NCBI GenBank assembly: GCA_020048055.1
Contig: JAIFNA010000006.1
Location: 1-64,000, forward strand
Direction of reading: 5' to 3'
Length of the DNA: 64,000 nucleotides
Origin: Arcobacter sp.
GTDB taxonomy: Bacteria > Campylobacterota > Campylobacteria > Campylobacterales > Arcobacteraceae
The translations under genes and the position numbers were made by a program. The notes under the pieces were generated by a model, which saw only the letters and a program-made list of their open reading frames with translations, was not told the DNA's origin and did no database searches. Positions 1 through 64,000 of the stretch are shown here, one piece after another (position 1 is the first letter of the stretch; every line of letters begins with the position of its first letter).

Positions 1-166
1 ACCATTAACAGTAGTTGTGTGTATAGAACATCTCTTTAAACTTTGGTAGAGACAAGCTCCCCTGTGTTTAAGGACGGGAATTATAATGGGTTGTTGCTTA
101 GATGTTGCTTAATGTTATATAGAATTTTTGATATTTTTAATTTTGCGATTCAAATCCCATAGAGCG
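1..166. other. Window edge with no recognisable gene
   Basis: I find no supported gene or RNA in these bases. The minus strand is open across part of the stretch but has no start signal or recognisable protein family. No hairpin terminator follows the pseudopilin stop. The 11-base string TTATATAGAAT at 115-125 recurs at 1348-1358, on the other side of the pseudopilin/GGDEF block. Confidence 0.4.
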
Positions 167-784
167 CTATAAACTTTCAATATATCCGCTGTTTTTATGC
201 ACCAAGATTTCCTCTTTTTGACCATATTTATCAAATATGGATATTACACAATGTTCTTTTAATATATAATCATCTGGTTTATTTCCCAATCTTGTATAAA
301 CATTTCCATCAAATCCAAAACTTAATTGTCCAATTGTTGAAGTTGAATTGCAACTCACATTGATATTTTCTATATCATACTCTTGTGTTAATAGTACAAA
401 TTTCGATTTATCAGAAAGTTTATCTTTTGTGCATTGAAATGAATATATATGATTACTAGTAAGTGGATCTTTGAGTGTTTCGTCTTTCCCAATAGCACCA
501 TTTTTATCTTCATCACTGTAAATAACATAGTAGATACCTCCAATAGATTTTTGGCAATTCAAAAATTTCATTGTCCACCTTTTTCTAAACCACTCACTAT
601 CATTTATATTGTATTTGTTATCAAGCATTGCTATATATCTTGTGTATTTAAGGTGAAGCAGGATTTGACTTTTAGCTAATTTTATTTTTGAAAGTTGGTT
701 TTTAATATTTGACTGAGTTGCCACAATAGACACTATCAAAATCACAAAAATTAGTTCCAATAACGAAAATGATCTCTTCATCAT
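167..784 (-). CDS. Type II secretion/type IV pilus-like pseudopilin
   Basis: A 205-residue protein with a class III prepilin N-terminus: short basic leader (MMKRS), then FSLLEL with the conserved Glu five residues into the predicted mature chain, then a hydrophobic helix. The residue before the predicted PilD cleavage site is Ser instead of Gly. The rest is polar and resembles no family I can name; its five cysteines could form disulfides after export. The start overlaps the stop of the decayed GGDEF gene as ATGA, so the two were co-transcribed. By family it would be processed by a prepilin peptidase and built into a pseudopilus; no other secretion or pilus gene lies in this window. Function beyond 'pseudopilin' is unknown. 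Confidence 0.8.
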   Translation of the reverse strand: MMKRSFSLLELIFVILIVSIVATQSNIKNQLSKIKLAKSQILLHLKYTRYIAMLDNKYNINDSEWFRKRWTMKFLNCQKSIGGIYYVIYSDEDKNGAIGKDETLKDPLTSNHIYSFQCTKDKLSDKSKFVLLTQEYDIENINVSCNSTSTIGQLSFGFDGNVYTRLGNKPDDYILKEHCVISIFDKYGQKEEILVHKNSGYIESL

Positions 785-1302
785 AGTTTTATTTTTATAT
801 TATTTCGTCTACTATTTTTTGCTTCATAAAGTTCTCCATCAGCTCTTCCAAAAGATTCCTCAAGTGTGTCTTGAAGTTTGATTTGTGTTATTCCGAAGCT
901 AGCCGTTACTTTAATATCGTCCAAAATAGTTCCATCTTCAATCGCCACTCTTATCTTATCTGCTATTGCTTCACATCTTAAAGCTGTTGCCGTTGGCACA
1001 AGGATGATAAATTCTTCACCTCCCCATCTACCAACAATATCACCATTCCTCACATGTTGTTTTAAGATATTTGAGATACTTATTAAAACTTTATCTTCAG
1101 CATTGTCGCCGTATGTATCATTAATATTTTTAGAATGGTCAACATCAATCACCATTAAAGACATATCATTCCCCCCTCCTTGAAACCATTGTTCTATAAA
1201 GACTCACATACAATTCTGTAAATTTATATCTATGAGTGTAGTATCTATACTCAAAAGTGTAACATCGCTTGTAACTAATTCTTTTATCGTTGGAAATTTC
1301 AT
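781..1302 (-). pseudogene. Decayed CBS-GGDEF diguanylate cyclase
   Basis: Read from the ATG at 1302 (AAAGG seven bases upstream), the frame starts like a CBS domain (MKFPTIKELVTSD...), hits a TGA at 1204-1206, then continues in the same frame into the second half of a GGDEF domain. GGEEF and the RxxD inhibitory site (RNGD) survive. The usual DHFK reads DHSK, and GHxxGD reads GDNAED. Most of the CBS region and the first GGDEF helices are missing, so an internal deletion plus a stop codon is the simplest reading. A 127-residue GGDEF fragment could still be translated from the ATG at 1164, but it lacks part of the substrate-binding fold. Confidence 0.75.
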
Positions 1303-1373
1303 TGAAAGCCTTTGACACAAACTTTTTCGATTTATTTTGCATCAACATTATATAGAATCATGGTCATTGGAAT

Positions 1374-1409
1374 AATAAAAAAAGCCACCCACTAATGGAT
1401 GGCTTTTGA
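1374..1409 (-). terminator. Rho-independent terminator of aclBA
   Basis: Read on the minus strand, arms AAAGCCATCC and GGGTGGCTTT pair fully (one G-U) around a six-base loop, followed by a T-rich run. It lies 18 bases beyond the aclA stop. Confidence 0.85.
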
Positions 1410-1426
1410 ATTTTGAAGGTATAAGG

Positions 1427-3241
1427 TTATATCTCTTCAGCCATATCTACTTGGTATAAAATATCATCCATTGGATGTCTATACATAGGCATAGCAAGTC
1501 TTTTTTCATCAAGAACATGCCCAATAAATCCAATAGTTCTTCCAGCAATAAAGAATGCATTTAAAGTACCTGAAGATATAAATTCATTTATTTCGTCTTC
1601 ACTATATCCTAAAGCTCTCCACATATCAACCATCAAAATTCCAATTGTTCCATCAACATTTAAAATAAGATTATCTTTTTTACTTGTCGTTAATTGTTCA
1701 ACCGTTAAAGCATAATCAAGCAATGGTGTACTTGGGAAATGCTCACTTGCAAATTTTTTAAGTCCCACAACCCTTAAATCTGGATTTCGCAAACTTTTAA
1801 TTCTATGTCCGATACCTGGAATTGGAATTCCTAGTTTTTTCATATGATTTAAAAATTCTGCTGGATTTAAATTATTATCATGTGCGTATTTAAAATGTTC
1901 AGCAGCACCATCAATTGCGCCACCAAATCTAGGACCAATCGTTAAAAGTCCAGTTACCAGTGATTCAACAACAGATTTTCCTGCTCTTGCTGTTACTTTT
2001 GCGTTGTGTGCCCCACTTACTGCTGGACCATGATCTGCAACTGTTTTAATAACTGTTTCTATAAATTCTGTTGCCCATTTTGGATATTGTTTTTTGAACC
2101 ATAAAAGTGAAATAACATCACCAATTCCTTTTCCTGTATCTGGCGTTGCAACTGAAGATATAGGGAAACCTGCATAAGTAGCCTCATCCCCTCTATCATC
2201 ACTAATAGTACAAATAAACTCTTTACTTCGTCGTACTTTTGGTACAGATCTTAAAGTTGGCTCACTAATCTCACCAATAACACCCTCTGATTTTAATTTT
2301 CCATAAACTTCAGCGATTTTATTTGGCAATTCATTAAATGAACTAGGCACATAAAAACCAGCTTCAGCCATAGCTTGATTTTTATAAACAGCTGTTTCTG
2401 CATCCGCATTTGCACTAGCTCCTGCATGACCAAATTGAACACCTGTGCTAAAATGTTTTGCAATTGTTCCGATACACCAAGCGATAATCGGTTTTTTAAT
2501 AAGTCCATTTTTAACAGCTTCGATAACTTTATACTCTTCTGTTCCACCAACTTCACCTAGCAGAACCATATATTTTACATCTGGATTTTTTTCCATTCTA
2601 AGCATATTATCAATAAATACACTTCCAACAAATCTATCTCCACCAATAGCAACACCCTCTGCGATTCCATCTGCATTTATTGAAATAATATTTGAAAGCT
2701 CATTGAAAAGTCCACCACTTCTAGTAACTAATCCACAACTTCCACATCTGTGTAATTTTGATTGGATAATATTTTCAATAGTTCCACCAATATTTGCGAT
2801 TTTAAATCCGCCAGGAGCAATCGCTCCAACTGTTGCAGGTCCAATAACTGTTACATTTTTATCTCTTGCAGCTTGATTCATTTTTCTTGCCAAGCGTTCA
2901 GGAATACCTTCAGCCGTAACCATTATTGAACTAAATCCACCAATCTCTAATGCTTCCATTGTTACATCATAAGCAGTTCTAAATGATCCAAAATTTAATA
3001 AAACATCCGCATTTGGATGAGCTTTTTTTGCCTCTTTTGTATTTTTAAATAGACTAATCATAATCTCATCACTACCCCAAAAAAACTTTTGAAATTTACT
3101 TTCAGCAGTTGGTGCAACAATTGCTGCAACTGAAGGTGTTTTTCTATTGATTACATAATCATAATCAAGCATTCTTTGTATTGCACTTGAGTTGTTATTC
3201 CAAAATATCGCTTGTGTTTCGTTTGTATATAATTTTTCCAT
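1427..3241 (-). CDS. aclA: ATP citrate lyase, large (alpha) subunit
   Basis: With AclB it cleaves citrate to acetyl-CoA and oxaloacetate using ATP and CoA, the diagnostic step of the reductive TCA cycle. The 604-residue length fits the bacterial large subunit. The N-terminal half is succinyl-CoA-synthetase-alpha-like, with the phosphorylated histidine in FGHAGA (His272). The C-terminal part is citrate-synthase-like, with SGAHNAKVTARAG and GIGHRIKSLRNPD. It follows aclB by 9 bases and ends just before a strong terminator, so aclBA is a two-gene operon. All family landmarks are present and nothing looks damaged. Confidence 0.97.
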   Translation of the reverse strand: MEKLYTNETQAIFWNNNSSAIQRMLDYDYVINRKTPSVAAIVAPTAESKFQKFFWGSDEIMISLFKNTKEAKKAHPNADVLLNFGSFRTAYDVTMEALEIGGFSSIMVTAEGIPERLARKMNQAARDKNVTVIGPATVGAIAPGGFKIANIGGTIENIIQSKLHRCGSCGLVTRSGGLFNELSNIISINADGIAEGVAIGGDRFVGSVFIDNMLRMEKNPDVKYMVLLGEVGGTEEYKVIEAVKNGLIKKPIIAWCIGTIAKHFSTGVQFGHAGASANADAETAVYKNQAMAEAGFYVPSSFNELPNKIAEVYGKLKSEGVIGEISEPTLRSVPKVRRSKEFICTISDDRGDEATYAGFPISSVATPDTGKGIGDVISLLWFKKQYPKWATEFIETVIKTVADHGPAVSGAHNAKVTARAGKSVVESLVTGLLTIGPRFGGAIDGAAEHFKYAHDNNLNPAEFLNHMKKLGIPIPGIGHRIKSLRNPDLRVVGLKKFASEHFPSTPLLDYALTVEQLTTSKKDNLILNVDGTIGILMVDMWRALGYSEDEINEFISSGTLNAFFIAGRTIGFIGHVLDEKRLAMPMYRHPMDDILYQVDMAEEI

Positions 3242-3250
3242 GATTTCTCC

Positions 3251-4579
3251 CTACTTCTCTAATGCCATTCTAACAATGTCAGTAACATGTGTCTCAGGTC
3301 CATAAACTTCTATATAAAGTCCTAATCTATCAGCTGCCTCTTTAATGTCTTTAAGACCTTTTTCATAATTAGGTCCACCTCGTCTAACATATATTTTTGT
3401 GTTATGAGCTTTCATCTTCTCAGCATTTTCTTCAAATGATTGAATGATACCTGTGAAAGTTTTTGCAACATCTGTAAAGTTTGCGATTGCCCCACCAATA
3501 ATTAAAATTTTATCTCTACCTTTTACATCTTTATGTCTTGTCATAAGATCAATAACTGTATCAGCGTAAAACTTAGTTTCACCAGTTGTAGGTCCACCAG
3601 AATATTCACCATAGTTTGCAAGGTCACTGACACTTCCACCATTTGCTTCAGCAAAATCAGCAATAGTATCAGCATAAACAACAGATGCTCCGCCACCAGC
3701 TACCATTGTCCAAATTCTTCCAAGTGGATTAAGAATTGTTAGCTTTAAAGACGCTCCAGATTTACTATCTGCTAAAGCGATTGCTTTCTCTTCAGGAGTT
3801 TGATCTTCCATACCAAATGCAGTTGGATATTCAATTTCACCCCAAGTATCACTCATCATAAATCCAGCCGTATCATCAAGTCTTGCTACAAGGTCAAGGA
3901 TAGCCATATCGTTATTTGGCAACATAACAATTGGATTAATTTCTAGATATGCAAAGTTCATATCTCTGTAAAATTTAAAAAATTGAATAGCGAATGCAGC
4001 GAATGCTTTTTTATTAACAGCAGGAATATCAGATGGGATACTAGCTCTTACGGCATGTTCCATATCGGTGTCTTTCATCGTGATTGGAATTGAAACTTCA
4101 ACAACTTTATCCCAATTCTCTTCAACTTCCACGCCACCTTCAGCACTCATATATAAAACATCATTTTCTCCAACAGTTGTCGCGCTTATATAATATTCTT
4201 GATCTTGAGTATGTGGCGTAAATGGTTCAACAACGAAATGAGTTAAAAGTCCACTTTGCCCAGATAGAAGTGTAGTGTTGTGAGCTCTTTTTGCATCAAT
4301 CCACTTTGCAGCATCCTCTAAAGTTACATCTCCTGGCTTAGTTGTTCTAAACAAAACAAGATCATTTTTACCTCTTTTACCAAATAACATATCAGGTTTT
4401 GCAACAAGTGCCTCTTGCTTTAACCATTCAAAACCATGTTTTTTTGAGATTTCAAGTAATTCTGCTCCACTTGATACTAATACAGATTTGAATCCATAAT
4501 GAAATCCGCTGAAATAATTTTCCCATTGTTTAGAAAATAATGCCTTACCATCATATTCTCGTATCGCTTTTTGTGCCAT
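3251..4579 (-). CDS. aclB: ATP citrate lyase, small (beta) subunit
   Basis: A 442-residue ATP-grasp/succinyl-CoA-synthetase-beta-like subunit that binds nucleotide and citrate and completes the AclA active site. Visible family features are the ATP-grasp core (MNFAYLEINPIVMLP, then LDLVARLDD) and a C-terminal CoA-ligase-like flavodoxin fold with a glycine-rich loop (VAGGGASVVYAD, ILIIGGAIANFTDVA). AAGGAG sits about six bases before the ATG. It is the first gene of aclBA, with a candidate promoter in the 113-base gap upstream. Together with FrdAB elsewhere in the window it supports autotrophy through the reductive TCA cycle. Confidence 0.97.
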   Translation of the reverse strand: MAQKAIREYDGKALFSKQWENYFSGFHYGFKSVLVSSGAELLEISKKHGFEWLKQEALVAKPDMLFGKRGKNDLVLFRTTKPGDVTLEDAAKWIDAKRAHNTTLLSGQSGLLTHFVVEPFTPHTQDQEYYISATTVGENDVLYMSAEGGVEVEENWDKVVEVSIPITMKDTDMEHAVRASIPSDIPAVNKKAFAAFAIQFFKFYRDMNFAYLEINPIVMLPNNDMAILDLVARLDDTAGFMMSDTWGEIEYPTAFGMEDQTPEEKAIALADSKSGASLKLTILNPLGRIWTMVAGGGASVVYADTIADFAEANGGSVSDLANYGEYSGGPTTGETKFYADTVIDLMTRHKDVKGRDKILIIGGAIANFTDVAKTFTGIIQSFEENAEKMKAHNTKIYVRRGGPNYEKGLKDIKEAADRLGLYIEVYGPETHVTDIVRMALEK

Positions 4580-4609
4580 ACATTCTCCTTTTAGAATTTT
4601 AATTGAATA

Positions 4610-4640
4610 ATTGTAGCTTTTGTGTGATTAGTTAGTGCAA
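4610..4640 (-). promoter_or_regulatory. Candidate promoter for aclBA
   Basis: On the minus strand a TTGCAC (-35-like) and a TACAAT (-10-like) lie 19 bases apart in the gap before aclB. The -10 is convincing; the long spacer makes the -35 uncertain. Confidence 0.4.
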
Positions 4641-4692
4641 AAAGTTACACTTATGTAAAATATAAATTATTGATTGTTTAGTTTTGTAACAA

Positions 4693-5889
4693 TTAATTTT
4701 TAACAATATCGTATTTGGCAACAGTTTTGCCAAAATAATCAATTGAAATCTCAGCAGTGATACTTTTTAAATCACTTTCGATTAATCTATAATTATTATT
4801 TTTTGATATTCCATAAAATTGTAGTCTTGTTTGAAGTTCACTATTTGTTGTTTCAAGCGAAACTATATTTAATTCTTTAAGTTTATCTGCCAACTCTTTT
4901 GCTACATAATAATCGTAAGCAAAATGCTTTTTTGGATTTTCAATCACCAAATATAGTGACTTATTAAAAACAAAAACTACAAAATTTAAAATCAAAACGA
5001 AGGCTATTAAATAGCCTAAAAGCATATAATTTCCCTTGTGCTCACTTAGACGAACTCTAACACTATGTAAAAAAAGTTTAAGCATAACAGGGATTGCAAC
5101 AACTACAAATGGTGCAAAATCTTCAATATATACTTTTTGTCGCAAAGATACAATAAGGGAAAATAGAAGTGCCGTAATTGCTAAATACCAAAAAATATCC
5201 CTTTCATATTTGATGCCAAATCTATATATCGCATAAAAAAAGTACAAAAACAGAAGTGGAGAAAAGATAGACGCATATATACCAATTGTATCTGCAAAAT
5301 ACCCTCTAGGTCGCCCACCAATATCAAATCCATACAAACTCATAGAGATTGCAAAAAATAAAAGTGATACAAAAAGAAGCACATTGTCTTTTGTTTTTAA
5401 TGAATAAAAAAATAAAGCCAAATAAAATATTGCAAAAGAATTATCGATAAAAAGAAAAACAAAAAGTAAAAAATAGTTATGCTTGCATCTCGTTTTATAA
5501 ATATACAAATAGAGTAATGTACAAAAGATAACAATAATAGATTCGTTAATAAGTAACGCAGCACTATTAACACCAGGTAAAATCATAAATATCCCAGCAG
5601 CCATAACTCTATCTTTTTGATATCTAAAATAATCTTTAGTTAGTAGATAAATCAAAATTGAACTTAGAAGATAAAATATGATAAACGGTAGCTTTAAAAA
5701 AATAATATTTTTACCAAAAAAATATGGAAAAATATTTGAAACAACTCCGCTAAAACCTATTTGATGGTTGAAAATCTGAACCTCTTTGAATGAGACACTA
5801 AAGTCATTTGCCATAAAAAGTAAAGTTACCAGATGAAAAACAAACATCAATGCAAATGTAATATTGTATTTGTTTATAAGCTGTGTCAT
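4693..5889 (-). CDS. Polytopic membrane protein, GT-C/GT39-like glycosyltransferase candidate
   Basis: A 398-residue protein made mostly of hydrophobic helices (about ten) with a soluble C-terminal tail of some 90 residues. Many membrane segments plus a short soluble tail resemble lipid-linked-sugar GT-C enzymes such as family 39. I see no clear DxD/DE motif in the first loop (MANDFSVSFKEV is the nearest), so the assignment rests on architecture. It lies upstream of trpG/pabA and pglB on the same strand, which would suit envelope glycosylation. Substrate is unknown. Confidence 0.5.
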   Translation of the reverse strand: MTQLINKYNITFALMFVFHLVTLLFMANDFSVSFKEVQIFNHQIGFSGVVSNIFPYFFGKNIIFLKLPFIIFYLLSSILIYLLTKDYFRYQKDRVMAAGIFMILPGVNSAALLINESIIVIFCTLLYLYIYKTRCKHNYFLLFVFLFIDNSFAIFYLALFFYSLKTKDNVLLFVSLLFFAISMSLYGFDIGGRPRGYFADTIGIYASIFSPLLFLYFFYAIYRFGIKYERDIFWYLAITALLFSLIVSLRQKVYIEDFAPFVVVAIPVMLKLFLHSVRVRLSEHKGNYMLLGYLIAFVLILNFVVFVFNKSLYLVIENPKKHFAYDYYVAKELADKLKELNIVSLETTNSELQTRLQFYGISKNNNYRLIESDLKSITAEISIDYFGKTVAKYDIVKN

Positions 5890-5935
5890 TTACTTTTTCC
5901 TTTGGTAGCTGTTGTTTTCTATTAAAACTAAACTA

Positions 5936-6505
5936 TTAAAGTTTTAAAAAATTATCAAGCATCTCGTGTCCATATTCACTCATGATTGACTCGGGGTGAA
6001 ACTGCACTCCATAAACATTTTTATCTTTTATTTTTAACGACATTATCTCATCATCATCAAGTGATTTTGAAGTTACTATTATTGAATCTGGAAGATTTTT
6101 TTGATTTACCGTTAATGAGTGATATCTTGTTTCTGTGAGTTCCTTTGGTAATCCATTAAATATCAAATCATCACAAAGAACTTTTATTTTTGATGTTTTT
6201 CCATGCATCATTTTTGGAGCTCTTATAACTTCCCCGCCATAAACTTGCGCAATTGCTTGATGCCCAAGACAAATCCCTAAAACTGGTATTGTTTCGCCAA
6301 AAACTTTGATGGCTTCTAAACAAATCCCAGCATCGTCTGGCGTAGCAGGACCTGGGGAGATTATTATTTTTGATGGATTAAGTGCTTTTATCTCCTCAAT
6401 ACTAATCTCATCGTTTCTTATTATTTTTAAATCAGCCCCTAGTTCTAAACAATACTGGACAATATTGTAAGTGAAACTATCGTAATTATCAATCATTAAA
6501 ATCAT
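5936..6505 (-). CDS. trpG: Glutamine amidotransferase of anthranilate or aminodeoxychorismate synthase
   Basis: A 189-residue class I glutamine amidotransferase that hydrolyses glutamine and passes ammonia to a chorismate-using partner (TrpE or PabB). The catalytic triad is visible: Cys79 in GICLGHQA, His170 and Glu172 in QFHPESI. The oxyanion-loop motif SPGPATPDDAG is present and the length is standard. No trpE or pabB is adjacent, so TrpG and PabA cannot be separated here; one protein often serves both enzymes. It sits between a membrane protein and pglB without an obvious functional link. Confidence 0.9.
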   Translation of the reverse strand: MILMIDNYDSFTYNIVQYCLELGADLKIIRNDEISIEEIKALNPSKIIISPGPATPDDAGICLEAIKVFGETIPVLGICLGHQAIAQVYGGEVIRAPKMMHGKTSKIKVLCDDLIFNGLPKELTETRYHSLTVNQKNLPDSIIVTSKSLDDDEIMSLKIKDKNVYGVQFHPESIMSEYGHEMLDNFLKL

Positions 6506-6536
6506 TTTTTATTTCCTTAATTTTTTGTGTAAAAAG

Positions 6537-8696
6537 TTAAATCTTTAATTTGTAAACTTTTACAAGCGGTGTTAATATTGTTGGTTCAAAAAGTGTATTA
6601 TCGTACTCTTCAAGGACAAATAATTTAAAATAAGTTGAATTATAAGTCTCCTCATCAACAACTACAAATTGTTTGTAGTCTGACATATAAATCACACTAA
6701 GCTTCCCATCGAATGCTATATTTTGTGATGAAACATTTAGTTTGTTTTGTGATTCATAAGCTGTTTTTACAAATCTTTTAACCTTAACTTTGTTTTCACC
6801 AACTTGTAACATCCCATCTTTTTTAGATAATCTAACACCATCTCCAAGCTCAATAAATTCCCCATTTTCACTATAATTTCCACTTAAGTGGAAAAATGGT
6901 GCCTCCCTCATTGCTCCACTCATCAAATCTATATTTGAAAAAAGTTTAACAGTTGGATAAATTCCCATTAGATTATTTGGTAGATACAAATAAATATCTC
7001 TTGTTTTAGGAGGTAACTTAATGTCGCTTCCAAGTAGTGTAATAAAATCATTGGCATCATTTAGCCCATTATCAAGTGTCATTCTTTCAATGTTTGTTCG
7101 ATTTTTATCAATCTCTCCATCTTTTAGTTTGTATTTTTGTTCAGTATATTCAACATCAAATCTTAACATCCGAGCTGCCACATCTTGAGGACTAGTAAGG
7201 GCAAAACTAACTGAGAAGTTCACATCGCCTTCATGCTTTCCACCATCTGTAAGTGTTTTTACATCGGCATAATATCTAATAGGATAACCATAATCCCACC
7301 AAGAAACAACATAATCCTCCCTTGAAGCGATAGATTTTAGCTTATCAAGAACAACAACCTCATCTTTTGTAAATACGGTTGGAACTTTGTATTCCATAAT
7401 ATGTTTAATATTTGGATACAAAACAAATATAGTTAAAACTAATGTAATAAGAATTTGAAATTTTGTTTTATCGCTTAAAATTCTCGAGATCTCTGAAATT
7501 AAAAAACCAATCCCAAGTGCCATAACAGGAACAGCATAGATTGTAAATCTAAGCCCACCAAAAAGAGCTAAAAACCCAAGTCCAACCAAAGGTAAACCCA
7601 AAAGCATAATAGGAAATCTAACAGTCAGCCAACCAAATCCAATCAAAGAGAGCAAAAAAACAAGTACATTTCCACTGATTCTTTCACCAAAAGTAACAAA
7701 GGAAATTTGCCCAGACTCCCTTATTGTTTGCATAACTTTGTAAAAATGTAAACTTATTGAATCATTAGTAACAATAACGCTATCTTTAAATACATACACT
7801 TTTAAAAGCGCCCAAATAGGATCAAATCCACCTGATGCAAAAAATAAAATTATTGAAGCACCAAAAATATATATCAAGTATTTATTAAATAGTTTGTTTT
7901 GAAAATGTAAAAAACCAAATAGAGCCAAAACAATAATTATCCTATAAATCGCATCAAGTCCAACCATTGCAAACATCATAAATGTTATTAGTGTCAATGT
8001 AAAAGTATAATCAATCTTTTTTACATATTGATAGATAGCATAAGCCCCAATAAGTCCAAAAAATGCAAGCTCTAAACTATAACTTTGTGGATACCACCAA
8101 CGATAAACAATAATATCAACCGCCATAAATAAGATATATCTATTTTTTGATGTTTTGATAGCCCAAATCAAAGACCAAAGTAAAACAACGGGCAAAACTA
8201 TGTTGAGTAAATCTGTATCATAGTATCCAACCATGGTTCGGTTGTAGTAGCTATGAGCTATACTCCCAACAAGAGCAGCTATAAATCCAACCTCAATCCT
8301 ATTTATACTTTGCCCTATCAAAACAAGAGGGATAACAATAAGTGAAGCAAAAAAAGCTGGCATATAAAAAAAGATGGTCTCAAGGCTAAATGGTGTGATT
8401 TTTGCAACAAAGGCTGTTAAAAGTGATGGTGCAGTATCAACCGGGGAAAGATCATTTTCTTGGTGTGTTCCTGCTAGCAAATCTCTTGTACCTTCTGCAT
8501 AAAAATAACCGTCATTTGTATTGATCATAAACTCATTGTTAAATTTAAATTGTTCAGTATTTTTAAACTCATCGACCCAAATAAGTCTAGTTGCAAAGCT
8601 AAACACAAAAGCAATCAATATAAATAAAACTGCTTTCCTTTTTGAAATCATCACTTCATTTTGGCTTTTTATTTTTTCTACCATCTTATTCACCAT
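6537..8696 (-). CDS. pglB: PglB-type oligosaccharyltransferase (STT3)
   Basis: A single-subunit enzyme that transfers a lipid-linked glycan to Asn in D/E-x-N-x-S/T sequons on the periplasmic face. At 719 residues it matches Campylobacter PglB. About 13 membrane helices precede a soluble C-terminal domain. Catalytic features: Asp62 in the first loop (NTNDGYFYAEG), the YYDTD motif (Asp160, Asp162), TIxE with Glu327, and WWDYG at 466-470 followed by a conserved DGGKH. It overlaps the end of pgi by 11 bases; a second ATG at 8684 would remove the overlap. No glycan assembly or flippase genes lie nearby, so the glycan is encoded elsewhere. Confidence 0.96.
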   Translation of the reverse strand: MVNKMVEKIKSQNEVMISKRKAVLFILIAFVFSFATRLIWVDEFKNTEQFKFNNEFMINTNDGYFYAEGTRDLLAGTHQENDLSPVDTAPSLLTAFVAKITPFSLETIFFYMPAFFASLIVIPLVLIGQSINRIEVGFIAALVGSIAHSYYNRTMVGYYDTDLLNIVLPVVLLWSLIWAIKTSKNRYILFMAVDIIVYRWWYPQSYSLELAFFGLIGAYAIYQYVKKIDYTFTLTLITFMMFAMVGLDAIYRIIIVLALFGFLHFQNKLFNKYLIYIFGASIILFFASGGFDPIWALLKVYVFKDSVIVTNDSISLHFYKVMQTIRESGQISFVTFGERISGNVLVFLLSLIGFGWLTVRFPIMLLGLPLVGLGFLALFGGLRFTIYAVPVMALGIGFLISEISRILSDKTKFQILITLVLTIFVLYPNIKHIMEYKVPTVFTKDEVVVLDKLKSIASREDYVVSWWDYGYPIRYYADVKTLTDGGKHEGDVNFSVSFALTSPQDVAARMLRFDVEYTEQKYKLKDGEIDKNRTNIERMTLDNGLNDANDFITLLGSDIKLPPKTRDIYLYLPNNLMGIYPTVKLFSNIDLMSGAMREAPFFHLSGNYSENGEFIELGDGVRLSKKDGMLQVGENKVKVKRFVKTAYESQNKLNVSSQNIAFDGKLSVIYMSDYKQFVVVDEETYNSTYFKLFVLEEYDNTLFEPTILTPLVKVYKLKI

Positions 8697-9897
8697 CCCC
8701 TTGCAATTTCTCTTTTAAAATAATCTTACCAGCTTCAACACCGGGTTGGTCATAAGTATTTATCTGGACAAACTTACCAACAACAGAAGTTAAAAGTTGA
8801 TAACTAAACATCAATTTAGCCAAATTATACTCATCAACCTTGTAAATTGTAATAACATCACAAGGTATATCTCTAAATGACTCTATACTTTCAATAGTTG
8901 CATCTGCTTGCTTATTGATAAGCTCTTTAAATGGAATATTATTTACATAATCAAGCTCTTCTATACCAACAAGTGAAACATCTGGGATTTTCACATCATT
9001 TTCAAAATCTTCAATTTTTATAAAGGTTACAGTTTTATCCCTTTTCCCATCAATGATGAGTTGTAAAAAACTATGCTGATCAATTGGTCCTAAAAGTCCA
9101 ATAGGTGTGAGTGCTTGTTTTGTCCCGTTGATATTTTTTTTACCCAAACTTTCACCCCAAAGTTGAATATACCATTTATTAAATCCCTCAAGTAAAGATG
9201 AATATGAAAAAATAACATTTATATTGAAACGATGTTTATTTTCAACCATAAATCTAGCTTTTTGCATAATCTCTTCATAATAGCCATTTTTTGAAAAATA
9301 ACTCTCGCTAACCTCTTTGCAACCACTTAAAATCTCATCAACATCAAGCCCCATAATACAAAGAGGCAAAAGTCCAACTGCACTAAAAACTGAAAATCTT
9401 CCCCCTACATCTTTTGGGATAAAAAATCTTTTCATATCGTGATGAATTGCAAAATCGTTTAATTTGCTATCGTCTTCAGTTATAACAACACAATTTTTAC
9501 TATCAAGTAAAACCTTAGATGAGATATATTTTAAAATACTTATCGTTTCAATAGTTGTTCCAGATTTACTAATAACTATAAAAAGTGCATCATTTAAATC
9601 TATTTTACTGATTTTATAGTACATATCAATTGGATCAGTTGATTCTAAAAAATGGAGTTTTTTACTATTTTCTTTGTGTTGCAAAAATTTATGAATTGCA
9701 TAAGTACCAAGACTACTTCCACCAATTCCTAAAACAACAACGTGTTTTTGTTTCACACCTTTGGCAAACTCTTTTATTTCACTTGTATCTTGGTATATCA
9801 AATTATAGTAACCGATGTACTCTTTTTCTTTTTCGATTTTAGAAAATATCTCATCATTTGACTTTATTTGATAAAAATTTTTTTTGTATTGCATCAC
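8686..9897 (-). CDS. pgi: Glucose-6-phosphate isomerase
   Basis: Interconverts glucose 6-phosphate and fructose 6-phosphate; in an autotroph it supplies hexose for the envelope. The 403 residues are short, as in other Campylobacterota. Two SIS-fold domains are seen, with the phosphate-binding GIGGSSLGTYA near residues 57-67 and SKSGTT for the sugar phosphate. GPIDQHSFLQ near the C-terminal third carries the ring-opening His. It runs into pglB with an overlap, so sugar metabolism and glycosylation share a transcript. Two ATGs in tandem make the start uncertain by one codon. Confidence 0.95.
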   Translation of the reverse strand: MMQYKKNFYQIKSNDEIFSKIEKEKEYIGYYNLIYQDTSEIKEFAKGVKQKHVVVLGIGGSSLGTYAIHKFLQHKENSKKLHFLESTDPIDMYYKISKIDLNDALFIVISKSGTTIETISILKYISSKVLLDSKNCVVITEDDSKLNDFAIHHDMKRFFIPKDVGGRFSVFSAVGLLPLCIMGLDVDEILSGCKEVSESYFSKNGYYEEIMQKARFMVENKHRFNINVIFSYSSLLEGFNKWYIQLWGESLGKKNINGTKQALTPIGLLGPIDQHSFLQLIIDGKRDKTVTFIKIEDFENDVKIPDVSLVGIEELDYVNNIPFKELINKQADATIESIESFRDIPCDVITIYKVDEYNLAKLMFSYQLLTSVVGKFVQINTYDQPGVEAGKIILKEKLQGDGE

Positions 9898-9931
9898 TTA
9901 TTTCCTAGATTGTTTGATTTTGTTTTTACTT

Positions 9932-10891
9932 TTAAATTCGATCAGGTCTTGTATCTTTAAATGCTAAATTTGGAGCATCCCTTAATATATCAAGAACACC
10001 ATCTTCAACCATCAAAGTAGCCATCTTTTCCCCTAAAGTTTCATACTCTTTGATATCTACACTAAGTGTTTTAGAGATGATATTTGTCCCATTTGGATAA
10101 CCAATCATAGTTTGAAGCGTAATAACATCACCATTTATCGTTGCATTACAAGCAACAGGCGCAGAGCAACCAGCACCAATTTTTGCTATAAAATCTCTCT
10201 CAACTTTTGTTGCTATAAAGGTTGGCTCGTGATTTAAACTCATAGCAATTTCTCGAATTTTTGGGTTACCGCAAACTATCTCAATTCCAAGTGCAGCTTG
10301 CCCCATTGGAGGTATCATCATAGATAAAGGTAGTTTCTCAACAAATGGAATATCCTTTAAAAGATCAAGTCTAAAAAGCCCGATGTAAGCTAGGATTATC
10401 CCATCATATTCACCGTCACTTAATTTTCTAAGTCTAGTATTTACATTTCCCCTTAAATCTTTAACAACCAAATCTGGTCTTATTTTTAAAAGTTGCATCC
10501 TTCTTCTTAGGCTTGTAGTCCCTACAACTGCACCTTGTGGAAGTTCTTTTAAATTTTTGTATTTATGAGAAAGGAAAACATCACTTTGATCTTCCCTTTT
10601 TGTTATAGCCACAAGCTCCAAACCTTCAGGGATAAAAGTTGGGACATCTTTTAAACTATGCACTGCGATATCTGCATTTCCAGCTAACATCTCATCTTCA
10701 AGCTCTTTTGTAAAATGCCCTTTCCCACCAATCAATGCTAAAGGCTTATCTAAAACTTTATCACCATTTGAAACGATTAAATTCAATTCAACTTTAATTT
10801 CAGGGTAACTGTTTTCAATCTTCTCTTTAATATTGTAAGCCTGCCAAAGTGCTAAATCACTCCTTCTTGTAGCTATTACGATTTTTTCCAT
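9932..10891 (-). CDS. hemC: Porphobilinogen deaminase (hydroxymethylbilane synthase)
   Basis: Polymerises four porphobilinogen units into hydroxymethylbilane for haem synthesis. The 319 residues contain the catalytic Asp in HSLKDVP (Asp82), the arginine-rich TSLRRRMQL segment, and Cys242 in GAGCSAPVA, which carries the dipyrromethane cofactor. Its ATG overlaps the stop of the upstream Dsb-like gene (TAATG), so the two are translationally coupled. hemD, hemH and hemJ are also in the window but not adjacent. Confidence 0.97.
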   Translation of the reverse strand: MEKIVIATRRSDLALWQAYNIKEKIENSYPEIKVELNLIVSNGDKVLDKPLALIGGKGHFTKELEDEMLAGNADIAVHSLKDVPTFIPEGLELVAITKREDQSDVFLSHKYKNLKELPQGAVVGTTSLRRRMQLLKIRPDLVVKDLRGNVNTRLRKLSDGEYDGIILAYIGLFRLDLLKDIPFVEKLPLSMMIPPMGQAALGIEIVCGNPKIREIAMSLNHEPTFIATKVERDFIAKIGAGCSAPVACNATINGDVITLQTMIGYPNGTNIISKTLSVDIKEYETLGEKMATLMVEDGVLDILRDAPNLAFKDTRPDRI

Positions 10892-11727
10892 TATTTTATC
10901 TTCTCTTTGTATTTATTTCTCATCACATCAACTTCCCCGTCAAAAAATATTGTAGGTGTTCCACTTACAAAAGCCTCATTGGCTAGCTTCATATCATTTG
11001 TCAATCTATTTGCAATATTTGGATTTTGTATCTCAGCCATTGTGATATTTGTTTTAAAAATCTGATTAAAAGTAGCCAAAGCTTTCCCTTCATCTTTTAA
11101 AGCATAAGGATCAAAAAATTTCTCAAAATTGGCTGTATAAAGTTTGTAAGTTACATCTTTAACCCCTTTTTGTTCGCTAACCATAGCAGCTTTTGAAAGT
11201 GCTTTTGCTGTTGGGTGCATCTCCAAAGGAAAAGATACATAATAAAGTGATAAAAGTTTTGGATTTGCTTTTACATCTTTTATAATCAAAGGGACTTCAG
11301 AAGTGCAATTTGGACAAAGTGGATCACTAAAAATTACAATTTTGTGTTTAGCGTTTGCTTCCCCAGCAATTAATCTACTTTTATCATAATACTTAGCCCC
11401 TAAAGTAGGGTGCATATATCTTTTGTAATCAAAACCTGTTAATTTTTTAAGCTCACTCGTTACTTGTGCCCCATTTGAAAAAATAACATCATTTGTATTT
11501 ATATCTTTACCTTGAAAATTTAATGACAACCTAAAAAGATAACCCTTCCAGCCATCACCTAGATTTTTTGTAAATGCTAATTGTAAAGATTTTAATTTTA
11601 CTTGTGGATTTCCACTTATTCTTTGCTTTTCAAATGAAGTGATTTTGTCACTTAAAGCATCGCCGTTTACATTAATGGTTAATAGACTTACTATCGCTAG
11701 TAACTTCAACATCGATAATTTCATCAT
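10891..11727 (-). CDS. Periplasmic thioredoxin-fold disulfide oxidoreductase (Dsb-like)
   Basis: A signal peptide (MMKLSMLKLLAIVSLLTINVN) is followed by a short N-terminal domain and a thioredoxin fold whose active site CPNC lies in the stretch IFSDPLCPNCTSEV. A cis-Pro loop (SGTPTIFFDGE) is near the end. This is a DsbC/DsbG/DsbA-like layout, so it likely makes or repairs disulfides in exported proteins. I place the start at 11727 because AGGAG lies eight bases upstream and the signal peptide follows directly; ATG 11724 is also possible. The start lies inside fxsA, overlapping it by 56 bases. No DsbD partner is visible. Confidence 0.8.
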   Translation of the reverse strand: MMKLSMLKLLAIVSLLTINVNGDALSDKITSFEKQRISGNPQVKLKSLQLAFTKNLGDGWKGYLFRLSLNFQGKDINTNDVIFSNGAQVTSELKKLTGFDYKRYMHPTLGAKYYDKSRLIAGEANAKHKIVIFSDPLCPNCTSEVPLIIKDVKANPKLLSLYYVSFPLEMHPTAKALSKAAMVSEQKGVKDVTYKLYTANFEKFFDPYALKDEGKALATFNQIFKTNITMAEIQNPNIANRLTNDMKLANEAFVSGTPTIFFDGEVDVMRNKYKEKIK

Positions 11728-12160
11728 CGTCATATCTCCTTTTTTTTGTGTAATTAAAATTCGTTTGACTGTTTGTATTCTTGTATTCAAAGTCATCATT
11801 TGTATAAGTTTTTTGATTTTGTGGCACAACTTTAAATTTGAAAATTTTTGTAAGAAGTAGCGTTACGACTCCAAATTGAAGTAAAATTCCAACTATATCT
11901 GTTAAAAATCCAGGCAACACAAGTAAAAAAGCGCCTATCGCTTTTGCTACATTTAGCTTAATAAAATCAGCCTGACTTATCTCACCTTTTGCCAAATCTT
12001 TCATATTTGACATAAGTGAGTATTTGAAGTTTTTAAGTAAAAAAACCCCAACAAAACCTGAAATAATAATCTCCAAAAAAGTATAAAAACCGCCCAAAAA
12101 TGATGCGAAATATACGAAAACCATAATCTCTAAAAATAGATAAACAAACCCATATAGCAC
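11672..12160 (-). CDS. fxsA: FxsA family membrane protein
   Basis: A 162-residue membrane protein. Two hydrophobic hairpins hold the family landmarks: a glycine-rich stretch in the first (EIIISGFVGVFLL) and LLVLPGFLTDIVGILL in the second, followed by a charged cytoplasmic tail. In E. coli FxsA is an inner-membrane protein linked to phage T7 exclusion by F; its normal role is unknown. The acidic tail (YDDDEIIDVEV) overlaps the start of the Dsb-like gene, and hemC follows, so all three probably share one transcript. Confidence 0.85.
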   Translation of the reverse strand: MLYGFVYLFLEIMVFVYFASFLGGFYTFLEIIISGFVGVFLLKNFKYSLMSNMKDLAKGEISQADFIKLNVAKAIGAFLLVLPGFLTDIVGILLQFGVVTLLLTKIFKFKVVPQNQKTYTNDDFEYKNTNSQTNFNYTKKRRYDDDEIIDVEVTSDSKSINH

Positions 12161-12231
12161 TAAAATTCCTTTTTGTTTCTCAGATTAACTGATGATTGTA
12201 GCAAAAATACAATTCATCAATCAAAACCAAC

Positions 12232-13398
12232 TTACTCTTTAATCTTTCCAATCAACTCTTTTGCGTTTTCTAGTGCAACAATTGAGCTATCTTTATCAAA
12301 AGTTAAAGCAACCGCCATCCGTCTTCCTTTATGTGTTTGTGGTTTTCCAAATACTCTAACAAAAGAATTTTTACTAAATAACTCATTTGCTACCTCAATT
12401 TGTGGTGTGAAAGTATCAGTTGAAGATTTATAAGCCGCACTTGCTCCGCAACCATAAGTTATAAAATCAAGTGGCAATCCAAGAACCGCCCTAACATGCA
12501 AAGCAAACTCACTTTGAGATTGTGTTATAAGTGTAACCATCCCTGTGTCGTGTGGACGAGGACTAACTTCACTAAAATAAACATCATCACCTTTTACAAA
12601 AAGTTCAACTCCAAAAAGTCCCCTTCCACCTAAACCATCAGTTATTTTTTTAGCAATTTCAATCGATTTAGCTTTAGCGATTTCACTCATCTCCATCGGT
12701 TGCCACGAAAATATATAGTCACCATCTTTTTGGATATGTCCAATAGGTTCGCAAAAAACAGTTCCAGTTTCATTTCTTACAGTTAAAAGTGTAATCTCAT
12801 AATCAAAAGTGATAAACTCTTCAACAATAAGCTCACTAGCATCTCCCCTTGCCTCTTTTGCCAATTCCCACGATTTTGGTAACTCTTCAAAACTTCTAGC
12901 GATACTTTGTCCATGTCCGCTACTACTCATAACAGGTTTAATCACACAAGGAAATCCCATCTTAGATGCAGCATCTCTAAGTCCCTCAAAGGTTGTTACA
13001 AATTCGTATTTTGAAGCAGGAAGCCCTAACTCTTCACAAGCAAAAACTCTGATATTTTTTCGATTCATTGTTTTATTAACAGCTTCAGCATTTGGTATGA
13101 TATTAAACCCCTCAGCTTCAGCTTCAAAAAGCGCAGCGATACTTATAGCTTCAACTTCAGGAAGGATAAAAGTAGGTTTTTCTCTCCTTATGACATCTAA
13201 AAGTTCATCTTTATTTTTCATATTTATCACATAACTTCTATTTGCAACCAAATGCGCAGGAGCATTAGCGTAGCTATCAACAGCAACTGTCTCAATACCT
13301 AATCTTTGCGCTTCTATAATCACCTCTTTTCCTAATTCCCCGCTTCCAAGAAGCATAATTTTTGTACTATTTGATTTTAATGGAGCTGTAAATTTCAT
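12232..13398 (-). CDS. purT: Formate-dependent phosphoribosylglycinamide formyltransferase
   Basis: An ATP-grasp enzyme that formylates GAR with formate and ATP in purine synthesis, avoiding the folate-dependent PurN route. The 388 residues match the family. Seen: the N-terminal nucleotide fold ([12 protein letters not shown]), the ATP-grasp lysine and glycine loop ([16 protein letters not shown]), metal-binding residues in [20 protein letters not shown] and [12 protein letters not shown]. Use of formate fits with the formate-dehydrogenase-like gene a few kilobases away. It has its own -10-like box upstream and is divergent from hemD. Confidence 0.96.
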
Positions 13399-13434
13399 CT
13401 ATTTTCCTTGTTTTATCAATTTCAATTTAAAAAA

Positions 13435-13440
13435 ATTGTA
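13435..13440 (-). promoter_or_regulatory. Candidate -10 box for purT
   Basis: TACAAT on the minus strand about 37 bases before the purT ATG, preceded by a TG-containing T-rich stretch as usual in Campylobacterota. No convincing -35. Confidence 0.4.
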
Positions 13441-13473
13441 CCAAATTTAAACCAAATAAAATTGTAAATCTTA

Positions 13474-13479
13474 TACAAT
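13474..13479 (+). promoter_or_regulatory. Candidate -10 box for hemD
   Basis: TACAAT ends only five bases before the first hemD ATG, so transcription would begin at or near the start codon. Either the mRNA is leaderless or translation starts at a later ATG (13500). Confidence 0.4.
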
Positions 13480-13484
13480 CAACT

Positions 13485-14141
13485 ATGACACATCCTAAAA
13501 TGACAAATACGAACATCTATTTATTGGGGGATACAAAAGTAGTAGGTGCTACAAATCTACAACTTTTTACAATAAACTTCATCTCACAAAATATAGATTT
13601 AAACCAATACGATGCTTTGATATTTACCTCTAAAAATGGCGCTTTTGGAATTGAGTATTCCCTTTTGGACTGGAAAACAAAACCATCATTTGCAATTGCT
13701 CATAAAACAGCAAGTGTTTTAAAAAATATGGGAGCAAATGTAGTTTTTAGTGGGAATCAAAAAAATGGCGATGGCTTTGCCAACGAACTCGTACCTTTGT
13801 TACAGCACAAAAAAGCCCTCTATATAAGAGGTAAAGATGTTGTATCAAACCTTGTTTTGATTTTAAGACAAAACAATATCGACTGCGACGAGCTTATAGT
13901 ATATGAAACAATTTGCATTAAAAATCAAACAAAAAAAGAGCTTCCAAAAAACTCAATTATAATTTTTTCCTCCCCATCAACAATAAAATGCTTTTTAGAA
14001 AATTATTTTTGGGATGATAGCTTTATAGCGGTAACGATTGGCGAAACCACAACAAAATATATCCCTCCATACATAATTCCAATACTTTCAGATGATACTT
14101 CACTTGAAGCTTGTGTCAAAAAAGCTATGGAGATTATCTGA
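13485..14141 (+). CDS. hemD: Uroporphyrinogen-III synthase
   Basis: Closes and inverts ring D of hydroxymethylbilane to give uroporphyrinogen III, the step after HemC. The 218-residue protein has the weakly conserved HemD pattern: YDALIFTSKNGAFGIE near the start, IAHKTASVL, YIRGKDVVSNL, then a C-terminal IIFSSPSTIKCFL and AVTIGETTTKYI. Family sequences are very divergent, so the call rests on these landmarks and length. The ATG at 13500 could be the true start, since the candidate -10 box is almost on top of the first ATG. Its stop overlaps the next gene's ATG (TGATG). Confidence 0.88.
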   Translation: MTHPKMTNTNIYLLGDTKVVGATNLQLFTINFISQNIDLNQYDALIFTSKNGAFGIEYSLLDWKTKPSFAIAHKTASVLKNMGANVVFSGNQKNGDGFANELVPLLQHKKALYIRGKDVVSNLVLILRQNNIDCDELIVYETICIKNQTKKELPKNSIIIFSSPSTIKCFLENYFWDDSFIAVTIGETTTKYIPPYIIPILSDDTSLEACVKKAMEII

Positions 14142-14551
14142 TGGGCTATGTTGGAAAATGTCCATACTGTAAAGATGGCATTGTGAAATATGAAAAAAAA
14201 GTAGTTATGGGGAAAAATACAAAAGTTTACACATGTCAAAATGCCTCTTGGAAAACAGAAGATGGAGAGATGTTTGAACTTACAAAAGGTGCATCTTGCT
14301 CATTTCGTATCTGGGGAAACTCACTTGCAAAATGGGGCAAAAGAGGGATTGGAATAGGTGAGGTTCGTCAACTTTTAGATGGCAAAGAACTTATTGTTCC
14401 CCTTTTTAGTTTTCAAACCAAAAAAGAGTATTTTAAATATCTTGTGTTAGACAAAAATTATGGAGTTTCTGTACTTTGGGAACTTGAAATTTCTGAAAAT
14501 TTGGTACAATCCGCAATAAAAAAAATTAAAAAAAATCCAAATAAGGAATAA
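14141..14551 (+). CDS. Zinc-ribbon protein, topoisomerase C-terminal-like
   Basis: A 136-residue protein opening with CPYC and followed about twenty residues later by a single Cys (TCQN) and then GASCSFRIWG, giving a four-cysteine ribbon like those at the C-terminus of bacterial topoisomerases. The remainder (KRGIGIGEVRQLLDGKE) resembles the topoisomerase-tail repeat that follows such ribbons. A nucleic-acid-binding role is inferred. It is coupled to hemD by a one-base overlap and ends one base before thyX. The last codons sit in two runs of eight A, a possible slippage site. Function unknown. Confidence 0.6.
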   Translation: MGYVGKCPYCKDGIVKYEKKVVMGKNTKVYTCQNASWKTEDGEMFELTKGASCSFRIWGNSLAKWGKRGIGIGEVRQLLDGKELIVPLFSFQTKKEYFKYLVLDKNYGVSVLWELEISENLVQSAIKKIKKNPNKE

Positions 14552-14552
14552 A

Positions 14553-15179
14553 ATGAAAGTAGAATTATTACAACACACCAGTCTAACTGTATGCGCAAAA
14601 GCGATAAGAACTTGTTGGGATAGTCACGACAAAAGTGACTGCGGTGGTGAAAAAGACTTAGAGCTAATAGATAGAGTAGGCAACAAACACAAACACGCCT
14701 CAACACTCGAACACTTAAGCTACACATTTTATATAAGTGGAGTTAGTCGTGCTTTGCTTCAAGAATTGGCACGACACAGAATAGCTAGTTTATCTGTTAA
14801 ATCTACAAGATATACACTTAAAGAGTTAAAAGATGAAAAAGCATTTAATACAACTTTAAATGTAAGGGTAGATTTTGAAAGGGCTGCAAAATATATAGTG
14901 TTGACAAAAGTTGATAGTGTCGATAGGGCTTCAATAAATGCCTTAGAGAATTTAAGACTTATCTTGATTGATGGTATAGCAAACGATAAAGCTAAATATT
15001 GTTTACCTGAAAGCTATAAGACTGAACTAACTTGGAGCATAAACGCTAGAAGTTTACAAAACTTTTTGAGTCTTAGAACTTCAAAATCAGCACTTTGGGA
15101 GATAAGAGATTTAGCAAATATGGTATTTGATAATCTTCCAAGTGAGCATAAATATTTGTTTTCCGATAGCTTAGAATAA
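14553..15179 (+). CDS. thyX: Flavin-dependent thymidylate synthase
   Basis: Makes dTMP from dUMP using methylene-tetrahydrofolate, FAD and NAD(P)H. The ThyX motif RHRxxSxxxxSxRY is intact at residues 74-87 (RHRIASLSVKSTRY). The C-terminal part carries the dUMP-contacting SLRTSKSALWEIRDLA. At 208 residues it is the usual length in Helicobacter and its relatives. ATG follows AAGGA. It closes the hemD - zinc ribbon - thyX transcript; an imperfect hairpin follows. Confidence 0.96.
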   Translation: MKVELLQHTSLTVCAKAIRTCWDSHDKSDCGGEKDLELIDRVGNKHKHASTLEHLSYTFYISGVSRALLQELARHRIASLSVKSTRYTLKELKDEKAFNTTLNVRVDFERAAKYIVLTKVDSVDRASINALENLRLILIDGIANDKAKYCLPESYKTELTWSINARSLQNFLSLRTSKSALWEIRDLANMVFDNLPSEHKYLFSDSLE

Positions 15180-15217
15180 TTATTTTAGGGGGATTTTCAA
15201 AACCCAAAATTATCTTA

Positions 15218-15247
15218 AAAGATGGTTTGTTTTGTTAACCCATCTTT
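15218..15247. terminator. Possible hairpin terminator after thyX
   Basis: AAAGATGG and CCATCTTT pair across a 14-base loop about 38 bases after the thyX stop. There is no strong T run on the plus strand, so termination is uncertain. Confidence 0.35.
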
Positions 15248-15397
15248 AAAACCTATACAATTACGCACCAAATCTACCAAGAAAGTTCCATCTCTGTAAT
15301 ATTTACAAAATTTAATATACCTTTAAGGTTATCGTCTGTAACATTGTCATACAACATTGTGCTAGGTGGGTTTTGTGCATCCTAGAGTCCACAATTG

Positions 15398-15415
15398 TTA
15401 AATTTCGAAATTTAA
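15398..15415. promoter_or_regulatory. Perfect 18-bp palindrome upstream of the porin gene
   Basis: TTAAATTTCGAAATTTAA reads the same on both strands and ends 14 bases before the porin ATG, next to the ribosome-binding site. It could be an operator or an mRNA hairpin over the Shine-Dalgarno. A short CTAGG/CCTAG inverted repeat and two copies of ACATTGT (15341, 15354) lie just upstream. Confidence 0.45.
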
Positions 15416-15429
15416 AACAAGGAACAAAA

Positions 15430-16671
15430 ATGACAAAAATGATTAAAATGAGTTTAATGGCTGCTGTTGCAGTTGCTGGAACAACTGCTTCTGCTCAAAG
15501 TTTAGAAGATGCAATTAAAAATGTAGATGTATCTGGATATGTTGATTACAGATTAGAAAACAAATCAGTAGAGGGTTCTGATGCTAAATCATTTAATGTA
15601 AATGAATATGCAGTTAATGTAACTCTTACATCAAAAGTAAATGACATAGTTAAAGCAACAGTTGCTGTTGGTTTTGATGAGAAAACAACAGACAATGGTA
15701 CAGCTGGTGATGAAATAGTACTTACTGCATCTCAAGATGCTGATCCGTCGATGAATGTATCAAATGCATACTTTACATTTAATCTTGGTGGAACAACTGT
15801 AATGGCTGGTAAACAAGCTATCCCTTCAGCATTTGTTGATAAAGTTGACACTGCAAAAACTGGTACAGGTATCGTTGCTTTACATAAAGTAAATGATGCA
15901 CTTACACTTGCTGGTGCACATTTTATGAATAACAATATTGCAACAACTGATGCTGTAACAACAACAGGTGGTGTATACGGTTTAAAAATTGTTGACGCAG
16001 AAGATACTAAAACTACTGAATTAATAGCTATGGGTAAAATTGAGATGGTTAATTATGCAGTCCATTACAATATGACAGATATTTCTGGATTAGCTGGCGG
16101 AACAGAAGCTAATCACTTATTCGTTAAAGTTGGAGCTGCTGTAGCTGGTGTAAATCTTGAACTGAAACACGCAACAGCTTCTGCTGATACTAATGTAGCT
16201 GCTACAACTTTTGCTGATTCATCTGTAACTCAATTAAAAGCATCAACTAAAGTTTCAGATGTAACTTTAAGTGCTGCTTATGCTACTGCTGATAAAGAAA
16301 AAGGCTCAGATGATTATAGTTCTGATGTTGCGCTAGACGGTGACAATGATGCTGAAGTACACTTAAAAGTATGGCAATTATCAACAGTATCTATCACTAA
16401 TAAAGGTAATGCAATGATGATTGGTGCTGCTATGCCAGTTATGGATAACTTAACTGCATCTTTAACTTATGCATCTGCTACTAATGATGCAACTACTGCT
16501 GTTGGTGCAACAGATACAGATTATAAAGAAATCTTAGCTCAATTAACGTACAAAATGAGCAAAAACTTCACAGTACATGGTAGATATTCTACAATGAATA
16601 CTGACACAAATAAAGTAAATGGATCAACAGATTCTGATTACTCAAGACTTTCTGTTAAATATACATTCTAA
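15430..16671 (+). CDS. Outer-membrane porin
   Basis: A 413-residue exported beta-barrel. The signal peptide (MTKMIKMSLMAAVAVAGTTASA) ends in an Ala-x-Ala site; the mature chain starts QSLEDAIKNVDVSGYVDYR, a typical Campylobacterota porin opening, and ends with an aromatic residue (SVKYTF), the assembly signal for barrel proteins. Alternating polar/hydrophobic strands rich in Thr, Ala and Asp run throughout and cysteine is absent. I chose the ATG at 15430 because AAGGA lies six bases upstream and the signal peptide begins there. It has a long leader and ends at a strong terminator, so it is likely a highly expressed single gene. Substrate is unknown. Confidence 0.88.
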   Translation: MTKMIKMSLMAAVAVAGTTASAQSLEDAIKNVDVSGYVDYRLENKSVEGSDAKSFNVNEYAVNVTLTSKVNDIVKATVAVGFDEKTTDNGTAGDEIVLTASQDADPSMNVSNAYFTFNLGGTTVMAGKQAIPSAFVDKVDTAKTGTGIVALHKVNDALTLAGAHFMNNNIATTDAVTTTGGVYGLKIVDAEDTKTTELIAMGKIEMVNYAVHYNMTDISGLAGGTEANHLFVKVGAAVAGVNLELKHATASADTNVAATTFADSSVTQLKASTKVSDVTLSAAYATADKEKGSDDYSSDVALDGDNDAEVHLKVWQLSTVSITNKGNAMMIGAAMPVMDNLTASLTYASATNDATTAVGATDTDYKEILAQLTYKMSKNFTVHGRYSTMNTDTNKVNGSTDSDYSRLSVKYTF

Positions 16672-16698
16672 TAAGAATTTATTTAAAAGTTTTCTTTC

Positions 16699-16727
16699 AA
16701 GGTTGGGCTTTTGCTCAACCTTTTTTT
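16699..16727 (+). terminator. Rho-independent terminator of the porin gene (copy 1 of 3)
   Basis: AAGGTTGGGC and GCTCAACCTT pair across TTTT, followed by seven T. Nearly the same hairpin occurs at 17100 and 18104. Confidence 0.95.
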
Positions 16728-16752
16728 GTGCCCAATTTTTAACATTTTTTGA

Positions 16753-16758
16753 TACAAT
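16753..16758 (+). promoter_or_regulatory. -10 box of the small membrane-protein pair
   Basis: TACAAT in a T-rich context, 17 bases before the ATT start. The surrounding 28 bases match those at 17169-17196, before the DUF4160 gene, in 24 positions. Confidence 0.55.
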
Positions 16759-16775
16759 TTTTCTAGGAGTATTTT

Positions 16776-17006
16776 ATTGGTAAAATTGATGAAAGAAAAG
16801 AATTAATAGGTGCTTTAAAAGTTTACTTAGGTTTTATATTAGCTATCATAATAGCAGTTGGAACAGGCACAATATCTTTATTTCAAAATAATAATATTGG
16901 ATTATTGTTTTATTTAGGCATTGGATTACTTTTTGTACTTTTTGGTGTTTTTTATGTAGTTGCATATAAAATGCACAAAATTATAACTGAATTAAAGGAT
17001 ATATAA
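16776..17006 (+). CDS. Small two-helix membrane protein with an ATT start
   Basis: 76 residues: a charged N-terminus (IGKIDERKELIGALK), two hydrophobic helices separated by a short polar loop (QNNN), and a Lys-rich C-terminus ending KIITELKDI. Small proteins of this plan (charged 'KIDE...' head, two helices) are common and uncharacterised in Campylobacterota. AGGAG lies six bases before an in-frame ATT; a TAG closes the frame just upstream. No ATG, GTG or TTG start exists in this frame before the first helix. The TTG one base later is out of frame and stops after nine codons. The stop overlaps the ATG of the next small gene (TAATG). Function unknown. Confidence 0.65.
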   Translation: MGKIDERKELIGALKVYLGFILAIIIAVGTGTISLFQNNNIGLLFYLGIGLLFVLFGVFYVVAYKMHKIITELKDI

Positions 17007-17095
17007 TGTTAGCAACAATTTTAATGATTTTGGTTACTGTAGCTTTTGCAGCTACACTTATCGCAACTACAAAAATAATGATTTCTGATAAATAA
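17006..17095 (+). CDS. 29-residue single-helix membrane peptide
   Basis: Starts on an ATG overlapping the preceding stop (TAATG), so it should be translationally coupled. Almost the whole chain is one hydrophobic helix (MLATILMILVTVAFAATLIA) with a short polar tail (TKIMISDK). It ends five bases before terminator copy 2. A membrane peptide partner of the 76-residue protein is likely; holin-like, toxin-like or subunit roles are all possible and none is shown. Confidence 0.55.
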   Translation: MLATILMILVTVAFAATLIATTKIMISDK

Positions 17096-17099
17096 AGAC

Positions 17100-17128
17100 A
17101 AGGTTGGGCTTTGACTCAACCTTTTTTT
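17100..17128 (+). terminator. Rho-independent terminator of the small membrane-protein pair (copy 2 of 3)
   Basis: AAGGTTGGG pairs with CTCAACCTT, followed by seven T. It differs from copy 1 only in the loop. Confidence 0.93.
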
Positions 17129-17185
17129 ATCCCCGTACTTGCGAACTTTAGCCATGCTGTTGCGAAGCTTTTTAATATTTTTAGA

Positions 17186-17191
17186 TATAAT
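17186..17191 (+). promoter_or_regulatory. -10 box of the DUF4160/DUF2442 unit
   Basis: A consensus TATAAT thirty bases before the DUF4160 start, in a T-rich context very similar to that before the preceding unit. Confidence 0.55.
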
Positions 17192-17220
17192 TTTCCACAA
17201 CTAAAATTTAAGGTTTTATT

Positions 17221-17448
17221 TTGCCAACATTATTAAATATAAATGGATTTAAATTTTTCTTTTATGCAAATGAACATGAACCAAAGCATATTCATATTAT
17301 GAAAAATGATGAATTTGCAAAAGTTGAGCTAGATAACTTGAAAGTTGTTCAAAATTATTTAAAACCAAAAGATTTAAAATTTGCACTTGTAATAATCGAA
17401 CAAAATAAAATTGAATTTAAAAGGATATGGGATGCATGGTTTAGTTAA
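17221..17448 (+). CDS. DUF4160 protein, toxin candidate
   Basis: A 75-residue protein starting on TTG with AAGG about eight bases upstream. The DUF4160 pattern is clear: MPTLLNINGFKFFFYANEHEP, then KHIHIMKNDEFAKVELD and a C-terminal helix ending in RIWDAWFS. DUF4160 proteins are regularly found beside DUF2442 proteins, and the pair is regarded as a putative type II toxin-antitoxin system; which member is toxic is not firmly established. It overlaps the DUF2442 gene by 17 bases, as expected of a coupled pair. Confidence 0.8.
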   Translation: MPTLLNINGFKFFFYANEHEPKHIHIMKNDEFAKVELDNLKVVQNYLKPKDLKFALVIIEQNKIEFKRIWDAWFS

Positions 17449-17674
17449 GGGGAAAGAAGTACATTTTGATGAAGAATATCTTCATGTCAAGCTTGAGGAC
17501 AATAGAATCATATCAACACCACTTGATTGGTACAAACCACTCAAGATGGCTACAATTACTCAGCTAAGAAACTATAAATTAATATGTTACAAAAGTGGAA
17601 TTGAGTGGGAAGAACTTGATTACCATCTCTCCATTGAAAATATGCTAGAAATCACACTGAGAAATGTTGCATAA
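17432..17674 (+). CDS. DUF2442 protein, antitoxin candidate
   Basis: An 80-residue protein with the family's alternating pattern: FDEEYLHVKLEDNRIISTPLDW, then YKPLKMATITQLRNY and a final segment WEELDYHLSIENML. I place the start at ATG 17432, with AAAGGA seven bases upstream; a TTG at 17411 is less likely. It probably binds the DUF4160 partner and represses the operon, by analogy with type II systems. It ends in GTTGCATAA, as the second DUF2442 gene does. Confidence 0.78.
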   Translation: MHGLVKGKEVHFDEEYLHVKLEDNRIISTPLDWYKPLKMATITQLRNYKLICYKSGIEWEELDYHLSIENMLEITLRNVA

Positions 17675-17815
17675 GTTACATCAGCAATACTAACTGAAAA
17701 TTTTCCTCAAAGAATGTTATGGATTTTTGAACATCAAACGGAGCTTATTTGCGATTGGGAATTGGCACAACGATTTGAACCTTTAGAAAAAATAGCAGGA
17801 GCAGATAATGATTAA
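17675..17815 (+). pseudogene. C-terminal remnant of a second DUF4160 protein
   Basis: Directly after the DUF2442 stop and in the same frame, 46 codons encode MLWIFEHQTELICDWELAQ followed by EPLEKI. This matches the C-terminal helix of the other DUF4160 subgroup (WIExHxxELxxxWELAxxxExxxxIEPL). No start codon or N-terminal half is present. It overlaps the ATG of the next DUF2442 gene by eight bases, as an intact toxin gene would. I read it as the tail of a pair whose first half was lost when the two pairs were joined. Confidence 0.7.
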
Positions 17816-18077
17816 TTTAATAAAAGTTGAGCATACTGAGGATTATAAAATAAAACTTTATTTTTCTAACAATAGTTTTGGTATTTATGATTTTTCTTAT
17901 CTTTTAAAAGCAAATACTGTTTTAACAAAACCATTAGAAGAGAAAAACTATTTCAAACAGTTTTTTATCGATTTTGGAGCTTTGTGTTGGAAAAATGGGC
18001 TTGAGTTAAGTGCCGAATCATTGCACTTGAAATTAAAGCAGGAAGGCAACTTGCATTTTCATCAAGATGTTGCATAA
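17808..18077 (+). CDS. Second DUF2442 protein, possibly orphan antitoxin
   Basis: 89 residues of the other DUF2442 subtype: INLIKVEHTEDYKIKLYFSN, then GIYDFSYLLK, a variable middle and LCWKNGLELSAESLHLKL. Its normal partner would be the DUF4160 protein of which only the tail remains upstream. If that partner is gone, this is an orphan, or it may act against other DUF4160 proteins. Terminator copy 3 follows. Confidence 0.78.
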   Translation: MINLIKVEHTEDYKIKLYFSNNSFGIYDFSYLLKANTVLTKPLEEKNYFKQFFIDFGALCWKNGLELSAESLHLKLKQEGNLHFHQDVA

Positions 18078-18103
18078 AAGATTAAAAAATCAAAAAGAGT
18101 TTA

Positions 18104-18131
18104 AAGGTTGGGCTTTGCTCAACCTTTTTTT
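18104..18131 (+). terminator. Rho-independent terminator of the DUF4160/DUF2442 unit (copy 3 of 3)
   Basis: AAGGTTGGGC and GCTCAACCTT pair around a TTT loop, followed by seven T. It sits between convergent genes. Confidence 0.93.
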
Positions 18132-18147
18132 ATGACAAATTTTCATT

Positions 18148-18477
18148 TTAAAGTGTGATATTCTCCAAAAATTCCAACTCCTCGCCAGCAAAAATAATAG
18201 CATCGATACAATAAGCAACATCTAATTTTTTAGTTTGCAAATAGTACTCAACACTTCTTTTTAATTTTCCTAATTTGGAAGGGGTGATATTATAAACCGC
18301 CTCAAAATTCTCTCCACTTTTAACTTCTACAAAATGATGAACGCCATTTTTTGAAGCGATGATATCGATCTCGCCAAGTTTTTTAGCAAAAAAATTTCGC
18401 TCCACCAACAAATAACCAGTTGACACTAAGTATTCACAAGCCTTATCTTCAAAATAATCACCCTTATCTTTTGTCAT
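18148..18477 (-). CDS. yraN: YraN/UPF0102 nuclease-fold protein
   Basis: A 109-residue protein with the restriction-endonuclease-like core of this family: KGDYFEDKACEYL helix, LLVERNFFAKKLGEIDIIA with the metal Asp, and HFVEVKSG with the E-x-K motif. Cellular role is unknown; links to Holliday-junction processing have been proposed for the family. It overlaps the molybdoenzyme gene by four bases (ATGA), the last gene of a proA - fdh - yraN run. Confidence 0.93.
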   Translation of the reverse strand: MTKDKGDYFEDKACEYLVSTGYLLVERNFFAKKLGEIDIIASKNGVHHFVEVKSGENFEAVYNITPSKLGKLKRSVEYYLQTKKLDVAYCIDAIIFAGEELEFLENITL

Positions 18478-20555
18478 ACAGGAATTACTTCAACCTCAAC
18501 AGACTTAAACCTAGCAGTTTTGATAAGTTCATCACATTCATCTCCAAAAATATAGTTGATATTTGATGCGGCATGGTGAAATGTACAAAACATTGTCCCT
18601 GATTTTAGAGTTTTTACAAACTTGATATTTAAAATTGAAGTTTCACCGTATTTGTTTTTTAGTATCACACGATTGCTTTTAAATTTATCTTTATCTTCAA
18701 TTGATATTTGTAAAACATCTTCATCATGTTTACTTAAAAGTGTGTCACTGTGCATTGTTTGTGCTGCATTGTTGTAGTGAACTATTGTTCGTCCTGTTGT
18801 TAAATAAAAAGTTTCCCTTTTTTCATTGTGTAAAACTTTTTTCACTTGCTCTCTTAGAGCGTATTGATGATACTTAAATCGTCCCAAGCCATCTTTTGTT
18901 CTAAAATCTTCAAGATGAAGGGTAGGGGTGTCAGTTCTTCCAACAGGCCATTGCATCCCACGACTTCTATTTTTGATAAGCTTAAGATAACTTGCTCCAC
19001 TAAATCTATTTGGTGCATCTTTTCTTATATCTTCCCAAATATCTTCACTTGTTTCATAAGAAAACTCACCTTTTAATTTATGCTCAATATCTCTTAATAC
19101 TTCCCAATCATCAGGCATTTCACACTCAACAAGTGGCTGAGAAAGATGGAGTCGTCTCATTGCATTTATGTAAACTCCGGTTTTTTCATAAGCTGATTTT
19201 ACCCCAAAAACAATATCGGCTTTTGAAGCTATATCATTCATAAACAAATCTTGTACAACAATAAGCTCTAGGTTCTCTAAGGCTTTGTGGACTTTATTTT
19301 GATTTGGATGGATATGTGTAAAATCTTCACCCATAACATAAAGCGATTTTATTTTTCCATCAATCATAGCCTCAACAGCATCTGGTGTCATAAGCCCAAT
19401 CTCTTGTGGTGCTTGATAATCTGGGGCATAATAAGGTAAACACCCAACATCGCACGCACCTTGAACATTATTTTGTCCACGAAGTGGCATAAGTCCAGCT
19501 CCAGCTTTACCAATATTTCCAGTCATTAACGCCAAATGTGTAATAGCCATAACAGCATAACTTCCATCAAGATGTTCAGTTATCCCAAGACCCCAAAATA
19601 TCATCGATTTTTTTGTAGCGTAAGCTCGTGCGATAGTTGGGATAGTTTCACTTAGCTCTTCATACCCTTTTAGTTGTTTAAAAAATTCTGGATTTGCAAA
19701 TTTATCATTTAAAATCTGATTTTTATAATCCTCAAACCCAACAGTTCTAGCCTCAATAAACTCTTTATTGTAAAGCTCCTCTTTTAAAATAACATAAGCA
19801 ATCATATTTAAAATAAGTAAATTTGCTTCAAATGGGATAATCGCTTCAATTGATGCGTATTTGTGAAGTTGGATTTGTCTTACATCCATAACTGCTATTT
19901 CACATGTTTTGTTTCTCACAGCTTCAATCATACGATTTGCAACTATTGGGTGTGCTTCTGTTGTATTTGAGCCAATGACAAGTAAAAATTCACTTTTAAA
20001 AATATCATCAAATGGATTTGTTGCAGCCCCTTCCCCTATTGTTTGTCTCATCCCTGTAAGACTTGGACTATGACAAACTCTAGCACAATTATCTATATTT
20101 GGACTCTCCATCGTAGTTCTTGCAAATTTTTGTAAACTATAAGCACTCTCACAACTAGTTCTAGCTCCACCCATAGCACTAAAGCTATGTCTTCCGTATT
20201 TGTTTTTTATTTGTGATAATTTCCAAGCAACTAAACTTGTAGAAAACTCGTAATTTCCACTATACCAAACATCGTCTATACTTTTTAATCTTTTGCTTCT
20301 TGCTTGAAGCTCTTGTGGCATTTGGTTAAAATTCTTTTCGATAAAAGATTTTTTTACCCTTACATCTCTTACTCTATGTGGACTTGAGACAAAGTCATAA
20401 CCACTTTTTCCTTTGATACAAAGTTTTCCACGGCTTACATAGCCATCAGCTTGAGCATAAATTTTCTCTATTTTGTTATCTTTTACAACACCTGTAATAT
20501 CGCATCCTGTACCACAATATGTACAAACACTTGCTATCTCTTTACTTATATTCAT
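18474..20555 (-). CDS. Formate-dehydrogenase-like molybdopterin oxidoreductase
   Basis: A 693-residue bis-MGD enzyme. The N-terminal [4Fe-4S] site is CTYCGTGC...C (Cys11, 14, 18, 46). Cys161-His162 in NCARVCHSPSLTGM matches the Mo-ligand Cys (or Sec) and catalytic His of formate dehydrogenase H. GRGQNNVQGACDVG-like text (LRGQNNVQGACDVGCLP) and a C-terminal molydopterin-binding domain (TTGRTIVHYNN) follow. There is no twin-Arg signal and no adjacent iron-sulfur, NAD or membrane subunit, so it is probably cytoplasmic with partners elsewhere. Overlaps with yraN and proA are four bases each. Formate oxidation or CO2 reduction is likely; other substrates cannot be excluded. Confidence 0.8.
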   Translation of the reverse strand: MNISKEIASVCTYCGTGCDITGVVKDNKIEKIYAQADGYVSRGKLCIKGKSGYDFVSSPHRVRDVRVKKSFIEKNFNQMPQELQARSKRLKSIDDVWYSGNYEFSTSLVAWKLSQIKNKYGRHSFSAMGGARTSCESAYSLQKFARTTMESPNIDNCARVCHSPSLTGMRQTIGEGAATNPFDDIFKSEFLLVIGSNTTEAHPIVANRMIEAVRNKTCEIAVMDVRQIQLHKYASIEAIIPFEANLLILNMIAYVILKEELYNKEFIEARTVGFEDYKNQILNDKFANPEFFKQLKGYEELSETIPTIARAYATKKSMIFWGLGITEHLDGSYAVMAITHLALMTGNIGKAGAGLMPLRGQNNVQGACDVGCLPYYAPDYQAPQEIGLMTPDAVEAMIDGKIKSLYVMGEDFTHIHPNQNKVHKALENLELIVVQDLFMNDIASKADIVFGVKSAYEKTGVYINAMRRLHLSQPLVECEMPDDWEVLRDIEHKLKGEFSYETSEDIWEDIRKDAPNRFSGASYLKLIKNRSRGMQWPVGRTDTPTLHLEDFRTKDGLGRFKYHQYALREQVKKVLHNEKRETFYLTTGRTIVHYNNAAQTMHSDTLLSKHDEDVLQISIEDKDKFKSNRVILKNKYGETSILNIKFVKTLKSGTMFCTFHHAASNINYIFGDECDELIKTARFKSVEVEVIPV

Positions 20556-21811
20556 CTTATTTGCCCATTTCCTAAAATTTTGAACTTATAAGTCGTAAGC
20601 TCATTTATCCCCATAGGTCCCCTTGCATGAAGTTTATTTGTACTAATACCAACCTCAGCCCCAAAACCAAATGCACCACCATCTGTAAATCTTGTACTTG
20701 CATTTGCATACACACAAGCACTATCAACGCTATTTAAAAATTTGTTTACCTCTGTGTAGCTTTCACTTATAATCGCCTCACTGTGTCCTGAACCGTACTT
20801 TTCAATATGCTCTATCGCCTCATTTGTATCTTTAACTATTTTAATTGATAGTATGTTTGCCAAATATTCTGTATAAAAATCATCTTCTGTTGCAACTTTT
20901 ACATCGATAAGTTTTCGTGTATTTTCACAACCATAAAGCTCAGTCCCGTTTGCTTGAAACTCTTTGTAAAGTGGTGGCAAAATATACTTAGCCAACTCTT
21001 GGTGGACAAGTAAAGTTTCCATAGCATTACAAACTCCTGGTCTTTGACATTTTGCATTGATACAAATTTTTATCGCTTTTTCTGTGTCAGCATATTTGTC
21101 AATATAAGTATGACAAAGCCCTTTGTCGTGTTTGATAACTGGAACTGATGAGTTTTGATTTACAAATCTAATAAGTGCCTCTCCGCCCCTTGGGATAATC
21201 AAATCTACATATTTATCTTGCTTAATTAGATTAGCTACACCTTCTCTTGAACTATCAGGCAAAAGTGAAATTGCGGAAATTGGAAGATTGTTTGCTTGAA
21301 GCACCTCTTGCAATACTTTTGCTATTGCTTGATTACTAAATTCTGCCTCTTTTCCACCTTTTAAAATACAAGCATTTCCACTTTTAAAACAAAGCGCGGC
21401 TGTATCACTTGTAACATTTGGACGACTTTCATAGATAATCCCAATAACACCAATAGGAACAGCAACTTTTTCAATATTTAGTCCATTTTCACTAACCCAT
21501 CCATCAAGGATTTTCCCTACTGGATTTTTAAGTGCGGCTATCTCATTTATTGCATTTGCCATATCTTCAATTCTTGATGGATTCAAAAGCAACCTATCCA
21601 TCAATGAAGATGAAAGATTATTTGTTCTTCCATACTCTATATCTTTGAGATTTTCCCTTATTATATATAATGCATTGCCCAGTAATGCTTCGCTCATCTG
21701 ATGAAGAATATTGTTTTTTACCTCACCGCTTAAGTTTGCGATGATAGATTTTGCTTTTTTAGCATCTTGTAAAAATTGTTCCATTTGTACCCTTTTAGTC
21801 TGAATAATCAA
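20552..21811 (-). CDS. proA: Gamma-glutamyl phosphate reductase
   Basis: Second step of proline synthesis: NADPH reduction of glutamyl 5-phosphate to the semialdehyde. 419 residues, standard length. The catalytic Cys lies in CQRPGVCNAMETLL; ESRPNVTSDTAALCFKSGNA and the C-terminal GAEVGISTNKLHARGPMG are family signatures. The proB kinase is not in the window. It leads a tightly overlapping run into the molybdoenzyme and yraN, a mix with no obvious pathway logic. Confidence 0.97.
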   Translation of the reverse strand: MIIQTKRVQMEQFLQDAKKAKSIIANLSGEVKNNILHQMSEALLGNALYIIRENLKDIEYGRTNNLSSSLMDRLLLNPSRIEDMANAINEIAALKNPVGKILDGWVSENGLNIEKVAVPIGVIGIIYESRPNVTSDTAALCFKSGNACILKGGKEAEFSNQAIAKVLQEVLQANNLPISAISLLPDSSREGVANLIKQDKYVDLIIPRGGEALIRFVNQNSSVPVIKHDKGLCHTYIDKYADTEKAIKICINAKCQRPGVCNAMETLLVHQELAKYILPPLYKEFQANGTELYGCENTRKLIDVKVATEDDFYTEYLANILSIKIVKDTNEAIEHIEKYGSGHSEAIISESYTEVNKFLNSVDSACVYANASTRFTDGGAFGFGAEVGISTNKLHARGPMGINELTTYKFKILGNGQIR

Positions 21812-21855
21812 AGATTATACAAAAAAGAAAATTGCATATTGATTTACAATAATGT

Positions 21856-22224
21856 CTAGTTTAGAGTAAAAAGTTCAAGTATATCTTTTGGAATTTTTGA
21901 TGGTTTTTGATTTTTTAGATATGCAACTTTTATATTCATATCAAAAAGAAGTGTATCATTTCTAAAAATTTGTTGATTTAAAACGAGTGAGGCACTTTTG
22001 ACTTCAATCAAAATAGTTTTTATCTCTAGAAAATCTCCAAAAATAGCTGGTTTAACATACTCAGCAGATAAAGATTTCACAACAAAGAACTCATTTTCTC
22101 TATGTGGAGACAAACCTTTTTGAAAGAAAATCTCACTTCTAGCTCTCTCACAAAAATTAAGATAATTTGAATGATAAACCACTCCACCTGTATCTGTATC
22201 TTCGTAATAAACTCTAATTTGCAT
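21856..22224 (-). CDS. ybgC: YbgC-type acyl-CoA thioesterase
   Basis: A 122-residue hot-dog-fold protein. The catalytic Asp lies in YYEDTDTGGVVYHSNYL, followed by NFCERARSE, the classic YbgC opening. In Helicobacter and E. coli such enzymes hydrolyse acyl-CoAs; in E. coli it travels with tol-pal genes, which are not seen here. Five bases separate it from hemH on the same strand. Confidence 0.93.
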   Translation of the reverse strand: MQIRVYYEDTDTGGVVYHSNYLNFCERARSEIFFQKGLSPHRENEFFVVKSLSAEYVKPAIFGDFLEIKTILIEVKSASLVLNQQIFRNDTLLFDMNIKVAYLKNQKPSKIPKDILELFTLN

Positions 22225-22228
22225 AATA

Positions 22229-23158
22229 TTAAACTTTTTCCCAATAATTTTTTATCATCTCCATAAAATATGGGTGGTGGTTTGGAGCTTTTGCAACTCT
22301 ATAATCAGCTATCCCAATTTCATCAGCTAACTCTCTATATTCAATATCAAGTTCACACTCAGTTTCAGAGTTATCAACTGTAAACGACAAAGGATAAATA
22401 AGAACTTTTTTATCTTTAAACTCGGTGAGTTTATCGCTCATATATGGACGCAACCACTCCATAGGACCTAGCCTTGATTGGTAAGCCAAGTGGATTGAAT
22501 TAAATTTTATCCCCTCCTCTTCTAAAACTTTTTTCGCCTCCTCCATATTTGCGATAATATGTTTTTGGTACAAATCACCTTTATCTATTATTTTTTTAGT
22601 TAATCCATGTGCTGAAAATATCAAATCGTACTCTTTTGAATCAATATCAACAATAACATCTTTTATCTTTTCAACTATCGCTTTATTATAAAGCTTATCA
22701 TCATAATAACTATCTATTGTTTTTATCTTTGTTTCGATTCCATATTTCTTAGCCGACTCCATAAAATCTTCAATCGATGATTTTGTTGTTGTTTGGGAAT
22801 AATGTGGATACATAGGAAAAGCAAATATCTCATCATATCCAACAAGTTTTTCCATAATATCACTAGCAAATGGTGGAGTGTATCTCATCGCATAAAAAAC
22901 ATCAGCATCAATCTCCTTATTTAATCGTCTCACCAATCTTTTTGTATGCCCCACAATAGGTGACATCCCGCCAACAAGTGAGTAGTTATGCTTTGCCTCT
23001 TTTTCCCTAAGTGTAGTTATAAGCCAAGCTATCATCGCTCTCATTGGCTGTGGAGCACCTATTATATATTTGTCATTGAACATATTTGTTAAAAATACTT
23101 TCACTTCATCTAGGTTGTTTGGTCCACCCATATTAAGGAGTACTATCGCTTTTTTCAT
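22229..23158 (-). CDS. hemH: Ferrochelatase
   Basis: Inserts ferrous iron into protoporphyrin IX, the last step of haem synthesis. The 309 residues carry LLNMGGPNNLDEV at the N-terminus, the metal-site His in FSAHGLTKK, YQSRLGPMEWLRP, and the acidic metal-path residues in DNSETECELDIEY. With HemC, HemD and HemJ in the same window, the haem pathway is well represented though scattered. Divergent from the MATE gene. Confidence 0.96.
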   Translation of the reverse strand: MKKAIVLLNMGGPNNLDEVKVFLTNMFNDKYIIGAPQPMRAMIAWLITTLREKEAKHNYSLVGGMSPIVGHTKRLVRRLNKEIDADVFYAMRYTPPFASDIMEKLVGYDEIFAFPMYPHYSQTTTKSSIEDFMESAKKYGIETKIKTIDSYYDDKLYNKAIVEKIKDVIVDIDSKEYDLIFSAHGLTKKIIDKGDLYQKHIIANMEEAKKVLEEEGIKFNSIHLAYQSRLGPMEWLRPYMSDKLTEFKDKKVLIYPLSFTVDNSETECELDIEYRELADEIGIADYRVAKAPNHHPYFMEMIKNYWEKV

Positions 23159-23236
23159 TTGCTATCCTGTATTTATATATAAAATTTTGGGAATTATAGC
23201 TTTGTAGAGTTTAATTTCATAGTAGTTTTTTGTAAG

Positions 23237-24601
23237 ATGATAATATACTTCGCGATGGAAAAATCAAATCACCTAATCACAAAAGATATAAAAAAACTTA
23301 TCATCCAAATAGCCATTCCATCAAGTGTTGGGATGTTTTTTAATACTATGTACAATGTTGTTGATACATTTTATGTTGGGCTCATCTCAACCGTTGCTAT
23401 CTCGGCACTTTCTTATAGTTTTGTTGTTTATTTTATGTTGCTATCTATTAGCTTTGGGCTATCTTCGGCGATTACCGTTTATGTTGGCAATTCACTTGGT
23501 AAAAAAAGGATTAGCCTTGCTAAAATCTACACAACAAATGGGATAAGTTTTTTTGCATTTGTCTCCCTTTTGCTATGTTTGTTTGGATTTTTGTTTTCAA
23601 AAGATATTTTTACTTTGATGGGGGCAAGTGGTGAAGCTTTAGAACTTGCCCTTAGCTATACATACATCATCTTAATAGGTACAATTCCTATGCTTCTAGG
23701 ACTTGGAGCAAATGCTGTACTTGTGGCACAAGGGGATACTAAGAGTTATCGCAATACCCTTATTTTTGGATTTGTACTAAACCTCATCCTTGACCCACTT
23801 TTTATTTATGGATATGGATTTATCCCATCTTTTGGATTTAGTGGCGTTGCACTTGCAACTGTTTTAATCCAATTTCTAACTACCGCTTATATTTTTAGAA
23901 AACTTTTTAAAACAAACCTTTTTGAAATAGATAAATTTTATAAAAAACTACCAAACCTAAAGGCTTTTAAAGAACTTTCAAAACAAGCAATTCCTGCTAG
24001 TTTAAATATGTTTTTGATGTCTTTAGGGACGATGATTATTACCTATTTTGTTTCAGATTATGGGCATTTGGCTGTTGCTGGATTTGGGATTGGGTATAGA
24101 GTTGAACAGATTATCCTCCTTCCGATGCTAGGACTTAATATTGCTGTTTCTACAATTGTTGCAAATAATTTTGGAGCTAAAAATTTTGATAGAATCGATG
24201 AAGTTGTAAGAAAAGCTTTACTATATGGTTATATTATGAGTGCTATTGGGGTAGGGCTACTTGTTGTTTTTGGAAAATATATTATTATGATTTTTAGTAC
24301 AGATGCGGTTGTTTTAGATATTGCTTACATATATGTTGTGTTTGAGAGTTTAATCTTTTTTGCATTTATCACAATTTTTATCTCAAATTCAACTCTTCAA
24401 GGGATTAAAAAACCTCTAGCTGTCCCTTTGGTTAGCTTTTATAGACAAATACTACTGCCATCTATTATTTTATTTTTTGTTGTCAAAGTGTATCATCTTG
24501 ATATTATTTTTGTATGGCTTTCTATGTTATTTATAGTTTATAGTGCAGCTATTTTTATCTTTTTTTATACAAAAAAACAATTAAAACAAACAGGAGTTTA
24601 G
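23237..24601 (+). CDS. MATE family multidrug/cation exporter
   Basis: A 454-residue protein with 12 predicted helices in two homologous halves. Family signs: PSSVGMFFNTMYNVVDTFYVG in helix 1, PMLLGLGANAVLVAQGDTK, and in the second half PASLNMFLMSLGTMI. It likely exports cationic compounds using Na+ or H+. The first ATG at 23237 and a second at 23255 are both possible; neither has a strong ribosome-binding site. It is followed after one base by the DJ-1 family gene. Confidence 0.9.
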   Translation: MIIYFAMEKSNHLITKDIKKLIIQIAIPSSVGMFFNTMYNVVDTFYVGLISTVAISALSYSFVVYFMLLSISFGLSSAITVYVGNSLGKKRISLAKIYTTNGISFFAFVSLLLCLFGFLFSKDIFTLMGASGEALELALSYTYIILIGTIPMLLGLGANAVLVAQGDTKSYRNTLIFGFVLNLILDPLFIYGYGFIPSFGFSGVALATVLIQFLTTAYIFRKLFKTNLFEIDKFYKKLPNLKAFKELSKQAIPASLNMFLMSLGTMIITYFVSDYGHLAVAGFGIGYRVEQIILLPMLGLNIAVSTIVANNFGAKNFDRIDEVVRKALLYGYIMSAIGVGLLVVFGKYIIMIFSTDAVVLDIAYIYVVFESLIFFAFITIFISNSTLQGIKKPLAVPLVSFYRQILLPSIILFFVVKVYHLDIIFVWLSMLFIVYSAAIFIFFYTKKQLKQTGV

Positions 24602-24602
24602 A

Positions 24603-25157
24603 TTGAAGAATATAGTTTTAGTACCACTTGCAAATGGGTTTGAAGAGATTGAAGCGGTTAGTATAATCGATATCTTAAGAAGAGGTGATGTTGAGGTTAT
24701 TAGCGTATCACTTAATACTGATTTGTATGTAACAGGTGCTCACAATATGACAATAAAAGCCGATAATTCAATTGATAAAGTTAATATTGATACCATCACA
24801 ATGATTGTATTACCAGGTGGTTGGGGTGGAACGCAAGAGTTAGCAAACAATACAAAGGTTCAACAAATTTTAAAAACAATGGATATTGAAAATAAGCTAA
24901 TTGGCGCGATTTGTGCTGCACCATTTGCCCTTGATAAGGCTGGTGTTTTAAAAGATAAATTTACTTGTTATCCATCTGTTGAAACAAATATAAAAGCAAC
25001 TGGCTACCTAAAAGATGGCGGGAATGTGATTTGGGATAAAAATATCATAACATCAAAAGGACCATCAACTGCTATGGAATTTGCTTTAGAAATAGTAAAA
25101 AAACTTCAAGGGGATGTAAAATATCTTGAACTAAAACAAGGACTTTTACTCTGCTAA
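24603..25157 (+). CDS. DJ-1/PfpI family protein (ThiJ/YajL-like)
   Basis: 184 residues. Landmarks: VLVPLANGFEEIEAVSIIDILRR with the conserved Glu, the nucleophile elbow Cys in IGAICAAPFAL, and ITSKGPSTAMEFAL near the end. Members act as protein or nucleotide deglycases or chaperones under carbonyl stress; which role applies is not visible. TTG start immediately after the MATE stop. Its end overlaps the proposed CTG start of ychJ. Confidence 0.9.
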   Translation: MKNIVLVPLANGFEEIEAVSIIDILRRGDVEVISVSLNTDLYVTGAHNMTIKADNSIDKVNIDTITMIVLPGGWGGTQELANNTKVQQILKTMDIENKLIGAICAAPFALDKAGVLKDKFTCYPSVETNIKATGYLKDGGNVIWDKNIITSKGPSTAMEFALEIVKKLQGDVKYLELKQGLLLC

Positions 25158-25564
25158 AACCATCAAATAACCTTGAGTGTCCATGTTGTAGCAAATTAAA
25201 ATACAAAAAATGTTGTCAACCTTTTCATAAAGGAAAATTACCAAAGAATGCCCTTGAACTTATGAAAAGTCGATATAGTGCTTATAGTTTTGGGCTAGTG
25301 AAATACATAATCAAAACAACTCACAATGAAAATATCGAATATAGTTTAGATACAAATTCTTGGGGCAAAGAGATAAAAGAATTTAGTTTAAATACAGATT
25401 TTTTGGGATTAAAGATTTTAGATTTTACAGATGGAAAGGATATTGCATTTGTAACATTTGAAGCAACACTCTACTCAAAACAAAACGATATTAGCTTCAA
25501 AGAGAGGAGTAAATTTTATAAACTAAGCGATATGTGGTTTTACCACAGCGGTGAATTTTTATAA
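25151..25564 (+). CDS. ychJ: YchJ-like protein with N-terminal SEC-C motif
   Basis: The ATG at 25262 would cut the protein: upstream in the same frame lie 37 codons encoding CPCCSKLKYKKCCQPFHKG, a SEC-C zinc motif, and then ALELMKSRYSAY, the YchJ signature. The frame opens at a TGA ending at 25129, and no ATG, GTG or TTG lies before the zinc motif. CTG at 25151 has AAGGA eight bases upstream and is the best start, giving 137 residues. The usual CPCGSGKKY reads CPCCSKLKY. Function of YchJ is unknown; zinc and possibly SecB-like protein binding are inferred. It overlaps the end of dxs by six bases. Confidence 0.75.
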   Translation: MLKPSNNLECPCCSKLKYKKCCQPFHKGKLPKNALELMKSRYSAYSFGLVKYIIKTTHNENIEYSLDTNSWGKEIKEFSLNTDFLGLKILDFTDGKDIAFVTFEATLYSKQNDISFKERSKFYKLSDMWFYHSGEFL

Positions 25565-27376
25565 AATTTTTAAAGCTAATTGTTCAGGTGTGATACCTAA
25601 ATCATACTCCAAAAGAGGTGTATCTCCATGCTGAATATAGATGTCATCATACTCAAAACTTATAACTTCAACCTTACTATATAGTTTCTCTTTAGATAAA
25701 AATTCAAGTATAGCACTACCAACACCACCTTGTTTTTGGCTATCACTAAAAATATACCATTTGTTTGTCACATTGGCCAATGAAATTAAAAGTTCTCCAT
25801 CTAATGGTTTTACAAATCTTAAATCAACCAAAGTCACATCAAAATCTAGTAGTTTGGAAGTTTCATATGCACGAGAAACTCCAGCTCCATAACCAATAAA
25901 AGCTATATTTGAAGTGCCTGATTTTAAGATTTCCCCTTTGCCACAAATAAAATCCGTTGATTCAAATGGTAACTCTTTTAATGCACCTCTTGGGTATCTA
26001 ATAGCACAAGGTGTTTTTAAATTTGTTGCAAACTCTAGCCCTAGCTCTAATGTTTTGTTATCTCTTGGAGCAAGCAAAGTCATATTTGGTAAAAATCTCA
26101 AAAAACTTATATCAAATTGCCCTTGGTGTGTTTCCCCATCAGCCCCAACAATTCCTGCTCTATCAATTGCAAAAGTAACCCCTAAATTCATCAAACAAAC
26201 ATCGTGGATAATCTGATCAAATCCCCTCTGTAAAAATGTAGAATAGATTGTGACTACTGGCTTAAACCCATCTTTTGCCATGGCAGCCATCGATGTTATT
26301 GCATGTTGTTCTGCTATTGCAACATCCCAAAAACGGTTTGGAAAAAATTTCATCAATTTATCAATTCCAGTTCCGCTTGGCATAGCAGCTGTAACTCCAA
26401 CAATCTTTTCATCCCTAAGTGCTAAATTGTAAAGTGCATCACTAAAAACTGCCGTTGCTGATTTTAGACCATCTTTTTTTAAAAATACGCCTGTTTCTTT
26501 ATCAAATGGTCCAACGCCATGCCAATGTTCATGATGCCCTTCAGCTATCTTATAACCTTTCCCTTTTGTAGTTCTAGCGTGAACTATAACTGGCTTTCCA
26601 AAGTTTTTTGCAATAGTTAATATCTCAATAATCTCATCAATATCATGCCCATCAATTGGTCCAATATAGTCTATACCCATCTCTTCAAAAATAATCCCAG
26701 GAGTGATAAGCTTCAAGCTCTCCTCAAATCTTTTAGCTAAATACAATGAACCATTAGGAAGGTTATTTCTAATAAATCTATCAACTCTCTCTTTAAAACC
26801 TTGATATGATTTTCCAGCAAGAAGCTTACTTAGATATTTACTAATTGCTCCAATTGGCTTTGCTATACTCATCTCATTGTCATTTAGTATGATTACAACT
26901 GGAAGTTTTAAATCCCCAAGCTCATTTAGTGCTTCATACACCATTCCAGCCGTCATACTTCCATCACCAATCATAACAACAGGAACTTTAGAGCCACCAT
27001 TTAATAAATTTGCTTTTGCTGCTCCAACAGCGAGTGATACACTTGTAGAGGAATGTCCAGCTACAAAATAATCACTTATGGATTCTTTTGGTTTTGTAAA
27101 GCCACTAAGTCCACCAAATTGTCTGATTGTTTCAAACTCTTCCCATCGTCCTGTTATTAGCTTATGCGGATAGCATTGATGGGAGACATCAAAAATAAAA
27201 GGATCATTTGTACTATCAAATACTTTGTGCATCCCGATAGTAAGCTCCACAGCCCCAAGGGTCGAGCTAAAATGTCCACCATTTCTTGATACTACATCAA
27301 TAATCCTATCCCTTATATCTTGTGCTAAAGTTTCTAGCTCTTTTGTTGTTTTATTTTTTATATCTATCATTTCCAT
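25559..27376 (-). CDS. dxs: 1-deoxy-D-xylulose-5-phosphate synthase
   Basis: Thiamine-diphosphate enzyme joining pyruvate and glyceraldehyde 3-phosphate, first step of the MEP isoprenoid route. 605 residues with the ThDP motif (VMIGDGSMTAGMVYEALN...NDNEMSI), FDVSHQCYPHKL with a conserved His, and the transketolase C-terminal parts (AIAEQHAITSMA, IVGADGETHQGQFD). It is the last gene of a lysA-pheA-hisC-hpt-dxs run. In Campylobacter jejuni fliF-fliG-fliH lie between hisC and dxs; here only hpt does. The second ATG at 27370 is an alternative start. Confidence 0.97.
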   Translation of the reverse strand: MEMIDIKNKTTKELETLAQDIRDRIIDVVSRNGGHFSSTLGAVELTIGMHKVFDSTNDPFIFDVSHQCYPHKLITGRWEEFETIRQFGGLSGFTKPKESISDYFVAGHSSTSVSLAVGAAKANLLNGGSKVPVVMIGDGSMTAGMVYEALNELGDLKLPVVIILNDNEMSIAKPIGAISKYLSKLLAGKSYQGFKERVDRFIRNNLPNGSLYLAKRFEESLKLITPGIIFEEMGIDYIGPIDGHDIDEIIEILTIAKNFGKPVIVHARTTKGKGYKIAEGHHEHWHGVGPFDKETGVFLKKDGLKSATAVFSDALYNLALRDEKIVGVTAAMPSGTGIDKLMKFFPNRFWDVAIAEQHAITSMAAMAKDGFKPVVTIYSTFLQRGFDQIIHDVCLMNLGVTFAIDRAGIVGADGETHQGQFDISFLRFLPNMTLLAPRDNKTLELGLEFATNLKTPCAIRYPRGALKELPFESTDFICGKGEILKSGTSNIAFIGYGAGVSRAYETSKLLDFDVTLVDLRFVKPLDGELLISLANVTNKWYIFSDSQKQGGVGSAILEFLSKEKLYSKVEVISFEYDDIYIQHGDTPLLEYDLGITPEQLALKIL

Positions 27377-27384
27377 TTAACCTT

Positions 27385-27825
27385 TTAATCCACTTCCCAA
27401 AAGAATTCTATCCAAGCTGTTGCTTCTTTTTGTGTAAAATCTGGAGATATTATTGCAGTTGGCTTATAAAACAAAGAGGCTGTTTTCGGTTCTAAGTTTG
27501 GAAATTTATCTTTTAATACTTTTAAAACCAAACTGAGCGTTTCCCCGCTATCAACTATATCATCAACAACTAAAACTTTTTTATAATTTGTCAAATCTGG
27601 AATATTAAAAATTGTACTTTTTTCAATTTTTGTATCGTTATCATAGGAGATTGAATTTATACTAAAAACATCACGAAGCCCTAGCTTTGAAGCAAATAAG
27701 TGGGTTAATGTAAGTCCACCTCTTGCAATAGCAACTATTGCTTCAAACTTTTCGTATTGAAGTTTTTGTGTTAAATTGTTGACATCAACAATAAATTCAT
27801 CATACCCATAATAATATTTTTCCAT
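27385..27825 (-). CDS. Purine phosphoribosyltransferase (hypoxanthine/xanthine type)
   Basis: 146 residues with the type I PRTase fold. The PRPP-binding motif is VLVVDDIVDSGETL, an N-terminal IVAIARGGLTLTHL contributes the pyrophosphate loop, and a C-terminal aromatic near TAWIEFFWE would stack on the base. It salvages hypoxanthine, guanine or xanthine to the nucleotide; the base cannot be fixed from sequence. It follows hisC with no gap and precedes dxs by eight bases. Confidence 0.88.
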   Translation of the reverse strand: MEKYYYGYDEFIVDVNNLTQKLQYEKFEAIVAIARGGLTLTHLFASKLGLRDVFSINSISYDNDTKIEKSTIFNIPDLTNYKKVLVVDDIVDSGETLSLVLKVLKDKFPNLEPKTASLFYKPTAIISPDFTQKEATAWIEFFWEVD

Positions 27826-28929
27826 CTATTTTTTATCGCTCAAAATCAAATCAAGTGCATTAAAAACTTTACTATTTTGTTCATCTCGTCCAATTGTTAT
27901 ACGGATAGCATTAAAGCCATAACCTGTCATATCTCGTACAATTATCCCAAGTTTAAGAAGCTCATATGCAACATCTTTTGAAACAAAACCATCCATATAA
28001 ATAGTGATAAAATTTGTATATGATGGGATAAATCTAAGCCCTTTTGATGTTGCGTAATCTTCATATCTCTTCATTTGAGAAAAGTTTTTCTCTATCCCCA
28101 TTTGTACAAAACCTTTATGTTTTAACGCCTCAATCGCTCCAGCTAAAGATAATGTTGTGATATTAAAAGGTGGTCTAACTTTATGCAAAACCTTGATTAT
28201 CTCTTCATTTGAAATCCCATATCCAACCCTCATTCCACCGAGTCCATAAGCTTTAGAAAAAGTCCCAAGATAGATAACATTTGGATATTTATTTATCACT
28301 TCACTAGGGATAATCTTTTTTGCTCCATCTTTGTAACTTGCAAACTCTTGATAAGCACCATCAAGTATCACCAAAGTATTACTATCAACCTCATCTAAAA
28401 AACTATACACATCTTTAGCATCAAGACACTCACCTAGCGGATTATTTGGTAAACAAAGAAAGATAATATCACTACCTTCATTTTTATAAATCTCCCTAAA
28501 TTCATCAAGATTGTGTGCATCGCTTGGTGTTTTTAAAATAGTTGCTCCAACTTGTTTTGCGTATATCTCATACATAGCAAAAGTTGTTTTTGCCATCAAA
28601 ACTTTACTGTTTGTGTGACATTTTGCATGGATACAAAACTCTATAACTTGGTCACTTCCTGCACCAATTACAATATTTTGTGGTACAACTTGATACTCGT
28701 TTGCCAGAGCATCTTTTAGCTCATACATACTATCATCAGGATACACAAATGCACTCACTGATTTTCTAGCGATAATATCCGCAACAGCATCACAAGTCCC
28801 ATAAGGATTCTCATTTGATGCCAATTTTACTATATCATGTGGATCTATTCCAAACTCTCTTACAACCAATTCAATTGGTTTACCCGCCTCGTAAATACTT
28901 ACATTGTCCAAACTTTTATTAAATATCAT
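27826..28929 (-). CDS. hisC: Histidinol-phosphate aminotransferase
   Basis: PLP enzyme converting imidazole acetol phosphate to histidinol phosphate. 367 residues; key segments are LASNENPYGT, FLCLPNNPLGE, VILDGAYQEF and the PLP lysine in GTFSKAYGLGGMRVGY. Overlaps the end of pheA by 11 bases. hisF and hisD are in the window but in other operons, as is usual for dispersed histidine genes in Campylobacterota. It may also act on aromatic or other amino acids. Confidence 0.95.
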   Translation of the reverse strand: MIFNKSLDNVSIYEAGKPIELVVREFGIDPHDIVKLASNENPYGTCDAVADIIARKSVSAFVYPDDSMYELKDALANEYQVVPQNIVIGAGSDQVIEFCIHAKCHTNSKVLMAKTTFAMYEIYAKQVGATILKTPSDAHNLDEFREIYKNEGSDIIFLCLPNNPLGECLDAKDVYSFLDEVDSNTLVILDGAYQEFASYKDGAKKIIPSEVINKYPNVIYLGTFSKAYGLGGMRVGYGISNEEIIKVLHKVRPPFNITTLSLAGAIEALKHKGFVQMGIEKNFSQMKRYEDYATSKGLRFIPSYTNFITIYMDGFVSKDVAYELLKLGIIVRDMTGYGFNAIRITIGRDEQNSKVFNALDLILSDKK

Positions 28930-29998
28930 CTGCTTCCCTTACATAACTTCCCAAAAATTTTATCTCATTTTGGAATTTTTGAAATATCTTTTGCACTTTA
29001 TCCTCATCTTTATGAGCATTAAACTCAATAAAAAATGTTGAAATCCCCTCAACAATATGAGATTTTATTTTTGTAAGATTTATCCCCTCTTCATCAAAAA
29101 TATTTAAAAATCTCACCAATGCTCCTGCCTCATTTGATAATTGAACCAAAATTGAAGTTTTATCATCTCCACTTTTACCATTTAAAAAATTTGATATTAT
29201 CAAAAATCTTGTTCTATTGTTTCCTTTGTCTTCAATATTTTCAAACAAAATCGGAAGATTGTACATTTTTGCCCCAACATGTGAACAAATAGCTGCACTA
29301 TTTGGCTCCTGCATTGCTAATTTCGCTGCTTTTGCTGTACTCTCAACTGGTATAAGTTCGCGAGTCTCAAGCCCAAAATCTTCTAAAAAATTACGACACT
29401 GGTCAAAAGCTATATCTTTTGAATATATTTTTGTAATATCTTTTACTTTGTCACAAGTTGAAGCAAAAGTATGATGAACATCAATCATAACTTCAGCAAT
29501 AATCTTCAAATCATATTCCCCAAAACAAGTTATAGTATCACTCACTATCCCATTACTACTATTTTCGATTGGGATTACACCAAATTTTGCTTTACCGCTT
29601 GCAACTTCCCTAAAAACACCAGCAATACTACCAATTGGAAGATATGAACTCATGGCACCAAAACGACTTTCAGCTGCTTGATGTGTGAAACTTCCTTCTG
29701 GTCCTAGATAGGCTATATTTTCTGGCAATTCAAGGTTTCTACTAATTGCAAAAATCTCCAAAAATAAAGCTTCTATCGCTGATCTATTAAGAAGTCCATT
29801 TGCTTTTAATGAATTTTCATAAAGTCTATTTATAATAGCTTTTTCCCGCTCAGGTCTATAAATAGCTCCCCCACTTTTTGCTTTTACAAGTCCAACTTGA
29901 TGGACCGTTTCCATTCTTTGATTGAGTAGTTTTAAAATCTCATCATCAATCACATCAAGTTTAGTTCGTAATTCACCAAGTCCATCTTCATTTTTCAT
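28919..29998 (-). CDS. pheA: Bifunctional chorismate mutase/prephenate dehydratase
   Basis: Fusion of an AroQ chorismate mutase (residues about 5-90: LDVIDDEILKLLNQRM, YRPEREKAIINRL) with prephenate dehydratase (YLGPEGSFTHQAAESRFG, PIENSSNGIVSDT, and the catalytic TRF in GNNRTRFLII) and a C-terminal ACT domain with the ESRP-like segment reading IKSHIVEG. It makes phenylpyruvate for phenylalanine; the ACT domain suggests feedback control. I place the start at ATG 29998 with AAGG seven bases upstream rather than the TTG two codons earlier. Confidence 0.95.
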   Translation of the reverse strand: MKNEDGLGELRTKLDVIDDEILKLLNQRMETVHQVGLVKAKSGGAIYRPEREKAIINRLYENSLKANGLLNRSAIEALFLEIFAISRNLELPENIAYLGPEGSFTHQAAESRFGAMSSYLPIGSIAGVFREVASGKAKFGVIPIENSSNGIVSDTITCFGEYDLKIIAEVMIDVHHTFASTCDKVKDITKIYSKDIAFDQCRNFLEDFGLETRELIPVESTAKAAKLAMQEPNSAAICSHVGAKMYNLPILFENIEDKGNNRTRFLIISNFLNGKSGDDKTSILVQLSNEAGALVRFLNIFDEEGINLTKIKSHIVEGISTFFIEFNAHKDEDKVQKIFQKFQNEIKFLGSYVREADDI

Positions 29999-30021
29999 AT
30001 TCAAACCTTTTGTAACTATTT

Positions 30022-31236
30022 TTATAAATAATCTTTTTCTAAAGCTATCAAATCTTCAAAAGTTTCCCTTTTTCTAATAACTCGCTCAACACCATTTTCA
30101 AAGGCAATTTCAACAACTCTACCTCTTGTATTGTAGTTGCTTGACATTGTAAATCCATAAGCCCCAGCACTATAAATTGCTATTAAATCATTGTGTTCTG
30201 TAAGTGGTAAATCTATATTTTTTGCAAAAAAATCACCACTTTCACAAACAGGTCCAACAACATTGCAATCACTTACATTTTGTGATTTTTCCAATACTTC
30301 AATTTTGTGATAAGCGTTATAAAGACTAGGTCTTATAAGGTCATTCATAGCTCCATCGACTATTACGAATCTTTTTTTGCCATTGATTTTTTCATACAAT
30401 ACTTTCGTTACAAATGTTCCACTATTTCCAACAATAAATCTCCCTGGCTCGCAAACAATTGTAATATCAAGCCCATAAATTGCTTCTAAAACAGTTTGTG
30501 CGTAATGGTAAGTATCTATTAGTGTTTCATCTTTATAAACTATTCCCAGTCCACCGCCAACATCAAAAAAGCTAAGTTCAATATCAAGTGCTGCTTTTAG
30601 ATTTCTCACCAAATTTGCAACAATATTTACAGATTCTTTAATAGGTGCCAATTCAGTTAACTGGCTACCAATATGGCAGTGGATACCAACTGGCTCTATA
30701 AACTCACTTTTTTTCGCTCTTATATACATTCTTTTTGCTGTATCTAAATCTACACCAAACTTATTTTCATGAAGCCCAGTTGATATATATGGGTGAGTTT
30801 TAGGGTCAACATTTGGATTTACCCTTATGCTAATTCTTCCAATTTTATTTAACTCTTTTGCCAAAAGTTCAACTCTTCCAAACTCAGCTTCACTTTCAAG
30901 ATTTATCATCAAAATATCTAAAGTTAATGCTTCTTTTATCTCATCATCAGTTTTTCCAACACCACTAAAAATAATCTTATATTTTGGGATACCTGCTAAC
31001 AATGCCCTTTTAACTTCCCCAATGCTAACACAATCAGCACCACTTCCAAGCTCACCAAGATGTTTGATAACACTCAAATTTGAATTTGATTTTACAGCGT
31101 AGGAGATAAGTGATTTTCTAGCTTTAAAAGCATCTTTTAATTCATTGTATTGACTTGCTATATGATTAAAGTCGTACACATAGTATGGTGTTCCATATTT
31201 GTTTGCTAACTCTTTAAAATTTATATTATTATCCAT
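30022..31236 (-). CDS. lysA: Diaminopimelate decarboxylase
   Basis: PLP alanine-racemase-fold enzyme making lysine from meso-diaminopimelate. 404 residues; PLP lysine in LISYAVKSNSNL, glycine loop FDVGGGLGIVY, CEPGRFIVG, and GPVCESGDFFA with the catalytic Cys. First gene of the lysA-pheA-hisC run. The gap upstream (31237-31425) holds a long imperfect palindrome. Confidence 0.97.
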   Translation of the reverse strand: MDNNINFKELANKYGTPYYVYDFNHIASQYNELKDAFKARKSLISYAVKSNSNLSVIKHLGELGSGADCVSIGEVKRALLAGIPKYKIIFSGVGKTDDEIKEALTLDILMINLESEAEFGRVELLAKELNKIGRISIRVNPNVDPKTHPYISTGLHENKFGVDLDTAKRMYIRAKKSEFIEPVGIHCHIGSQLTELAPIKESVNIVANLVRNLKAALDIELSFFDVGGGLGIVYKDETLIDTYHYAQTVLEAIYGLDITIVCEPGRFIVGNSGTFVTKVLYEKINGKKRFVIVDGAMNDLIRPSLYNAYHKIEVLEKSQNVSDCNVVGPVCESGDFFAKNIDLPLTEHNDLIAIYSAGAYGFTMSSNYNTRGRVVEIAFENGVERVIRKRETFEDLIALEKDYL

Positions 31237-31319
31237 TTATATTTTCCCTATATTTTTTAAAATTTAATATCTCTAAATCAAATTCAAAAAATAGATTTAC
31301 AAATATTATATTTTTCAGT

Positions 31320-31407
31320 GAAATCAAGGCGAAGATGAAATTTTCGATAGTAGCTTACTTTTATAAGTGACTATTGAAAACTTTATCTTTAACGAAGAGT
31401 TTGCCAA
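31320..31407. repeat. Long imperfect palindrome between lysA and fabI
   Basis: Two arms centred near 31361: GATGAAATTTTCGATAGT on the left, and GATAAAGTTTTCAATAGT on the complement of the right, continuing outward more loosely. As RNA it folds into one long hairpin on either strand. It looks like a REP-type intergenic repeat or degenerate short inverted element; only one copy is present in this window. Confidence 0.55.
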
Positions 31408-31425
31408 AAAGATGATGTTTTAAAT

Positions 31426-33007
<1,582 letters not shown>

Positions 33008-33020
33008 CCCATTTTCCTTT

Positions 33021-34058
33021 TTATTTTTCCACTTTAATAGTCGATTTTAACATAATAAACCTATTAACTATGTCGACCACTTTTGAAGCATATCCATATT
33101 CATTGTCATACCAAATAAGAACTTTTATCATATTTTTATTTGTAATTTGTGTAAATCTCTTATCGATAATCGTAGAAAAAACCTCACCTTGAAAATCAGT
33201 CGACACAAAAGCTTCATTTGTATGAAAAAAAATATCAAAATTTTGTTTCTTTATTGCCTCTTCCAAAAGCTCATCAAAATCTTCAAGTGCAATATCTTTT
33301 TTTAGATTTAACACAACATTTATAGCGCCAACCGTTGGTGTTGGAACTCTTAATGAACTCGATGAAATAAGCTTACTATCAAATTTTTTGAGCGCATAAC
33401 TACAAGCTTCAATTGTTGTGGTTTTACTTGGAATAATATTTTGTAAAGCACCTCTACCAAATTCAAAATTGCACTTAACATCTCTATCATCACTGCTGAT
33501 ACACTTACTATCTAATGTTTTTTGGTGATTTAGTAGTGGATGCACTGTTAAAATATCTCCACTTTCAATTCCAAAATTATCATCAATGAGTTTTAAAAAT
33601 GGCAAAAGCGCTGATGCATTGCATGAGCTTGTTGAGATAATTTTTGAATTACTTGTAAGCTCATTTTCATTTGCACCAAGGATAATATTTACATCAGCTT
33701 CACTACTGGGATGGGTTAAAAAAATTGCTTTTACTTTCAATGCTTGTAAAAGGGTACGATTATAAGGTATCCCACTGGCATCAATTATGATATCAATACC
33801 AAAAGCTTCAAAATCTATCTCATCTAAATTTTTATGATTTAAGATAATTATCTCTTGTTTTTGATTTTTGATTTTATTGCCAATAGCAACAAATTTATTA
33901 GCTAATTTGCCATAAGTTGAATCATAATTTATAAGATATGCTATATTTTCAATATTTTGATTTATCTCATTTATCGCTATTATCTCTAAATCTTTTTGGC
34001 TTGAGAGTCTTAAAATCGACTTTCCAATCCTCCCAACACCATTTAATAATATTTTCAT
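33021..34058 (-). CDS. Divergent glyceraldehyde-3-phosphate dehydrogenase paralogue
   Basis: 345 residues clearly of the GAPDH family: NGVGRIGKSILR, the catalytic Cys146, His173 in TVHPLLNHQ, SLRVPTPTVGAINVVL, and the C-terminal WYDNEYGYASKVVD. It differs at the active site: SCNAS replaces the usual SCTTN of the gapA product here, and HPLLNHQ replaces HSYTSSQ. It lies between pgk and tpiA, in the same transcript. It may have changed cofactor, direction or substrate (for example erythrose 4-phosphate), or be losing activity; the sequence does not decide. Confidence 0.85.
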   Translation of the reverse strand: MKILLNGVGRIGKSILRLSSQKDLEIIAINEINQNIENIAYLINYDSTYGKLANKFVAIGNKIKNQKQEIIILNHKNLDEIDFEAFGIDIIIDASGIPYNRTLLQALKVKAIFLTHPSSEADVNIILGANENELTSNSKIISTSSCNASALLPFLKLIDDNFGIESGDILTVHPLLNHQKTLDSKCISSDDRDVKCNFEFGRGALQNIIPSKTTTIEACSYALKKFDSKLISSSSLRVPTPTVGAINVVLNLKKDIALEDFDELLEEAIKKQNFDIFFHTNEAFVSTDFQGEVFSTIIDKRFTQITNKNMIKVLIWYDNEYGYASKVVDIVNRFIMLKSTIKVEK

Positions 34059-34061
34059 TAA

Positions 34062-35255
34062 TTATTCTAAAATAAGTGCTTTAACACCTGGCAAAACTTT
34101 TCCTTCAATAAGCTCAAGCGATGCTCCACCGCCAGTACTTATAAATGTCATAGCATCTTCATCGCCTGTTTTTCTAACCAAATCTGCTGTATCTCCGCCA
34201 CCTACAACAGTTGTTGCATATGATGAAGCTACCGCGTGAGATATTTTTGTGCTACCTTTTGCAAATTTATCCATCTCATAAACACCCATAGGTCCATTCC
34301 AAAGGATAGTGTGAGCATCTTCAAGTGCCTCGGCAAAAAGTAAACTAGTAGCTGGTCCAATATCAAGCCCCATCCAACCTTTTGGTATCTCTTGAATCGT
34401 TGTTGCTTTTGCAAATGCTTCACTACTAAAACCATCTGCTGCTATAACATCGACTGGTAAATAAAATTTAACTCCAAGTTGTTTAGCTTCATCCATAATT
34501 TTAATAGCCTCAGGGATTAAGTCATCTTCGCAAAGTGAATTTCCAATATCATGTCCAAGGGCTTTTAAAAATGTAAATGCCATACCACCACCAATAATTA
34601 TTTTATCAACTTTAGGCACTAGATTATAAAGTGCTTCAAGCTTTCCACTAACCTTACTACCACCAACGATACTTACAAAAGGTCGCTTTGGCTCTTTGAT
34701 GATATGATAAAAGAATTTGATTTCACTTGCTAATAAAAATCCTGCGGCTTTATGTTTAATGTCAAAATGTTTAGCAATTCCCTCAACCGAGGAGTGTGCA
34801 CGATGACTTACTCCAAATGCGTCATTGATATAAATATCAGCCATATCAGCTAATGTTTTACTCAAAACCTCATCGTTTTTTGTTTCACCTTTTTCAAATC
34901 TCATATTTTCTAAAAGTAAAATTTCACCATTTTCCAAATCATTTGCCATTTTAACTGTTTCATCACAAATAACATTTGGTGCTAATTTTATCTCTGTTTT
35001 AAGGAGTGTATGCAATCTTTTTGCTATTGGTTTTAAAGAATATTCCTCTTCATATCCACCTTTTGGTCTTCCAAAATGTGTTGCTATAATAACTGAACAG
35101 TCATTATCCAAACAATACCTAATTGTAGGTAATGCGCTTCTAATTCTTCTGTCATCTGTAATATTTTGATATTCATCAACAGGTACATTAAAATCACATC
35201 TAATAAAAACTTTTTTACCACTAATATCTATATTTTTTAATTCTTGAAGTTTCAC
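34062..35255 (-). CDS. pgk: Phosphoglycerate kinase
   Basis: Transfers phosphate between 1,3-bisphosphoglycerate and ADP; here likely run in the gluconeogenic direction. 397 residues: [33 protein letters not shown] and the C-terminal nucleotide loop [11 protein letters not shown] with [14 protein letters not shown] choose the GTG at 35255: AAGGA lies seven bases upstream and the protein then begins [15 protein letters not shown] as in relatives. The ATG eight codons earlier has no ribosome-binding site. Confidence 0.96.
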
Positions 35256-35352
35256 AAAATTTCCTTTTAAATCTCCCATTTTATAGGGGCTAATTATTTT
35301 TTTCTATTTTATCGAATAAATACAATTCATCATAAAGTGCATTTTAATTTGC

Positions 35353-36351
35353 TTATTTTTTACTTCCAACATAAACAGCCATATCGACAAGTCTAGTTGA
35401 ATATCCCCATTCATTATCGTACCACGAAAGCACTTTTACCATATTTCCGCCAACTACTTGGATTGTATCAAGTGGAACAACAGTTGAATTAACCTCACCA
35501 TTAAAATCGCTAGAAACTCTATACTCTGTATCAACAGCCAAAATTCCTTTCATATTTCCATTTTGCGCATCAATAAAAACTTGTTTTACTTCATCAACTG
35601 TAATATTTTTGTTTAGTGTTGCTGTTAAATCAATCATCGATACATTAGGAGTAGGTACCCTTACTGATTGTCCATTAATTTTTCCATTTAAATGTGGTAA
35701 AACTTTCCCTATTGCTTTTGCTGCTCCTGTTGTAGTTGGAGATAGGTTTAAAGCACCAGCTCTTGCTTTTCGTGGGTCTTTTTTATCTTTAGCATCAAGG
35801 ATAGGCTGACTACTTGTGTAACTATGGATTGCAGTCATAAGTGCTTTTTCAATCCCAAAAGCATCATCTAAAACTTTTACAATTGGAGCTAGTCCATTTG
35901 TTGTACAGCTAGCATTTGAGATAACAGATTCACCAGCATAAGTATCCTCATTTACCCCAAATACAAATGTTGCAGTATCATCTTTTGCAGGTGCTGAGAA
36001 GATAACTTGCTTGATACCATTGTCAAGATAAGCTTGAACACTTTCTTTCGTCAAAAATGCGCCAGTACATTCCAAAACAATCTCTGCTCCATAATTTGCG
36101 AAATCGATTTTAGCAGGGTCTCTTTCACTTAATAGTTTTGCTTTTTGCTTCCCTATTGAGATATATCCATCTTTAACTACTACATCATTTCGGTTCCCAT
36201 GAACAGTATCATATCTAAGTCCATACTGAATCATCTCATCAGTCCCACTTGCATTTGCAGCAACTAATTCAACGTCATCTCTATCTGCAATTATCCTTGC
36301 AACACATTTTCCAATTCTACCCAAACCATTAATTGCTACTTTTACAGCCAC
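35353..36351 (-). CDS. gapA: Glyceraldehyde-3-phosphate dehydrogenase
   Basis: 332 residues with the full GAPDH set: INGLGRIGKCVAR, Cys149 in SNASCTTNG, His176 in TAIHSYTSSQ, SVRVPTPNVSMIDL and WYDNEWGYSTRLVD. GTG start with AAGGAG five bases upstream. It heads the gapA-pgk-gap2-tpiA-fabI run. This is the canonical copy, in contrast to the divergent paralogue two genes on. Confidence 0.97.
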   Translation of the reverse strand: MAVKVAINGLGRIGKCVARIIADRDDVELVAANASGTDEMIQYGLRYDTVHGNRNDVVVKDGYISIGKQKAKLLSERDPAKIDFANYGAEIVLECTGAFLTKESVQAYLDNGIKQVIFSAPAKDDTATFVFGVNEDTYAGESVISNASCTTNGLAPIVKVLDDAFGIEKALMTAIHSYTSSQPILDAKDKKDPRKARAGALNLSPTTTGAAKAIGKVLPHLNGKINGQSVRVPTPNVSMIDLTATLNKNITVDEVKQVFIDAQNGNMKGILAVDTEYRVSSDFNGEVNSTVVPLDTIQVVGGNMVKVLSWYDNEWGYSTRLVDMAVYVGSKK

Positions 36352-36378
36352 TAATACTCCTTAAAATTTATTTCATAA

Positions 36379-36384
36379 ATGATA
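36379..36384 (-). promoter_or_regulatory. Candidate extended -10 box for gapA
   Basis: TTGC followed by TATCAT on the minus strand, 28 bases before the gapA GTG. Confidence 0.4.
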
Positions 36385-36426
36385 GCAACTCATTTATTAG
36401 TTTTATCGATTTTATCCTACTTTTGC

Positions 36427-36432
36427 TATAAT
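36427..36432 (+). promoter_or_regulatory. -10 box for nadD-rsfS
   Basis: A consensus TATAAT preceded by TTTTGC in T-rich sequence, 24 bases before the nadD ATG, the usual Campylobacterota sigma-70 layout without a -35. Confidence 0.6.
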
Positions 36433-36456
36433 TTTTGTTAAAAATAAGGGGTCAAT

Positions 36457-37002
36457 ATGGACATCGCAGTTTTTGGTGGAAGTTTTGACCCACCACATAT
36501 TGGGCATGAAGAAATTGTAAATCTTGTTTTATCAAATATAAATGTTGAAAAAATATTTATAGTTCCCACATTTTTAAATCCATTTAAATCAACTTTTCAC
36601 TTAGCTCCTCTGGAGAGATTTGAACTTTTACAAACATTATTTAAAAATAACAAAAAAGTTGAGGTGTTGGATTTTGAAATAAGGCAAAATGAAAAAACAC
36701 CAACTTTTAAAACAATTACATACCTAAAAAATTGCTATAAAATAGATAACATATACCTTGTTATTGGGGCTGATAATCTTAAAAATATACATTTATGGTA
36801 TAATTTTTTAGAATTAAGAGAGCTTGTGCAGTTTGTTGTTATCACAAGAGATAGCATTTTACTTGAAAATGATTATATAAAACCAACTTATTTAGAGCTT
36901 GATATTGATGTCAGCTCTACAAGTTTAAGAGAGAATATGAATTTTGATTTAATTCCACAAAATTTAAAAGAAAAGGTACAAAAACTTTGGAAAAAAGAAT
37001 AA
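36457..37002 (+). CDS. nadD: Nicotinate-nucleotide adenylyltransferase
   Basis: Adenylates nicotinate mononucleotide in NAD synthesis. 181 residues: VFGGSFDPPHIGHEEIV carries the HxGH nucleotidyl-transfer motif, LVIGADNLKNIHLWY the second nucleotide site, and DVSSTSLREN the C-terminal SSTxxR motif. AAGGGG precedes the ATG. It overlaps rsfS by 16 bases, the same order as in many bacteria. Confidence 0.96.
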   Translation: MDIAVFGGSFDPPHIGHEEIVNLVLSNINVEKIFIVPTFLNPFKSTFHLAPLERFELLQTLFKNNKKVEVLDFEIRQNEKTPTFKTITYLKNCYKIDNIYLVIGADNLKNIHLWYNFLELRELVQFVVITRDSILLENDYIKPTYLELDIDVSSTSLRENMNFDLIPQNLKEKVQKLWKKE

Positions 37003-37316
37003 AAACGATTACAGATTTACTAAATGAAAAGAAAGCAGAAAACATAGAAACAGTTGATGTAAAAGGGCAGGGGTATATAGTTGATGCTGTTATTATTGCA
37101 ACAGCACTAAATAACAAACACTCAATTTCACTTCTAAATTACCTCAGAGAAACACTAAAGCCACTTGGCGAAGAGTTTGTAAGAGTTGAAGAGGATGGTG
37201 ATTGGTCAATTATCGATATGGGTGATATGCTTATCCACATAATGACTGAAGAACACAGAGATAGATACAACTTAGAAGCATTTTTAAAAGAGGTAAAAAG
37301 AGGGGATTATAAATAA
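36987..37316 (+). CDS. rsfS: Ribosomal silencing factor RsfS
   Basis: 109 residues. Binds ribosomal protein L14 and blocks subunit joining under starvation. Family signs: DVKGQGYIVDAVIIATALNNKHS, then VRVEEDGDWSIIDMGDMLIHIM. The start is a TTG inside nadD with AAGG about ten bases upstream. The nadD-rsfS pairing supports the call. Confidence 0.95.
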   Translation: MEKRIKTITDLLNEKKAENIETVDVKGQGYIVDAVIIATALNNKHSISLLNYLRETLKPLGEEFVRVEEDGDWSIIDMGDMLIHIMTEEHRDRYNLEAFLKEVKRGDYK

Positions 37317-37327
37317 TCCAACTTTTT

Positions 37328-37357
37328 GATATTGATTAAATCTTTTTGGTCAATATC
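37328..37357. terminator. Possible bidirectional hairpin between rsfS and hemJ
   Basis: GATATTGA and TCAATATC pair across a 14-base loop rich in T, at the meeting point of two convergent genes. Low GC makes it weak. Confidence 0.35.
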
Positions 37358-37839
37358 TTATAAATAATAAAAAGAAAAAACAAACTTATCCCGATCGAAA
37401 AATAAATCGGTAATGACTTAGTTATCACAAAAACAACAATCAAAATAGCATACAAAGTTGGCAATTCATTGTAAGCTCTAAAAAACTGCCCATTCTTATT
37501 ACAGCTTCCATCTGCTAATTTTTTTCTATAACTATTTAGACTAAAACTATAATGCAGCATCAAAAGTAAAACCAATATCTTTGCAACCATCCAATCATTA
37601 TTTAATAAATCTGAATTTAGAAACAAAAGTGTGATACCACTTAATAGTGTGGCTACCATAGCAGGGAAACCGATAACTCTATAAATTTTATCTTCTTGAA
37701 TTTTAACAACCTCTACAAACTCTTGTTTCTCTATATTTTCAACATGATAAACAAAAAGGCGTGGCATATAAAAAAGCATAGCCATCCATGACAAAACTGA
37801 AATAATATGAAATGCTAAAATCTCCTGATAATACTCCAT
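37336..37839 (-). CDS. hemJ: HemJ protoporphyrinogen oxidase (UPF0093)
   Basis: A 167-residue membrane protein with four helices. FHIISVLSWMAMLFYMPRLFVYH contains the conserved His of this family near the N-terminus, and a Lys-rich loop (VAKILVLLLMLHYSFSL) a second conserved His. HemJ replaces HemG/HemY in many proteobacteria and oxidises protoporphyrinogen IX, feeding HemH. It follows rarA on the same strand. Confidence 0.92.
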   Translation of the reverse strand: MEYYQEILAFHIISVLSWMAMLFYMPRLFVYHVENIEKQEFVEVVKIQEDKIYRVIGFPAMVATLLSGITLLFLNSDLLNNDWMVAKILVLLLMLHYSFSLNSYRKKLADGSCNKNGQFFRAYNELPTLYAILIVVFVITKSLPIYFSIGISLFFLFIIYKILTKKI

Positions 37840-37850
37840 CTACATCCCCT

Positions 37851-39053
37851 TTACATTTTTTGATATTTTGATTTTATTTTATCGTTCCATTCAAGAAGAG
37901 TTTTTTCAAACCCTATTTGGGAACTTTCATAAAATCTAACTTTTTTTTCTAAATATTGTTGCTCACACCAACCGCCAAAATCATGTGGGTATTTATATCC
38001 AAAACCACCATCTTTTATATGATTTGGAATTGCCATAATATTCCCGCTTGATAGCAACTCTAGTGCTTTATTGATAGCCAAATAGCTACTATTTGATTTT
38101 GGAGAACTAGCAAGATAAACAACGCATTGTGCCAAAATTATCCTAGCTTCTGGAAATCCTATTTTATTTGCACTCACTTGAGTGCTTACTGCAATATTTA
38201 GTGCATTTGGATTTGCATTTCCTATATCTTCACTTGCACTTATCACAAGTCGCCTTGTAATAAAATCTATATTCTCTCGACCATCAATTAACCTAGCCAA
38301 ATAATAAATAGATCCATCGATATCACTTCCACGGATAGATTTAATTAATGCACTAGCTAAATCATAATGGCTATCCTTTGAACTCATTCCATCTTTGATG
38401 GGATTTTGTCTTAACTCTTTTAAAGTCTCCAAAGCGATATTCTTCCCGCATCTATATCCGAAGTCAAGGAGATTTAACATAGCTCTTGCATCGCCTATGC
38501 TACTTTTTATAAGATACTCCATAGCGTCATCATCAATTGAGACATCGTCCAATAAACGCAAAGCTTTATCCAAAAGCAACTCTAAATCTGATTGATTGTG
38601 TGGTAAAAATTCAAATAAAAAACTTCTTGAGCGGATTGCTGAAGTAAGGGTATGGTATGGATTTTCTGTGCTTGCACCTATTATAATTATTTTATAATCT
38701 TCCATTATTGGAAGCAATACCTCTTGTTGGGTCTTTGAAAGTCTATGTACCTCATCTATAAATACTATTGGTTTTATAAGGGAATTTTCATACCTTTTAA
38801 ACACAACTCTCAAATCATCTATTTTTAAAGTTGTTGCATTAAATTGGTAAAAGTTTGTGTTTATTAATTTTGCAATTATTTTCGCTAGAGTTGTTTTTCC
38901 GGTTCCAGGTTTCCCATAAAAAAAAAGATGTGGTATCTCTTTTTTCTCTATAAGTTTATATAGTGGTTTATTTTTTCCAATAATATGCGATTGTCCAACA
39001 AAATCATCTAAAGTTTTTGGATTTAAAATATTAGTAAGATTTGCCGTCATCAC
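37851..39053 (-). CDS. rarA: Replication-associated recombination protein A
   Basis: AAA+ ATPase related to clamp loaders (RarA/MgsA/Mgs1), acting at stalled replication forks. Walker A is GKPGTGKTT (47-55), Walker B IVFIDEVHR, sensor 1 IIIGASTENP, followed by SRSFLFEF and the C-terminal tetramerisation domain (YKYPHDFGGW). At 400 residues it is somewhat shorter than the E. coli protein. GTG and ATG starts are adjacent; both lie inside the end of rluB. Confidence 0.95.
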   Translation of the reverse strand: MMTANLTNILNPKTLDDFVGQSHIIGKNKPLYKLIEKKEIPHLFFYGKPGTGKTTLAKIIAKLINTNFYQFNATTLKIDDLRVVFKRYENSLIKPIVFIDEVHRLSKTQQEVLLPIMEDYKIIIIGASTENPYHTLTSAIRSRSFLFEFLPHNQSDLELLLDKALRLLDDVSIDDDAMEYLIKSSIGDARAMLNLLDFGYRCGKNIALETLKELRQNPIKDGMSSKDSHYDLASALIKSIRGSDIDGSIYYLARLIDGRENIDFITRRLVISASEDIGNANPNALNIAVSTQVSANKIGFPEARIILAQCVVYLASSPKSNSSYLAINKALELLSSGNIMAIPNHIKDGGFGYKYPHDFGGWCEQQYLEKKVRFYESSQIGFEKTLLEWNDKIKSKYQKM

Positions 39054-39843
39054 CAGTGAACTCTTTTTTCATATCTTTGAGAAAAGCCCTCAAATTCTGA
39101 TACTCTTTTCGTTCAAGAAATCTTACTTTTCCACTTGGTAGATTATTAAGTGTTATTCCACCAAAATCAACCCTTTTAAGATCTACCACAGGTGTATTGA
39201 AATACCCAAAAAATCTCCTAAGCTCTCTATTTTTACCCTCACTAATTGAAACTTTTAGTGTAGAAAATTTTTCACCATTCTTTTGTATTTGATAGCCATT
39301 AAATGGTGCAAAATCCATAGATGTAATCTCGCTATATTTATGTGCTCCGGCAGTTGCATCATCGAGCGTAATACCATTTTGCATTGCTGTTTCCATCGCT
39401 TTTGTAATCTCACCAGCTATTTTTATTTTATATATTCTTTCAAGGCTTGAATGCATTAATTCATTAGCGATATCAACATCATCTGTTAATAGCAAAACAC
39501 CCTCGCTAGCATAATCGAGTCTCCCTATCGGTAAAAAATGGGAGTATTTACTAGGTAAAGTGTCATATATCGTAGTTCTCCCTTGTGGGTCTTTTTTCGA
39601 TACTATTTCACCTTTTTGTTTATTGTAAACAATAACCGTACTTGGACGACTTTTATCAACCCTTACAGTTCTTCCATTTACTTTAACAATTGCATCATTA
39701 GTAACTTTTGTTGAGAGATCAGTGATAACTTTATTGTTTATTTCAACTTTCCCCTCTTCAATTAATTTATCAGCTTCTCGTCTGCTAAATCGACTATTAT
39801 GTGAAATAAATTTATTTAATCTTACCATCTCTTCTTTTTTCAT
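39031..39843 (-). CDS. rluB: 23S rRNA pseudouridine synthase (RluB family)
   Basis: 270 residues: an N-terminal S4 RNA-binding domain (RLNKFISHNSRFSRREADKLI) and the catalytic domain with the active Asp in IGRLDYASEGVLLLTDD, plus a C-terminal KNRELRRFFGYF arginine segment. It modifies helix 80-90 region uridines of 23S rRNA in its family; exact site inferred only. Start overlaps the kdsD stop as ATGA, and the end overlaps rarA. Confidence 0.93.
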   Translation of the reverse strand: MKKEEMVRLNKFISHNSRFSRREADKLIEEGKVEINNKVITDLSTKVTNDAIVKVNGRTVRVDKSRPSTVIVYNKQKGEIVSKKDPQGRTTIYDTLPSKYSHFLPIGRLDYASEGVLLLTDDVDIANELMHSSLERIYKIKIAGEITKAMETAMQNGITLDDATAGAHKYSEITSMDFAPFNGYQIQKNGEKFSTLKVSISEGKNRELRRFFGYFNTPVVDLKRVDFGGITLNNLPSGKVRFLERKEYQNLRAFLKDMKKEFTGDDGKSY

Positions 39844-40802
39844 TTTATACCAGCTTCTATTAATTTGTGAATATGGAGAATTCCATACAATGTTTCATCA
39901 TCGTTTAATACCAAAAGGAGTTGAATTTTATTATCTTCAATAATATTTAAAACATCAGATGCCAACATATGTTTATTTTTAATGCTTTTCGGATTCTTTG
40001 TTCCAATATCTTCAACTCTTGCGAAGAGATTAAACTCATCTTTCATCATATATCGTCTTAAATCCCCATCGCTTAAAACACCAACTACACTTTGTTTTTC
40101 ATCAATAATGATAGCACTTCCGACTCTACCTTCACTCATAATCACAACAGCATCTTTAAGTAGTGTTCCACATGAAACTATTGGTAGATTATCTTTTTGA
40201 AGCAAATCATCAACTTTAACAAAAAGTTTTTTTCCCAAACTGCCACCTGGATGAAATGAAGCAAAATCCTCTTTTTTAAAATTTTTGTACTTCATAAGAC
40301 AAACAGCCAACGCATCACCAAGTGCCATAGTTAAAGTTGTAGAGGAGGTTGGGGCAATATCAAGTGGACAAGCCTCTTTATCTATTGAGATATTAAGGAA
40401 TATATCTGAGTATTTAGCCAATGTGGAATGTTCATCTTTAGCCATAGCAATAAGTGGAATATCAAATCTTTTTAAATGGGGAAGAATTCTTATTAACTCT
40501 TCACTCTCTCCACTGTAACTAATAGCCAAAACAATATCATCTTTACCTATCATCCCAAGATCTCCATGCATGGCCTCAGTTGGATGTAAAAAAAAGCTAC
40601 TTGTCCCTGTGCTAGCAAAAGTAGCTGCCATTTTTGAGCCAACAAGTCCAGATTTTCCAACACCAGTAACTATCAGTTTTCCTTGACAAGAGTCTATAAG
40701 TTTTACTGCTTTGTCTATATCTTGAGTGATATTTAGTGCACCTTTCTCAAGCTCTTTTGCTTCAAGAAAAAGTACATCTTGGGCTATTTTAACAAAATCC
40801 AT
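39840..40802 (-). CDS. kdsD: Arabinose-5-phosphate isomerase (KdsD/KpsF)
   Basis: Converts ribulose 5-phosphate to arabinose 5-phosphate, the precursor of Kdo in lipopolysaccharide. 320 residues: a SIS domain (VTGVGKSGLVGSKMAATFASTGT, HPTEAMHGDLGMI, SYSGESEE) and two CBS domains in the C-terminal third. I choose ATG 40802, with GGAGG five bases upstream; a TTG four codons earlier overlaps that site. It follows rnj and precedes rluB. Confidence 0.94.
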   Translation of the reverse strand: MDFVKIAQDVLFLEAKELEKGALNITQDIDKAVKLIDSCQGKLIVTGVGKSGLVGSKMAATFASTGTSSFFLHPTEAMHGDLGMIGKDDIVLAISYSGESEELIRILPHLKRFDIPLIAMAKDEHSTLAKYSDIFLNISIDKEACPLDIAPTSSTTLTMALGDALAVCLMKYKNFKKEDFASFHPGGSLGKKLFVKVDDLLQKDNLPIVSCGTLLKDAVVIMSEGRVGSAIIIDEKQSVVGVLSDGDLRRYMMKDEFNLFARVEDIGTKNPKSIKNKHMLASDVLNIIEDNKIQLLLVLNDDETLYGILHIHKLIEAGIK

Positions 40803-40829
40803 AAATTCCTCCAAAGAGTTTATTTGAAA

Positions 40830-42752
40830 CTATTGAGCAATAATAGTTGGAACTATCATTGGATATTTTTTATATTTTCTAAGGCAATGTTTTCTCACTG
40901 TTTTTCTCAGCTCATCTTCTAACATTCTATTATTTTCTAAAATTCCATCTTTAGCGTGTGTCAAGAAATGTTCAAGCATATCTTCAACCTCTTTAGCGAA
41001 ATATTTTTCATTTTTAACATCAACCAAACCAAATGATAACACTTTTGGCGCGGCAACAATTTTTCTCTCACTAATACTTATTTGAGCAACAATCATAACC
41101 ATACCTTCATTTGCCATAGTTTGTCTATCCAAAACAACATCATCTGCTATTTTTACATTATTTTGGTTATCTATATAAGTTTTTCCAGTTTTTACAGTTT
41201 TTACTTTTTTCATAAACTTTGGTGTGATTTCAACTTGCTCCCCATCAGTTAAAATATAAATATTTCGCTCAAGCACACCACAATCAATACCAGTTTGTGA
41301 ATGTTTTACAACATGATTATATTCACCATGAATTGGGAGGAAATATTTTGGTTTTACAAGTCTAAGCATAAGTTTTTGCTCCTCTTGACTTGCATGTCCT
41401 GAAACATGAATATCTGCATAATCTTGGTAAGCGACTTTAGCACCAGCTTTCAATAATTGATTGATAATCTCAGAAACACTTCCCTCGTTCCCTGGTATTG
41501 CTTTTGCGGAAAGGATTATTTGGTCCTCTGGCTTGATTTTTATATGTCTGTGCTCATGAATTGACATTCTAAATAATGCACTCATTGTTTCACCTTGACT
41601 TCCAGTTGTTACAATCAAAACTTCTTTATCTTGGTATTTATTTACTTCATGAGCTTCTATAAAATTATCTTTTGCATATTTTAAATAACCAAGATTAATA
41701 GCTACATCAATATTTTTCTCCATACTTCTACCGATAACACAAATTTTTCTACCATATTTGATAGCAACATCCATAGCTTGTGCTACTCTGTGTAGGTTTG
41801 AACTAAATGTTGACATAATAACTCTACCTTTAGAAGCAGCAAAAATCCGCTCGAATGTAGGACCAACAGTTTTTTCAGTTCTTGTAAAACCAGTCCCATG
41901 AGAATTTGTACTATCACTTAAAAGTGCCAATACACCCTTTTCCCCATAATAAGCAAATCTATGCAAGTCAGTAGGGTATCCATCAACAGGTGTATGGTCA
42001 ATCTTAAAATCTCCTGTATGGATAACTGTTCCAGCTTCACAAGTTATCGCTAACGATGAACAATCTATAATTGAGTGTGTTATATGCATCCATTCAACTT
42101 CAAAATCACCAATTTTAATAAGCTTTCTTTTTTGAATTGCTCGAAAATAACTTCTATGTTGTCTCATTTTGTGTTCATCAAATTTTGCACCGATCATTTC
42201 CAAAGGAAGCGATGTACCATAAACTGGCACCTGAATCTCTTTAAAAAGATATGCCATAGCGCCAATATGATCTTCATGAGCATGCGTGATACAAATACCT
42301 GCAATCTTATTTCTTATTTGTCTAAGGTATGTAAAATCTGGTATCAAAATATCAACACCATGCATACTGCTATCTGGGAAACTCATACCAACATCAATTA
42401 TAATTGCGCTTGTATCAGTTTCGATAACCATCATGTTTCCACCAATTTCACCAAGCCCCCCAAGTGGAGTTATCTTAACACTTGCATTTGTTTTTAGATT
42501 TAATTTATTGTGTGGATTTAATCTCTCTTTTTGTGTTCGCTCATTTATTTCAAATGCTTTTTTAGTATCATTTGTCCAACCATTACCAACTAGTGGTGGC
42601 TTTTTCTTTTGTGGAACAGTTTGTCCATTTGGCTCTTTTTGCTCTGTTGTTGTACTATTTGTCTCATTGTTATTTGTATTATTATTTGTACTATCATTTG
42701 TATTATTGCTTTCAACTACAATATTATTCTCTTGCGTATTATTATTTTCCAT
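40830..42752 (-). CDS. rnj: Ribonuclease J
   Basis: 5'-3' exo- and endonuclease of the metallo-beta-lactamase/beta-CASP family, the main mRNA decay enzyme in Helicobacter relatives. The metal motif THAHEDHIGA, DVGMSFPD, LLSDSTNSHGTG and the C-terminal HVSGHASQEE are intact. About 90 residues before the catalytic core are low-complexity: Asn/Thr/Glu-rich with a QKKKPP segment. Helicobacter pylori RNase J also has a long N-terminal extension. The start at ATG 42752 has a GGGGA four to five bases upstream; the TTG further on is less likely. 640 residues. Confidence 0.96.
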   Translation of the reverse strand: MENNNTQENNIVVESNNTNDSTNNNTNNNETNSTTTEQKEPNGQTVPQKKKPPLVGNGWTNDTKKAFEINERTQKERLNPHNKLNLKTNASVKITPLGGLGEIGGNMMVIETDTSAIIIDVGMSFPDSSMHGVDILIPDFTYLRQIRNKIAGICITHAHEDHIGAMAYLFKEIQVPVYGTSLPLEMIGAKFDEHKMRQHRSYFRAIQKRKLIKIGDFEVEWMHITHSIIDCSSLAITCEAGTVIHTGDFKIDHTPVDGYPTDLHRFAYYGEKGVLALLSDSTNSHGTGFTRTEKTVGPTFERIFAASKGRVIMSTFSSNLHRVAQAMDVAIKYGRKICVIGRSMEKNIDVAINLGYLKYAKDNFIEAHEVNKYQDKEVLIVTTGSQGETMSALFRMSIHEHRHIKIKPEDQIILSAKAIPGNEGSVSEIINQLLKAGAKVAYQDYADIHVSGHASQEEQKLMLRLVKPKYFLPIHGEYNHVVKHSQTGIDCGVLERNIYILTDGEQVEITPKFMKKVKTVKTGKTYIDNQNNVKIADDVVLDRQTMANEGMVMIVAQISISERKIVAAPKVLSFGLVDVKNEKYFAKEVEDMLEHFLTHAKDGILENNRMLEDELRKTVRKHCLRKYKKYPMIVPTIIAQ

Positions 42753-42809
42753 GTTTTCCCCATTAATATAGTTGCCATATTGCAACCCAACATTGGTGTT
42801 AGATTGCGC

Positions 42810-43583
42810 TTATAGTGTCGTGTAAATTTGGCTATACAAAGATGAGCTAAGTTCGTGTGGTCTTAGGTTTTCGTCAATTTGAAGGTCAAGAAATAATTTT
42901 GATAATATATCTTTATCATATCTTGAAGAGAGATTTTTAATTAGTTTCTTTCTTGGCTGTGAAAAAGCAACTTTTAGAAATTTATTAAATTTACTATCAA
43001 TACTTTTTGTCATATCTTTGCAAAGAAAGATAACCGAAGAATCCACTTTTGGAGGTGGATTAAAACTTGTTGGTGGCACCTCGATTATTATTTCTCTTTT
43101 CAGACAAAGTAATTCAGAGATAACCCCTAGCGCAGAAAAATCACTATTTCCAGAGGTAACAGTGAATTTATCTGCAACCTCTTTTTGAACCATAACGATA
43201 ATATTCTCACAATTATTATCGTCAAACGCATTTAAAATTATATTTGTCGCTATATAGTAAGGAAGATTTGCTATCAAGTCATACTTCTCTTCATGTAGCG
43301 ATGAGTTTTCATTCCAAACCTCTAAAACATCAGTTAATACCAAGTCTAGTTTTTTGGAACTTATCTCATTTATAAATTCAACCATTAAGATAGAGTACAA
43401 GTCTCTATCTACCTCATAAGCTTTCACATCTTTGTACCTGACAAGTTGTTTTGTCAAATCACCTAAGCCAGGCCCAATTTCAACTACTTTATTGTTATTT
43501 TTGGGCATCGATTCGATGATTTTTATAAGTACAGACTCATCCTTTAGAAAGTTTTGTCCGTATTTCTTTTTTGCCTTGATCAT
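42810..43583 (-). CDS. rsmA: 16S rRNA dimethyladenosine transferase
   Basis: Also called KsgA; dimethylates two adjacent adenosines at the 3' end of 16S rRNA. 257 residues: KKYGQNFLKDESVL at the start, SAM loop VEIGPGLGDLTKQL, catalytic NLPYYIATNI, and the C-terminal RNA-binding helices. Located just upstream of rnj on the same strand, joining rRNA maturation and mRNA decay. Confidence 0.96.
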   Translation of the reverse strand: MIKAKKKYGQNFLKDESVLIKIIESMPKNNNKVVEIGPGLGDLTKQLVRYKDVKAYEVDRDLYSILMVEFINEISSKKLDLVLTDVLEVWNENSSLHEEKYDLIANLPYYIATNIILNAFDDNNCENIIVMVQKEVADKFTVTSGNSDFSALGVISELLCLKREIIIEVPPTSFNPPPKVDSSVIFLCKDMTKSIDSKFNKFLKVAFSQPRKKLIKNLSSRYDKDILSKLFLDLQIDENLRPHELSSSLYSQIYTTL

Positions 43584-43650
43584 ATATTTACCTTCAAAGC
43601 TTCGGAGTGTATCAAAATAAGACTTATATTATCGCACATATGAAACATAA

Positions 43651-44868
43651 TTATTTTTTTGTTTCATATTGTGCCAAAAAAGTTTTAATATTTTTTGCAG
43701 CTTGTCTTATTCTTTTGTCATTTTCAATCAAAGCAATTCTTACATACTGGTCACCATATTCACCAAACCCAATTCCAGGAGCAACAGCCACACCAGCCTC
43801 AACAAGAAGCTTTTTACTAAACTCCAAACTTCCAAGGTGTGCAACACAATCTGGTATTTTAGCCCAAACAAACATGCTTGCTCGATTTTTTCTTAATTTC
43901 CATCCAGCTTTACCAAATGCATCAATTAAAACAATTTGTCTATGATTGTATTTTTCCGTTATCTCTTCAACACATTTTTGATCACCATTTAAAGCAACCG
44001 TAGCAGCAACTTGAATTGGTGTGAACATTCCATAATCAAGCCAAGATTTTATTTTTTGCAATGCCCCAATTAGTTTTGTATTTCCAACAAAAAATCCAAC
44101 TCTCCAACCAGCCATATTGTAAGACTTACTCAAAGTAAAACTTTCAACTGCAACATCTTTTGCCCCCGGAACTTCCATAATTGAAGGTGTTTTATAACCA
44201 TCGAAAGTTAAGTCTCCATAAGCGATATCAGAGATAACATAAAATCTTTCCCTTTTTGCCATTGCAACTATTCTTACATAAAACTCTGGCGTTACTGTTG
44301 CTGTTGTTGGATTATGAGGAAAATTTACTACAACGTATTTAGGTTTTGGAGAACTTCCTTTAAATACTTTCTCTAGATCTTCAAAAAACCTATCCTCATC
44401 AACCTTGTAGTCTTCATCAAAAATAAGTTCGAACTTTACTACATTTCCACCTGCAAGTATAAAAGCATAGCTGTGTATAGGATATGTTGGATCTGGAACA
44501 ACAGCAACATCACCAGGATTTGTGATTGCATATGCAAGATGAGCATAACCCTCTTTACTACCCATAGTAGCAACACACTCTGTTTGCGGATCAAGATCTA
44601 CATTGTATCTTCGTTTATACCAATCAGATATCGCTACAAGTAGTTTTGGTATCCCTTTTGAAGCCGAATAACCATGAACTTTTGTTTTTTGAGCAGACTC
44701 TATTAATTTTTTTCTTATGTGTTCAGGTGTGTCGCCATCTGGATTTCCCATTGAAAAATCGATAACATCTCGCCCAGCTCGTCGCTCGGCCATCTTAAGC
44801 TCACCAACTTGAGCAAAAACATATTTAGGCAATCTTTTTATTCTATCAAACTCTATTTCATCAAACAT
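43651..44868 (-). CDS. Class I/II aminotransferase (Cj0150c/AlaC-like)
   Basis: 405-residue PLP aminotransferase. Signs: DFSMGNPDGDTPEHI, VPDPTYPIHSY, VVNFPHNPTTATV, the PLP lysine in TLSKSYNMAGWRVGF, and a C-terminal YVRIALIEN. Its closest recognised relatives are the E. coli AlaC group and Campylobacter Cj0150c. Glutamate-pyruvate or diaminopimelate transamination are the leading options. The next two genes match Campylobacter order (Cj0151c, then Cj0153c). Confidence 0.85.
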   Translation of the reverse strand: MFDEIEFDRIKRLPKYVFAQVGELKMAERRAGRDVIDFSMGNPDGDTPEHIRKKLIESAQKTKVHGYSASKGIPKLLVAISDWYKRRYNVDLDPQTECVATMGSKEGYAHLAYAITNPGDVAVVPDPTYPIHSYAFILAGGNVVKFELIFDEDYKVDEDRFFEDLEKVFKGSSPKPKYVVVNFPHNPTTATVTPEFYVRIVAMAKRERFYVISDIAYGDLTFDGYKTPSIMEVPGAKDVAVESFTLSKSYNMAGWRVGFFVGNTKLIGALQKIKSWLDYGMFTPIQVAATVALNGDQKCVEEITEKYNHRQIVLIDAFGKAGWKLRKNRASMFVWAKIPDCVAHLGSLEFSKKLLVEAGVAVAPGIGFGEYGDQYVRIALIENDKRIRQAAKNIKTFLAQYETKK

Positions 44869-44944
44869 TATTTTTCCTTTTTTTCGAGGGTGATTTTAAT
44901 TTTTTCTGCATTCTAGCCAAAAATTCCTTTAAGCTAAAATCTCA

Positions 44945-45772
44945 TTATTTTTTAGTGCTATTTGAAACTGTTACTATCAACCCTCTTTTTATATTCAAAA
45001 GAGAGTACCTATCTCCTATTTTTACATAGTATGATTTTTTTGGTACGGATACTTTAATTCCTTCATAAACCCTATCCATCTCAATAGTCCCTAAAACATT
45101 TAATTCACTATCATAAAATGATATTTTTGGTACCCAGCTATTTTCTTTTTTACTAACAATAACAATCTCATTACCTTGTTCAAATAATGCCAAATATGGT
45201 TTAAGAGGAATGCCCATAGTTACTGGTTCATTTAATTTAAGAGTTACCACATCAACCAATTTGCCACTATAAGCATCTAAAATATATTCCCAATTGTATT
45301 CCTCGACTTTTTTAATATCTACAATTTTCGTAGTATATTTTCTAAGCTCTCGATTAAATTCAAGCGGGTCAATTAACATCTCCCCTTTCATTCTTATCTG
45401 CCATACCAATTGATTGTTGGAACTTTTAACAAAATCTGTGACATAAGAGTAGTGTTCCATCGAGGATAGTGCCTCTTTTAATATTTTAAATCCCTTCTTG
45501 TTGGACTTTTCTATTATAAACTGCACTGTTCTTTCACCTTTTTCATCTGCTTTAGTATTCAGTAATTGATTTTTCTGCAAATCTTCCAAAAGCAAATCAT
45601 AATTCAAATTATTATTTGTAATGTATTTTGTTTTATTATTTGTAAACTCACTAAAGATAACCGAATTTTTCTCATAATTTTCAGCTCCTACCAAATTTAC
45701 AATTCTTTCATCAAGCAAATCACCGTTTAAAATCAGAGACAAAGAAGTTAAAAATGCAAAATACCTAGTCAT
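44945..45772 (-). CDS. Exported protein of unknown function (Cj0151c position)
   Basis: 275 residues with a short N-terminal hydrophobic segment (YFAFLTSLSLILNG) that could be a signal peptide, and a beta-rich rest with a conserved-looking middle (ILDAYSGKLVDVVTLKLNEP). No named domain recognised. It occupies the place of the periplasmic Cj0151c between the aminotransferase and the rRNA methylase in Campylobacter. It ends in a basic tail. Role unknown. Confidence 0.6.
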   Translation of the reverse strand: MTRYFAFLTSLSLILNGDLLDERIVNLVGAENYEKNSVIFSEFTNNKTKYITNNNLNYDLLLEDLQKNQLLNTKADEKGERTVQFIIEKSNKKGFKILKEALSSMEHYSYVTDFVKSSNNQLVWQIRMKGEMLIDPLEFNRELRKYTTKIVDIKKVEEYNWEYILDAYSGKLVDVVTLKLNEPVTMGIPLKPYLALFEQGNEIVIVSKKENSWVPKISFYDSELNVLGTIEMDRVYEGIKVSVPKKSYYVKIGDRYSLLNIKRGLIVTVSNSTKK

Positions 45773-45774
45773 AA

Positions 45775-46458
45775 CTATTTTATAGAGTGTATTAATATAC
45801 CAGCTGCAACAGAAACATTCAAGCTGTCAAAATTATTTTCCATTTTAATAGATAGCTTAATGTCAAGTTTTTTTACCAATTTTCCAGACAATCCATCACC
45901 CTCACTTCCCATAAAAAGTGCTATTTTTTGTCCGCTATTTCTTTCAACAGTTTTTACATCATAACCACTAGCATCAGCTCCAACTAGTGTAAATTTTAAC
46001 TGTTTAAGTTCATTTGCCAAATCACTACTATTTTGGATAAGGGCTATTGGTAAATCAAGTGCTGTTCCACTACTTGTTCTAATAACTGGAGCCATATCAA
46101 AATGTTTTAACCCACAAATTACTAATCCACCAACACCTAAAGCGAAACAAGTTCTTGTAATTGCACCAATATTTCCAACATCAGTAAGCCCATCAAGGAT
46201 AACAATAAAGTCTTTTTTCTTAATCTCACTTATCTCTTCAAAATTAAATTCCCCAATATCAAGTAAAAATCCCTGATGATTTCCACCTCTTGCCAAGCTT
46301 TGAGCTTTTTGTTCATCTGGTCTAACTATTTTTGCCCCTGTATTTGTAAATTTAGTAAATAATTTTTTATCTATCTCTTTTGTTAAAAATACTTGTTGAA
46401 TTATTTTTGGATGCTTTTCCAAAATATAAAATACTACTTGTTTTCCATAAACTATCAT
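45775..46458 (-). CDS. rlmB: SpoU-family 23S rRNA 2'-O-methyltransferase
   Basis: 227 residues of the SPOUT/TrmH fold. An N-terminal substrate-binding domain (VYGKQVVFYILEKHP) precedes the knot: ILDGLTDVGNIGAITRTCFALG, then MGSEGDGLS and SIKMENNFDSLNVSVAAGIL. RlmB methylates the ribose of a guanosine in 23S rRNA; another TrmH target is possible. Two bases separate it from the exported-protein gene. Confidence 0.93.
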   Translation of the reverse strand: MIVYGKQVVFYILEKHPKIIQQVFLTKEIDKKLFTKFTNTGAKIVRPDEQKAQSLARGGNHQGFLLDIGEFNFEEISEIKKKDFIVILDGLTDVGNIGAITRTCFALGVGGLVICGLKHFDMAPVIRTSSGTALDLPIALIQNSSDLANELKQLKFTLVGADASGYDVKTVERNSGQKIALFMGSEGDGLSGKLVKKLDIKLSIKMENNFDSLNVSVAAGILIHSIK

Positions 46459-46622
46459 TTTAACCGCCCATAAATTGATGCCATAATTTTAAATAAAATT
46501 ACAGGTAATGTGGCGATTTTATCAAATCTCTTATCCTATCGTCCTTAAATTTAATCTCTATCAATATCAAGTTTGGCTAAAATTCGCGAAATTTAAAACA
46601 TAAATATGAAAGTGGATAGATA

Positions 46623-47387
46623 ATGAATTATTTTGCTAAGCGGATTATACCTTGCCTTGATGTTGACAATGGACGAGTTGTTAAAGGTATAAATTTCCTT
46701 GGACTTCGTGACGCAGGTGATCCTGTTGAGGTAGCCAAAAGGTACAACGAAGAGGGTGCAGATGAGATAACTTTCCTTGATATTGGGGCAAGTCATGAGG
46801 GGCGAGATACAATTGTTGATGTTGTTAAGCGAGTAGCTAAAGAGGTTTTTATCCCACTAACTGTTGGTGGTGGGATTAGAAAACTTGAAGATATTTATAG
46901 TTTATTAAATGTTGGTTGCGACAAGATTAGTATAAATTCAAGTGCTGTAAGTAATCCAAACTTTATAAACGAAAGCTCAAAAAGATTTGGGAGTCAATGT
47001 ATAGTAGTTGCAATTGATGTTAAAAAAGTAGCTGATGGTAGTTATCATGTTTTTGTAAAAGGTGGGCGAGAGGATACAGGACTTGACGCTGTTACTTGGG
47101 CAAAAGAGGTTTACAACAGAGGAGCTGGTGAAATACTTCTAACTAGCATGGATACAGATGGGGCAAAGACAGGGTTTGAGCTTAATATCACAAAACAAAT
47201 AAGTAGTGCTGTTGAGATACCTGTTATTGCAAGTGGTGGTGCTGGAACTATGGAGCATATGAAAGAAGCTTTTACTATTGGTGGCGCTGAAGCTGCTTTA
47301 GCTGCATCAATATTTCACTTTAAAGAGATTGACATAATAGACTTAAAAAAATATTTAAAAAATAACAATATTCCAGTGAGATTATAA
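46623..47387 (+). CDS. hisF: Imidazole glycerol phosphate synthase, cyclase subunit
   Basis: TIM-barrel subunit that joins PRFAR with ammonia from HisH. 254 residues: [18 protein letters not shown] with the catalytic Asp, [25 protein letters not shown] with the second Asp, and [12 protein letters not shown]. hisH is not adjacent. A TAAAAT -10-like box lies 40 bases before the ATG. First gene of a plus-strand run through rlmN and gltX. Confidence 0.97.
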
Positions 47388-47401
47388 ATTAGAGGTAAAA
47401 A

Positions 47402-48010
47402 ATGGGAAGATTTGATGATTTAGCACTAGCTTGGGACAGCGAGCCAAAAAGAGTTGAGGGCGCTATGATTTTTGTTGATAAAGTTAAAGCAACTTTGCAA
47501 CAAGACATAAAGCACTTTAAGTTACTAGATTACGGATGTGGAAGTGGTTTGGTATCATTTGGTTTTGCTGGTGATGTAGAAAATATTGATGGACTTGATA
47601 ACTCTTCAGGGATGATTGATGTGTACAATAAAAAAGCAAAAGATATTGGATTAAAAAATATTTCTGGTAAACTACACAATATAAACAATGAGGATTTGAA
47701 GAGCAATACTTACAATTTGATTGTTACAAATATGACAATGCATCACATAAATTCTCCATTTGATTTTGTCTCAAAATTAACAAAATCGCTTAAAAATGGT
47801 GGTCATATTTTTATAGCTGATTTATATCTTGAAGATGGCACATTTCATGGCGACAATGATGGAGTAGTCCATTTTGGATTTGATATTGATACAGTAAAAG
47901 AGGCATTTTTTAAAGCTGGTCTGGAAAATATAAAAATAGAGAAGCTACATTCTATTTCAAAAGTACCAAAAAATTATGATGTCTTTATAGCTTCTGGAAC
48001 TAAGTTATGA
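47402..48010 (+). CDS. Class I SAM-dependent methyltransferase
   Basis: 202 residues with a Rossmann SAM site (LLDYGCGSGLVSFGF), the acidic post-motif I region (IDGLDNSSGMI), a motif IV-like VTNMTMHHI, and ADLYLEDGTFHG near the end. Small-molecule methylation is likely; substrate unknown. Coupled to the next gene by a four-base overlap (ATGA). Confidence 0.88.
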   Translation: MGRFDDLALAWDSEPKRVEGAMIFVDKVKATLQQDIKHFKLLDYGCGSGLVSFGFAGDVENIDGLDNSSGMIDVYNKKAKDIGLKNISGKLHNINNEDLKSNTYNLIVTNMTMHHINSPFDFVSKLTKSLKNGGHIFIADLYLEDGTFHGDNDGVVHFGFDIDTVKEAFFKAGLENIKIEKLHSISKVPKNYDVFIASGTKL

Positions 48011-48585
48011 TACTTTGCGCTGGAAGAAATGAGATATTTAATTTTGCAACTCCTATTGGTGTTGGATTAATTGAAAGCGCCATAAACACAACAAGAATTT
48101 GTTTATTTGACAAACCAGAATATATTATATTTGTAGGCAGTGCGGGAAGTTATGGAAAATACAATATGTTTGATATAGTTGAAAGTAGTAGCGCTTCAAA
48201 TATAGAATTATCATTTTTAGAAAACAATTCATACACTCCACTTGATAATGTAATTAAAACGCAAAATAAAATTATTCACGATATGACAACTGTAAATAGT
48301 TCAAATTATATAACTACAAACAATGAACTTTCAAAAGAATTCGAGCAATATAATATAGGAATTGAAAATATGGAATTTTTCTCTTTATGCTCTGTTGCTA
48401 AAGAATTTAATATTCCTATTGCTGGAATATTTGTTGTTACTAACTACACAAATCAAAATGCACATCAAGACTTTTTAAACAACCATAAAGAGGCAATAGA
48501 TAAATTAATTACCTATCTTGAAGGAAAAAAGTTGCTAATAAAAAGTCAAATTGTTCCACATGGAACTCAAAAGGAAACCAAATAA
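48007..48585 (+). CDS. Nucleoside phosphorylase-like protein
   Basis: 192 residues of the PNP/UDP phosphorylase superfamily. Seen: [30 protein letters not shown] (phosphate/ribose loop), [15 protein letters not shown] with the ribose-binding Met-Glu, and [15 protein letters not shown]. Glycosidic cleavage of a purine nucleoside or futalosine-type compound is possible; relatives are often annotated only to superfamily. Its TAA stop overlaps the ATA proposed as the rlmN start. Confidence 0.75.
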
Positions 48586-49646
48586 AAACAATTTATGATT
48601 ACACATTAGAAGAATTGACTTCAAAAATAAAACCATCATTTAGAGTAAAACAAATTTACAATTGGCTTTACAAAAAATATGCTACAAATTTTGATGAGAT
48701 GAAAAATCTACCTAAAGATTTAAAAGAGGAGTTGGCTACAAATTATCCAATTGATATATGTAAAATTATCAAAGAGGAAAAAAGTGCTGATGGAACTATA
48801 AAATATCTTTTTGAATTTGCAGGTGGACATACAGTCGAAGCAGTTTTTTTACTTATGAAAGATGAGATAAAAGACGAAGATGGCAATGTAGAACAGGGAG
48901 GAAAATACACTTTTTGTATATCATCACAAGTTGGTTGCAAAATAGGGTGTAGTTTTTGTTTAACAGCAAAAGGTGGTTTTACAAGAAATTTAACAGCTGG
49001 AGAAATTGTAGCACAGGTAAAATATCTAAAGAAATTAAACAATATTGCAGAAAATAAGTCAGTTAATATTGTTTATATGGGGATGGGCGAACCACTTGAT
49101 AACTATGATAACCTTATTGAGGCAATTAAAATTATTAGCGATCTTGATGGCTTAGGAATAAGCACAAGGAGACAAACAATATCAACAAGTGGAATAAGTG
49201 ATAAAATCAATAAACTAGCCAATGAAGATTTGGGAGTACAACTTGCGATATCTTTACATGCTGTTGATGATGAACTTAGAAGCGAACTAATCCCAATGAA
49301 TAAAGCATATAATATAAAATCAATTATAGATGCAGTTAAAAAATTTCCAGTCGATACAAGAAAAAAAATAATGTTTGAGTATCTTGTTATAAAAGATAAA
49401 AATGATGATTTAAAAAGTGCTGACAAACTTGTCAAACTACTCTCAGGGATACAAGCAAAAGTCAATCTAATCTATTTTAATCCTTACTTCGGTACACCTT
49501 ATGAAAGACCATCAAGAAATAATATGGTTAAATTTCAAGAAAGATTAATTTCAAAAGGATTGCTATGTACTATAAGAGAATCAAAAGGACTAGATATTAG
49601 TGCTGCTTGTGGACAATTAAAGGAGAAAACAAATGGAGATACTTGA
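48582..49646 (+). CDS. rlmN: Dual-specificity RNA methyltransferase RlmN, ATA start
   Basis: Radical SAM enzyme making 2-methyladenosine in 23S rRNA and some tRNAs. CKIGCSFC carries the [4Fe-4S] cysteines; the methyl-carrying Cys is in DISAACGQL near the end, and QLAISLHA is also present. In frame upstream of the TTG at 48615, eleven codons read (M)[20 protein letters not shown], the family's normal N-terminus. The only codon at its head is ATA at 48582, with AAGGA six bases upstream, overlapping the previous TAA as ATAA. From there the protein has 354 residues, the usual length. A TTG start would remove the first eleven residues. Confidence 0.9.
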
Positions 49647-49749
49647 TTTAATACTAACTATATTCGTTTTAAGTGTAGGCTTTGGTGGTGTATGGTTCTT
49701 TATAAAAATGAATCATGATGAATTAAATAAAGATGAAAAGGAAAAATAA
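49633..49749 (+). CDS. 38-residue single-helix membrane protein
   Basis: Starts inside the end of rlmN with AGGAG seven bases upstream: [20 protein letters not shown], then WFFIK and a charged tail ([13 protein letters not shown]). One membrane helix followed by an acidic/basic tail is the plan of CcoS, the small cbb3 oxidase assembly protein, but the FDD-type motif is not clear, so I do not name it. It ends two bases before gltX, and its last codons contain the gltX ribosome-binding site. Confidence 0.65.
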
Positions 49750-49750
49750 A

Positions 49751-51187
49751 ATGGCAATAACAAGATTTGCACCGAGCCCAACTGGTTATCTGCATATTGG
49801 TGGACTTAGAACAGCATTATACAGTTACCTATGGGCAAAAAAAACAGGTGGTGAGTTTAAACTTAGAATTGAAGATACAGATATGGCAAGAAATAGTGAA
49901 GATGCTGTTAAAGCCATATTGGAAGCTTTTGAATGGGTCGGCATGCCGAGTGATTGCGTTATAGAGTACCAATCAAAAAGAACAGGTATTTACAAAACAT
50001 TTATCGATAAATTACTGGGAAATGGTAATGCATACAAATGCTATATGTCTAAAGAGGAGCTACAGACTCTAAGGGATAAGCAAGAAGCAAATAAAGAAAC
50101 ACCAAGATATGATGGAACTTGGCGACCAGAAACAGGAAAAACTCTTCCAGACATTCCAGAAAATATAGAACCAGTAATAAGAATAAAAGCACCCAGCAAA
50201 GGTGTAATAGAATTTACTGATGGTGTTAAGGGTGTTATGAAATTTGATGCAAATCAAGTTGATGATTTTGTTATTGCTAGAGGAAATGGTATGCCAACAT
50301 ATAATTTTGTGGTAGCAATAGATGATCATCTAATGGGGATAACTGATGTCATAAGAGGTGATGATCATCTTTCGAATACACCAAAACAAATAGTTGTTTA
50401 CAAAGCTTTAGAGCTTGAGATACCAAAGTTTTTCCACATACCAATGATAAATAATCCACAAGGGAAAAAGCTTTCAAAAAGAGATGGTGCTATGGATGTT
50501 ATGGAGTACAAAAGATTAGGTTATCTTCCAGAGGCATTATTAAATTTCTTGGTAAGACTTGGTTGGTCAAACGGGGATCAAGAGATATTTAGTATTAATG
50601 AGATGTTAGAATTATTTAATCCAAGTAATATCAACAAATCAGCTTCTTCTTACAACAGTGAAAAACTAAACTGGCTCAATAGCCACTACATTAAAACATC
50701 GTCAAATGAAAGATTAAATCAAGAGCTTCAATTTTTTGGATTAAATCTTGATGGCAATAACAAAAAGGATGTTATTTTAACCCTTTGCAAAGATAGAGCA
50801 AATACAATAAATGAACTAAAAAATACCATAGATGGCATTTTAAATACGCCAAAAAAATATGAAGAGAATGGGGTAAAAAAATTTATCAAAGAAAATACAT
50901 CAAATACACTAGAAAATTATTTGGAATTACTACAAAACAATAACTATGACGCTCCAGAAGAGATTGAATCTTTTACAAAACCATTTGTAAATGAAAATGG
51001 ATTAAAATTTCCAGAACTTTTTCAGCCAATAAGAATCAGTCTAACAGGCGGAACAGAGGCTCCATCAGTTTATGACATAATTGCCATTCTAGGGAAAGAT
51101 GAAACTATAAAACGGATAAAAAGAGCGATTGCATGTGATTTTCATTCAGATAAACTACAAGAAAAATATCCAGACTTATTTTTATAA
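49751..51187 (+). CDS. gltX: Glutamyl-tRNA synthetase
   Basis: 478-residue class I synthetase. RFAPSPTGYLHIGGLRTAL carries the HIGH-equivalent, RIEDTD the glutamate site, and KKLSKRDGAMDV the KMSKS-equivalent. I place the start at ATG 49751, with AAGGA eight bases upstream; an ATG six codons earlier lies inside the small membrane gene. Campylobacterota usually have two GltX proteins, one charging tRNA-Gln for transamidation; which this is cannot be told without the tRNAs. Confidence 0.96.
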   Translation: MAITRFAPSPTGYLHIGGLRTALYSYLWAKKTGGEFKLRIEDTDMARNSEDAVKAILEAFEWVGMPSDCVIEYQSKRTGIYKTFIDKLLGNGNAYKCYMSKEELQTLRDKQEANKETPRYDGTWRPETGKTLPDIPENIEPVIRIKAPSKGVIEFTDGVKGVMKFDANQVDDFVIARGNGMPTYNFVVAIDDHLMGITDVIRGDDHLSNTPKQIVVYKALELEIPKFFHIPMINNPQGKKLSKRDGAMDVMEYKRLGYLPEALLNFLVRLGWSNGDQEIFSINEMLELFNPSNINKSASSYNSEKLNWLNSHYIKTSSNERLNQELQFFGLNLDGNNKKDVILTLCKDRANTINELKNTIDGILNTPKKYEENGVKKFIKENTSNTLENYLELLQNNNYDAPEEIESFTKPFVNENGLKFPELFQPIRISLTGGTEAPSVYDIIAILGKDETIKRIKRAIACDFHSDKLQEKYPDLFL

Positions 51188-51196
51188 GGGGCAAAT

Positions 51197-51844
51197 ATGA
51201 AACGAAACAAAAAATATTTTTTAAAACAAATTTCAAACTATGCTATCGTTGGTGGACTTGGCTCTTTGCTTTTAGTTGGCTTTTCTGGCTGTGAACAAAA
51301 AAATGAAAATTCTCAAGGAAGCAAAGAACTTAGCAATCTTAATGAGAAAAAAAATGTCTTTGTTGTAATTGAAAAAGGGAGTGATGGAAGCTACAAAATT
51401 GTAGATGAATTTCCTAGCACAAATACAACTATTGTTTTAAGGGAAAACGGAACTGAACGAATTTTAACAAAAGAAGAGATTGATAAATTAATCAAAGAGG
51501 AAGAGATTAAAATAGATAACAACACCTCTGGACTCACAAACCCATCTGTGAGTAGTGGCGGAATGAGCCTAGGAGAAACTTTATTGGCAAGTGCTGCTGG
51601 TGCTATGCTTGGAGCATATATAGGAAATAAACTATTTAATAATTCAAACTATGAAAATCAAAGAAGAACAAACTATCAATCACCACAAACATATAGTAAA
51701 AGTGTAAATAGTTTTAATAAATCATCAACTCCTTCAAGTGGTTCATCAAGTTCATCAAATAATAATGGAAAAAGTGGTTATTTTAATAATCAAAATAGCA
51801 ATACCCAATCAACATCAAGAAGCTCAAACAGTTTTGGAGGATGA
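51197..51844 (+). CDS. UPF0323 family lipoprotein
   Basis: 215 residues. A basic N-terminus and hydrophobic stretch end in a lipobox-like FSGC (Cys32), so it is probably lipid-anchored. Next comes a small conserved domain (VFVVIEKGSDGSYKIVDEFP, RILTKEEI), a glycine-alanine membrane-like hairpin (LLASAAGAMLGAYIGNKLF) and a long Ser/Asn-rich tail. This matches UPF0323 (Campylobacter Cj0371, H. pylori HP0232). It is one base from the ATP-grasp gene, the same partnership seen for E. coli YgiB-YgiC. Confidence 0.85.
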   Translation: MKRNKKYFLKQISNYAIVGGLGSLLLVGFSGCEQKNENSQGSKELSNLNEKKNVFVVIEKGSDGSYKIVDEFPSTNTTIVLRENGTERILTKEEIDKLIKEEEIKIDNNTSGLTNPSVSSGGMSLGETLLASAAGAMLGAYIGNKLFNNSNYENQRRTNYQSPQTYSKSVNSFNKSSTPSSGSSSSSNNNGKSGYFNNQNSNTQSTSRSSNSFGG

Positions 51845-51845
51845 T

Positions 51846-53027
51846 ATGCAATTAAGAAAATTAAAGCCACTTACAAATAGTTATCTTGAATCAATTGGAT
51901 TTAGTTGGCATACAGATTTAGATAATACACCATATATTGGTGATGAAATTTTAATCTTAGATGAAACAGAAGCAACAAAATATTACGATGCTACAAACGA
52001 ACTTTATGACATGTTTGTAGAAGCAGGTCAATATGTAATAGATAATAATCTGTTTCATGAGCTGGATATACCTTTTAATCTGGTTGAATTAGTAAAAAAG
52101 TCTTGGGTAGATGATGTTCATTGGCATCTTTATGGACGCTTTGATTTAGCAGGCGGAATTGATGGAAAACCTATAAAACTAATCGAATTCAATGCTGATA
52201 CACCAACCTCTTTGTTTGAAACAATGATAATCCAATGGGCATTGTTAAAATACAATAGATATGATGAATCAAGTCAATTTAACTCACTTTATGAGGCCAT
52301 AGGTGATAATTTTAAAAGAATAATAACACTAAATGGAGATATAGAAAAATTTAACGAGTATTACCAAAAACTAAATTGGAAAATACTATTTTCATCTCTA
52401 AGGGAAAATAATGAAGATGAACATACTGTTAAACTTTTACAACATATTGCTAGTGAAGTTGGCTTTTTAACCCATTTTTCTTATGTTGATGATGTTACTT
52501 TTGGCGATGATGGAATTAGTGCAGATGGTGAACTTTATGAGTTTTGGTTTAAACTTATCCCTTGGGAAAATATTGCAATTGAAGAGGGTGAATTAGCTTT
52601 GAGGCTAACAGAGATTGTAGAAAACAAAAAAGGGATTATTTTTAACCCAGCATATACTTTACTGTTCCAAAGCAAAGGAATTATGAAGATTTTATGGGAT
52701 TTATTTCCAAATCACCCCTTGCTACTTGAGACATCATTTGAACCACTAAAAAACAAAAAACAGGTTGAAAAGATGTGTTTTGGGAGAGAGGGTGCAAATG
52801 TTGCTATTATCAATAGCGACAATTCTCTACATTTAAAAACTGATGGTGAATATGAAAATTTCAAACCAATCTACCAAGAATATGTAGATTTTCCACAAGA
52901 TAAAAATGGAAGTTTTTATCAAGCTGGTGTTTTTTATTCATACGAAGCTTGCGGTTTGGGGTTTAGAAAAGGTGGAGAGATATTAAACAATATGTCAAAA
53001 TTTGTAGCACATATGGTGGAAAACTAA
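51846..53027 (+). CDS. Glutathionylspermidine synthase-like ATP-grasp protein (YgiC/YjfC family)
   Basis: 393 residues. The C-terminal synthetase domain of glutathionylspermidine synthase is recognisable: HWHLYGRFDLAGG, KLIEFNADTPTSLFET, LRENNEDEHTVKLL and SFEPLKNKKQVEKMCFGREG. There is no amidase domain. Such stand-alone proteins ligate an amine to a peptide-like acid by inference; no substrate is proven. I choose ATG 51846 with GGAGG five bases upstream; the frame is open further back but only over the lipoprotein gene. Convergent with frdB by a four-base overlap of stop codons. Confidence 0.85.
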   Translation: MQLRKLKPLTNSYLESIGFSWHTDLDNTPYIGDEILILDETEATKYYDATNELYDMFVEAGQYVIDNNLFHELDIPFNLVELVKKSWVDDVHWHLYGRFDLAGGIDGKPIKLIEFNADTPTSLFETMIIQWALLKYNRYDESSQFNSLYEAIGDNFKRIITLNGDIEKFNEYYQKLNWKILFSSLRENNEDEHTVKLLQHIASEVGFLTHFSYVDDVTFGDDGISADGELYEFWFKLIPWENIAIEEGELALRLTEIVENKKGIIFNPAYTLLFQSKGIMKILWDLFPNHPLLLETSFEPLKNKKQVEKMCFGREGANVAIINSDNSLHLKTDGEYENFKPIYQEYVDFPQDKNGSFYQAGVFYSYEACGLGFRKGGEILNNMSKFVAHMVEN

Positions 53028-53737
53028 AATCCGTTAGGATTAAATCCTCCGCCAAAATCACTATCAAAATTCCCAAATGAATTATTAAAAGAGGAAAAAA
53101 GTGGATTTTCATATCCATTTTGAACGCTTAAATTTTGTAGTTTTAAAATATCCCCCTTTATATCAATACTTTGTGGGCAAACAAGATTACAAGCGCCGCA
53201 AAGCGTACAGTCCCAGATACCATTTAATTGAATTGCGTCTAATTTATTTTTACTAACAAGTTCTTTACTATCAGATAAATATCTATAAACTCTTGTAAGG
53301 GCAAATGGTCCTAAAAAATCTCCATTTACACTATATACAGGGCAAGAGCTATAACAACTACTACATAAAATACAACTACTTTCAATTTCTATTTTATCGA
53401 CATCATTTGGAAATATTTTCCCATTTGTACAATTTTCTAAAAATCCATTTGATTTTTTCAGTGTTTCAATAACAGCAGAGTTATCAAATATTAAATCTTT
53501 AACAACTGGTAAATTATTTAAAGGTAAAACCTTATCGTCACAAGCAAAGTTACTTGTACATGCCAATTTTTCAACTCCATTAACTCTTATGGCACATGAA
53601 CCGCAAACGCCACTTTTACAACCATAATCAAACGCTAGAGAGTTATTTAAATTCTCTTTTATAAAAATAAATGCGTCTAGTAAATTCGTTATCTTCTCGT
53701 CAATATCATAAGAATTGTCATTTATTATAAGTTTCAT
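53024..53737 (-). CDS. frdB: Fumarate reductase/succinate dehydrogenase iron-sulfur subunit, extra cluster cysteine
   Basis: 237 residues. The [2Fe-2S] ligands are Cys40, 45, 48 and 60; the [4Fe-4S] set is CILCSSC (122, 125, 128) with Cys187. The third site has Cys132, 177 and 183, plus Cys180 in CTLCGAC where E. coli FrdB has Val. In E. coli that Val-to-Cys change turns the [3Fe-4S] cluster into [4Fe-4S], so this protein probably has two [4Fe-4S] clusters. The C-terminus is a Phe/Asn/Gly-rich tail. frdA ends one base upstream; no membrane-anchor gene is beside them. Confidence 0.85.
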   Translation of the reverse strand: MKLIINDNSYDIDEKITNLLDAFIFIKENLNNSLAFDYGCKSGVCGSCAIRVNGVEKLACTSNFACDDKVLPLNNLPVVKDLIFDNSAVIETLKKSNGFLENCTNGKIFPNDVDKIEIESSCILCSSCYSSCPVYSVNGDFLGPFALTRVYRYLSDSKELVSKNKLDAIQLNGIWDCTLCGACNLVCPQSIDIKGDILKLQNLSVQNGYENPLFSSFNNSFGNFDSDFGGGFNPNGF

Positions 53738-55315
53738 CTACTCACCAATCCTAACATTAAAATTAAAATCTACAATAGTACTATCTTTAAAATTATCATT
53801 TTGGAGAGGAAAATCTGTTCTAAAGTGGGAACCACGACTTTCATCTCTGTTATTTGCACTTACAACAATAGCTTTTGCACAAAAAATCATATTTCTAAAC
53901 TCCAAAAGTTCTTTAAGATTTGTGTTGTAATTTTTTGATTTATCAGAAATACCAAAATTATCGATATTTTCCACCAAAAAATTTACAAAGCTTTGAGCTT
54001 TTAATAAACCATCTCTATCTCTAAATAAACCAACATTTTCAAACATAACTTTTCCAAGTTCTTTTTTATAATGATAAAAATCAATTTTTGGAGTACTTGA
54101 AAACAACTTAGCAATCAAAGCAGTATTGCTTTCAATAGAAGAATTATTTGAAATATCAAACAATTCTCCACTTTTTAGTTTTTCACCCAAAGCTTTTCCA
54201 AAATAAACAATTTCAAGGAGTGAATTACCGCCTAATCTATTTGCACCATGAACTCTGTTTGATGCAGCTTCACCTATTACATAAAGATTATTTAAAGAAG
54301 TTTTAGATTCTTTATTACACTTTAAACCTCCCATTGTATAGTGTGTTGCAGGGGTAATTGGGATTAAATCTTGCTCCATATGTAATGAAGCAAAATTAAA
54401 GATTAATTTATACTCTTGAGGTAAGAGATGTAATATTTTTTCATACCCAAGATGCCTTATATCCAAAAAGACATCTTCATTATTTGATATCTTTTTATAT
54501 ATTTCTCTTGCAACAATATCTCTAGGGAGCAATTCATCAACAAAGCGTTTTTGATCTTTTGTCACCAAGTATCCCCCTTCACCTCTAGCAGATTCACTTA
54601 TCAATGCGAATCTACCTTTTAAGGTCGTTGGATGAAATTGGACAAATTCCATATTTTCTAATTCAACGCCAGCACGAAATCCTGCCATTATCCCATCACT
54701 TGTTGTATCCTTATGATTTGTTGTGTAGTTATAGTAAACTCCGCCATAACCACCGCTAGCTATTACTGTATTATTTGCGCTTATTGTTTTGATAGATGAG
54801 GATCGAAGTTCAAGATAACAAATACCACCAATTGAATTTTCAATTTTTATCAAATCTAAAAGCATAGAGTGTTCTCTAAATTCAATTCCAAGTCCAATAG
54901 CAACATCAAAAAGTGTGTGTAAGATTTTTAAACCTGTGTAGTCAGAGCTATAACAAGCACGATTTTTAGAAGCACCTCCAAGTTTCCGCTGAGCAATCTC
55001 ACCTTTTTTATCTCTACTAAATGGCACGCCAAGAGTATCAAGCCATAAAATTGTTTTTTTTGCATTATTACACATAAGCTCAATTGCATCAATATCACCT
55101 AAACCACCAGATGACTTAATGGTATCTTCAATGTGATATTTTACAAAATCATCACCTTCATCCAAAACACCATTTATTCCACCTTGTGCTTGAGCTGTTT
55201 GACTAGAGGTTATAGATGATTTTGAAATTACAACTACGCTGAGTCCTCGTAATTTAGCACTAATTGCACAACTGAGCGCTGCTCCACCGCCACCCACAAT
55301 AACTAAATCATACAT
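53738..55315 (-). CDS. frdA: Fumarate reductase-like flavoprotein subunit
   Basis: 525 residues of the FrdA/SdhA/NadB family: N-terminal FAD fold (LVIVGGGGAALSCAISA), FVQFHPTTL and ISESARGEGGYL with substrate-binding residues, ELLPRDIVAREI with the catalytic Arg, and THYTMGGL. The covalent-FAD His of FrdA (RSHT) reads Gln39 in TSSQTAQAQGGI, so FAD should be non-covalent. No Tat signal is present, so it is cytoplasmic. Shorter than typical FrdA (about 600) and nearer to L-aspartate oxidase in length, but the adjoining FrdB favours a fumarate reductase. It would reduce fumarate in the reductive TCA cycle. Confidence 0.75.
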   Translation of the reverse strand: MYDLVIVGGGGAALSCAISAKLRGLSVVVISKSSITSSQTAQAQGGINGVLDEGDDFVKYHIEDTIKSSGGLGDIDAIELMCNNAKKTILWLDTLGVPFSRDKKGEIAQRKLGGASKNRACYSSDYTGLKILHTLFDVAIGLGIEFREHSMLLDLIKIENSIGGICYLELRSSSIKTISANNTVIASGGYGGVYYNYTTNHKDTTSDGIMAGFRAGVELENMEFVQFHPTTLKGRFALISESARGEGGYLVTKDQKRFVDELLPRDIVAREIYKKISNNEDVFLDIRHLGYEKILHLLPQEYKLIFNFASLHMEQDLIPITPATHYTMGGLKCNKESKTSLNNLYVIGEAASNRVHGANRLGGNSLLEIVYFGKALGEKLKSGELFDISNNSSIESNTALIAKLFSSTPKIDFYHYKKELGKVMFENVGLFRDRDGLLKAQSFVNFLVENIDNFGISDKSKNYNTNLKELLEFRNMIFCAKAIVVSANNRDESRGSHFRTDFPLQNDNFKDSTIVDFNFNVRIGE

Positions 55316-55316
55316 A

Positions 55317-55706
55317 TTAATTCCAAAATTCTTTTATTTCTGCTAATGAATTCTCTTTATCCTCATCATCTAGCTCAATTTCCAAACCATTTTCACTATT
55401 TAATGTTTTAGCTAAATCTTCTTCAGTGGTTTTATTTTTAACAACGCCTACTTCATCCTTAGTTTGTTTTATAGTTTGCATATTTATTTGTTTTATATTT
55501 TCATTGTCTTTTTTTAATTTCTCATATTCTAAAAATATAGTCTCATATTTATCAAAATCAAGCATCACAAAAGAGGGCTTTCCATCGCGAAGTATCACTG
55601 CTTTTGTAATTTCATTTGTATTTAATTTATCAAATATTTGCTTACTTTGTCTTATTAAACTAGTTGATGAAAACATCTCATTTGATGAATAAAGAAGGTG
55701 ACTCAT
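55317..55706 (-). CDS. Phd/YefM-like antitoxin-domain protein, no toxin partner
   Basis: 129 residues. The first half (STSLIRQSKQIFDKLNTNEI, TKAVILRDGKPSFVMLDFDKYE) matches the Phd/YefM fold used by antitoxins to bind DNA. The second half is Lys/Glu-rich coiled coil with an acidic tail. No toxin gene is adjacent; instead it runs one base ahead of frdA. It may be a repressor of this operon or a recruited antitoxin. Function not shown. Confidence 0.6.
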   Translation of the reverse strand: MSHLLYSSNEMFSSTSLIRQSKQIFDKLNTNEITKAVILRDGKPSFVMLDFDKYETIFLEYEKLKKDNENIKQINMQTIKQTKDEVGVVKNKTTEEDLAKTLNSENGLEIELDDEDKENSLAEIKEFWN

Positions 55707-55780
55707 AGATATCCTTTTTGCATATTAGTATGTACATAAATACAAAGTATAATAGAGATTAGATATGTTTTGGGTAAATT

Positions 55781-56407
55781 TTAGATTAAGTCTTGAAAGT
55801 TGCTTTTGAAAATTGTAAATTTTCTTGTAGCTTTGTTGTATAGAAATCTTTCATCTCCAGATTTTAACCCATCTAGGATGATATTTTTGATTTGGGTATT
55901 TGTTTTATTGTATTTTTTCATCATCAAAAAAAACTCTTCAATCTCTATTGTTTTATCCACAGGATTGTTTTGATGTAAATTGTTTTGATTATTTTGATGA
56001 TTTTCTAAAGTGCTATATTGGATTTTATAAAGATGTTGCATCTCATTATAAGCTTTTTGAAGCAACTCGACCTCACTTTTAAAAACATCAATCAATTTAT
56101 TGTGATTTTGCTCCAATCTTTTAATCTCATTTTTGTGAGAAAAACCCATCCATTTTATTGCTCTTTTTAGAAGTGTTATTTGTTCATCTTTTACTTTTAT
56201 TATCTCATTGGAGAGATTTTTATTTCTTATCTCTCTTTCATACGAATCGTTTTCAGCTTTTGTATTGTCATCAAGCTCAACATAAACAAATGTTTTACCA
56301 TCTTTTATTGTCGATTTTAGTTTATTTGTTTTAATCCGATAATGGACACCTTGGATAGATATTCCAAGTTTTTGTGCCGCTTCATTTGTTGAAAGAAGGG
56401 TTAACAA
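55781..56407 (-). CDS. Helix-turn-helix protein with coiled coil
   Basis: 208 residues starting on TTG. LLSTNEAAQKLGISIQGVHYRIKT is an excisionase/MerR-like helix-turn-helix, then a long charged coiled coil, an Asn/Gln-rich linker (NHQNNQNNLHQNN), and a C-terminal FLYNKATRKFTIFKSNF block. Like other single-HTH coiled-coil proteins it could bind DNA as a dimer. It starts nine bases after the queF stop on the same strand. Target unknown. Confidence 0.6.
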   Translation of the reverse strand: MLTLLSTNEAAQKLGISIQGVHYRIKTNKLKSTIKDGKTFVYVELDDNTKAENDSYEREIRNKNLSNEIIKVKDEQITLLKRAIKWMGFSHKNEIKRLEQNHNKLIDVFKSEVELLQKAYNEMQHLYKIQYSTLENHQNNQNNLHQNNPVDKTIEIEEFFLMMKKYNKTNTQIKNIILDGLKSGDERFLYNKATRKFTIFKSNFQDLI

Positions 56408-56416
56408 ATTTTCCCT

Positions 56417-56794
56417 TTATTGTTCACTACTATCAATCGTAATAACAGTATGAACATTTCCTCTAGGATTAAAATCAGCCACAACCTTAAGCCATCTCGG
56501 AGACAACTTCTCCATCAAAACATCATAAATTTCATTTGCTGCATTTTCATGTGAAATATGTCTATTCATAAAGCTATTAATGTAAAGTTTTAGTGCTTTT
56601 AGTTCAATAACCAATTCATTTGGTCTATATTGAAGAATAATTTTTGCAAAATCTGGATAACCACTTCTAGGACAAAGACTTACAAACTCTGGTAATTCAA
56701 TATTTATTAAATAATTTTTTTCATACTCATTTGGCCAAAAATTTTCAGCTTTATTTATATCAAATTCCTTAATCTCTTTTTCCCCATATTTCAT
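56417..56794 (-). CDS. queF: 7-cyano-7-deazaguanine reductase (QueF, short form)
   Basis: NADPH reduction of preQ0 to preQ1 in queuosine synthesis. 125 residues. The catalytic Cys is in VSLCPRSGYPDFA (usually TSLCPVTGQPDF), and ELKALKLYINSFMNRHISHE resembles the QueF E(S/L)K motif. I choose ATG 56794, with AAGGA upstream; a much longer frame upstream of it has no family similarity. Small changes at the usual motif make a check of activity worthwhile. Confidence 0.88.
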   Translation of the reverse strand: MKYGEKEIKEFDINKAENFWPNEYEKNYLINIELPEFVSLCPRSGYPDFAKIILQYRPNELVIELKALKLYINSFMNRHISHENAANEIYDVLMEKLSPRWLKVVADFNPRGNVHTVITIDSSEQ

Positions 56795-56852
56795 TATATT
56801 TCCTTCTATTTTTATGGCTTTGATTATACCAAAGCAATAATAAAATTTATGA

Positions 56853-56858
56853 TATAAT
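56853..56858 (+). promoter_or_regulatory. -10 box for the antiporter gene
   Basis: TATAAT preceded by TGA in AT-rich sequence, 28 bases before the GTG start, divergent from queF. Confidence 0.5.
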
Positions 56859-56886
56859 CGCGCCTCAAAACAATAAAGGGGGAACC

Positions 56887-58503
56887 GTGAACATATTAGC
56901 AATCATAGTTTTAACCTTAAGTATTGCCATAATTTTAAATTTATTTCTAAAAAAATTTCATATCTCTTCAATTGTTGGTTACATTTTCACAGGAACAATC
57001 ATAGGTTATTTTATGGGCTTTTCAAAAGTAGCTCAAAATGAATTATCACATACTGCAGAATTTGGGATAGTATTTTTGATGTTTACTATTGGACTAGAAT
57101 TTTCACTAAGACATCTTAAACAAATGAAAAAAGAGGTTTTTTTATTTGGTGGATTGCAAGTTATCATTGTCTCTTCAATTTTTGGTTTTATCTCTCACCA
57201 TTTTTTCTCAATAGATGTCAAAACATCAATAATAATAGGTGCTGCACTATCACTATCATCAACTGCGATAGTTTTAAAAATTCTAAACGAAACAGGAGAT
57301 ATCCATAGACCTTACGGAAGGAACAGTGTTGGGATACTAATTTTTCAAGATTTAGCAGTTATCCCAATACTTATCATGATTACAATCTTTACAGATGCAA
57401 CATCTTCACTTCAAACGCTTATTACAAATACTATTATCTCTGGATTGATGGTATTTTTAATTTTGTATTTTATGGGAAAAGTTGTAATTGAAAAACTATT
57501 AGCAACTGTAATTGATAGCAAAAGCGATGAGCTTTTTATAGGAACCATACTTTTGCTTGTACTATCTTCAGCCCTGCTCGCTCATTATTTTGGATTTTCA
57601 TATTCACTTGGTGCATTTGTTGCGGGGATGCTTATTGCTGAGACAAAATACAAATATCAAATCGAAGCTGACCTAGTCCCATTTAGAGATATTTTGCTCG
57701 GGTTATTTTTTATAACCGTTGGTATGCAAGTGAATATTAACTTTATAATTCTAAACTATTTTGATATTGTTCTGTTAACTGCTGGAATATTATTTCTAAA
57801 ATTGGTACTTATTTTTGGAATTATTTCTATCTTTAGTATTCCTAAAAGGGCGTTTAAAACAGCCCTAACTTTGGCTCAAGTTGGGGAGTTCTCGTTTGCT
57901 GTTTTAGCATTAGCCGCATCTAGTTATTTGCTCTCCGATACAATCCATCAAATGTTGCTCTCAAGTGTAATCATTTCTTTAATTTTTACCTCAGTTGCCC
58001 TAAAGTATGTAAGAGAGTTTAGTAATCTATTCTTTAGAAACAAAAGTGAAATACTTGACGAGCCCATGGTAAGTGCAGAGATAAAAAATCATATAATCGT
58101 TTGTGGGTACTCAAGATTGGGACAGAAAATAGTTAAAAAACTAAAAGAAAGCAATTTCACATACGCTGCAATTGAACACGATAGAAACCATGTAAAAAAA
58201 GGTCATAACAATGGCGACATAGTATTTTTTGGAAATGCAGCTTCTAAAACTATGTTAAATTCATTAAATGTAAAAAATGCAATAGCTGTCATAATTGCGA
58301 TAGACAATGATGATAAAGTAAGACTTATAACTGAAGCAATAAAAGCAATTGATGAAAAAATTGAAGTGATAATTAGAGTTTCACACCAATCCCAAGTTGA
58401 TGAGTTAAGTGACCTTAATGTTAAAAATTTTGTTAATGAAAATGAAATTGTTGCGACAGAATTAATTAAAAAAGCAACTGCCTGTACAATAAAAATTAGT
58501 TAA
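56887..58503 (+). CDS. Kef-type monovalent cation:proton antiporter (CPA2)
   Basis: 538 residues: 12-13 membrane helices (HISSIVGYIFTGTIIGYF, AALSLSSTAIVLKILNETGD, FSLGAFVAGMLIAETKYKYQIEADLVPFRD-type text) and a C-terminal TrkA-N (RCK) domain with a dinucleotide fold (IIVCGYSRLGQKIVKKL). It exchanges K+ or Na+ for H+; NAD(H) or a thiol may gate it through the RCK domain. GTG start with AAGGGGG upstream. Followed after 28 bases by SulP. Confidence 0.9.
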   Translation: MNILAIIVLTLSIAIILNLFLKKFHISSIVGYIFTGTIIGYFMGFSKVAQNELSHTAEFGIVFLMFTIGLEFSLRHLKQMKKEVFLFGGLQVIIVSSIFGFISHHFFSIDVKTSIIIGAALSLSSTAIVLKILNETGDIHRPYGRNSVGILIFQDLAVIPILIMITIFTDATSSLQTLITNTIISGLMVFLILYFMGKVVIEKLLATVIDSKSDELFIGTILLLVLSSALLAHYFGFSYSLGAFVAGMLIAETKYKYQIEADLVPFRDILLGLFFITVGMQVNINFIILNYFDIVLLTAGILFLKLVLIFGIISIFSIPKRAFKTALTLAQVGEFSFAVLALAASSYLLSDTIHQMLLSSVIISLIFTSVALKYVREFSNLFFRNKSEILDEPMVSAEIKNHIIVCGYSRLGQKIVKKLKESNFTYAAIEHDRNHVKKGHNNGDIVFFGNAASKTMLNSLNVKNAIAVIIAIDNDDKVRLITEAIKAIDEKIEVIIRVSHQSQVDELSDLNVKNFVNENEIVATELIKKATACTIKIS

Positions 58504-58531
58504 AGGCAAAAAACTACAAAAGGAGGAGTTG

Positions 58532-60205
58532 ATGTCATTTTATCAAAACCTTTTACATACAATTGAGCCAAAACTTTTTTTGTATCTAAAAAAATATGGG
58601 TACACAAAAGATACCTTTAAAAGTGATTTTATCTCAAGTATCTCCGTTGCAATTGTTGCTCTTCCCCTTTCATTAGCAATAGCAATAGCCTCAAACCTAC
58701 CCCCTGAAAGGGGAATTTTTACAGCAATAGTTGCTGGATTTTTAATCTCATTTTTAGGTGGGAGCAAACATCAAATCGGTGGACCAACGGCAGCATTTAT
58801 TGTAACAGTAGCACTTGTTGCGATGAAACACGGCTATGATGGATTAGTTTTAGCAACCCTTATGGCTGGTGGAATGTTAATTATTTTTTCATTTTTAAAA
58901 GCTGGAGAATTGATAAAATTTATCCCTTATCCAGTAATTACAGGGTTTACATCAGGTATTGCACTCTTGATAGTTTTTTCACAATTAAAAGATTTCTTTG
59001 GTCTTCCAATTGTCGATCTACCTCCAGATTTTATCGATAAGTTTTCCCTTTATCTTACAAATATAGATCAATTTAATGCCTTTGCGCTAATTTTGTCTCT
59101 ATTTAGTCTTTTTGTACTTATATTTCTAAAGATATATTTTAAAAAAATACCTGCTTTTATATTGGTCATAGTGTTAGCAACCCTTTTAGTTTACCTACTT
59201 CATATCCCAGTTGATACGATTGAGAGTCGTTTTGGTGCTATGCCATCTTCCCTTCCTTTTCCGACTTTACCAGAGTTTTCGTTTGATAAAATGAGAGCAG
59301 TTTTCCCTGATGCCATCACAATAGCTGTCTTAGCTGGTATAGAATCACTACTTTCAGCAGTAATTGCAGACAGTATGACAAGAAGTAAACACAAATCAAA
59401 TACAGAACTTTTTGCTCAAGGTGTAGCAAATATTGGCTCATCTATTTTTGGTGGACTTCCTGCAACAGGAGCAATTGCGAGGACTGCAACAAATATCAAA
59501 AGTGGTGCCGTTTCACCAATTTCTGGAATGCTTCATGCTGTTTGGTTACTTTTGTTTATACTACTACTATCCCCACTTATAGGAAAAGTTCCACTTGCCA
59601 CATTAAGTGCTATATTAATTTTAGTTGCGTGGAATATGGCAGAGATAAAACACTTCAAAGAGATATTGAAAACACCAAAAGGTGATATTGCAGTATTACT
59701 TGTTACATTTCTCCTTACTGTACTTGTTGATCTAAATTTTGCAATTCAAGTTGGAATATCACTAGCTTCAATACTCTTCATAAACTCTATGATGAAATCT
59801 GTAAAAATCAAATCCCACAATGATAATGAAGAAAATGATGACCCAGATTCTATAACTAAAAAAATAGTCCCTTTAGATGTGGAAGTTTATGAGGTACAAG
59901 GACCGTTATTTTTTGGAATTGTTGAAAATTTTATCGATACTTTTTTAAACAGCAACAAAAGTACAAAAGTTTTCATTTTAAGGCTTCGTTATGTCCCTAT
60001 GATTGATGCCGCTGGACTTCACGCTATTGAGATAGTTTACGATGCACTGCGAGAGAAAAACTCCCATCTGGTATTATCTGGGGTAAATAAAAAACTTGAT
60101 AGATATTTAAAAAGTACACATTTAGACTTAAAAATTGGGAAAGAAAATATTGTTGATCATATCGACAAAGCTTTAATTAGGGCGAGTGAGCTAAAAAATT
60201 CATAA
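58532..60205 (+). CDS. SulP family anion transporter
   Basis: 557 residues: an SLC26-like membrane core (SISVAIVALPLSLAIAIA, GGPTAAFIVTVA, PVITGFTSGIALLIV, SIFGGLPATGAIARTATN) and a C-terminal STAS domain (VYEVQGPLFFGIVENF, MIDAAGLHAIEIV). Transports sulfate, bicarbonate or another anion; bicarbonate uptake would suit an autotroph, but substrate is not readable. AGGAGG five bases before ATG 58532 fixes the start. Confidence 0.92.
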   Translation: MSFYQNLLHTIEPKLFLYLKKYGYTKDTFKSDFISSISVAIVALPLSLAIAIASNLPPERGIFTAIVAGFLISFLGGSKHQIGGPTAAFIVTVALVAMKHGYDGLVLATLMAGGMLIIFSFLKAGELIKFIPYPVITGFTSGIALLIVFSQLKDFFGLPIVDLPPDFIDKFSLYLTNIDQFNAFALILSLFSLFVLIFLKIYFKKIPAFILVIVLATLLVYLLHIPVDTIESRFGAMPSSLPFPTLPEFSFDKMRAVFPDAITIAVLAGIESLLSAVIADSMTRSKHKSNTELFAQGVANIGSSIFGGLPATGAIARTATNIKSGAVSPISGMLHAVWLLLFILLLSPLIGKVPLATLSAILILVAWNMAEIKHFKEILKTPKGDIAVLLVTFLLTVLVDLNFAIQVGISLASILFINSMMKSVKIKSHNDNEENDDPDSITKKIVPLDVEVYEVQGPLFFGIVENFIDTFLNSNKSTKVFILRLRYVPMIDAAGLHAIEIVYDALREKNSHLVLSGVNKKLDRYLKSTHLDLKIGKENIVDHIDKALIRASELKNS

Positions 60206-60214
60206 ACAATTTGA

Positions 60215-60220
60215 TATAAT
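60215..60220 (+). promoter_or_regulatory. -10 box for aroK-hisD
   Basis: TATAAT after TTTGA, 46 bases before the aroK TTG start. Confidence 0.5.
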
Positions 60221-60265
60221 CAAACCAATTTGTATTTTAGACAACATCTAAATAAAAGGAAAAAT

Positions 60266-60778
60266 TTGAATAAAAATAACATTTTGCTAATTGGATTTAT
60301 GGGAGTTGGTAAAGGGACAGTTGCTAGGGAACTTGTAAAAAATAGCAATTATTTTTCAATCGATACTGATGATTTAATAGAAAGCATAGAGAATAAAAAA
60401 ATTAAAAAAATATTCGCACAAGATGGGGAAGCTTACTTTAGAGCTTTGGAGAAAAAATGTGCCTTGTGGTGTGAAGAGAATATAGCTAACACTATAATCT
60501 CTACGGGTGGCGGTTTTTATAGACAAGAAAACCTAAAAAAAATAGGAAAAGTTATCTATCTTGAATCATCATTTGAAAAGATAATAGAAGCTTTAAAAAA
60601 TGCACCAGACAGCAAAAAGAAATTTAAAAAAAGACCACTTCTAAAAGATTTAGATGAAGCAAAAAAAATCTATAAACTAAGGATAGATGAGTACAAAAGA
60701 GTTGCAGATATTGTAGTAAATGTCGAGGACTGGGATATTAAAAGAATAGTTAATGAAATACTAAATCAAATTAATTAA
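60266..60778 (+). CDS. aroK: Shikimate kinase
   Basis: 170 residues. P-loop IGFMGVGKGTVAREL, shikimate-binding Asp in SIDTDDLIES, GGG in ISTGGGF, and the lid region KKRPLLKDL. The start is TTG 60266 with AAGGA five bases upstream; an in-frame ATG further up lies before the ribosome-binding site. Makes shikimate 3-phosphate for aromatic amino acids and folate. Twelve bases precede hisD. Confidence 0.95.
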   Translation: MNKNNILLIGFMGVGKGTVARELVKNSNYFSIDTDDLIESIENKKIKKIFAQDGEAYFRALEKKCALWCEENIANTIISTGGGFYRQENLKKIGKVIYLESSFEKIIEALKNAPDSKKKFKKRPLLKDLDEAKKIYKLRIDEYKRVADIVVNVEDWDIKRIVNEILNQIN

Positions 60779-60789
60779 AAAGAGAAACA

Positions 60790-62079
60790 ATGAAAATAAT
60801 AAACACAAAAAACAAAAACTTCAACGATGAGTTCGCAGAAATTTTAGGAAGAGGAAAAGTCGATATAAAAGGTGTTTCATCAATTGTTCAAGCAATAATT
60901 GATGAAGTTATCAAAGATGGTGATGAGGCAATTTGTAACCACATAGAGAAATTTGATAAGTGGCTACCAAAAAACAAAGAAGAACTTTTTATAGATACCA
61001 AAGAGATGAAAAGAGCCTATGATGAACTTGAGCCAAAGCTAAAAGAATCTTTACATTTAGCGTACGAGCGAATTGAAAAATATCATCAAAAACAACTTCC
61101 AAAATCATGGCTTGATTTTGAAGAAAATGGGACAATTTTAGGGCAAAAAGTTACCCCTGTTGATAGAGCTGGACTTTATATCCCTGGAGGAAAAGCGGCA
61201 TATCCAAGTAGCTTACTAATGAATGCTATCCCAGCACTTGTAGCTGGAGTTAAAGAGATTGTTGTTTGTACTCCAACACCAAACAATGAACCAAACGAGC
61301 TTCTATTAGCTGCTTGTCATCTTTGTAAGGTTACAACAGTTATCAAAGTTGGTGGAGCGAGTGCAATTGCTATGATGGCTTATGGAACTGAGAGTCTTAA
61401 AAAAGTTGATGTTATAACTGGTCCTGGAAATATTTTTGTGGCAACTGCAAAAAAACTTGTTTTTGGCGAAGTTAACATTGATATGATTGCAGGTCCTAGC
61501 GAGATTGGTATCTTGGCTGATGAAAGTGCAAATCCAAAATATTTAGCAATTGATTTACTAAGTCAAGCTGAACACGATGAGATGGCGAGCTCTATTATGA
61601 TTACAACTGATGAAGCCTTAGCCAAAACAACAAGTGCTGAAGTTGAAAGATATTTGGGGATACTTTCAAGAAATGAGATTGCAAGAAAATCAATTAGTGA
61701 ACGAGGCTGTATTATAGTTGCATCATCTATGGATGAAGCGATTGAGCTTATGAATGAGATTGCACCAGAACATTTAGAGGTTATGACAAAAAATCCATTT
61801 GAACTTCTACCAAAAATAAAACACGCTGGGGCAATATTTTTAGGGGAAAATACCCCTGAACCTATTGGGGACTATATAGCTGGTCCAAACCATACACTTC
61901 CAACTGGTGGGACTGCAAAGTTTTATAGTCCGTTGAATGTCGAAAATTTTATGAAAAAGAGCTCAATCATTAGCTTTAGCAAACTTGCAATTACTGAGCT
62001 TGGAAATGAATGTGCCTTATTGGCCGATACTGAAGGATTAACGGCACATGCTGAGTCTGTGAGGGTGAGATTAAGATAA
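60790..62079 (+). CDS. hisD: Histidinol dehydrogenase
   Basis: Zn and NAD enzyme making histidine from histidinol in two oxidations. 429 residues: GLYIPGGKAAYPSSLLMNA, PGNIFVATAKKLVFG, AGPSEIGILAD, the catalytic Glu-His in APEHLEVM, and GPNHTLPTGGTAKF. The ATG is preceded by AAAAGAG. Follows aroK. Confidence 0.97.
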   Translation: MKIINTKNKNFNDEFAEILGRGKVDIKGVSSIVQAIIDEVIKDGDEAICNHIEKFDKWLPKNKEELFIDTKEMKRAYDELEPKLKESLHLAYERIEKYHQKQLPKSWLDFEENGTILGQKVTPVDRAGLYIPGGKAAYPSSLLMNAIPALVAGVKEIVVCTPTPNNEPNELLLAACHLCKVTTVIKVGGASAIAMMAYGTESLKKVDVITGPGNIFVATAKKLVFGEVNIDMIAGPSEIGILADESANPKYLAIDLLSQAEHDEMASSIMITTDEALAKTTSAEVERYLGILSRNEIARKSISERGCIIVASSMDEAIELMNEIAPEHLEVMTKNPFELLPKIKHAGAIFLGENTPEPIGDYIAGPNHTLPTGGTAKFYSPLNVENFMKKSSIISFSKLAITELGNECALLADTEGLTAHAESVRVRLR

Positions 62080-62140
62080 TTTTAAAAGTTATCTAAAAGT
62101 TGGAGTTGTTACACTTCACAAAAAATAAAAAAGGATTATG

Positions 62141-62437
62141 ATGACAAATTATGAAGCACTATTTGAAGATGAAGATGATATTTTTGGAGGAACGCCAAAA
62201 TCAAAATTTTGGGACATTGCAAATCAAGCAAGTGATGATTTAGTTAAAGATCAATTTGATAAAATTTTTGAAAAATTTGCAGTAATGGAGATCATGCTTA
62301 GAAATCACTATCAAGATGAAGAGATACAAAAGATGATAAAAAGTTATCCTTTAGCAAATGAAGAGGAAATTGAACATCATAAAAAATCACTTTATATCGA
62401 ATTTACTGGAGATATTGTTTGTAGGCTCGATAGTTAA
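62141..62437 (+). CDS. DUF2018 family protein (HP0242-like)
   Basis: 98 residues, acidic and helical: FEDEDDIFGGTPKSKFWDI, then two long amphipathic helices and FTGDIVCRL. It matches the plan of H. pylori HP0242, a small Campylobacterota protein known as a tightly intertwined homodimer; function unknown. I choose the second of two tandem ATGs, five bases from AAGGA. Coupled to crcB by TAATG. Confidence 0.75.
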   Translation: MTNYEALFEDEDDIFGGTPKSKFWDIANQASDDLVKDQFDKIFEKFAVMEIMLRNHYQDEEIQKMIKSYPLANEEEIEHHKKSLYIEFTGDIVCRLDS

Positions 62438-62823
62438 TGAATTTTGTATGGCAAAATATTTTAGCCGTAGGAATTGGTGGATTTAGTGGAGCCGTGCTTA
62501 GATTTTACATCAATGTGGTAGTTGGAAAAAACTTCCCATTTGATATACCACTAGCAACATTAAGTGTTAATGTTATTGGCGGTTTTCTTATTGGAATTTT
62601 AACTGCTGTTTTTTTCCACTTCACCCCTGTTGAGTGGTTAAGATTATTTTTAATAACTGGCTTCTTAGGTGGACTTACAACATACTCAGCATTTGCAATT
62701 GAGACATATTTTTTACTAAATTCATCTCCTTGGTTGGGTATTAGCAATATCGCTCTAAATCTATTTGGTAGTATTTTGGCGGTATTTTTTGGTTACAAAT
62801 TGGTGTTGTATCTTTTAAGATAA
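62437..62823 (+). CDS. crcB: Fluoride channel CrcB/Fluc
   Basis: 128 residues, four helices: VGIGGFSGAVLRFYINVVV, SVNVIGGFLIGILT, and FLGGLTTYSAFAIET, the family's signature with the fluoride-path Phe. Works as an antiparallel dimer exporting F-. Translationally coupled to the DUF2018 gene, so no separate leader or fluoride riboswitch is possible directly before it. Confidence 0.95.
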   Translation: MNFVWQNILAVGIGGFSGAVLRFYINVVVGKNFPFDIPLATLSVNVIGGFLIGILTAVFFHFTPVEWLRLFLITGFLGGLTTYSAFAIETYFLLNSSPWLGISNIALNLFGSILAVFFGYKLVLYLLR

Positions 62824-62834
62824 TTAAGATACAA
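62806..62834. repeat. Inverted repeat spanning the crcB stop and the tatA -10 box
   Basis: TTGTATCTT and AAGATACAA pair perfectly across 11 bases. The right arm includes most of a TACAAT (62830-62835) that could be the -10 box for tatA-argS. It may be a weak crcB terminator, an operator, or chance. Confidence 0.4.
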
Positions 62835-62869
62835 TCGAAACTTAAATTTTAAAATATTAGGAGAAAATT

Positions 62870-63115
62870 ATGATGCCAAGCGGAATGGAATTATTTGTAA
62901 TAATCGCTGTTATTGTGTTACTTTTTGGAGGCAAAAAAATACCAGAACTTGCAAAAGGATTAGGACAAGGGATTAAAAACTTTAAAACAGCAGTTAAAGA
63001 TGATGAAACAACTGTTGCTTCTGCAACACCAACAACAAGTGAGAAAATTGAAGCTGATAAACCTCAAGTTGCAACTGAAGTTAAAACAAATACAACTGAA
63101 ACAAAAACTGTATAA
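62870..63115 (+). CDS. tatA: Twin-arginine translocase subunit TatA
   Basis: 81 residues: a single N-terminal helix ([22 protein letters not shown]) with the usual [14 protein letters not shown] hinge, then an amphipathic helix ([12 protein letters not shown]) and a polar Thr-rich tail. Forms the protein-conducting part of the Tat pore for folded, often cofactor-bearing proteins. AGGAG six bases before the first ATG. tatB/tatC are not here. argS follows. Confidence 0.95.
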
Positions 63116-63136
63116 AACGGATAAGACAACCATTTT

Positions 63137-64000
63137 ATGCACTTAGAAATTAAAAGACTCATAGAAAAAACAATAGGGCGGGAGATAGTTTTAGAAAAAC
63201 CTAAAGATATAACTTTAGGGCACTTTGCAACTCCTGCTGCATTCTCTTTGGCAAAAGAGGAGAAAAAGAATCCAATGGTAATAGCTGAGGAATTGGCTTT
63301 AAAATTTCAAGAATTTGATATTTTTGAAAGCGTAACTGCTATTAAAGGATTTTTGAACTTCAAATTATCAAATAAATATCTACTTGAAAGTATCGATAAA
63401 TCACTTTTGCTTGATCTTGATTTTGCAAAAGGTGAACAAAAAAATCAAAAAATACTCCTTGAATTTGTTAGCGCAAATCCAACAGGTCCACTTCATATTG
63501 GACATGCACGAGGTGCAGTTTTTGGTGATGCATTACTGAAAGTTGGAAGATATTTGGGTTATGATATAACTGCTGAATACTACATAAATGACGCAGGAAG
63601 TCAAATGGAGATGCTTGCAACATCTCTAAATCTAGCAGCTAGAGAACATATCCTAAAAGAAACAGTTGAATATCCTGAACAATTTTATAGAGGAGATTAT
63701 CTTTTTGATATTGCCTCTAAATGTGTAGAACTTTATGGGAAAGATATATTTGATGATGAAAATAAACGACAAGAATTGGCTCTTTTTGCAAAAGATGAGG
63801 TTATTAAACTTATAATCTCAGATTTAGCAGATTTAGGTGTTGTATTTGATAATTTTGTAAGTGAAAAATCACTCTATAAAGACTGGGATGAAACAAAAAA
63901 AACTTTAGAAAATAATCATTCGCTTTATGACAAAGATGACAAAACATATTTAAAATCAACAGTTTATGGTGACGATAGTGATAGAGTTGTAGTAAGAGAC
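63137..64000 (+). CDS. argS: Arginyl-tRNA synthetase, cut by the window edge
   Basis: First 288 codons. N-terminal additive domain (MHLEIKRLIEKTIGREI...) and the HIGH motif in SANPTGPLHIGHARGAVFG with YYINDAGSQ. The anticodon-binding part lies beyond the window. Weak ribosome-binding site; 21 bases from tatA. Confidence 0.95.
   Translation, partial: MHLEIKRLIEKTIGREIVLEKPKDITLGHFATPAAFSLAKEEKKNPMVIAEELALKFQEFDIFESVTAIKGFLNFKLSNKYLLESIDKSLLLDLDFAKGEQKNQKILLEFVSANPTGPLHIGHARGAVFGDALLKVGRYLGYDITAEYYINDAGSQMEMLATSLNLAAREHILKETVEYPEQFYRGDYLFDIASKCVELYGKDIFDDENKRQELALFAKDEVIKLIISDLADLGVVFDNFVSEKSLYKDWDETKKTLENNHSLYDKDDKTYLKSTVYGDDSDRVVVRD

What the first reader, a model, noticed from the sequence alone, without database searches (positions are those of the whole stretch)
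53024..55315. FrdA without the covalent-FAD His, FrdB with an extra cluster Cys, no membrane anchor
In FrdA the flavin-attaching His (RSHT) is Gln39 (SSQT). In FrdB, Cys180 sits where E. coli has Val207, the change that converts [3Fe-4S] to [4Fe-4S]. Neither subunit has a Tat signal, and no anchor gene adjoins. In E. coli loss of the covalent flavin weakens succinate oxidation, so this would suit a soluble, one-way fumarate reductase for the reductive TCA cycle in an aclBA organism. L-aspartate oxidase is the main alternative for FrdA.
Basis: partly seen in the sequence, partly recalled or inferred. Interest (0 to 1): 0.7.

Follow-up and report, generated by a model that had tools for sequence, protein, structure and literature searches.

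The report
Soluble two-subunit fumarate reductase, non-covalent flavin
This bacterium and many CO2-fixing relatives carry a second, probably soluble fumarate reductase without the residue that anchors the flavin cofactor, which should make it run mainly one way; the gene pair has been noticed before, but its cofactor-site signature, separate ancestry and spread are pinned down here.

Summary
FrdA has Gln39 where covalent-flavin enzymes have His, and FrdB has a fourth Cys (Cys180) in the third cluster motif. There is no Tat signal, transmembrane segment or anchor gene. Both changes are family traits: Gln in 86 of 89 aligned flavoprotein rows, the extra Cys in 95 of 97 FrdB rows.

FrdA is not L-aspartate oxidase. 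The genome has its own NadB; FrdA lacks NadB's Glu121, keeps every fumarate-site residue, and its model is closest to E. coli FrdA. It forms its own clade (98/100), sister to the covalent-flavin complex II flavoproteins sampled. The genome also encodes a complete type-E SdhABE, so this pair is an extra enzyme.

Presence tracks ATP-citrate lyase across Campylobacterota (61 both, 9 pair only, 14 lyase only, 214 neither), but loosely inside families. A role in the reductive TCA cycle is likely but not exclusive. A cytoplasmic two-subunit enzyme for that cycle was already suggested for Sulfurimonas denitrificans (Sievert 2008, as cited in PMC4674564), and periplasmic MFR shows both molecular traits. 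The electron donor is unknown; no CCG/HdrB partner lies nearby.

The parts
53738..55315 (-). frdA: flavoprotein subunit, 525 aa, fumarate-site residues H228, S240, E241, R265, H325, R360 intact
55199..55201 (-). Gln39 codon (CAA) at the position of the covalent-FAD His
54938..54940 (-). Tyr126 codon, where E. coli FrdA has Lys130 and SdhA has Arg; Tyr in 90 of 92 rows
53024..53737 (-). frdB: iron-sulphur subunit, 237 aa, [2Fe-2S] plus two four-Cys motifs; C-terminal tail GGFNPNGF
53198..53200 (-). Cys180 codon (TGC), extra cluster Cys at E. coli FrdB V207
55317..55706 (-). 129-aa Phd/YefM-like protein with acidic linker and KEFW-type C-terminus, 1 bp before frdA; conserved companion in many Arcobacteraceae
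   Evidence: fold only suggestive; one search found no significant structural match

Best explanation
This is a cytoplasmic, soluble FrdAB fumarate reductase, a second complex II-type enzyme beside the membrane-associated SdhABE. FrdA binds FAD without the covalent link and reduces fumarate at an intact dicarboxylate site. FrdB passes electrons through a [2Fe-2S] and two [4Fe-4S] clusters from a soluble, fairly low-potential donor (a ferredoxin or flavodoxin is the favoured guess) instead of quinol. The lower flavin potential should make succinate oxidation poor, so the enzyme would pull the fumarate-to-succinate step forward when the TCA cycle runs reductively, and serve other cytosolic fumarate removal in relatives without that cycle. 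Shown by sequence: the pair, the residues, the conserved site, the absent anchor, the separate clade, the co-occurrence. Inferred: non-covalent FAD, [4Fe-4S], solubility, direction, donor, physiological role.
For: Gln39 and Cys180 are conserved across the phylum. All catalytic residues are kept in 92 of 92 rows. Own clade apart from NadB (98/100 and 100/100); a window-type + NadB clade is rejected, p-AU 0.010. AlphaFold model pLDDT 92.7, best match E. coli FrdA, Z 56.4 over 523 residues, against 51.5 and 49.7 for L-aspartate oxidases. FrdB directly follows FrdA in 57 of the named loci, and no shared anchor or CCG gene is found. The genome has SdhABE and NadB separately. Co-occurrence with ATP-citrate lyase, Fisher p 9e-40 uncorrected for ancestry. 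Literature: engineered loss of the covalent link lowers the flavin potential by about 90-150 mV (PMC9557727) and abolishes succinate oxidation in E. coli QFR and yeast SQR variants; natural MFR without it shows none (PMC2680327). A cytoplasmic two-subunit enzyme for rTCA was suggested for S. denitrificans (PMC4674564, PMC2628731).
Against: No biochemistry. Within Arcobacteraceae the link to ATP-citrate lyase is weak (17 of 21 with, 21 of 40 without; p 0.05). ATP-citrate-lyase genomes of families f5 and f10 lack the pair. No donor gene is linked. An FrdAB-only complex that takes electrons from ferredoxin is not known to me.
Confidence: 0.6

Rival explanations
1. FrdAB is a reductase of another unsaturated dicarboxylate or a general cytosolic electron sink (fumarate, mesaconate, crotonate), tied to the neighbouring D-2-hydroxyacid dehydrogenase and to amino-acid or redox metabolism and not to CO2 fixation.
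For: A D-2-hydroxyacid dehydrogenase gene lies upstream in 30 of 55 loci. Many Arcobacteraceae without ATP-citrate lyase keep the pair. The C. jejuni enzyme Mfr is described in a reference title as reducing fumarate, mesaconate and crotonate (PMC6682613 reference list).
Against: The window genus lacks the dehydrogenase next to frdAB and its genome has only a distant homologue, 31% identity. Dicarboxylate-site residues equal those of FrdA/SdhA. Strong phylum-wide link with ATP-citrate lyase.
Confidence: 0.2
2. FrdAB docks on SdhE, or exchanges electrons with the SdhABE complex, and is therefore quinone-linked after all.
For: SdhB of the same genome has the same four-Cys third motif (CVKCNECADACP), as expected for type-E partners of SdhE (PMC2680327). 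SdhE is encoded elsewhere in the genome. Most genomes with the pair also have a second complex II FrdB.
Against: Some genomes with the pair have short Wolinella-type FrdB and no long type-E SdhB among the matches. frdAB is never beside sdhE in the loci examined.
Confidence: 0.1
3. FrdA is a divergent L-aspartate oxidase for NAD synthesis.
For: Same superfamily; no covalent His; NCBIfam nadB model scores 370.8 bits.
Against: Below the nadB cut-off of 452.75; NadB Glu121 replaced by Leu/Met/Phe; separate nadB in the genome; separate clade; regular FrdB partner.
Confidence: 0.03

Closest known systems
[quoted passage not shown] 2008 as cited in PMC4674564; PMC2628731)
   Same: Same phylum, frdA and frdB only, suggested to be cytoplasmic and to serve the reductive TCA cycle; Sulfurimonas-labelled loci fetched here hold the same family.
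   Different: I could not read Sievert 2008 and could not confirm by sequence that its genes are this family. The papers I could read do not describe the Gln/Cys signature or the separate clade.
8-methylmenaquinol:fumarate reductase MfrABE (SdhABE of Wolinella succinogenes and Campylobacter jejuni, PMC2680327)
   Same: Non-covalent FAD with the His replaced, extra Cys implying a second [4Fe-4S], fumarate reduction without detectable succinate oxidation.
   Different: MFR is exported by Tat, has SdhE and uses methylmenaquinol. An MFR-like SdhA (L176, from gene features) falls inside the covalent-flavin clade of the tree, so the loss there looks independent.
Thiol:fumarate reductase TfrAB (Methanothermobacter; tfrAB of gammaproteobacterial tubeworm symbionts, PMC6315080)
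   Same: FrdA/FrdB-like pair tied to reductive-TCA gene sets in some bacteria; FrdB matches the first 222 positions of the TfrB model.
   Different: TfrB carries a C-terminal half for thiol oxidation that is absent here; the TfrA score is about half the cut-off (370 against 718). No TfrA was available for the tree.
NADH-dependent soluble fumarate reductase FrdABCDE of Hydrogenobacter thermophilus (from memory)
   Same: Soluble FrdA/FrdB serving the reductive TCA cycle.
   Different: No FrdCDE genes adjoin; only two proteins with CCG domains in the genome, one of them SdhE. Not compared by sequence.
L-aspartate oxidase NadB
   Same: Soluble relative with non-covalent FAD.
   Different: No FrdB partner; has Glu121; separate clade and separate gene in this genome.

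Membership tests
Complex II (SDH/FRD) flavoprotein + iron-sulphur subunits | FAD_binding_2 + Succ_DH_flav_C in A; Fer2_3 + 4Fe-4S dicluster domain in B; adjacent genes | tested here: met
Complex II (SDH/FRD) flavoprotein + iron-sulphur subunits | Dicarboxylate-site residues (E. coli H232, T/S244, E245, R287, H355, R390) | tested here: met
   92 of 92 rows
Complex II (SDH/FRD) flavoprotein + iron-sulphur subunits | Covalent 8-alpha-histidyl FAD (His at E. coli FrdA 44) | tested here: not met
   Gln39. Natural members without it exist (MFR, PMC2680327)
Complex II (SDH/FRD) flavoprotein + iron-sulphur subunits | Membrane anchor (FrdC/D, SdhC/D or SdhE) | tested here: not met
   none adjoining
8-methylmenaquinol:fumarate reductase (MFR) | Tat signal on A and an SdhE subunit in the operon | tested here: not met
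   MFR NCBIfam models far below cut-off
8-methylmenaquinol:fumarate reductase (MFR) | Four-Cys third cluster motif and no covalent His | tested here: met
L-aspartate oxidase (NadB) | Glu121 and NadB-clade placement | tested here: not met
Thiol:fumarate reductase (TfrAB) | CCG-domain half in TfrB | tested here: not met
   237-aa FrdB without CCG
H. thermophilus FrdABCDE | Adjacent FrdC-E subunits and NADH activity | tested here: inconclusive
   no such genes adjoin; activity and sequence of that enzyme not available here
Soluble fumarate reductase with non-covalent FAD | FAD binding mode, cluster type, fumarate reduction without succinate oxidation | not testable with these tools
   needs purified enzyme

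The most novel reading that the evidence does not exclude
The window-type FrdAB is a third deep branch of complex II in which the non-covalent flavin is the ancestral state, not a loss, and it draws on ferredoxin or flavodoxin to drive fumarate reduction in the reductive TCA cycle without quinone.
Probability: 0.25. Interest if true: 0.65.

Novelty: new variant of a known kind. Interest (0 to 1): 0.42.

Why it matters
It separates two jobs that annotation lumps together as frdAB/sdhAB: a quinone-linked complex II and a soluble fumarate reductase in the same cell. If the donor is ferredoxin, the fumarate step of the reductive TCA cycle in Campylobacterota, major CO2 fixers at hydrothermal vents and sulfidic sites, would be independent of the quinone pool, which changes its energy budget. 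The clade also gives a natural test of what covalent flavin does in complex II.

Tried and rejected
NadB: rejected by tree, Glu121 and a separate nadB. TfrB-type or Hdr-type partner: none attached or adjacent; the two CCG proteins of the genome are SdhE and one at C15:19926-20588 that was not examined further. Hidden membrane anchor: small multi-TM neighbours in some Sulfurovum and Sulfurimonas loci were read; they look like a VKOR-thioredoxin protein and a DedA-like protein and are not shared across the family (names by eye). Strict rTCA marker: rejected, since the pair occurs without ATP-citrate lyase and the reverse. Structure of the Phd/YefM-like companion: model confident only in the core (mean pLDDT 63.4), Foldseek without significant match. 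Plasmid collection: best rows about 36% identity, all ordinary SdhA-like. Sievert 2008 is not in the library. TfrA and Hydrogenobacter FrdA could not be fetched, so the root of the tree and the loss-or-ancestral question stay open.

Full report
What was checked. frdA and frdB abut directly, frdA starts 1 bp after a 129-aa gene, and frdB overlaps a convergent gene by 4 bp, so no anchor gene can sit directly downstream. Gln39 and Cys180 were read from DNA and mapped on E. coli FrdA His44 and FrdB Val207.

Conservation. From 19 other Arcobacteraceae genomes and 80 named loci of Campylobacterota, the covalent-His position is Gln in 86 of 89 rows that have a residue; the exceptions are one Gly and two Asn, and one of the Asn rows reads like a NadB. 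In a 43-sequence alignment Gln39 and Tyr126 are invariant. Tyr126 takes the place of Lys130 of E. coli FrdA or Arg of SdhA. The extra Cys is present in 95 of 97 FrdB rows; the set includes two Wolinella-type FrdB, which most likely are the two Leu rows. The dicarboxylate-site residues are kept in 92 of 92 rows. These are constrained family traits, not accidents of this window.

What else the genome has. The 2.0 Mb genome (99.99% complete by the tool's table) encodes a complete type-E SdhABE at C2 with RSHS, the covalent-type His, in SdhA and also a four-Cys third motif in SdhB; a NadB at C2:59508; and a third flavoprotein of this superfamily beside nif genes at C16, without an FrdB. Only two Fer2_3 proteins of this kind exist, so frdAB is one of two FrdB-containing systems.

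Ancestry. In a 46-row maximum-likelihood tree the window type forms a clade (98/100), sister to the classical SdhA/FrdA plus an MFR-like SdhA (99/96); NadB (100/100) and the nif-linked paralogue (97/85) stand apart. The root is a drawing choice. Holding the window type together with NadB is rejected, p-AU 0.010. With NadB as outgroup the non-covalent state could be ancestral, but this is not tested, since TfrA and other soluble enzymes are missing from the tree. A predicted structure (pLDDT 92.7) is closest to E. coli FrdA (Z 56.4, 1.6 A, 523 residues), ahead of L-aspartate oxidases (Z 51.5, 49.7).

Distribution. With an FrdB profile, 298 Campylobacterota genomes split cleanly: 70 score 253-377 bits and the next score is 184. 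The ATP-citrate lyase domain PF16114 was sought in a sample with the same handles: 61 have both, 9 only the pair, 14 only the lyase, 214 neither (weak PF16114 matches above 1e-6 were not counted). The p-value of 9e-40 ignores shared ancestry. Inside Arcobacteraceae the link is weak (17 of 21 with the lyase, 21 of 40 without, p 0.05). All seven genomes of family f5 with the lyase lack the pair; two of them, read by gene content as Nautilia-like, have two SdhA loci of classical type, one with its own SdhB and SdhE. This agrees with the Nautilia profundicola paper, which says that both of its complexes have an anchor subunit, unlike S. denitrificans (PMC2628731). Group codes carry no names, so family names (Arcobacteraceae for f1, Nautiliaceae for f5, Sulfurospirillaceae for f10) are my reading from the matching named loci and gene content.

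Neighbourhood. A D-2-hydroxyacid dehydrogenase lies upstream in 30 of 55 loci with enough upstream sequence, and the Phd/YefM-like gene directly upstream in 18 of 55. The Phd/YefM match is below Pfam's cut-off in all five members scanned, and the fold search was not significant. No conserved anchor, CCG or NADH-module gene is found.

Function. Established biochemistry: covalent attachment raises the flavin potential; engineered non-covalent variants are lower by about 90-150 mV, and soluble relatives with non-covalent FAD only reduce fumarate (PMC9557727). E. coli QFR and yeast SQR variants without the His lose succinate oxidation, and Wolinella MFR, which naturally lacks the His and has the extra-Cys pattern, shows none (PMC2680327). 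Methylmenaquinone, the MFR donor, is at -124 mV (PMC6682613). I infer that the window enzyme is a soluble, mostly one-way fumarate reductase with a low-potential donor.

Verdict. Observation confirmed; interpretation partly supported. Interest is moderate: a clean, testable enzyme variant with a known precedent for each trait and a published suggestion for the role.

Noticed in passing
L010 9121-10761 and 8014-9117 (own genome C16); L188 5760-8534; L191 5657-8416: A third SdhA/NadB-like flavoprotein without the covalent His forms its own clade. In Arcobacteraceae it is paired with an aldo/keto reductase, beside nif genes in the own genome and L188 and next to homologues of the own nif-region regulator genes in L191.
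   Followed up: partly
window 55317-55706 (-): Phd/YefM-like protein with acidic linker and invariant C-terminal FW, 1 bp before frdA, without a toxin gene.
   Followed up: partly
L183 6936-12039: Nautilia-like genome with sdhA-sdhB-sdhE followed by a kinase-like gene and a lone 238-aa FrdB.
   Followed up: no
L055 and L067: Wolinella-type frdCAB lies divergently next to the dehydrogenase-Phd-frdAB cluster.
   Followed up: no
L070 (DYPS01000003.1) and L071 (CAMCYD010000010.1): Public MAG records titled Desulfosporosinus sp. and Helicobacter pylori PMSS1 carry loci that match the window's own genus; the labels look wrong.
   Followed up: no
window 51738-53027 (+): Glutathionylspermidine-synthase-like (GSP_synth) gene whose listed GTG start overlaps the preceding ORF; the true start is probably downstream.
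   Followed up: no
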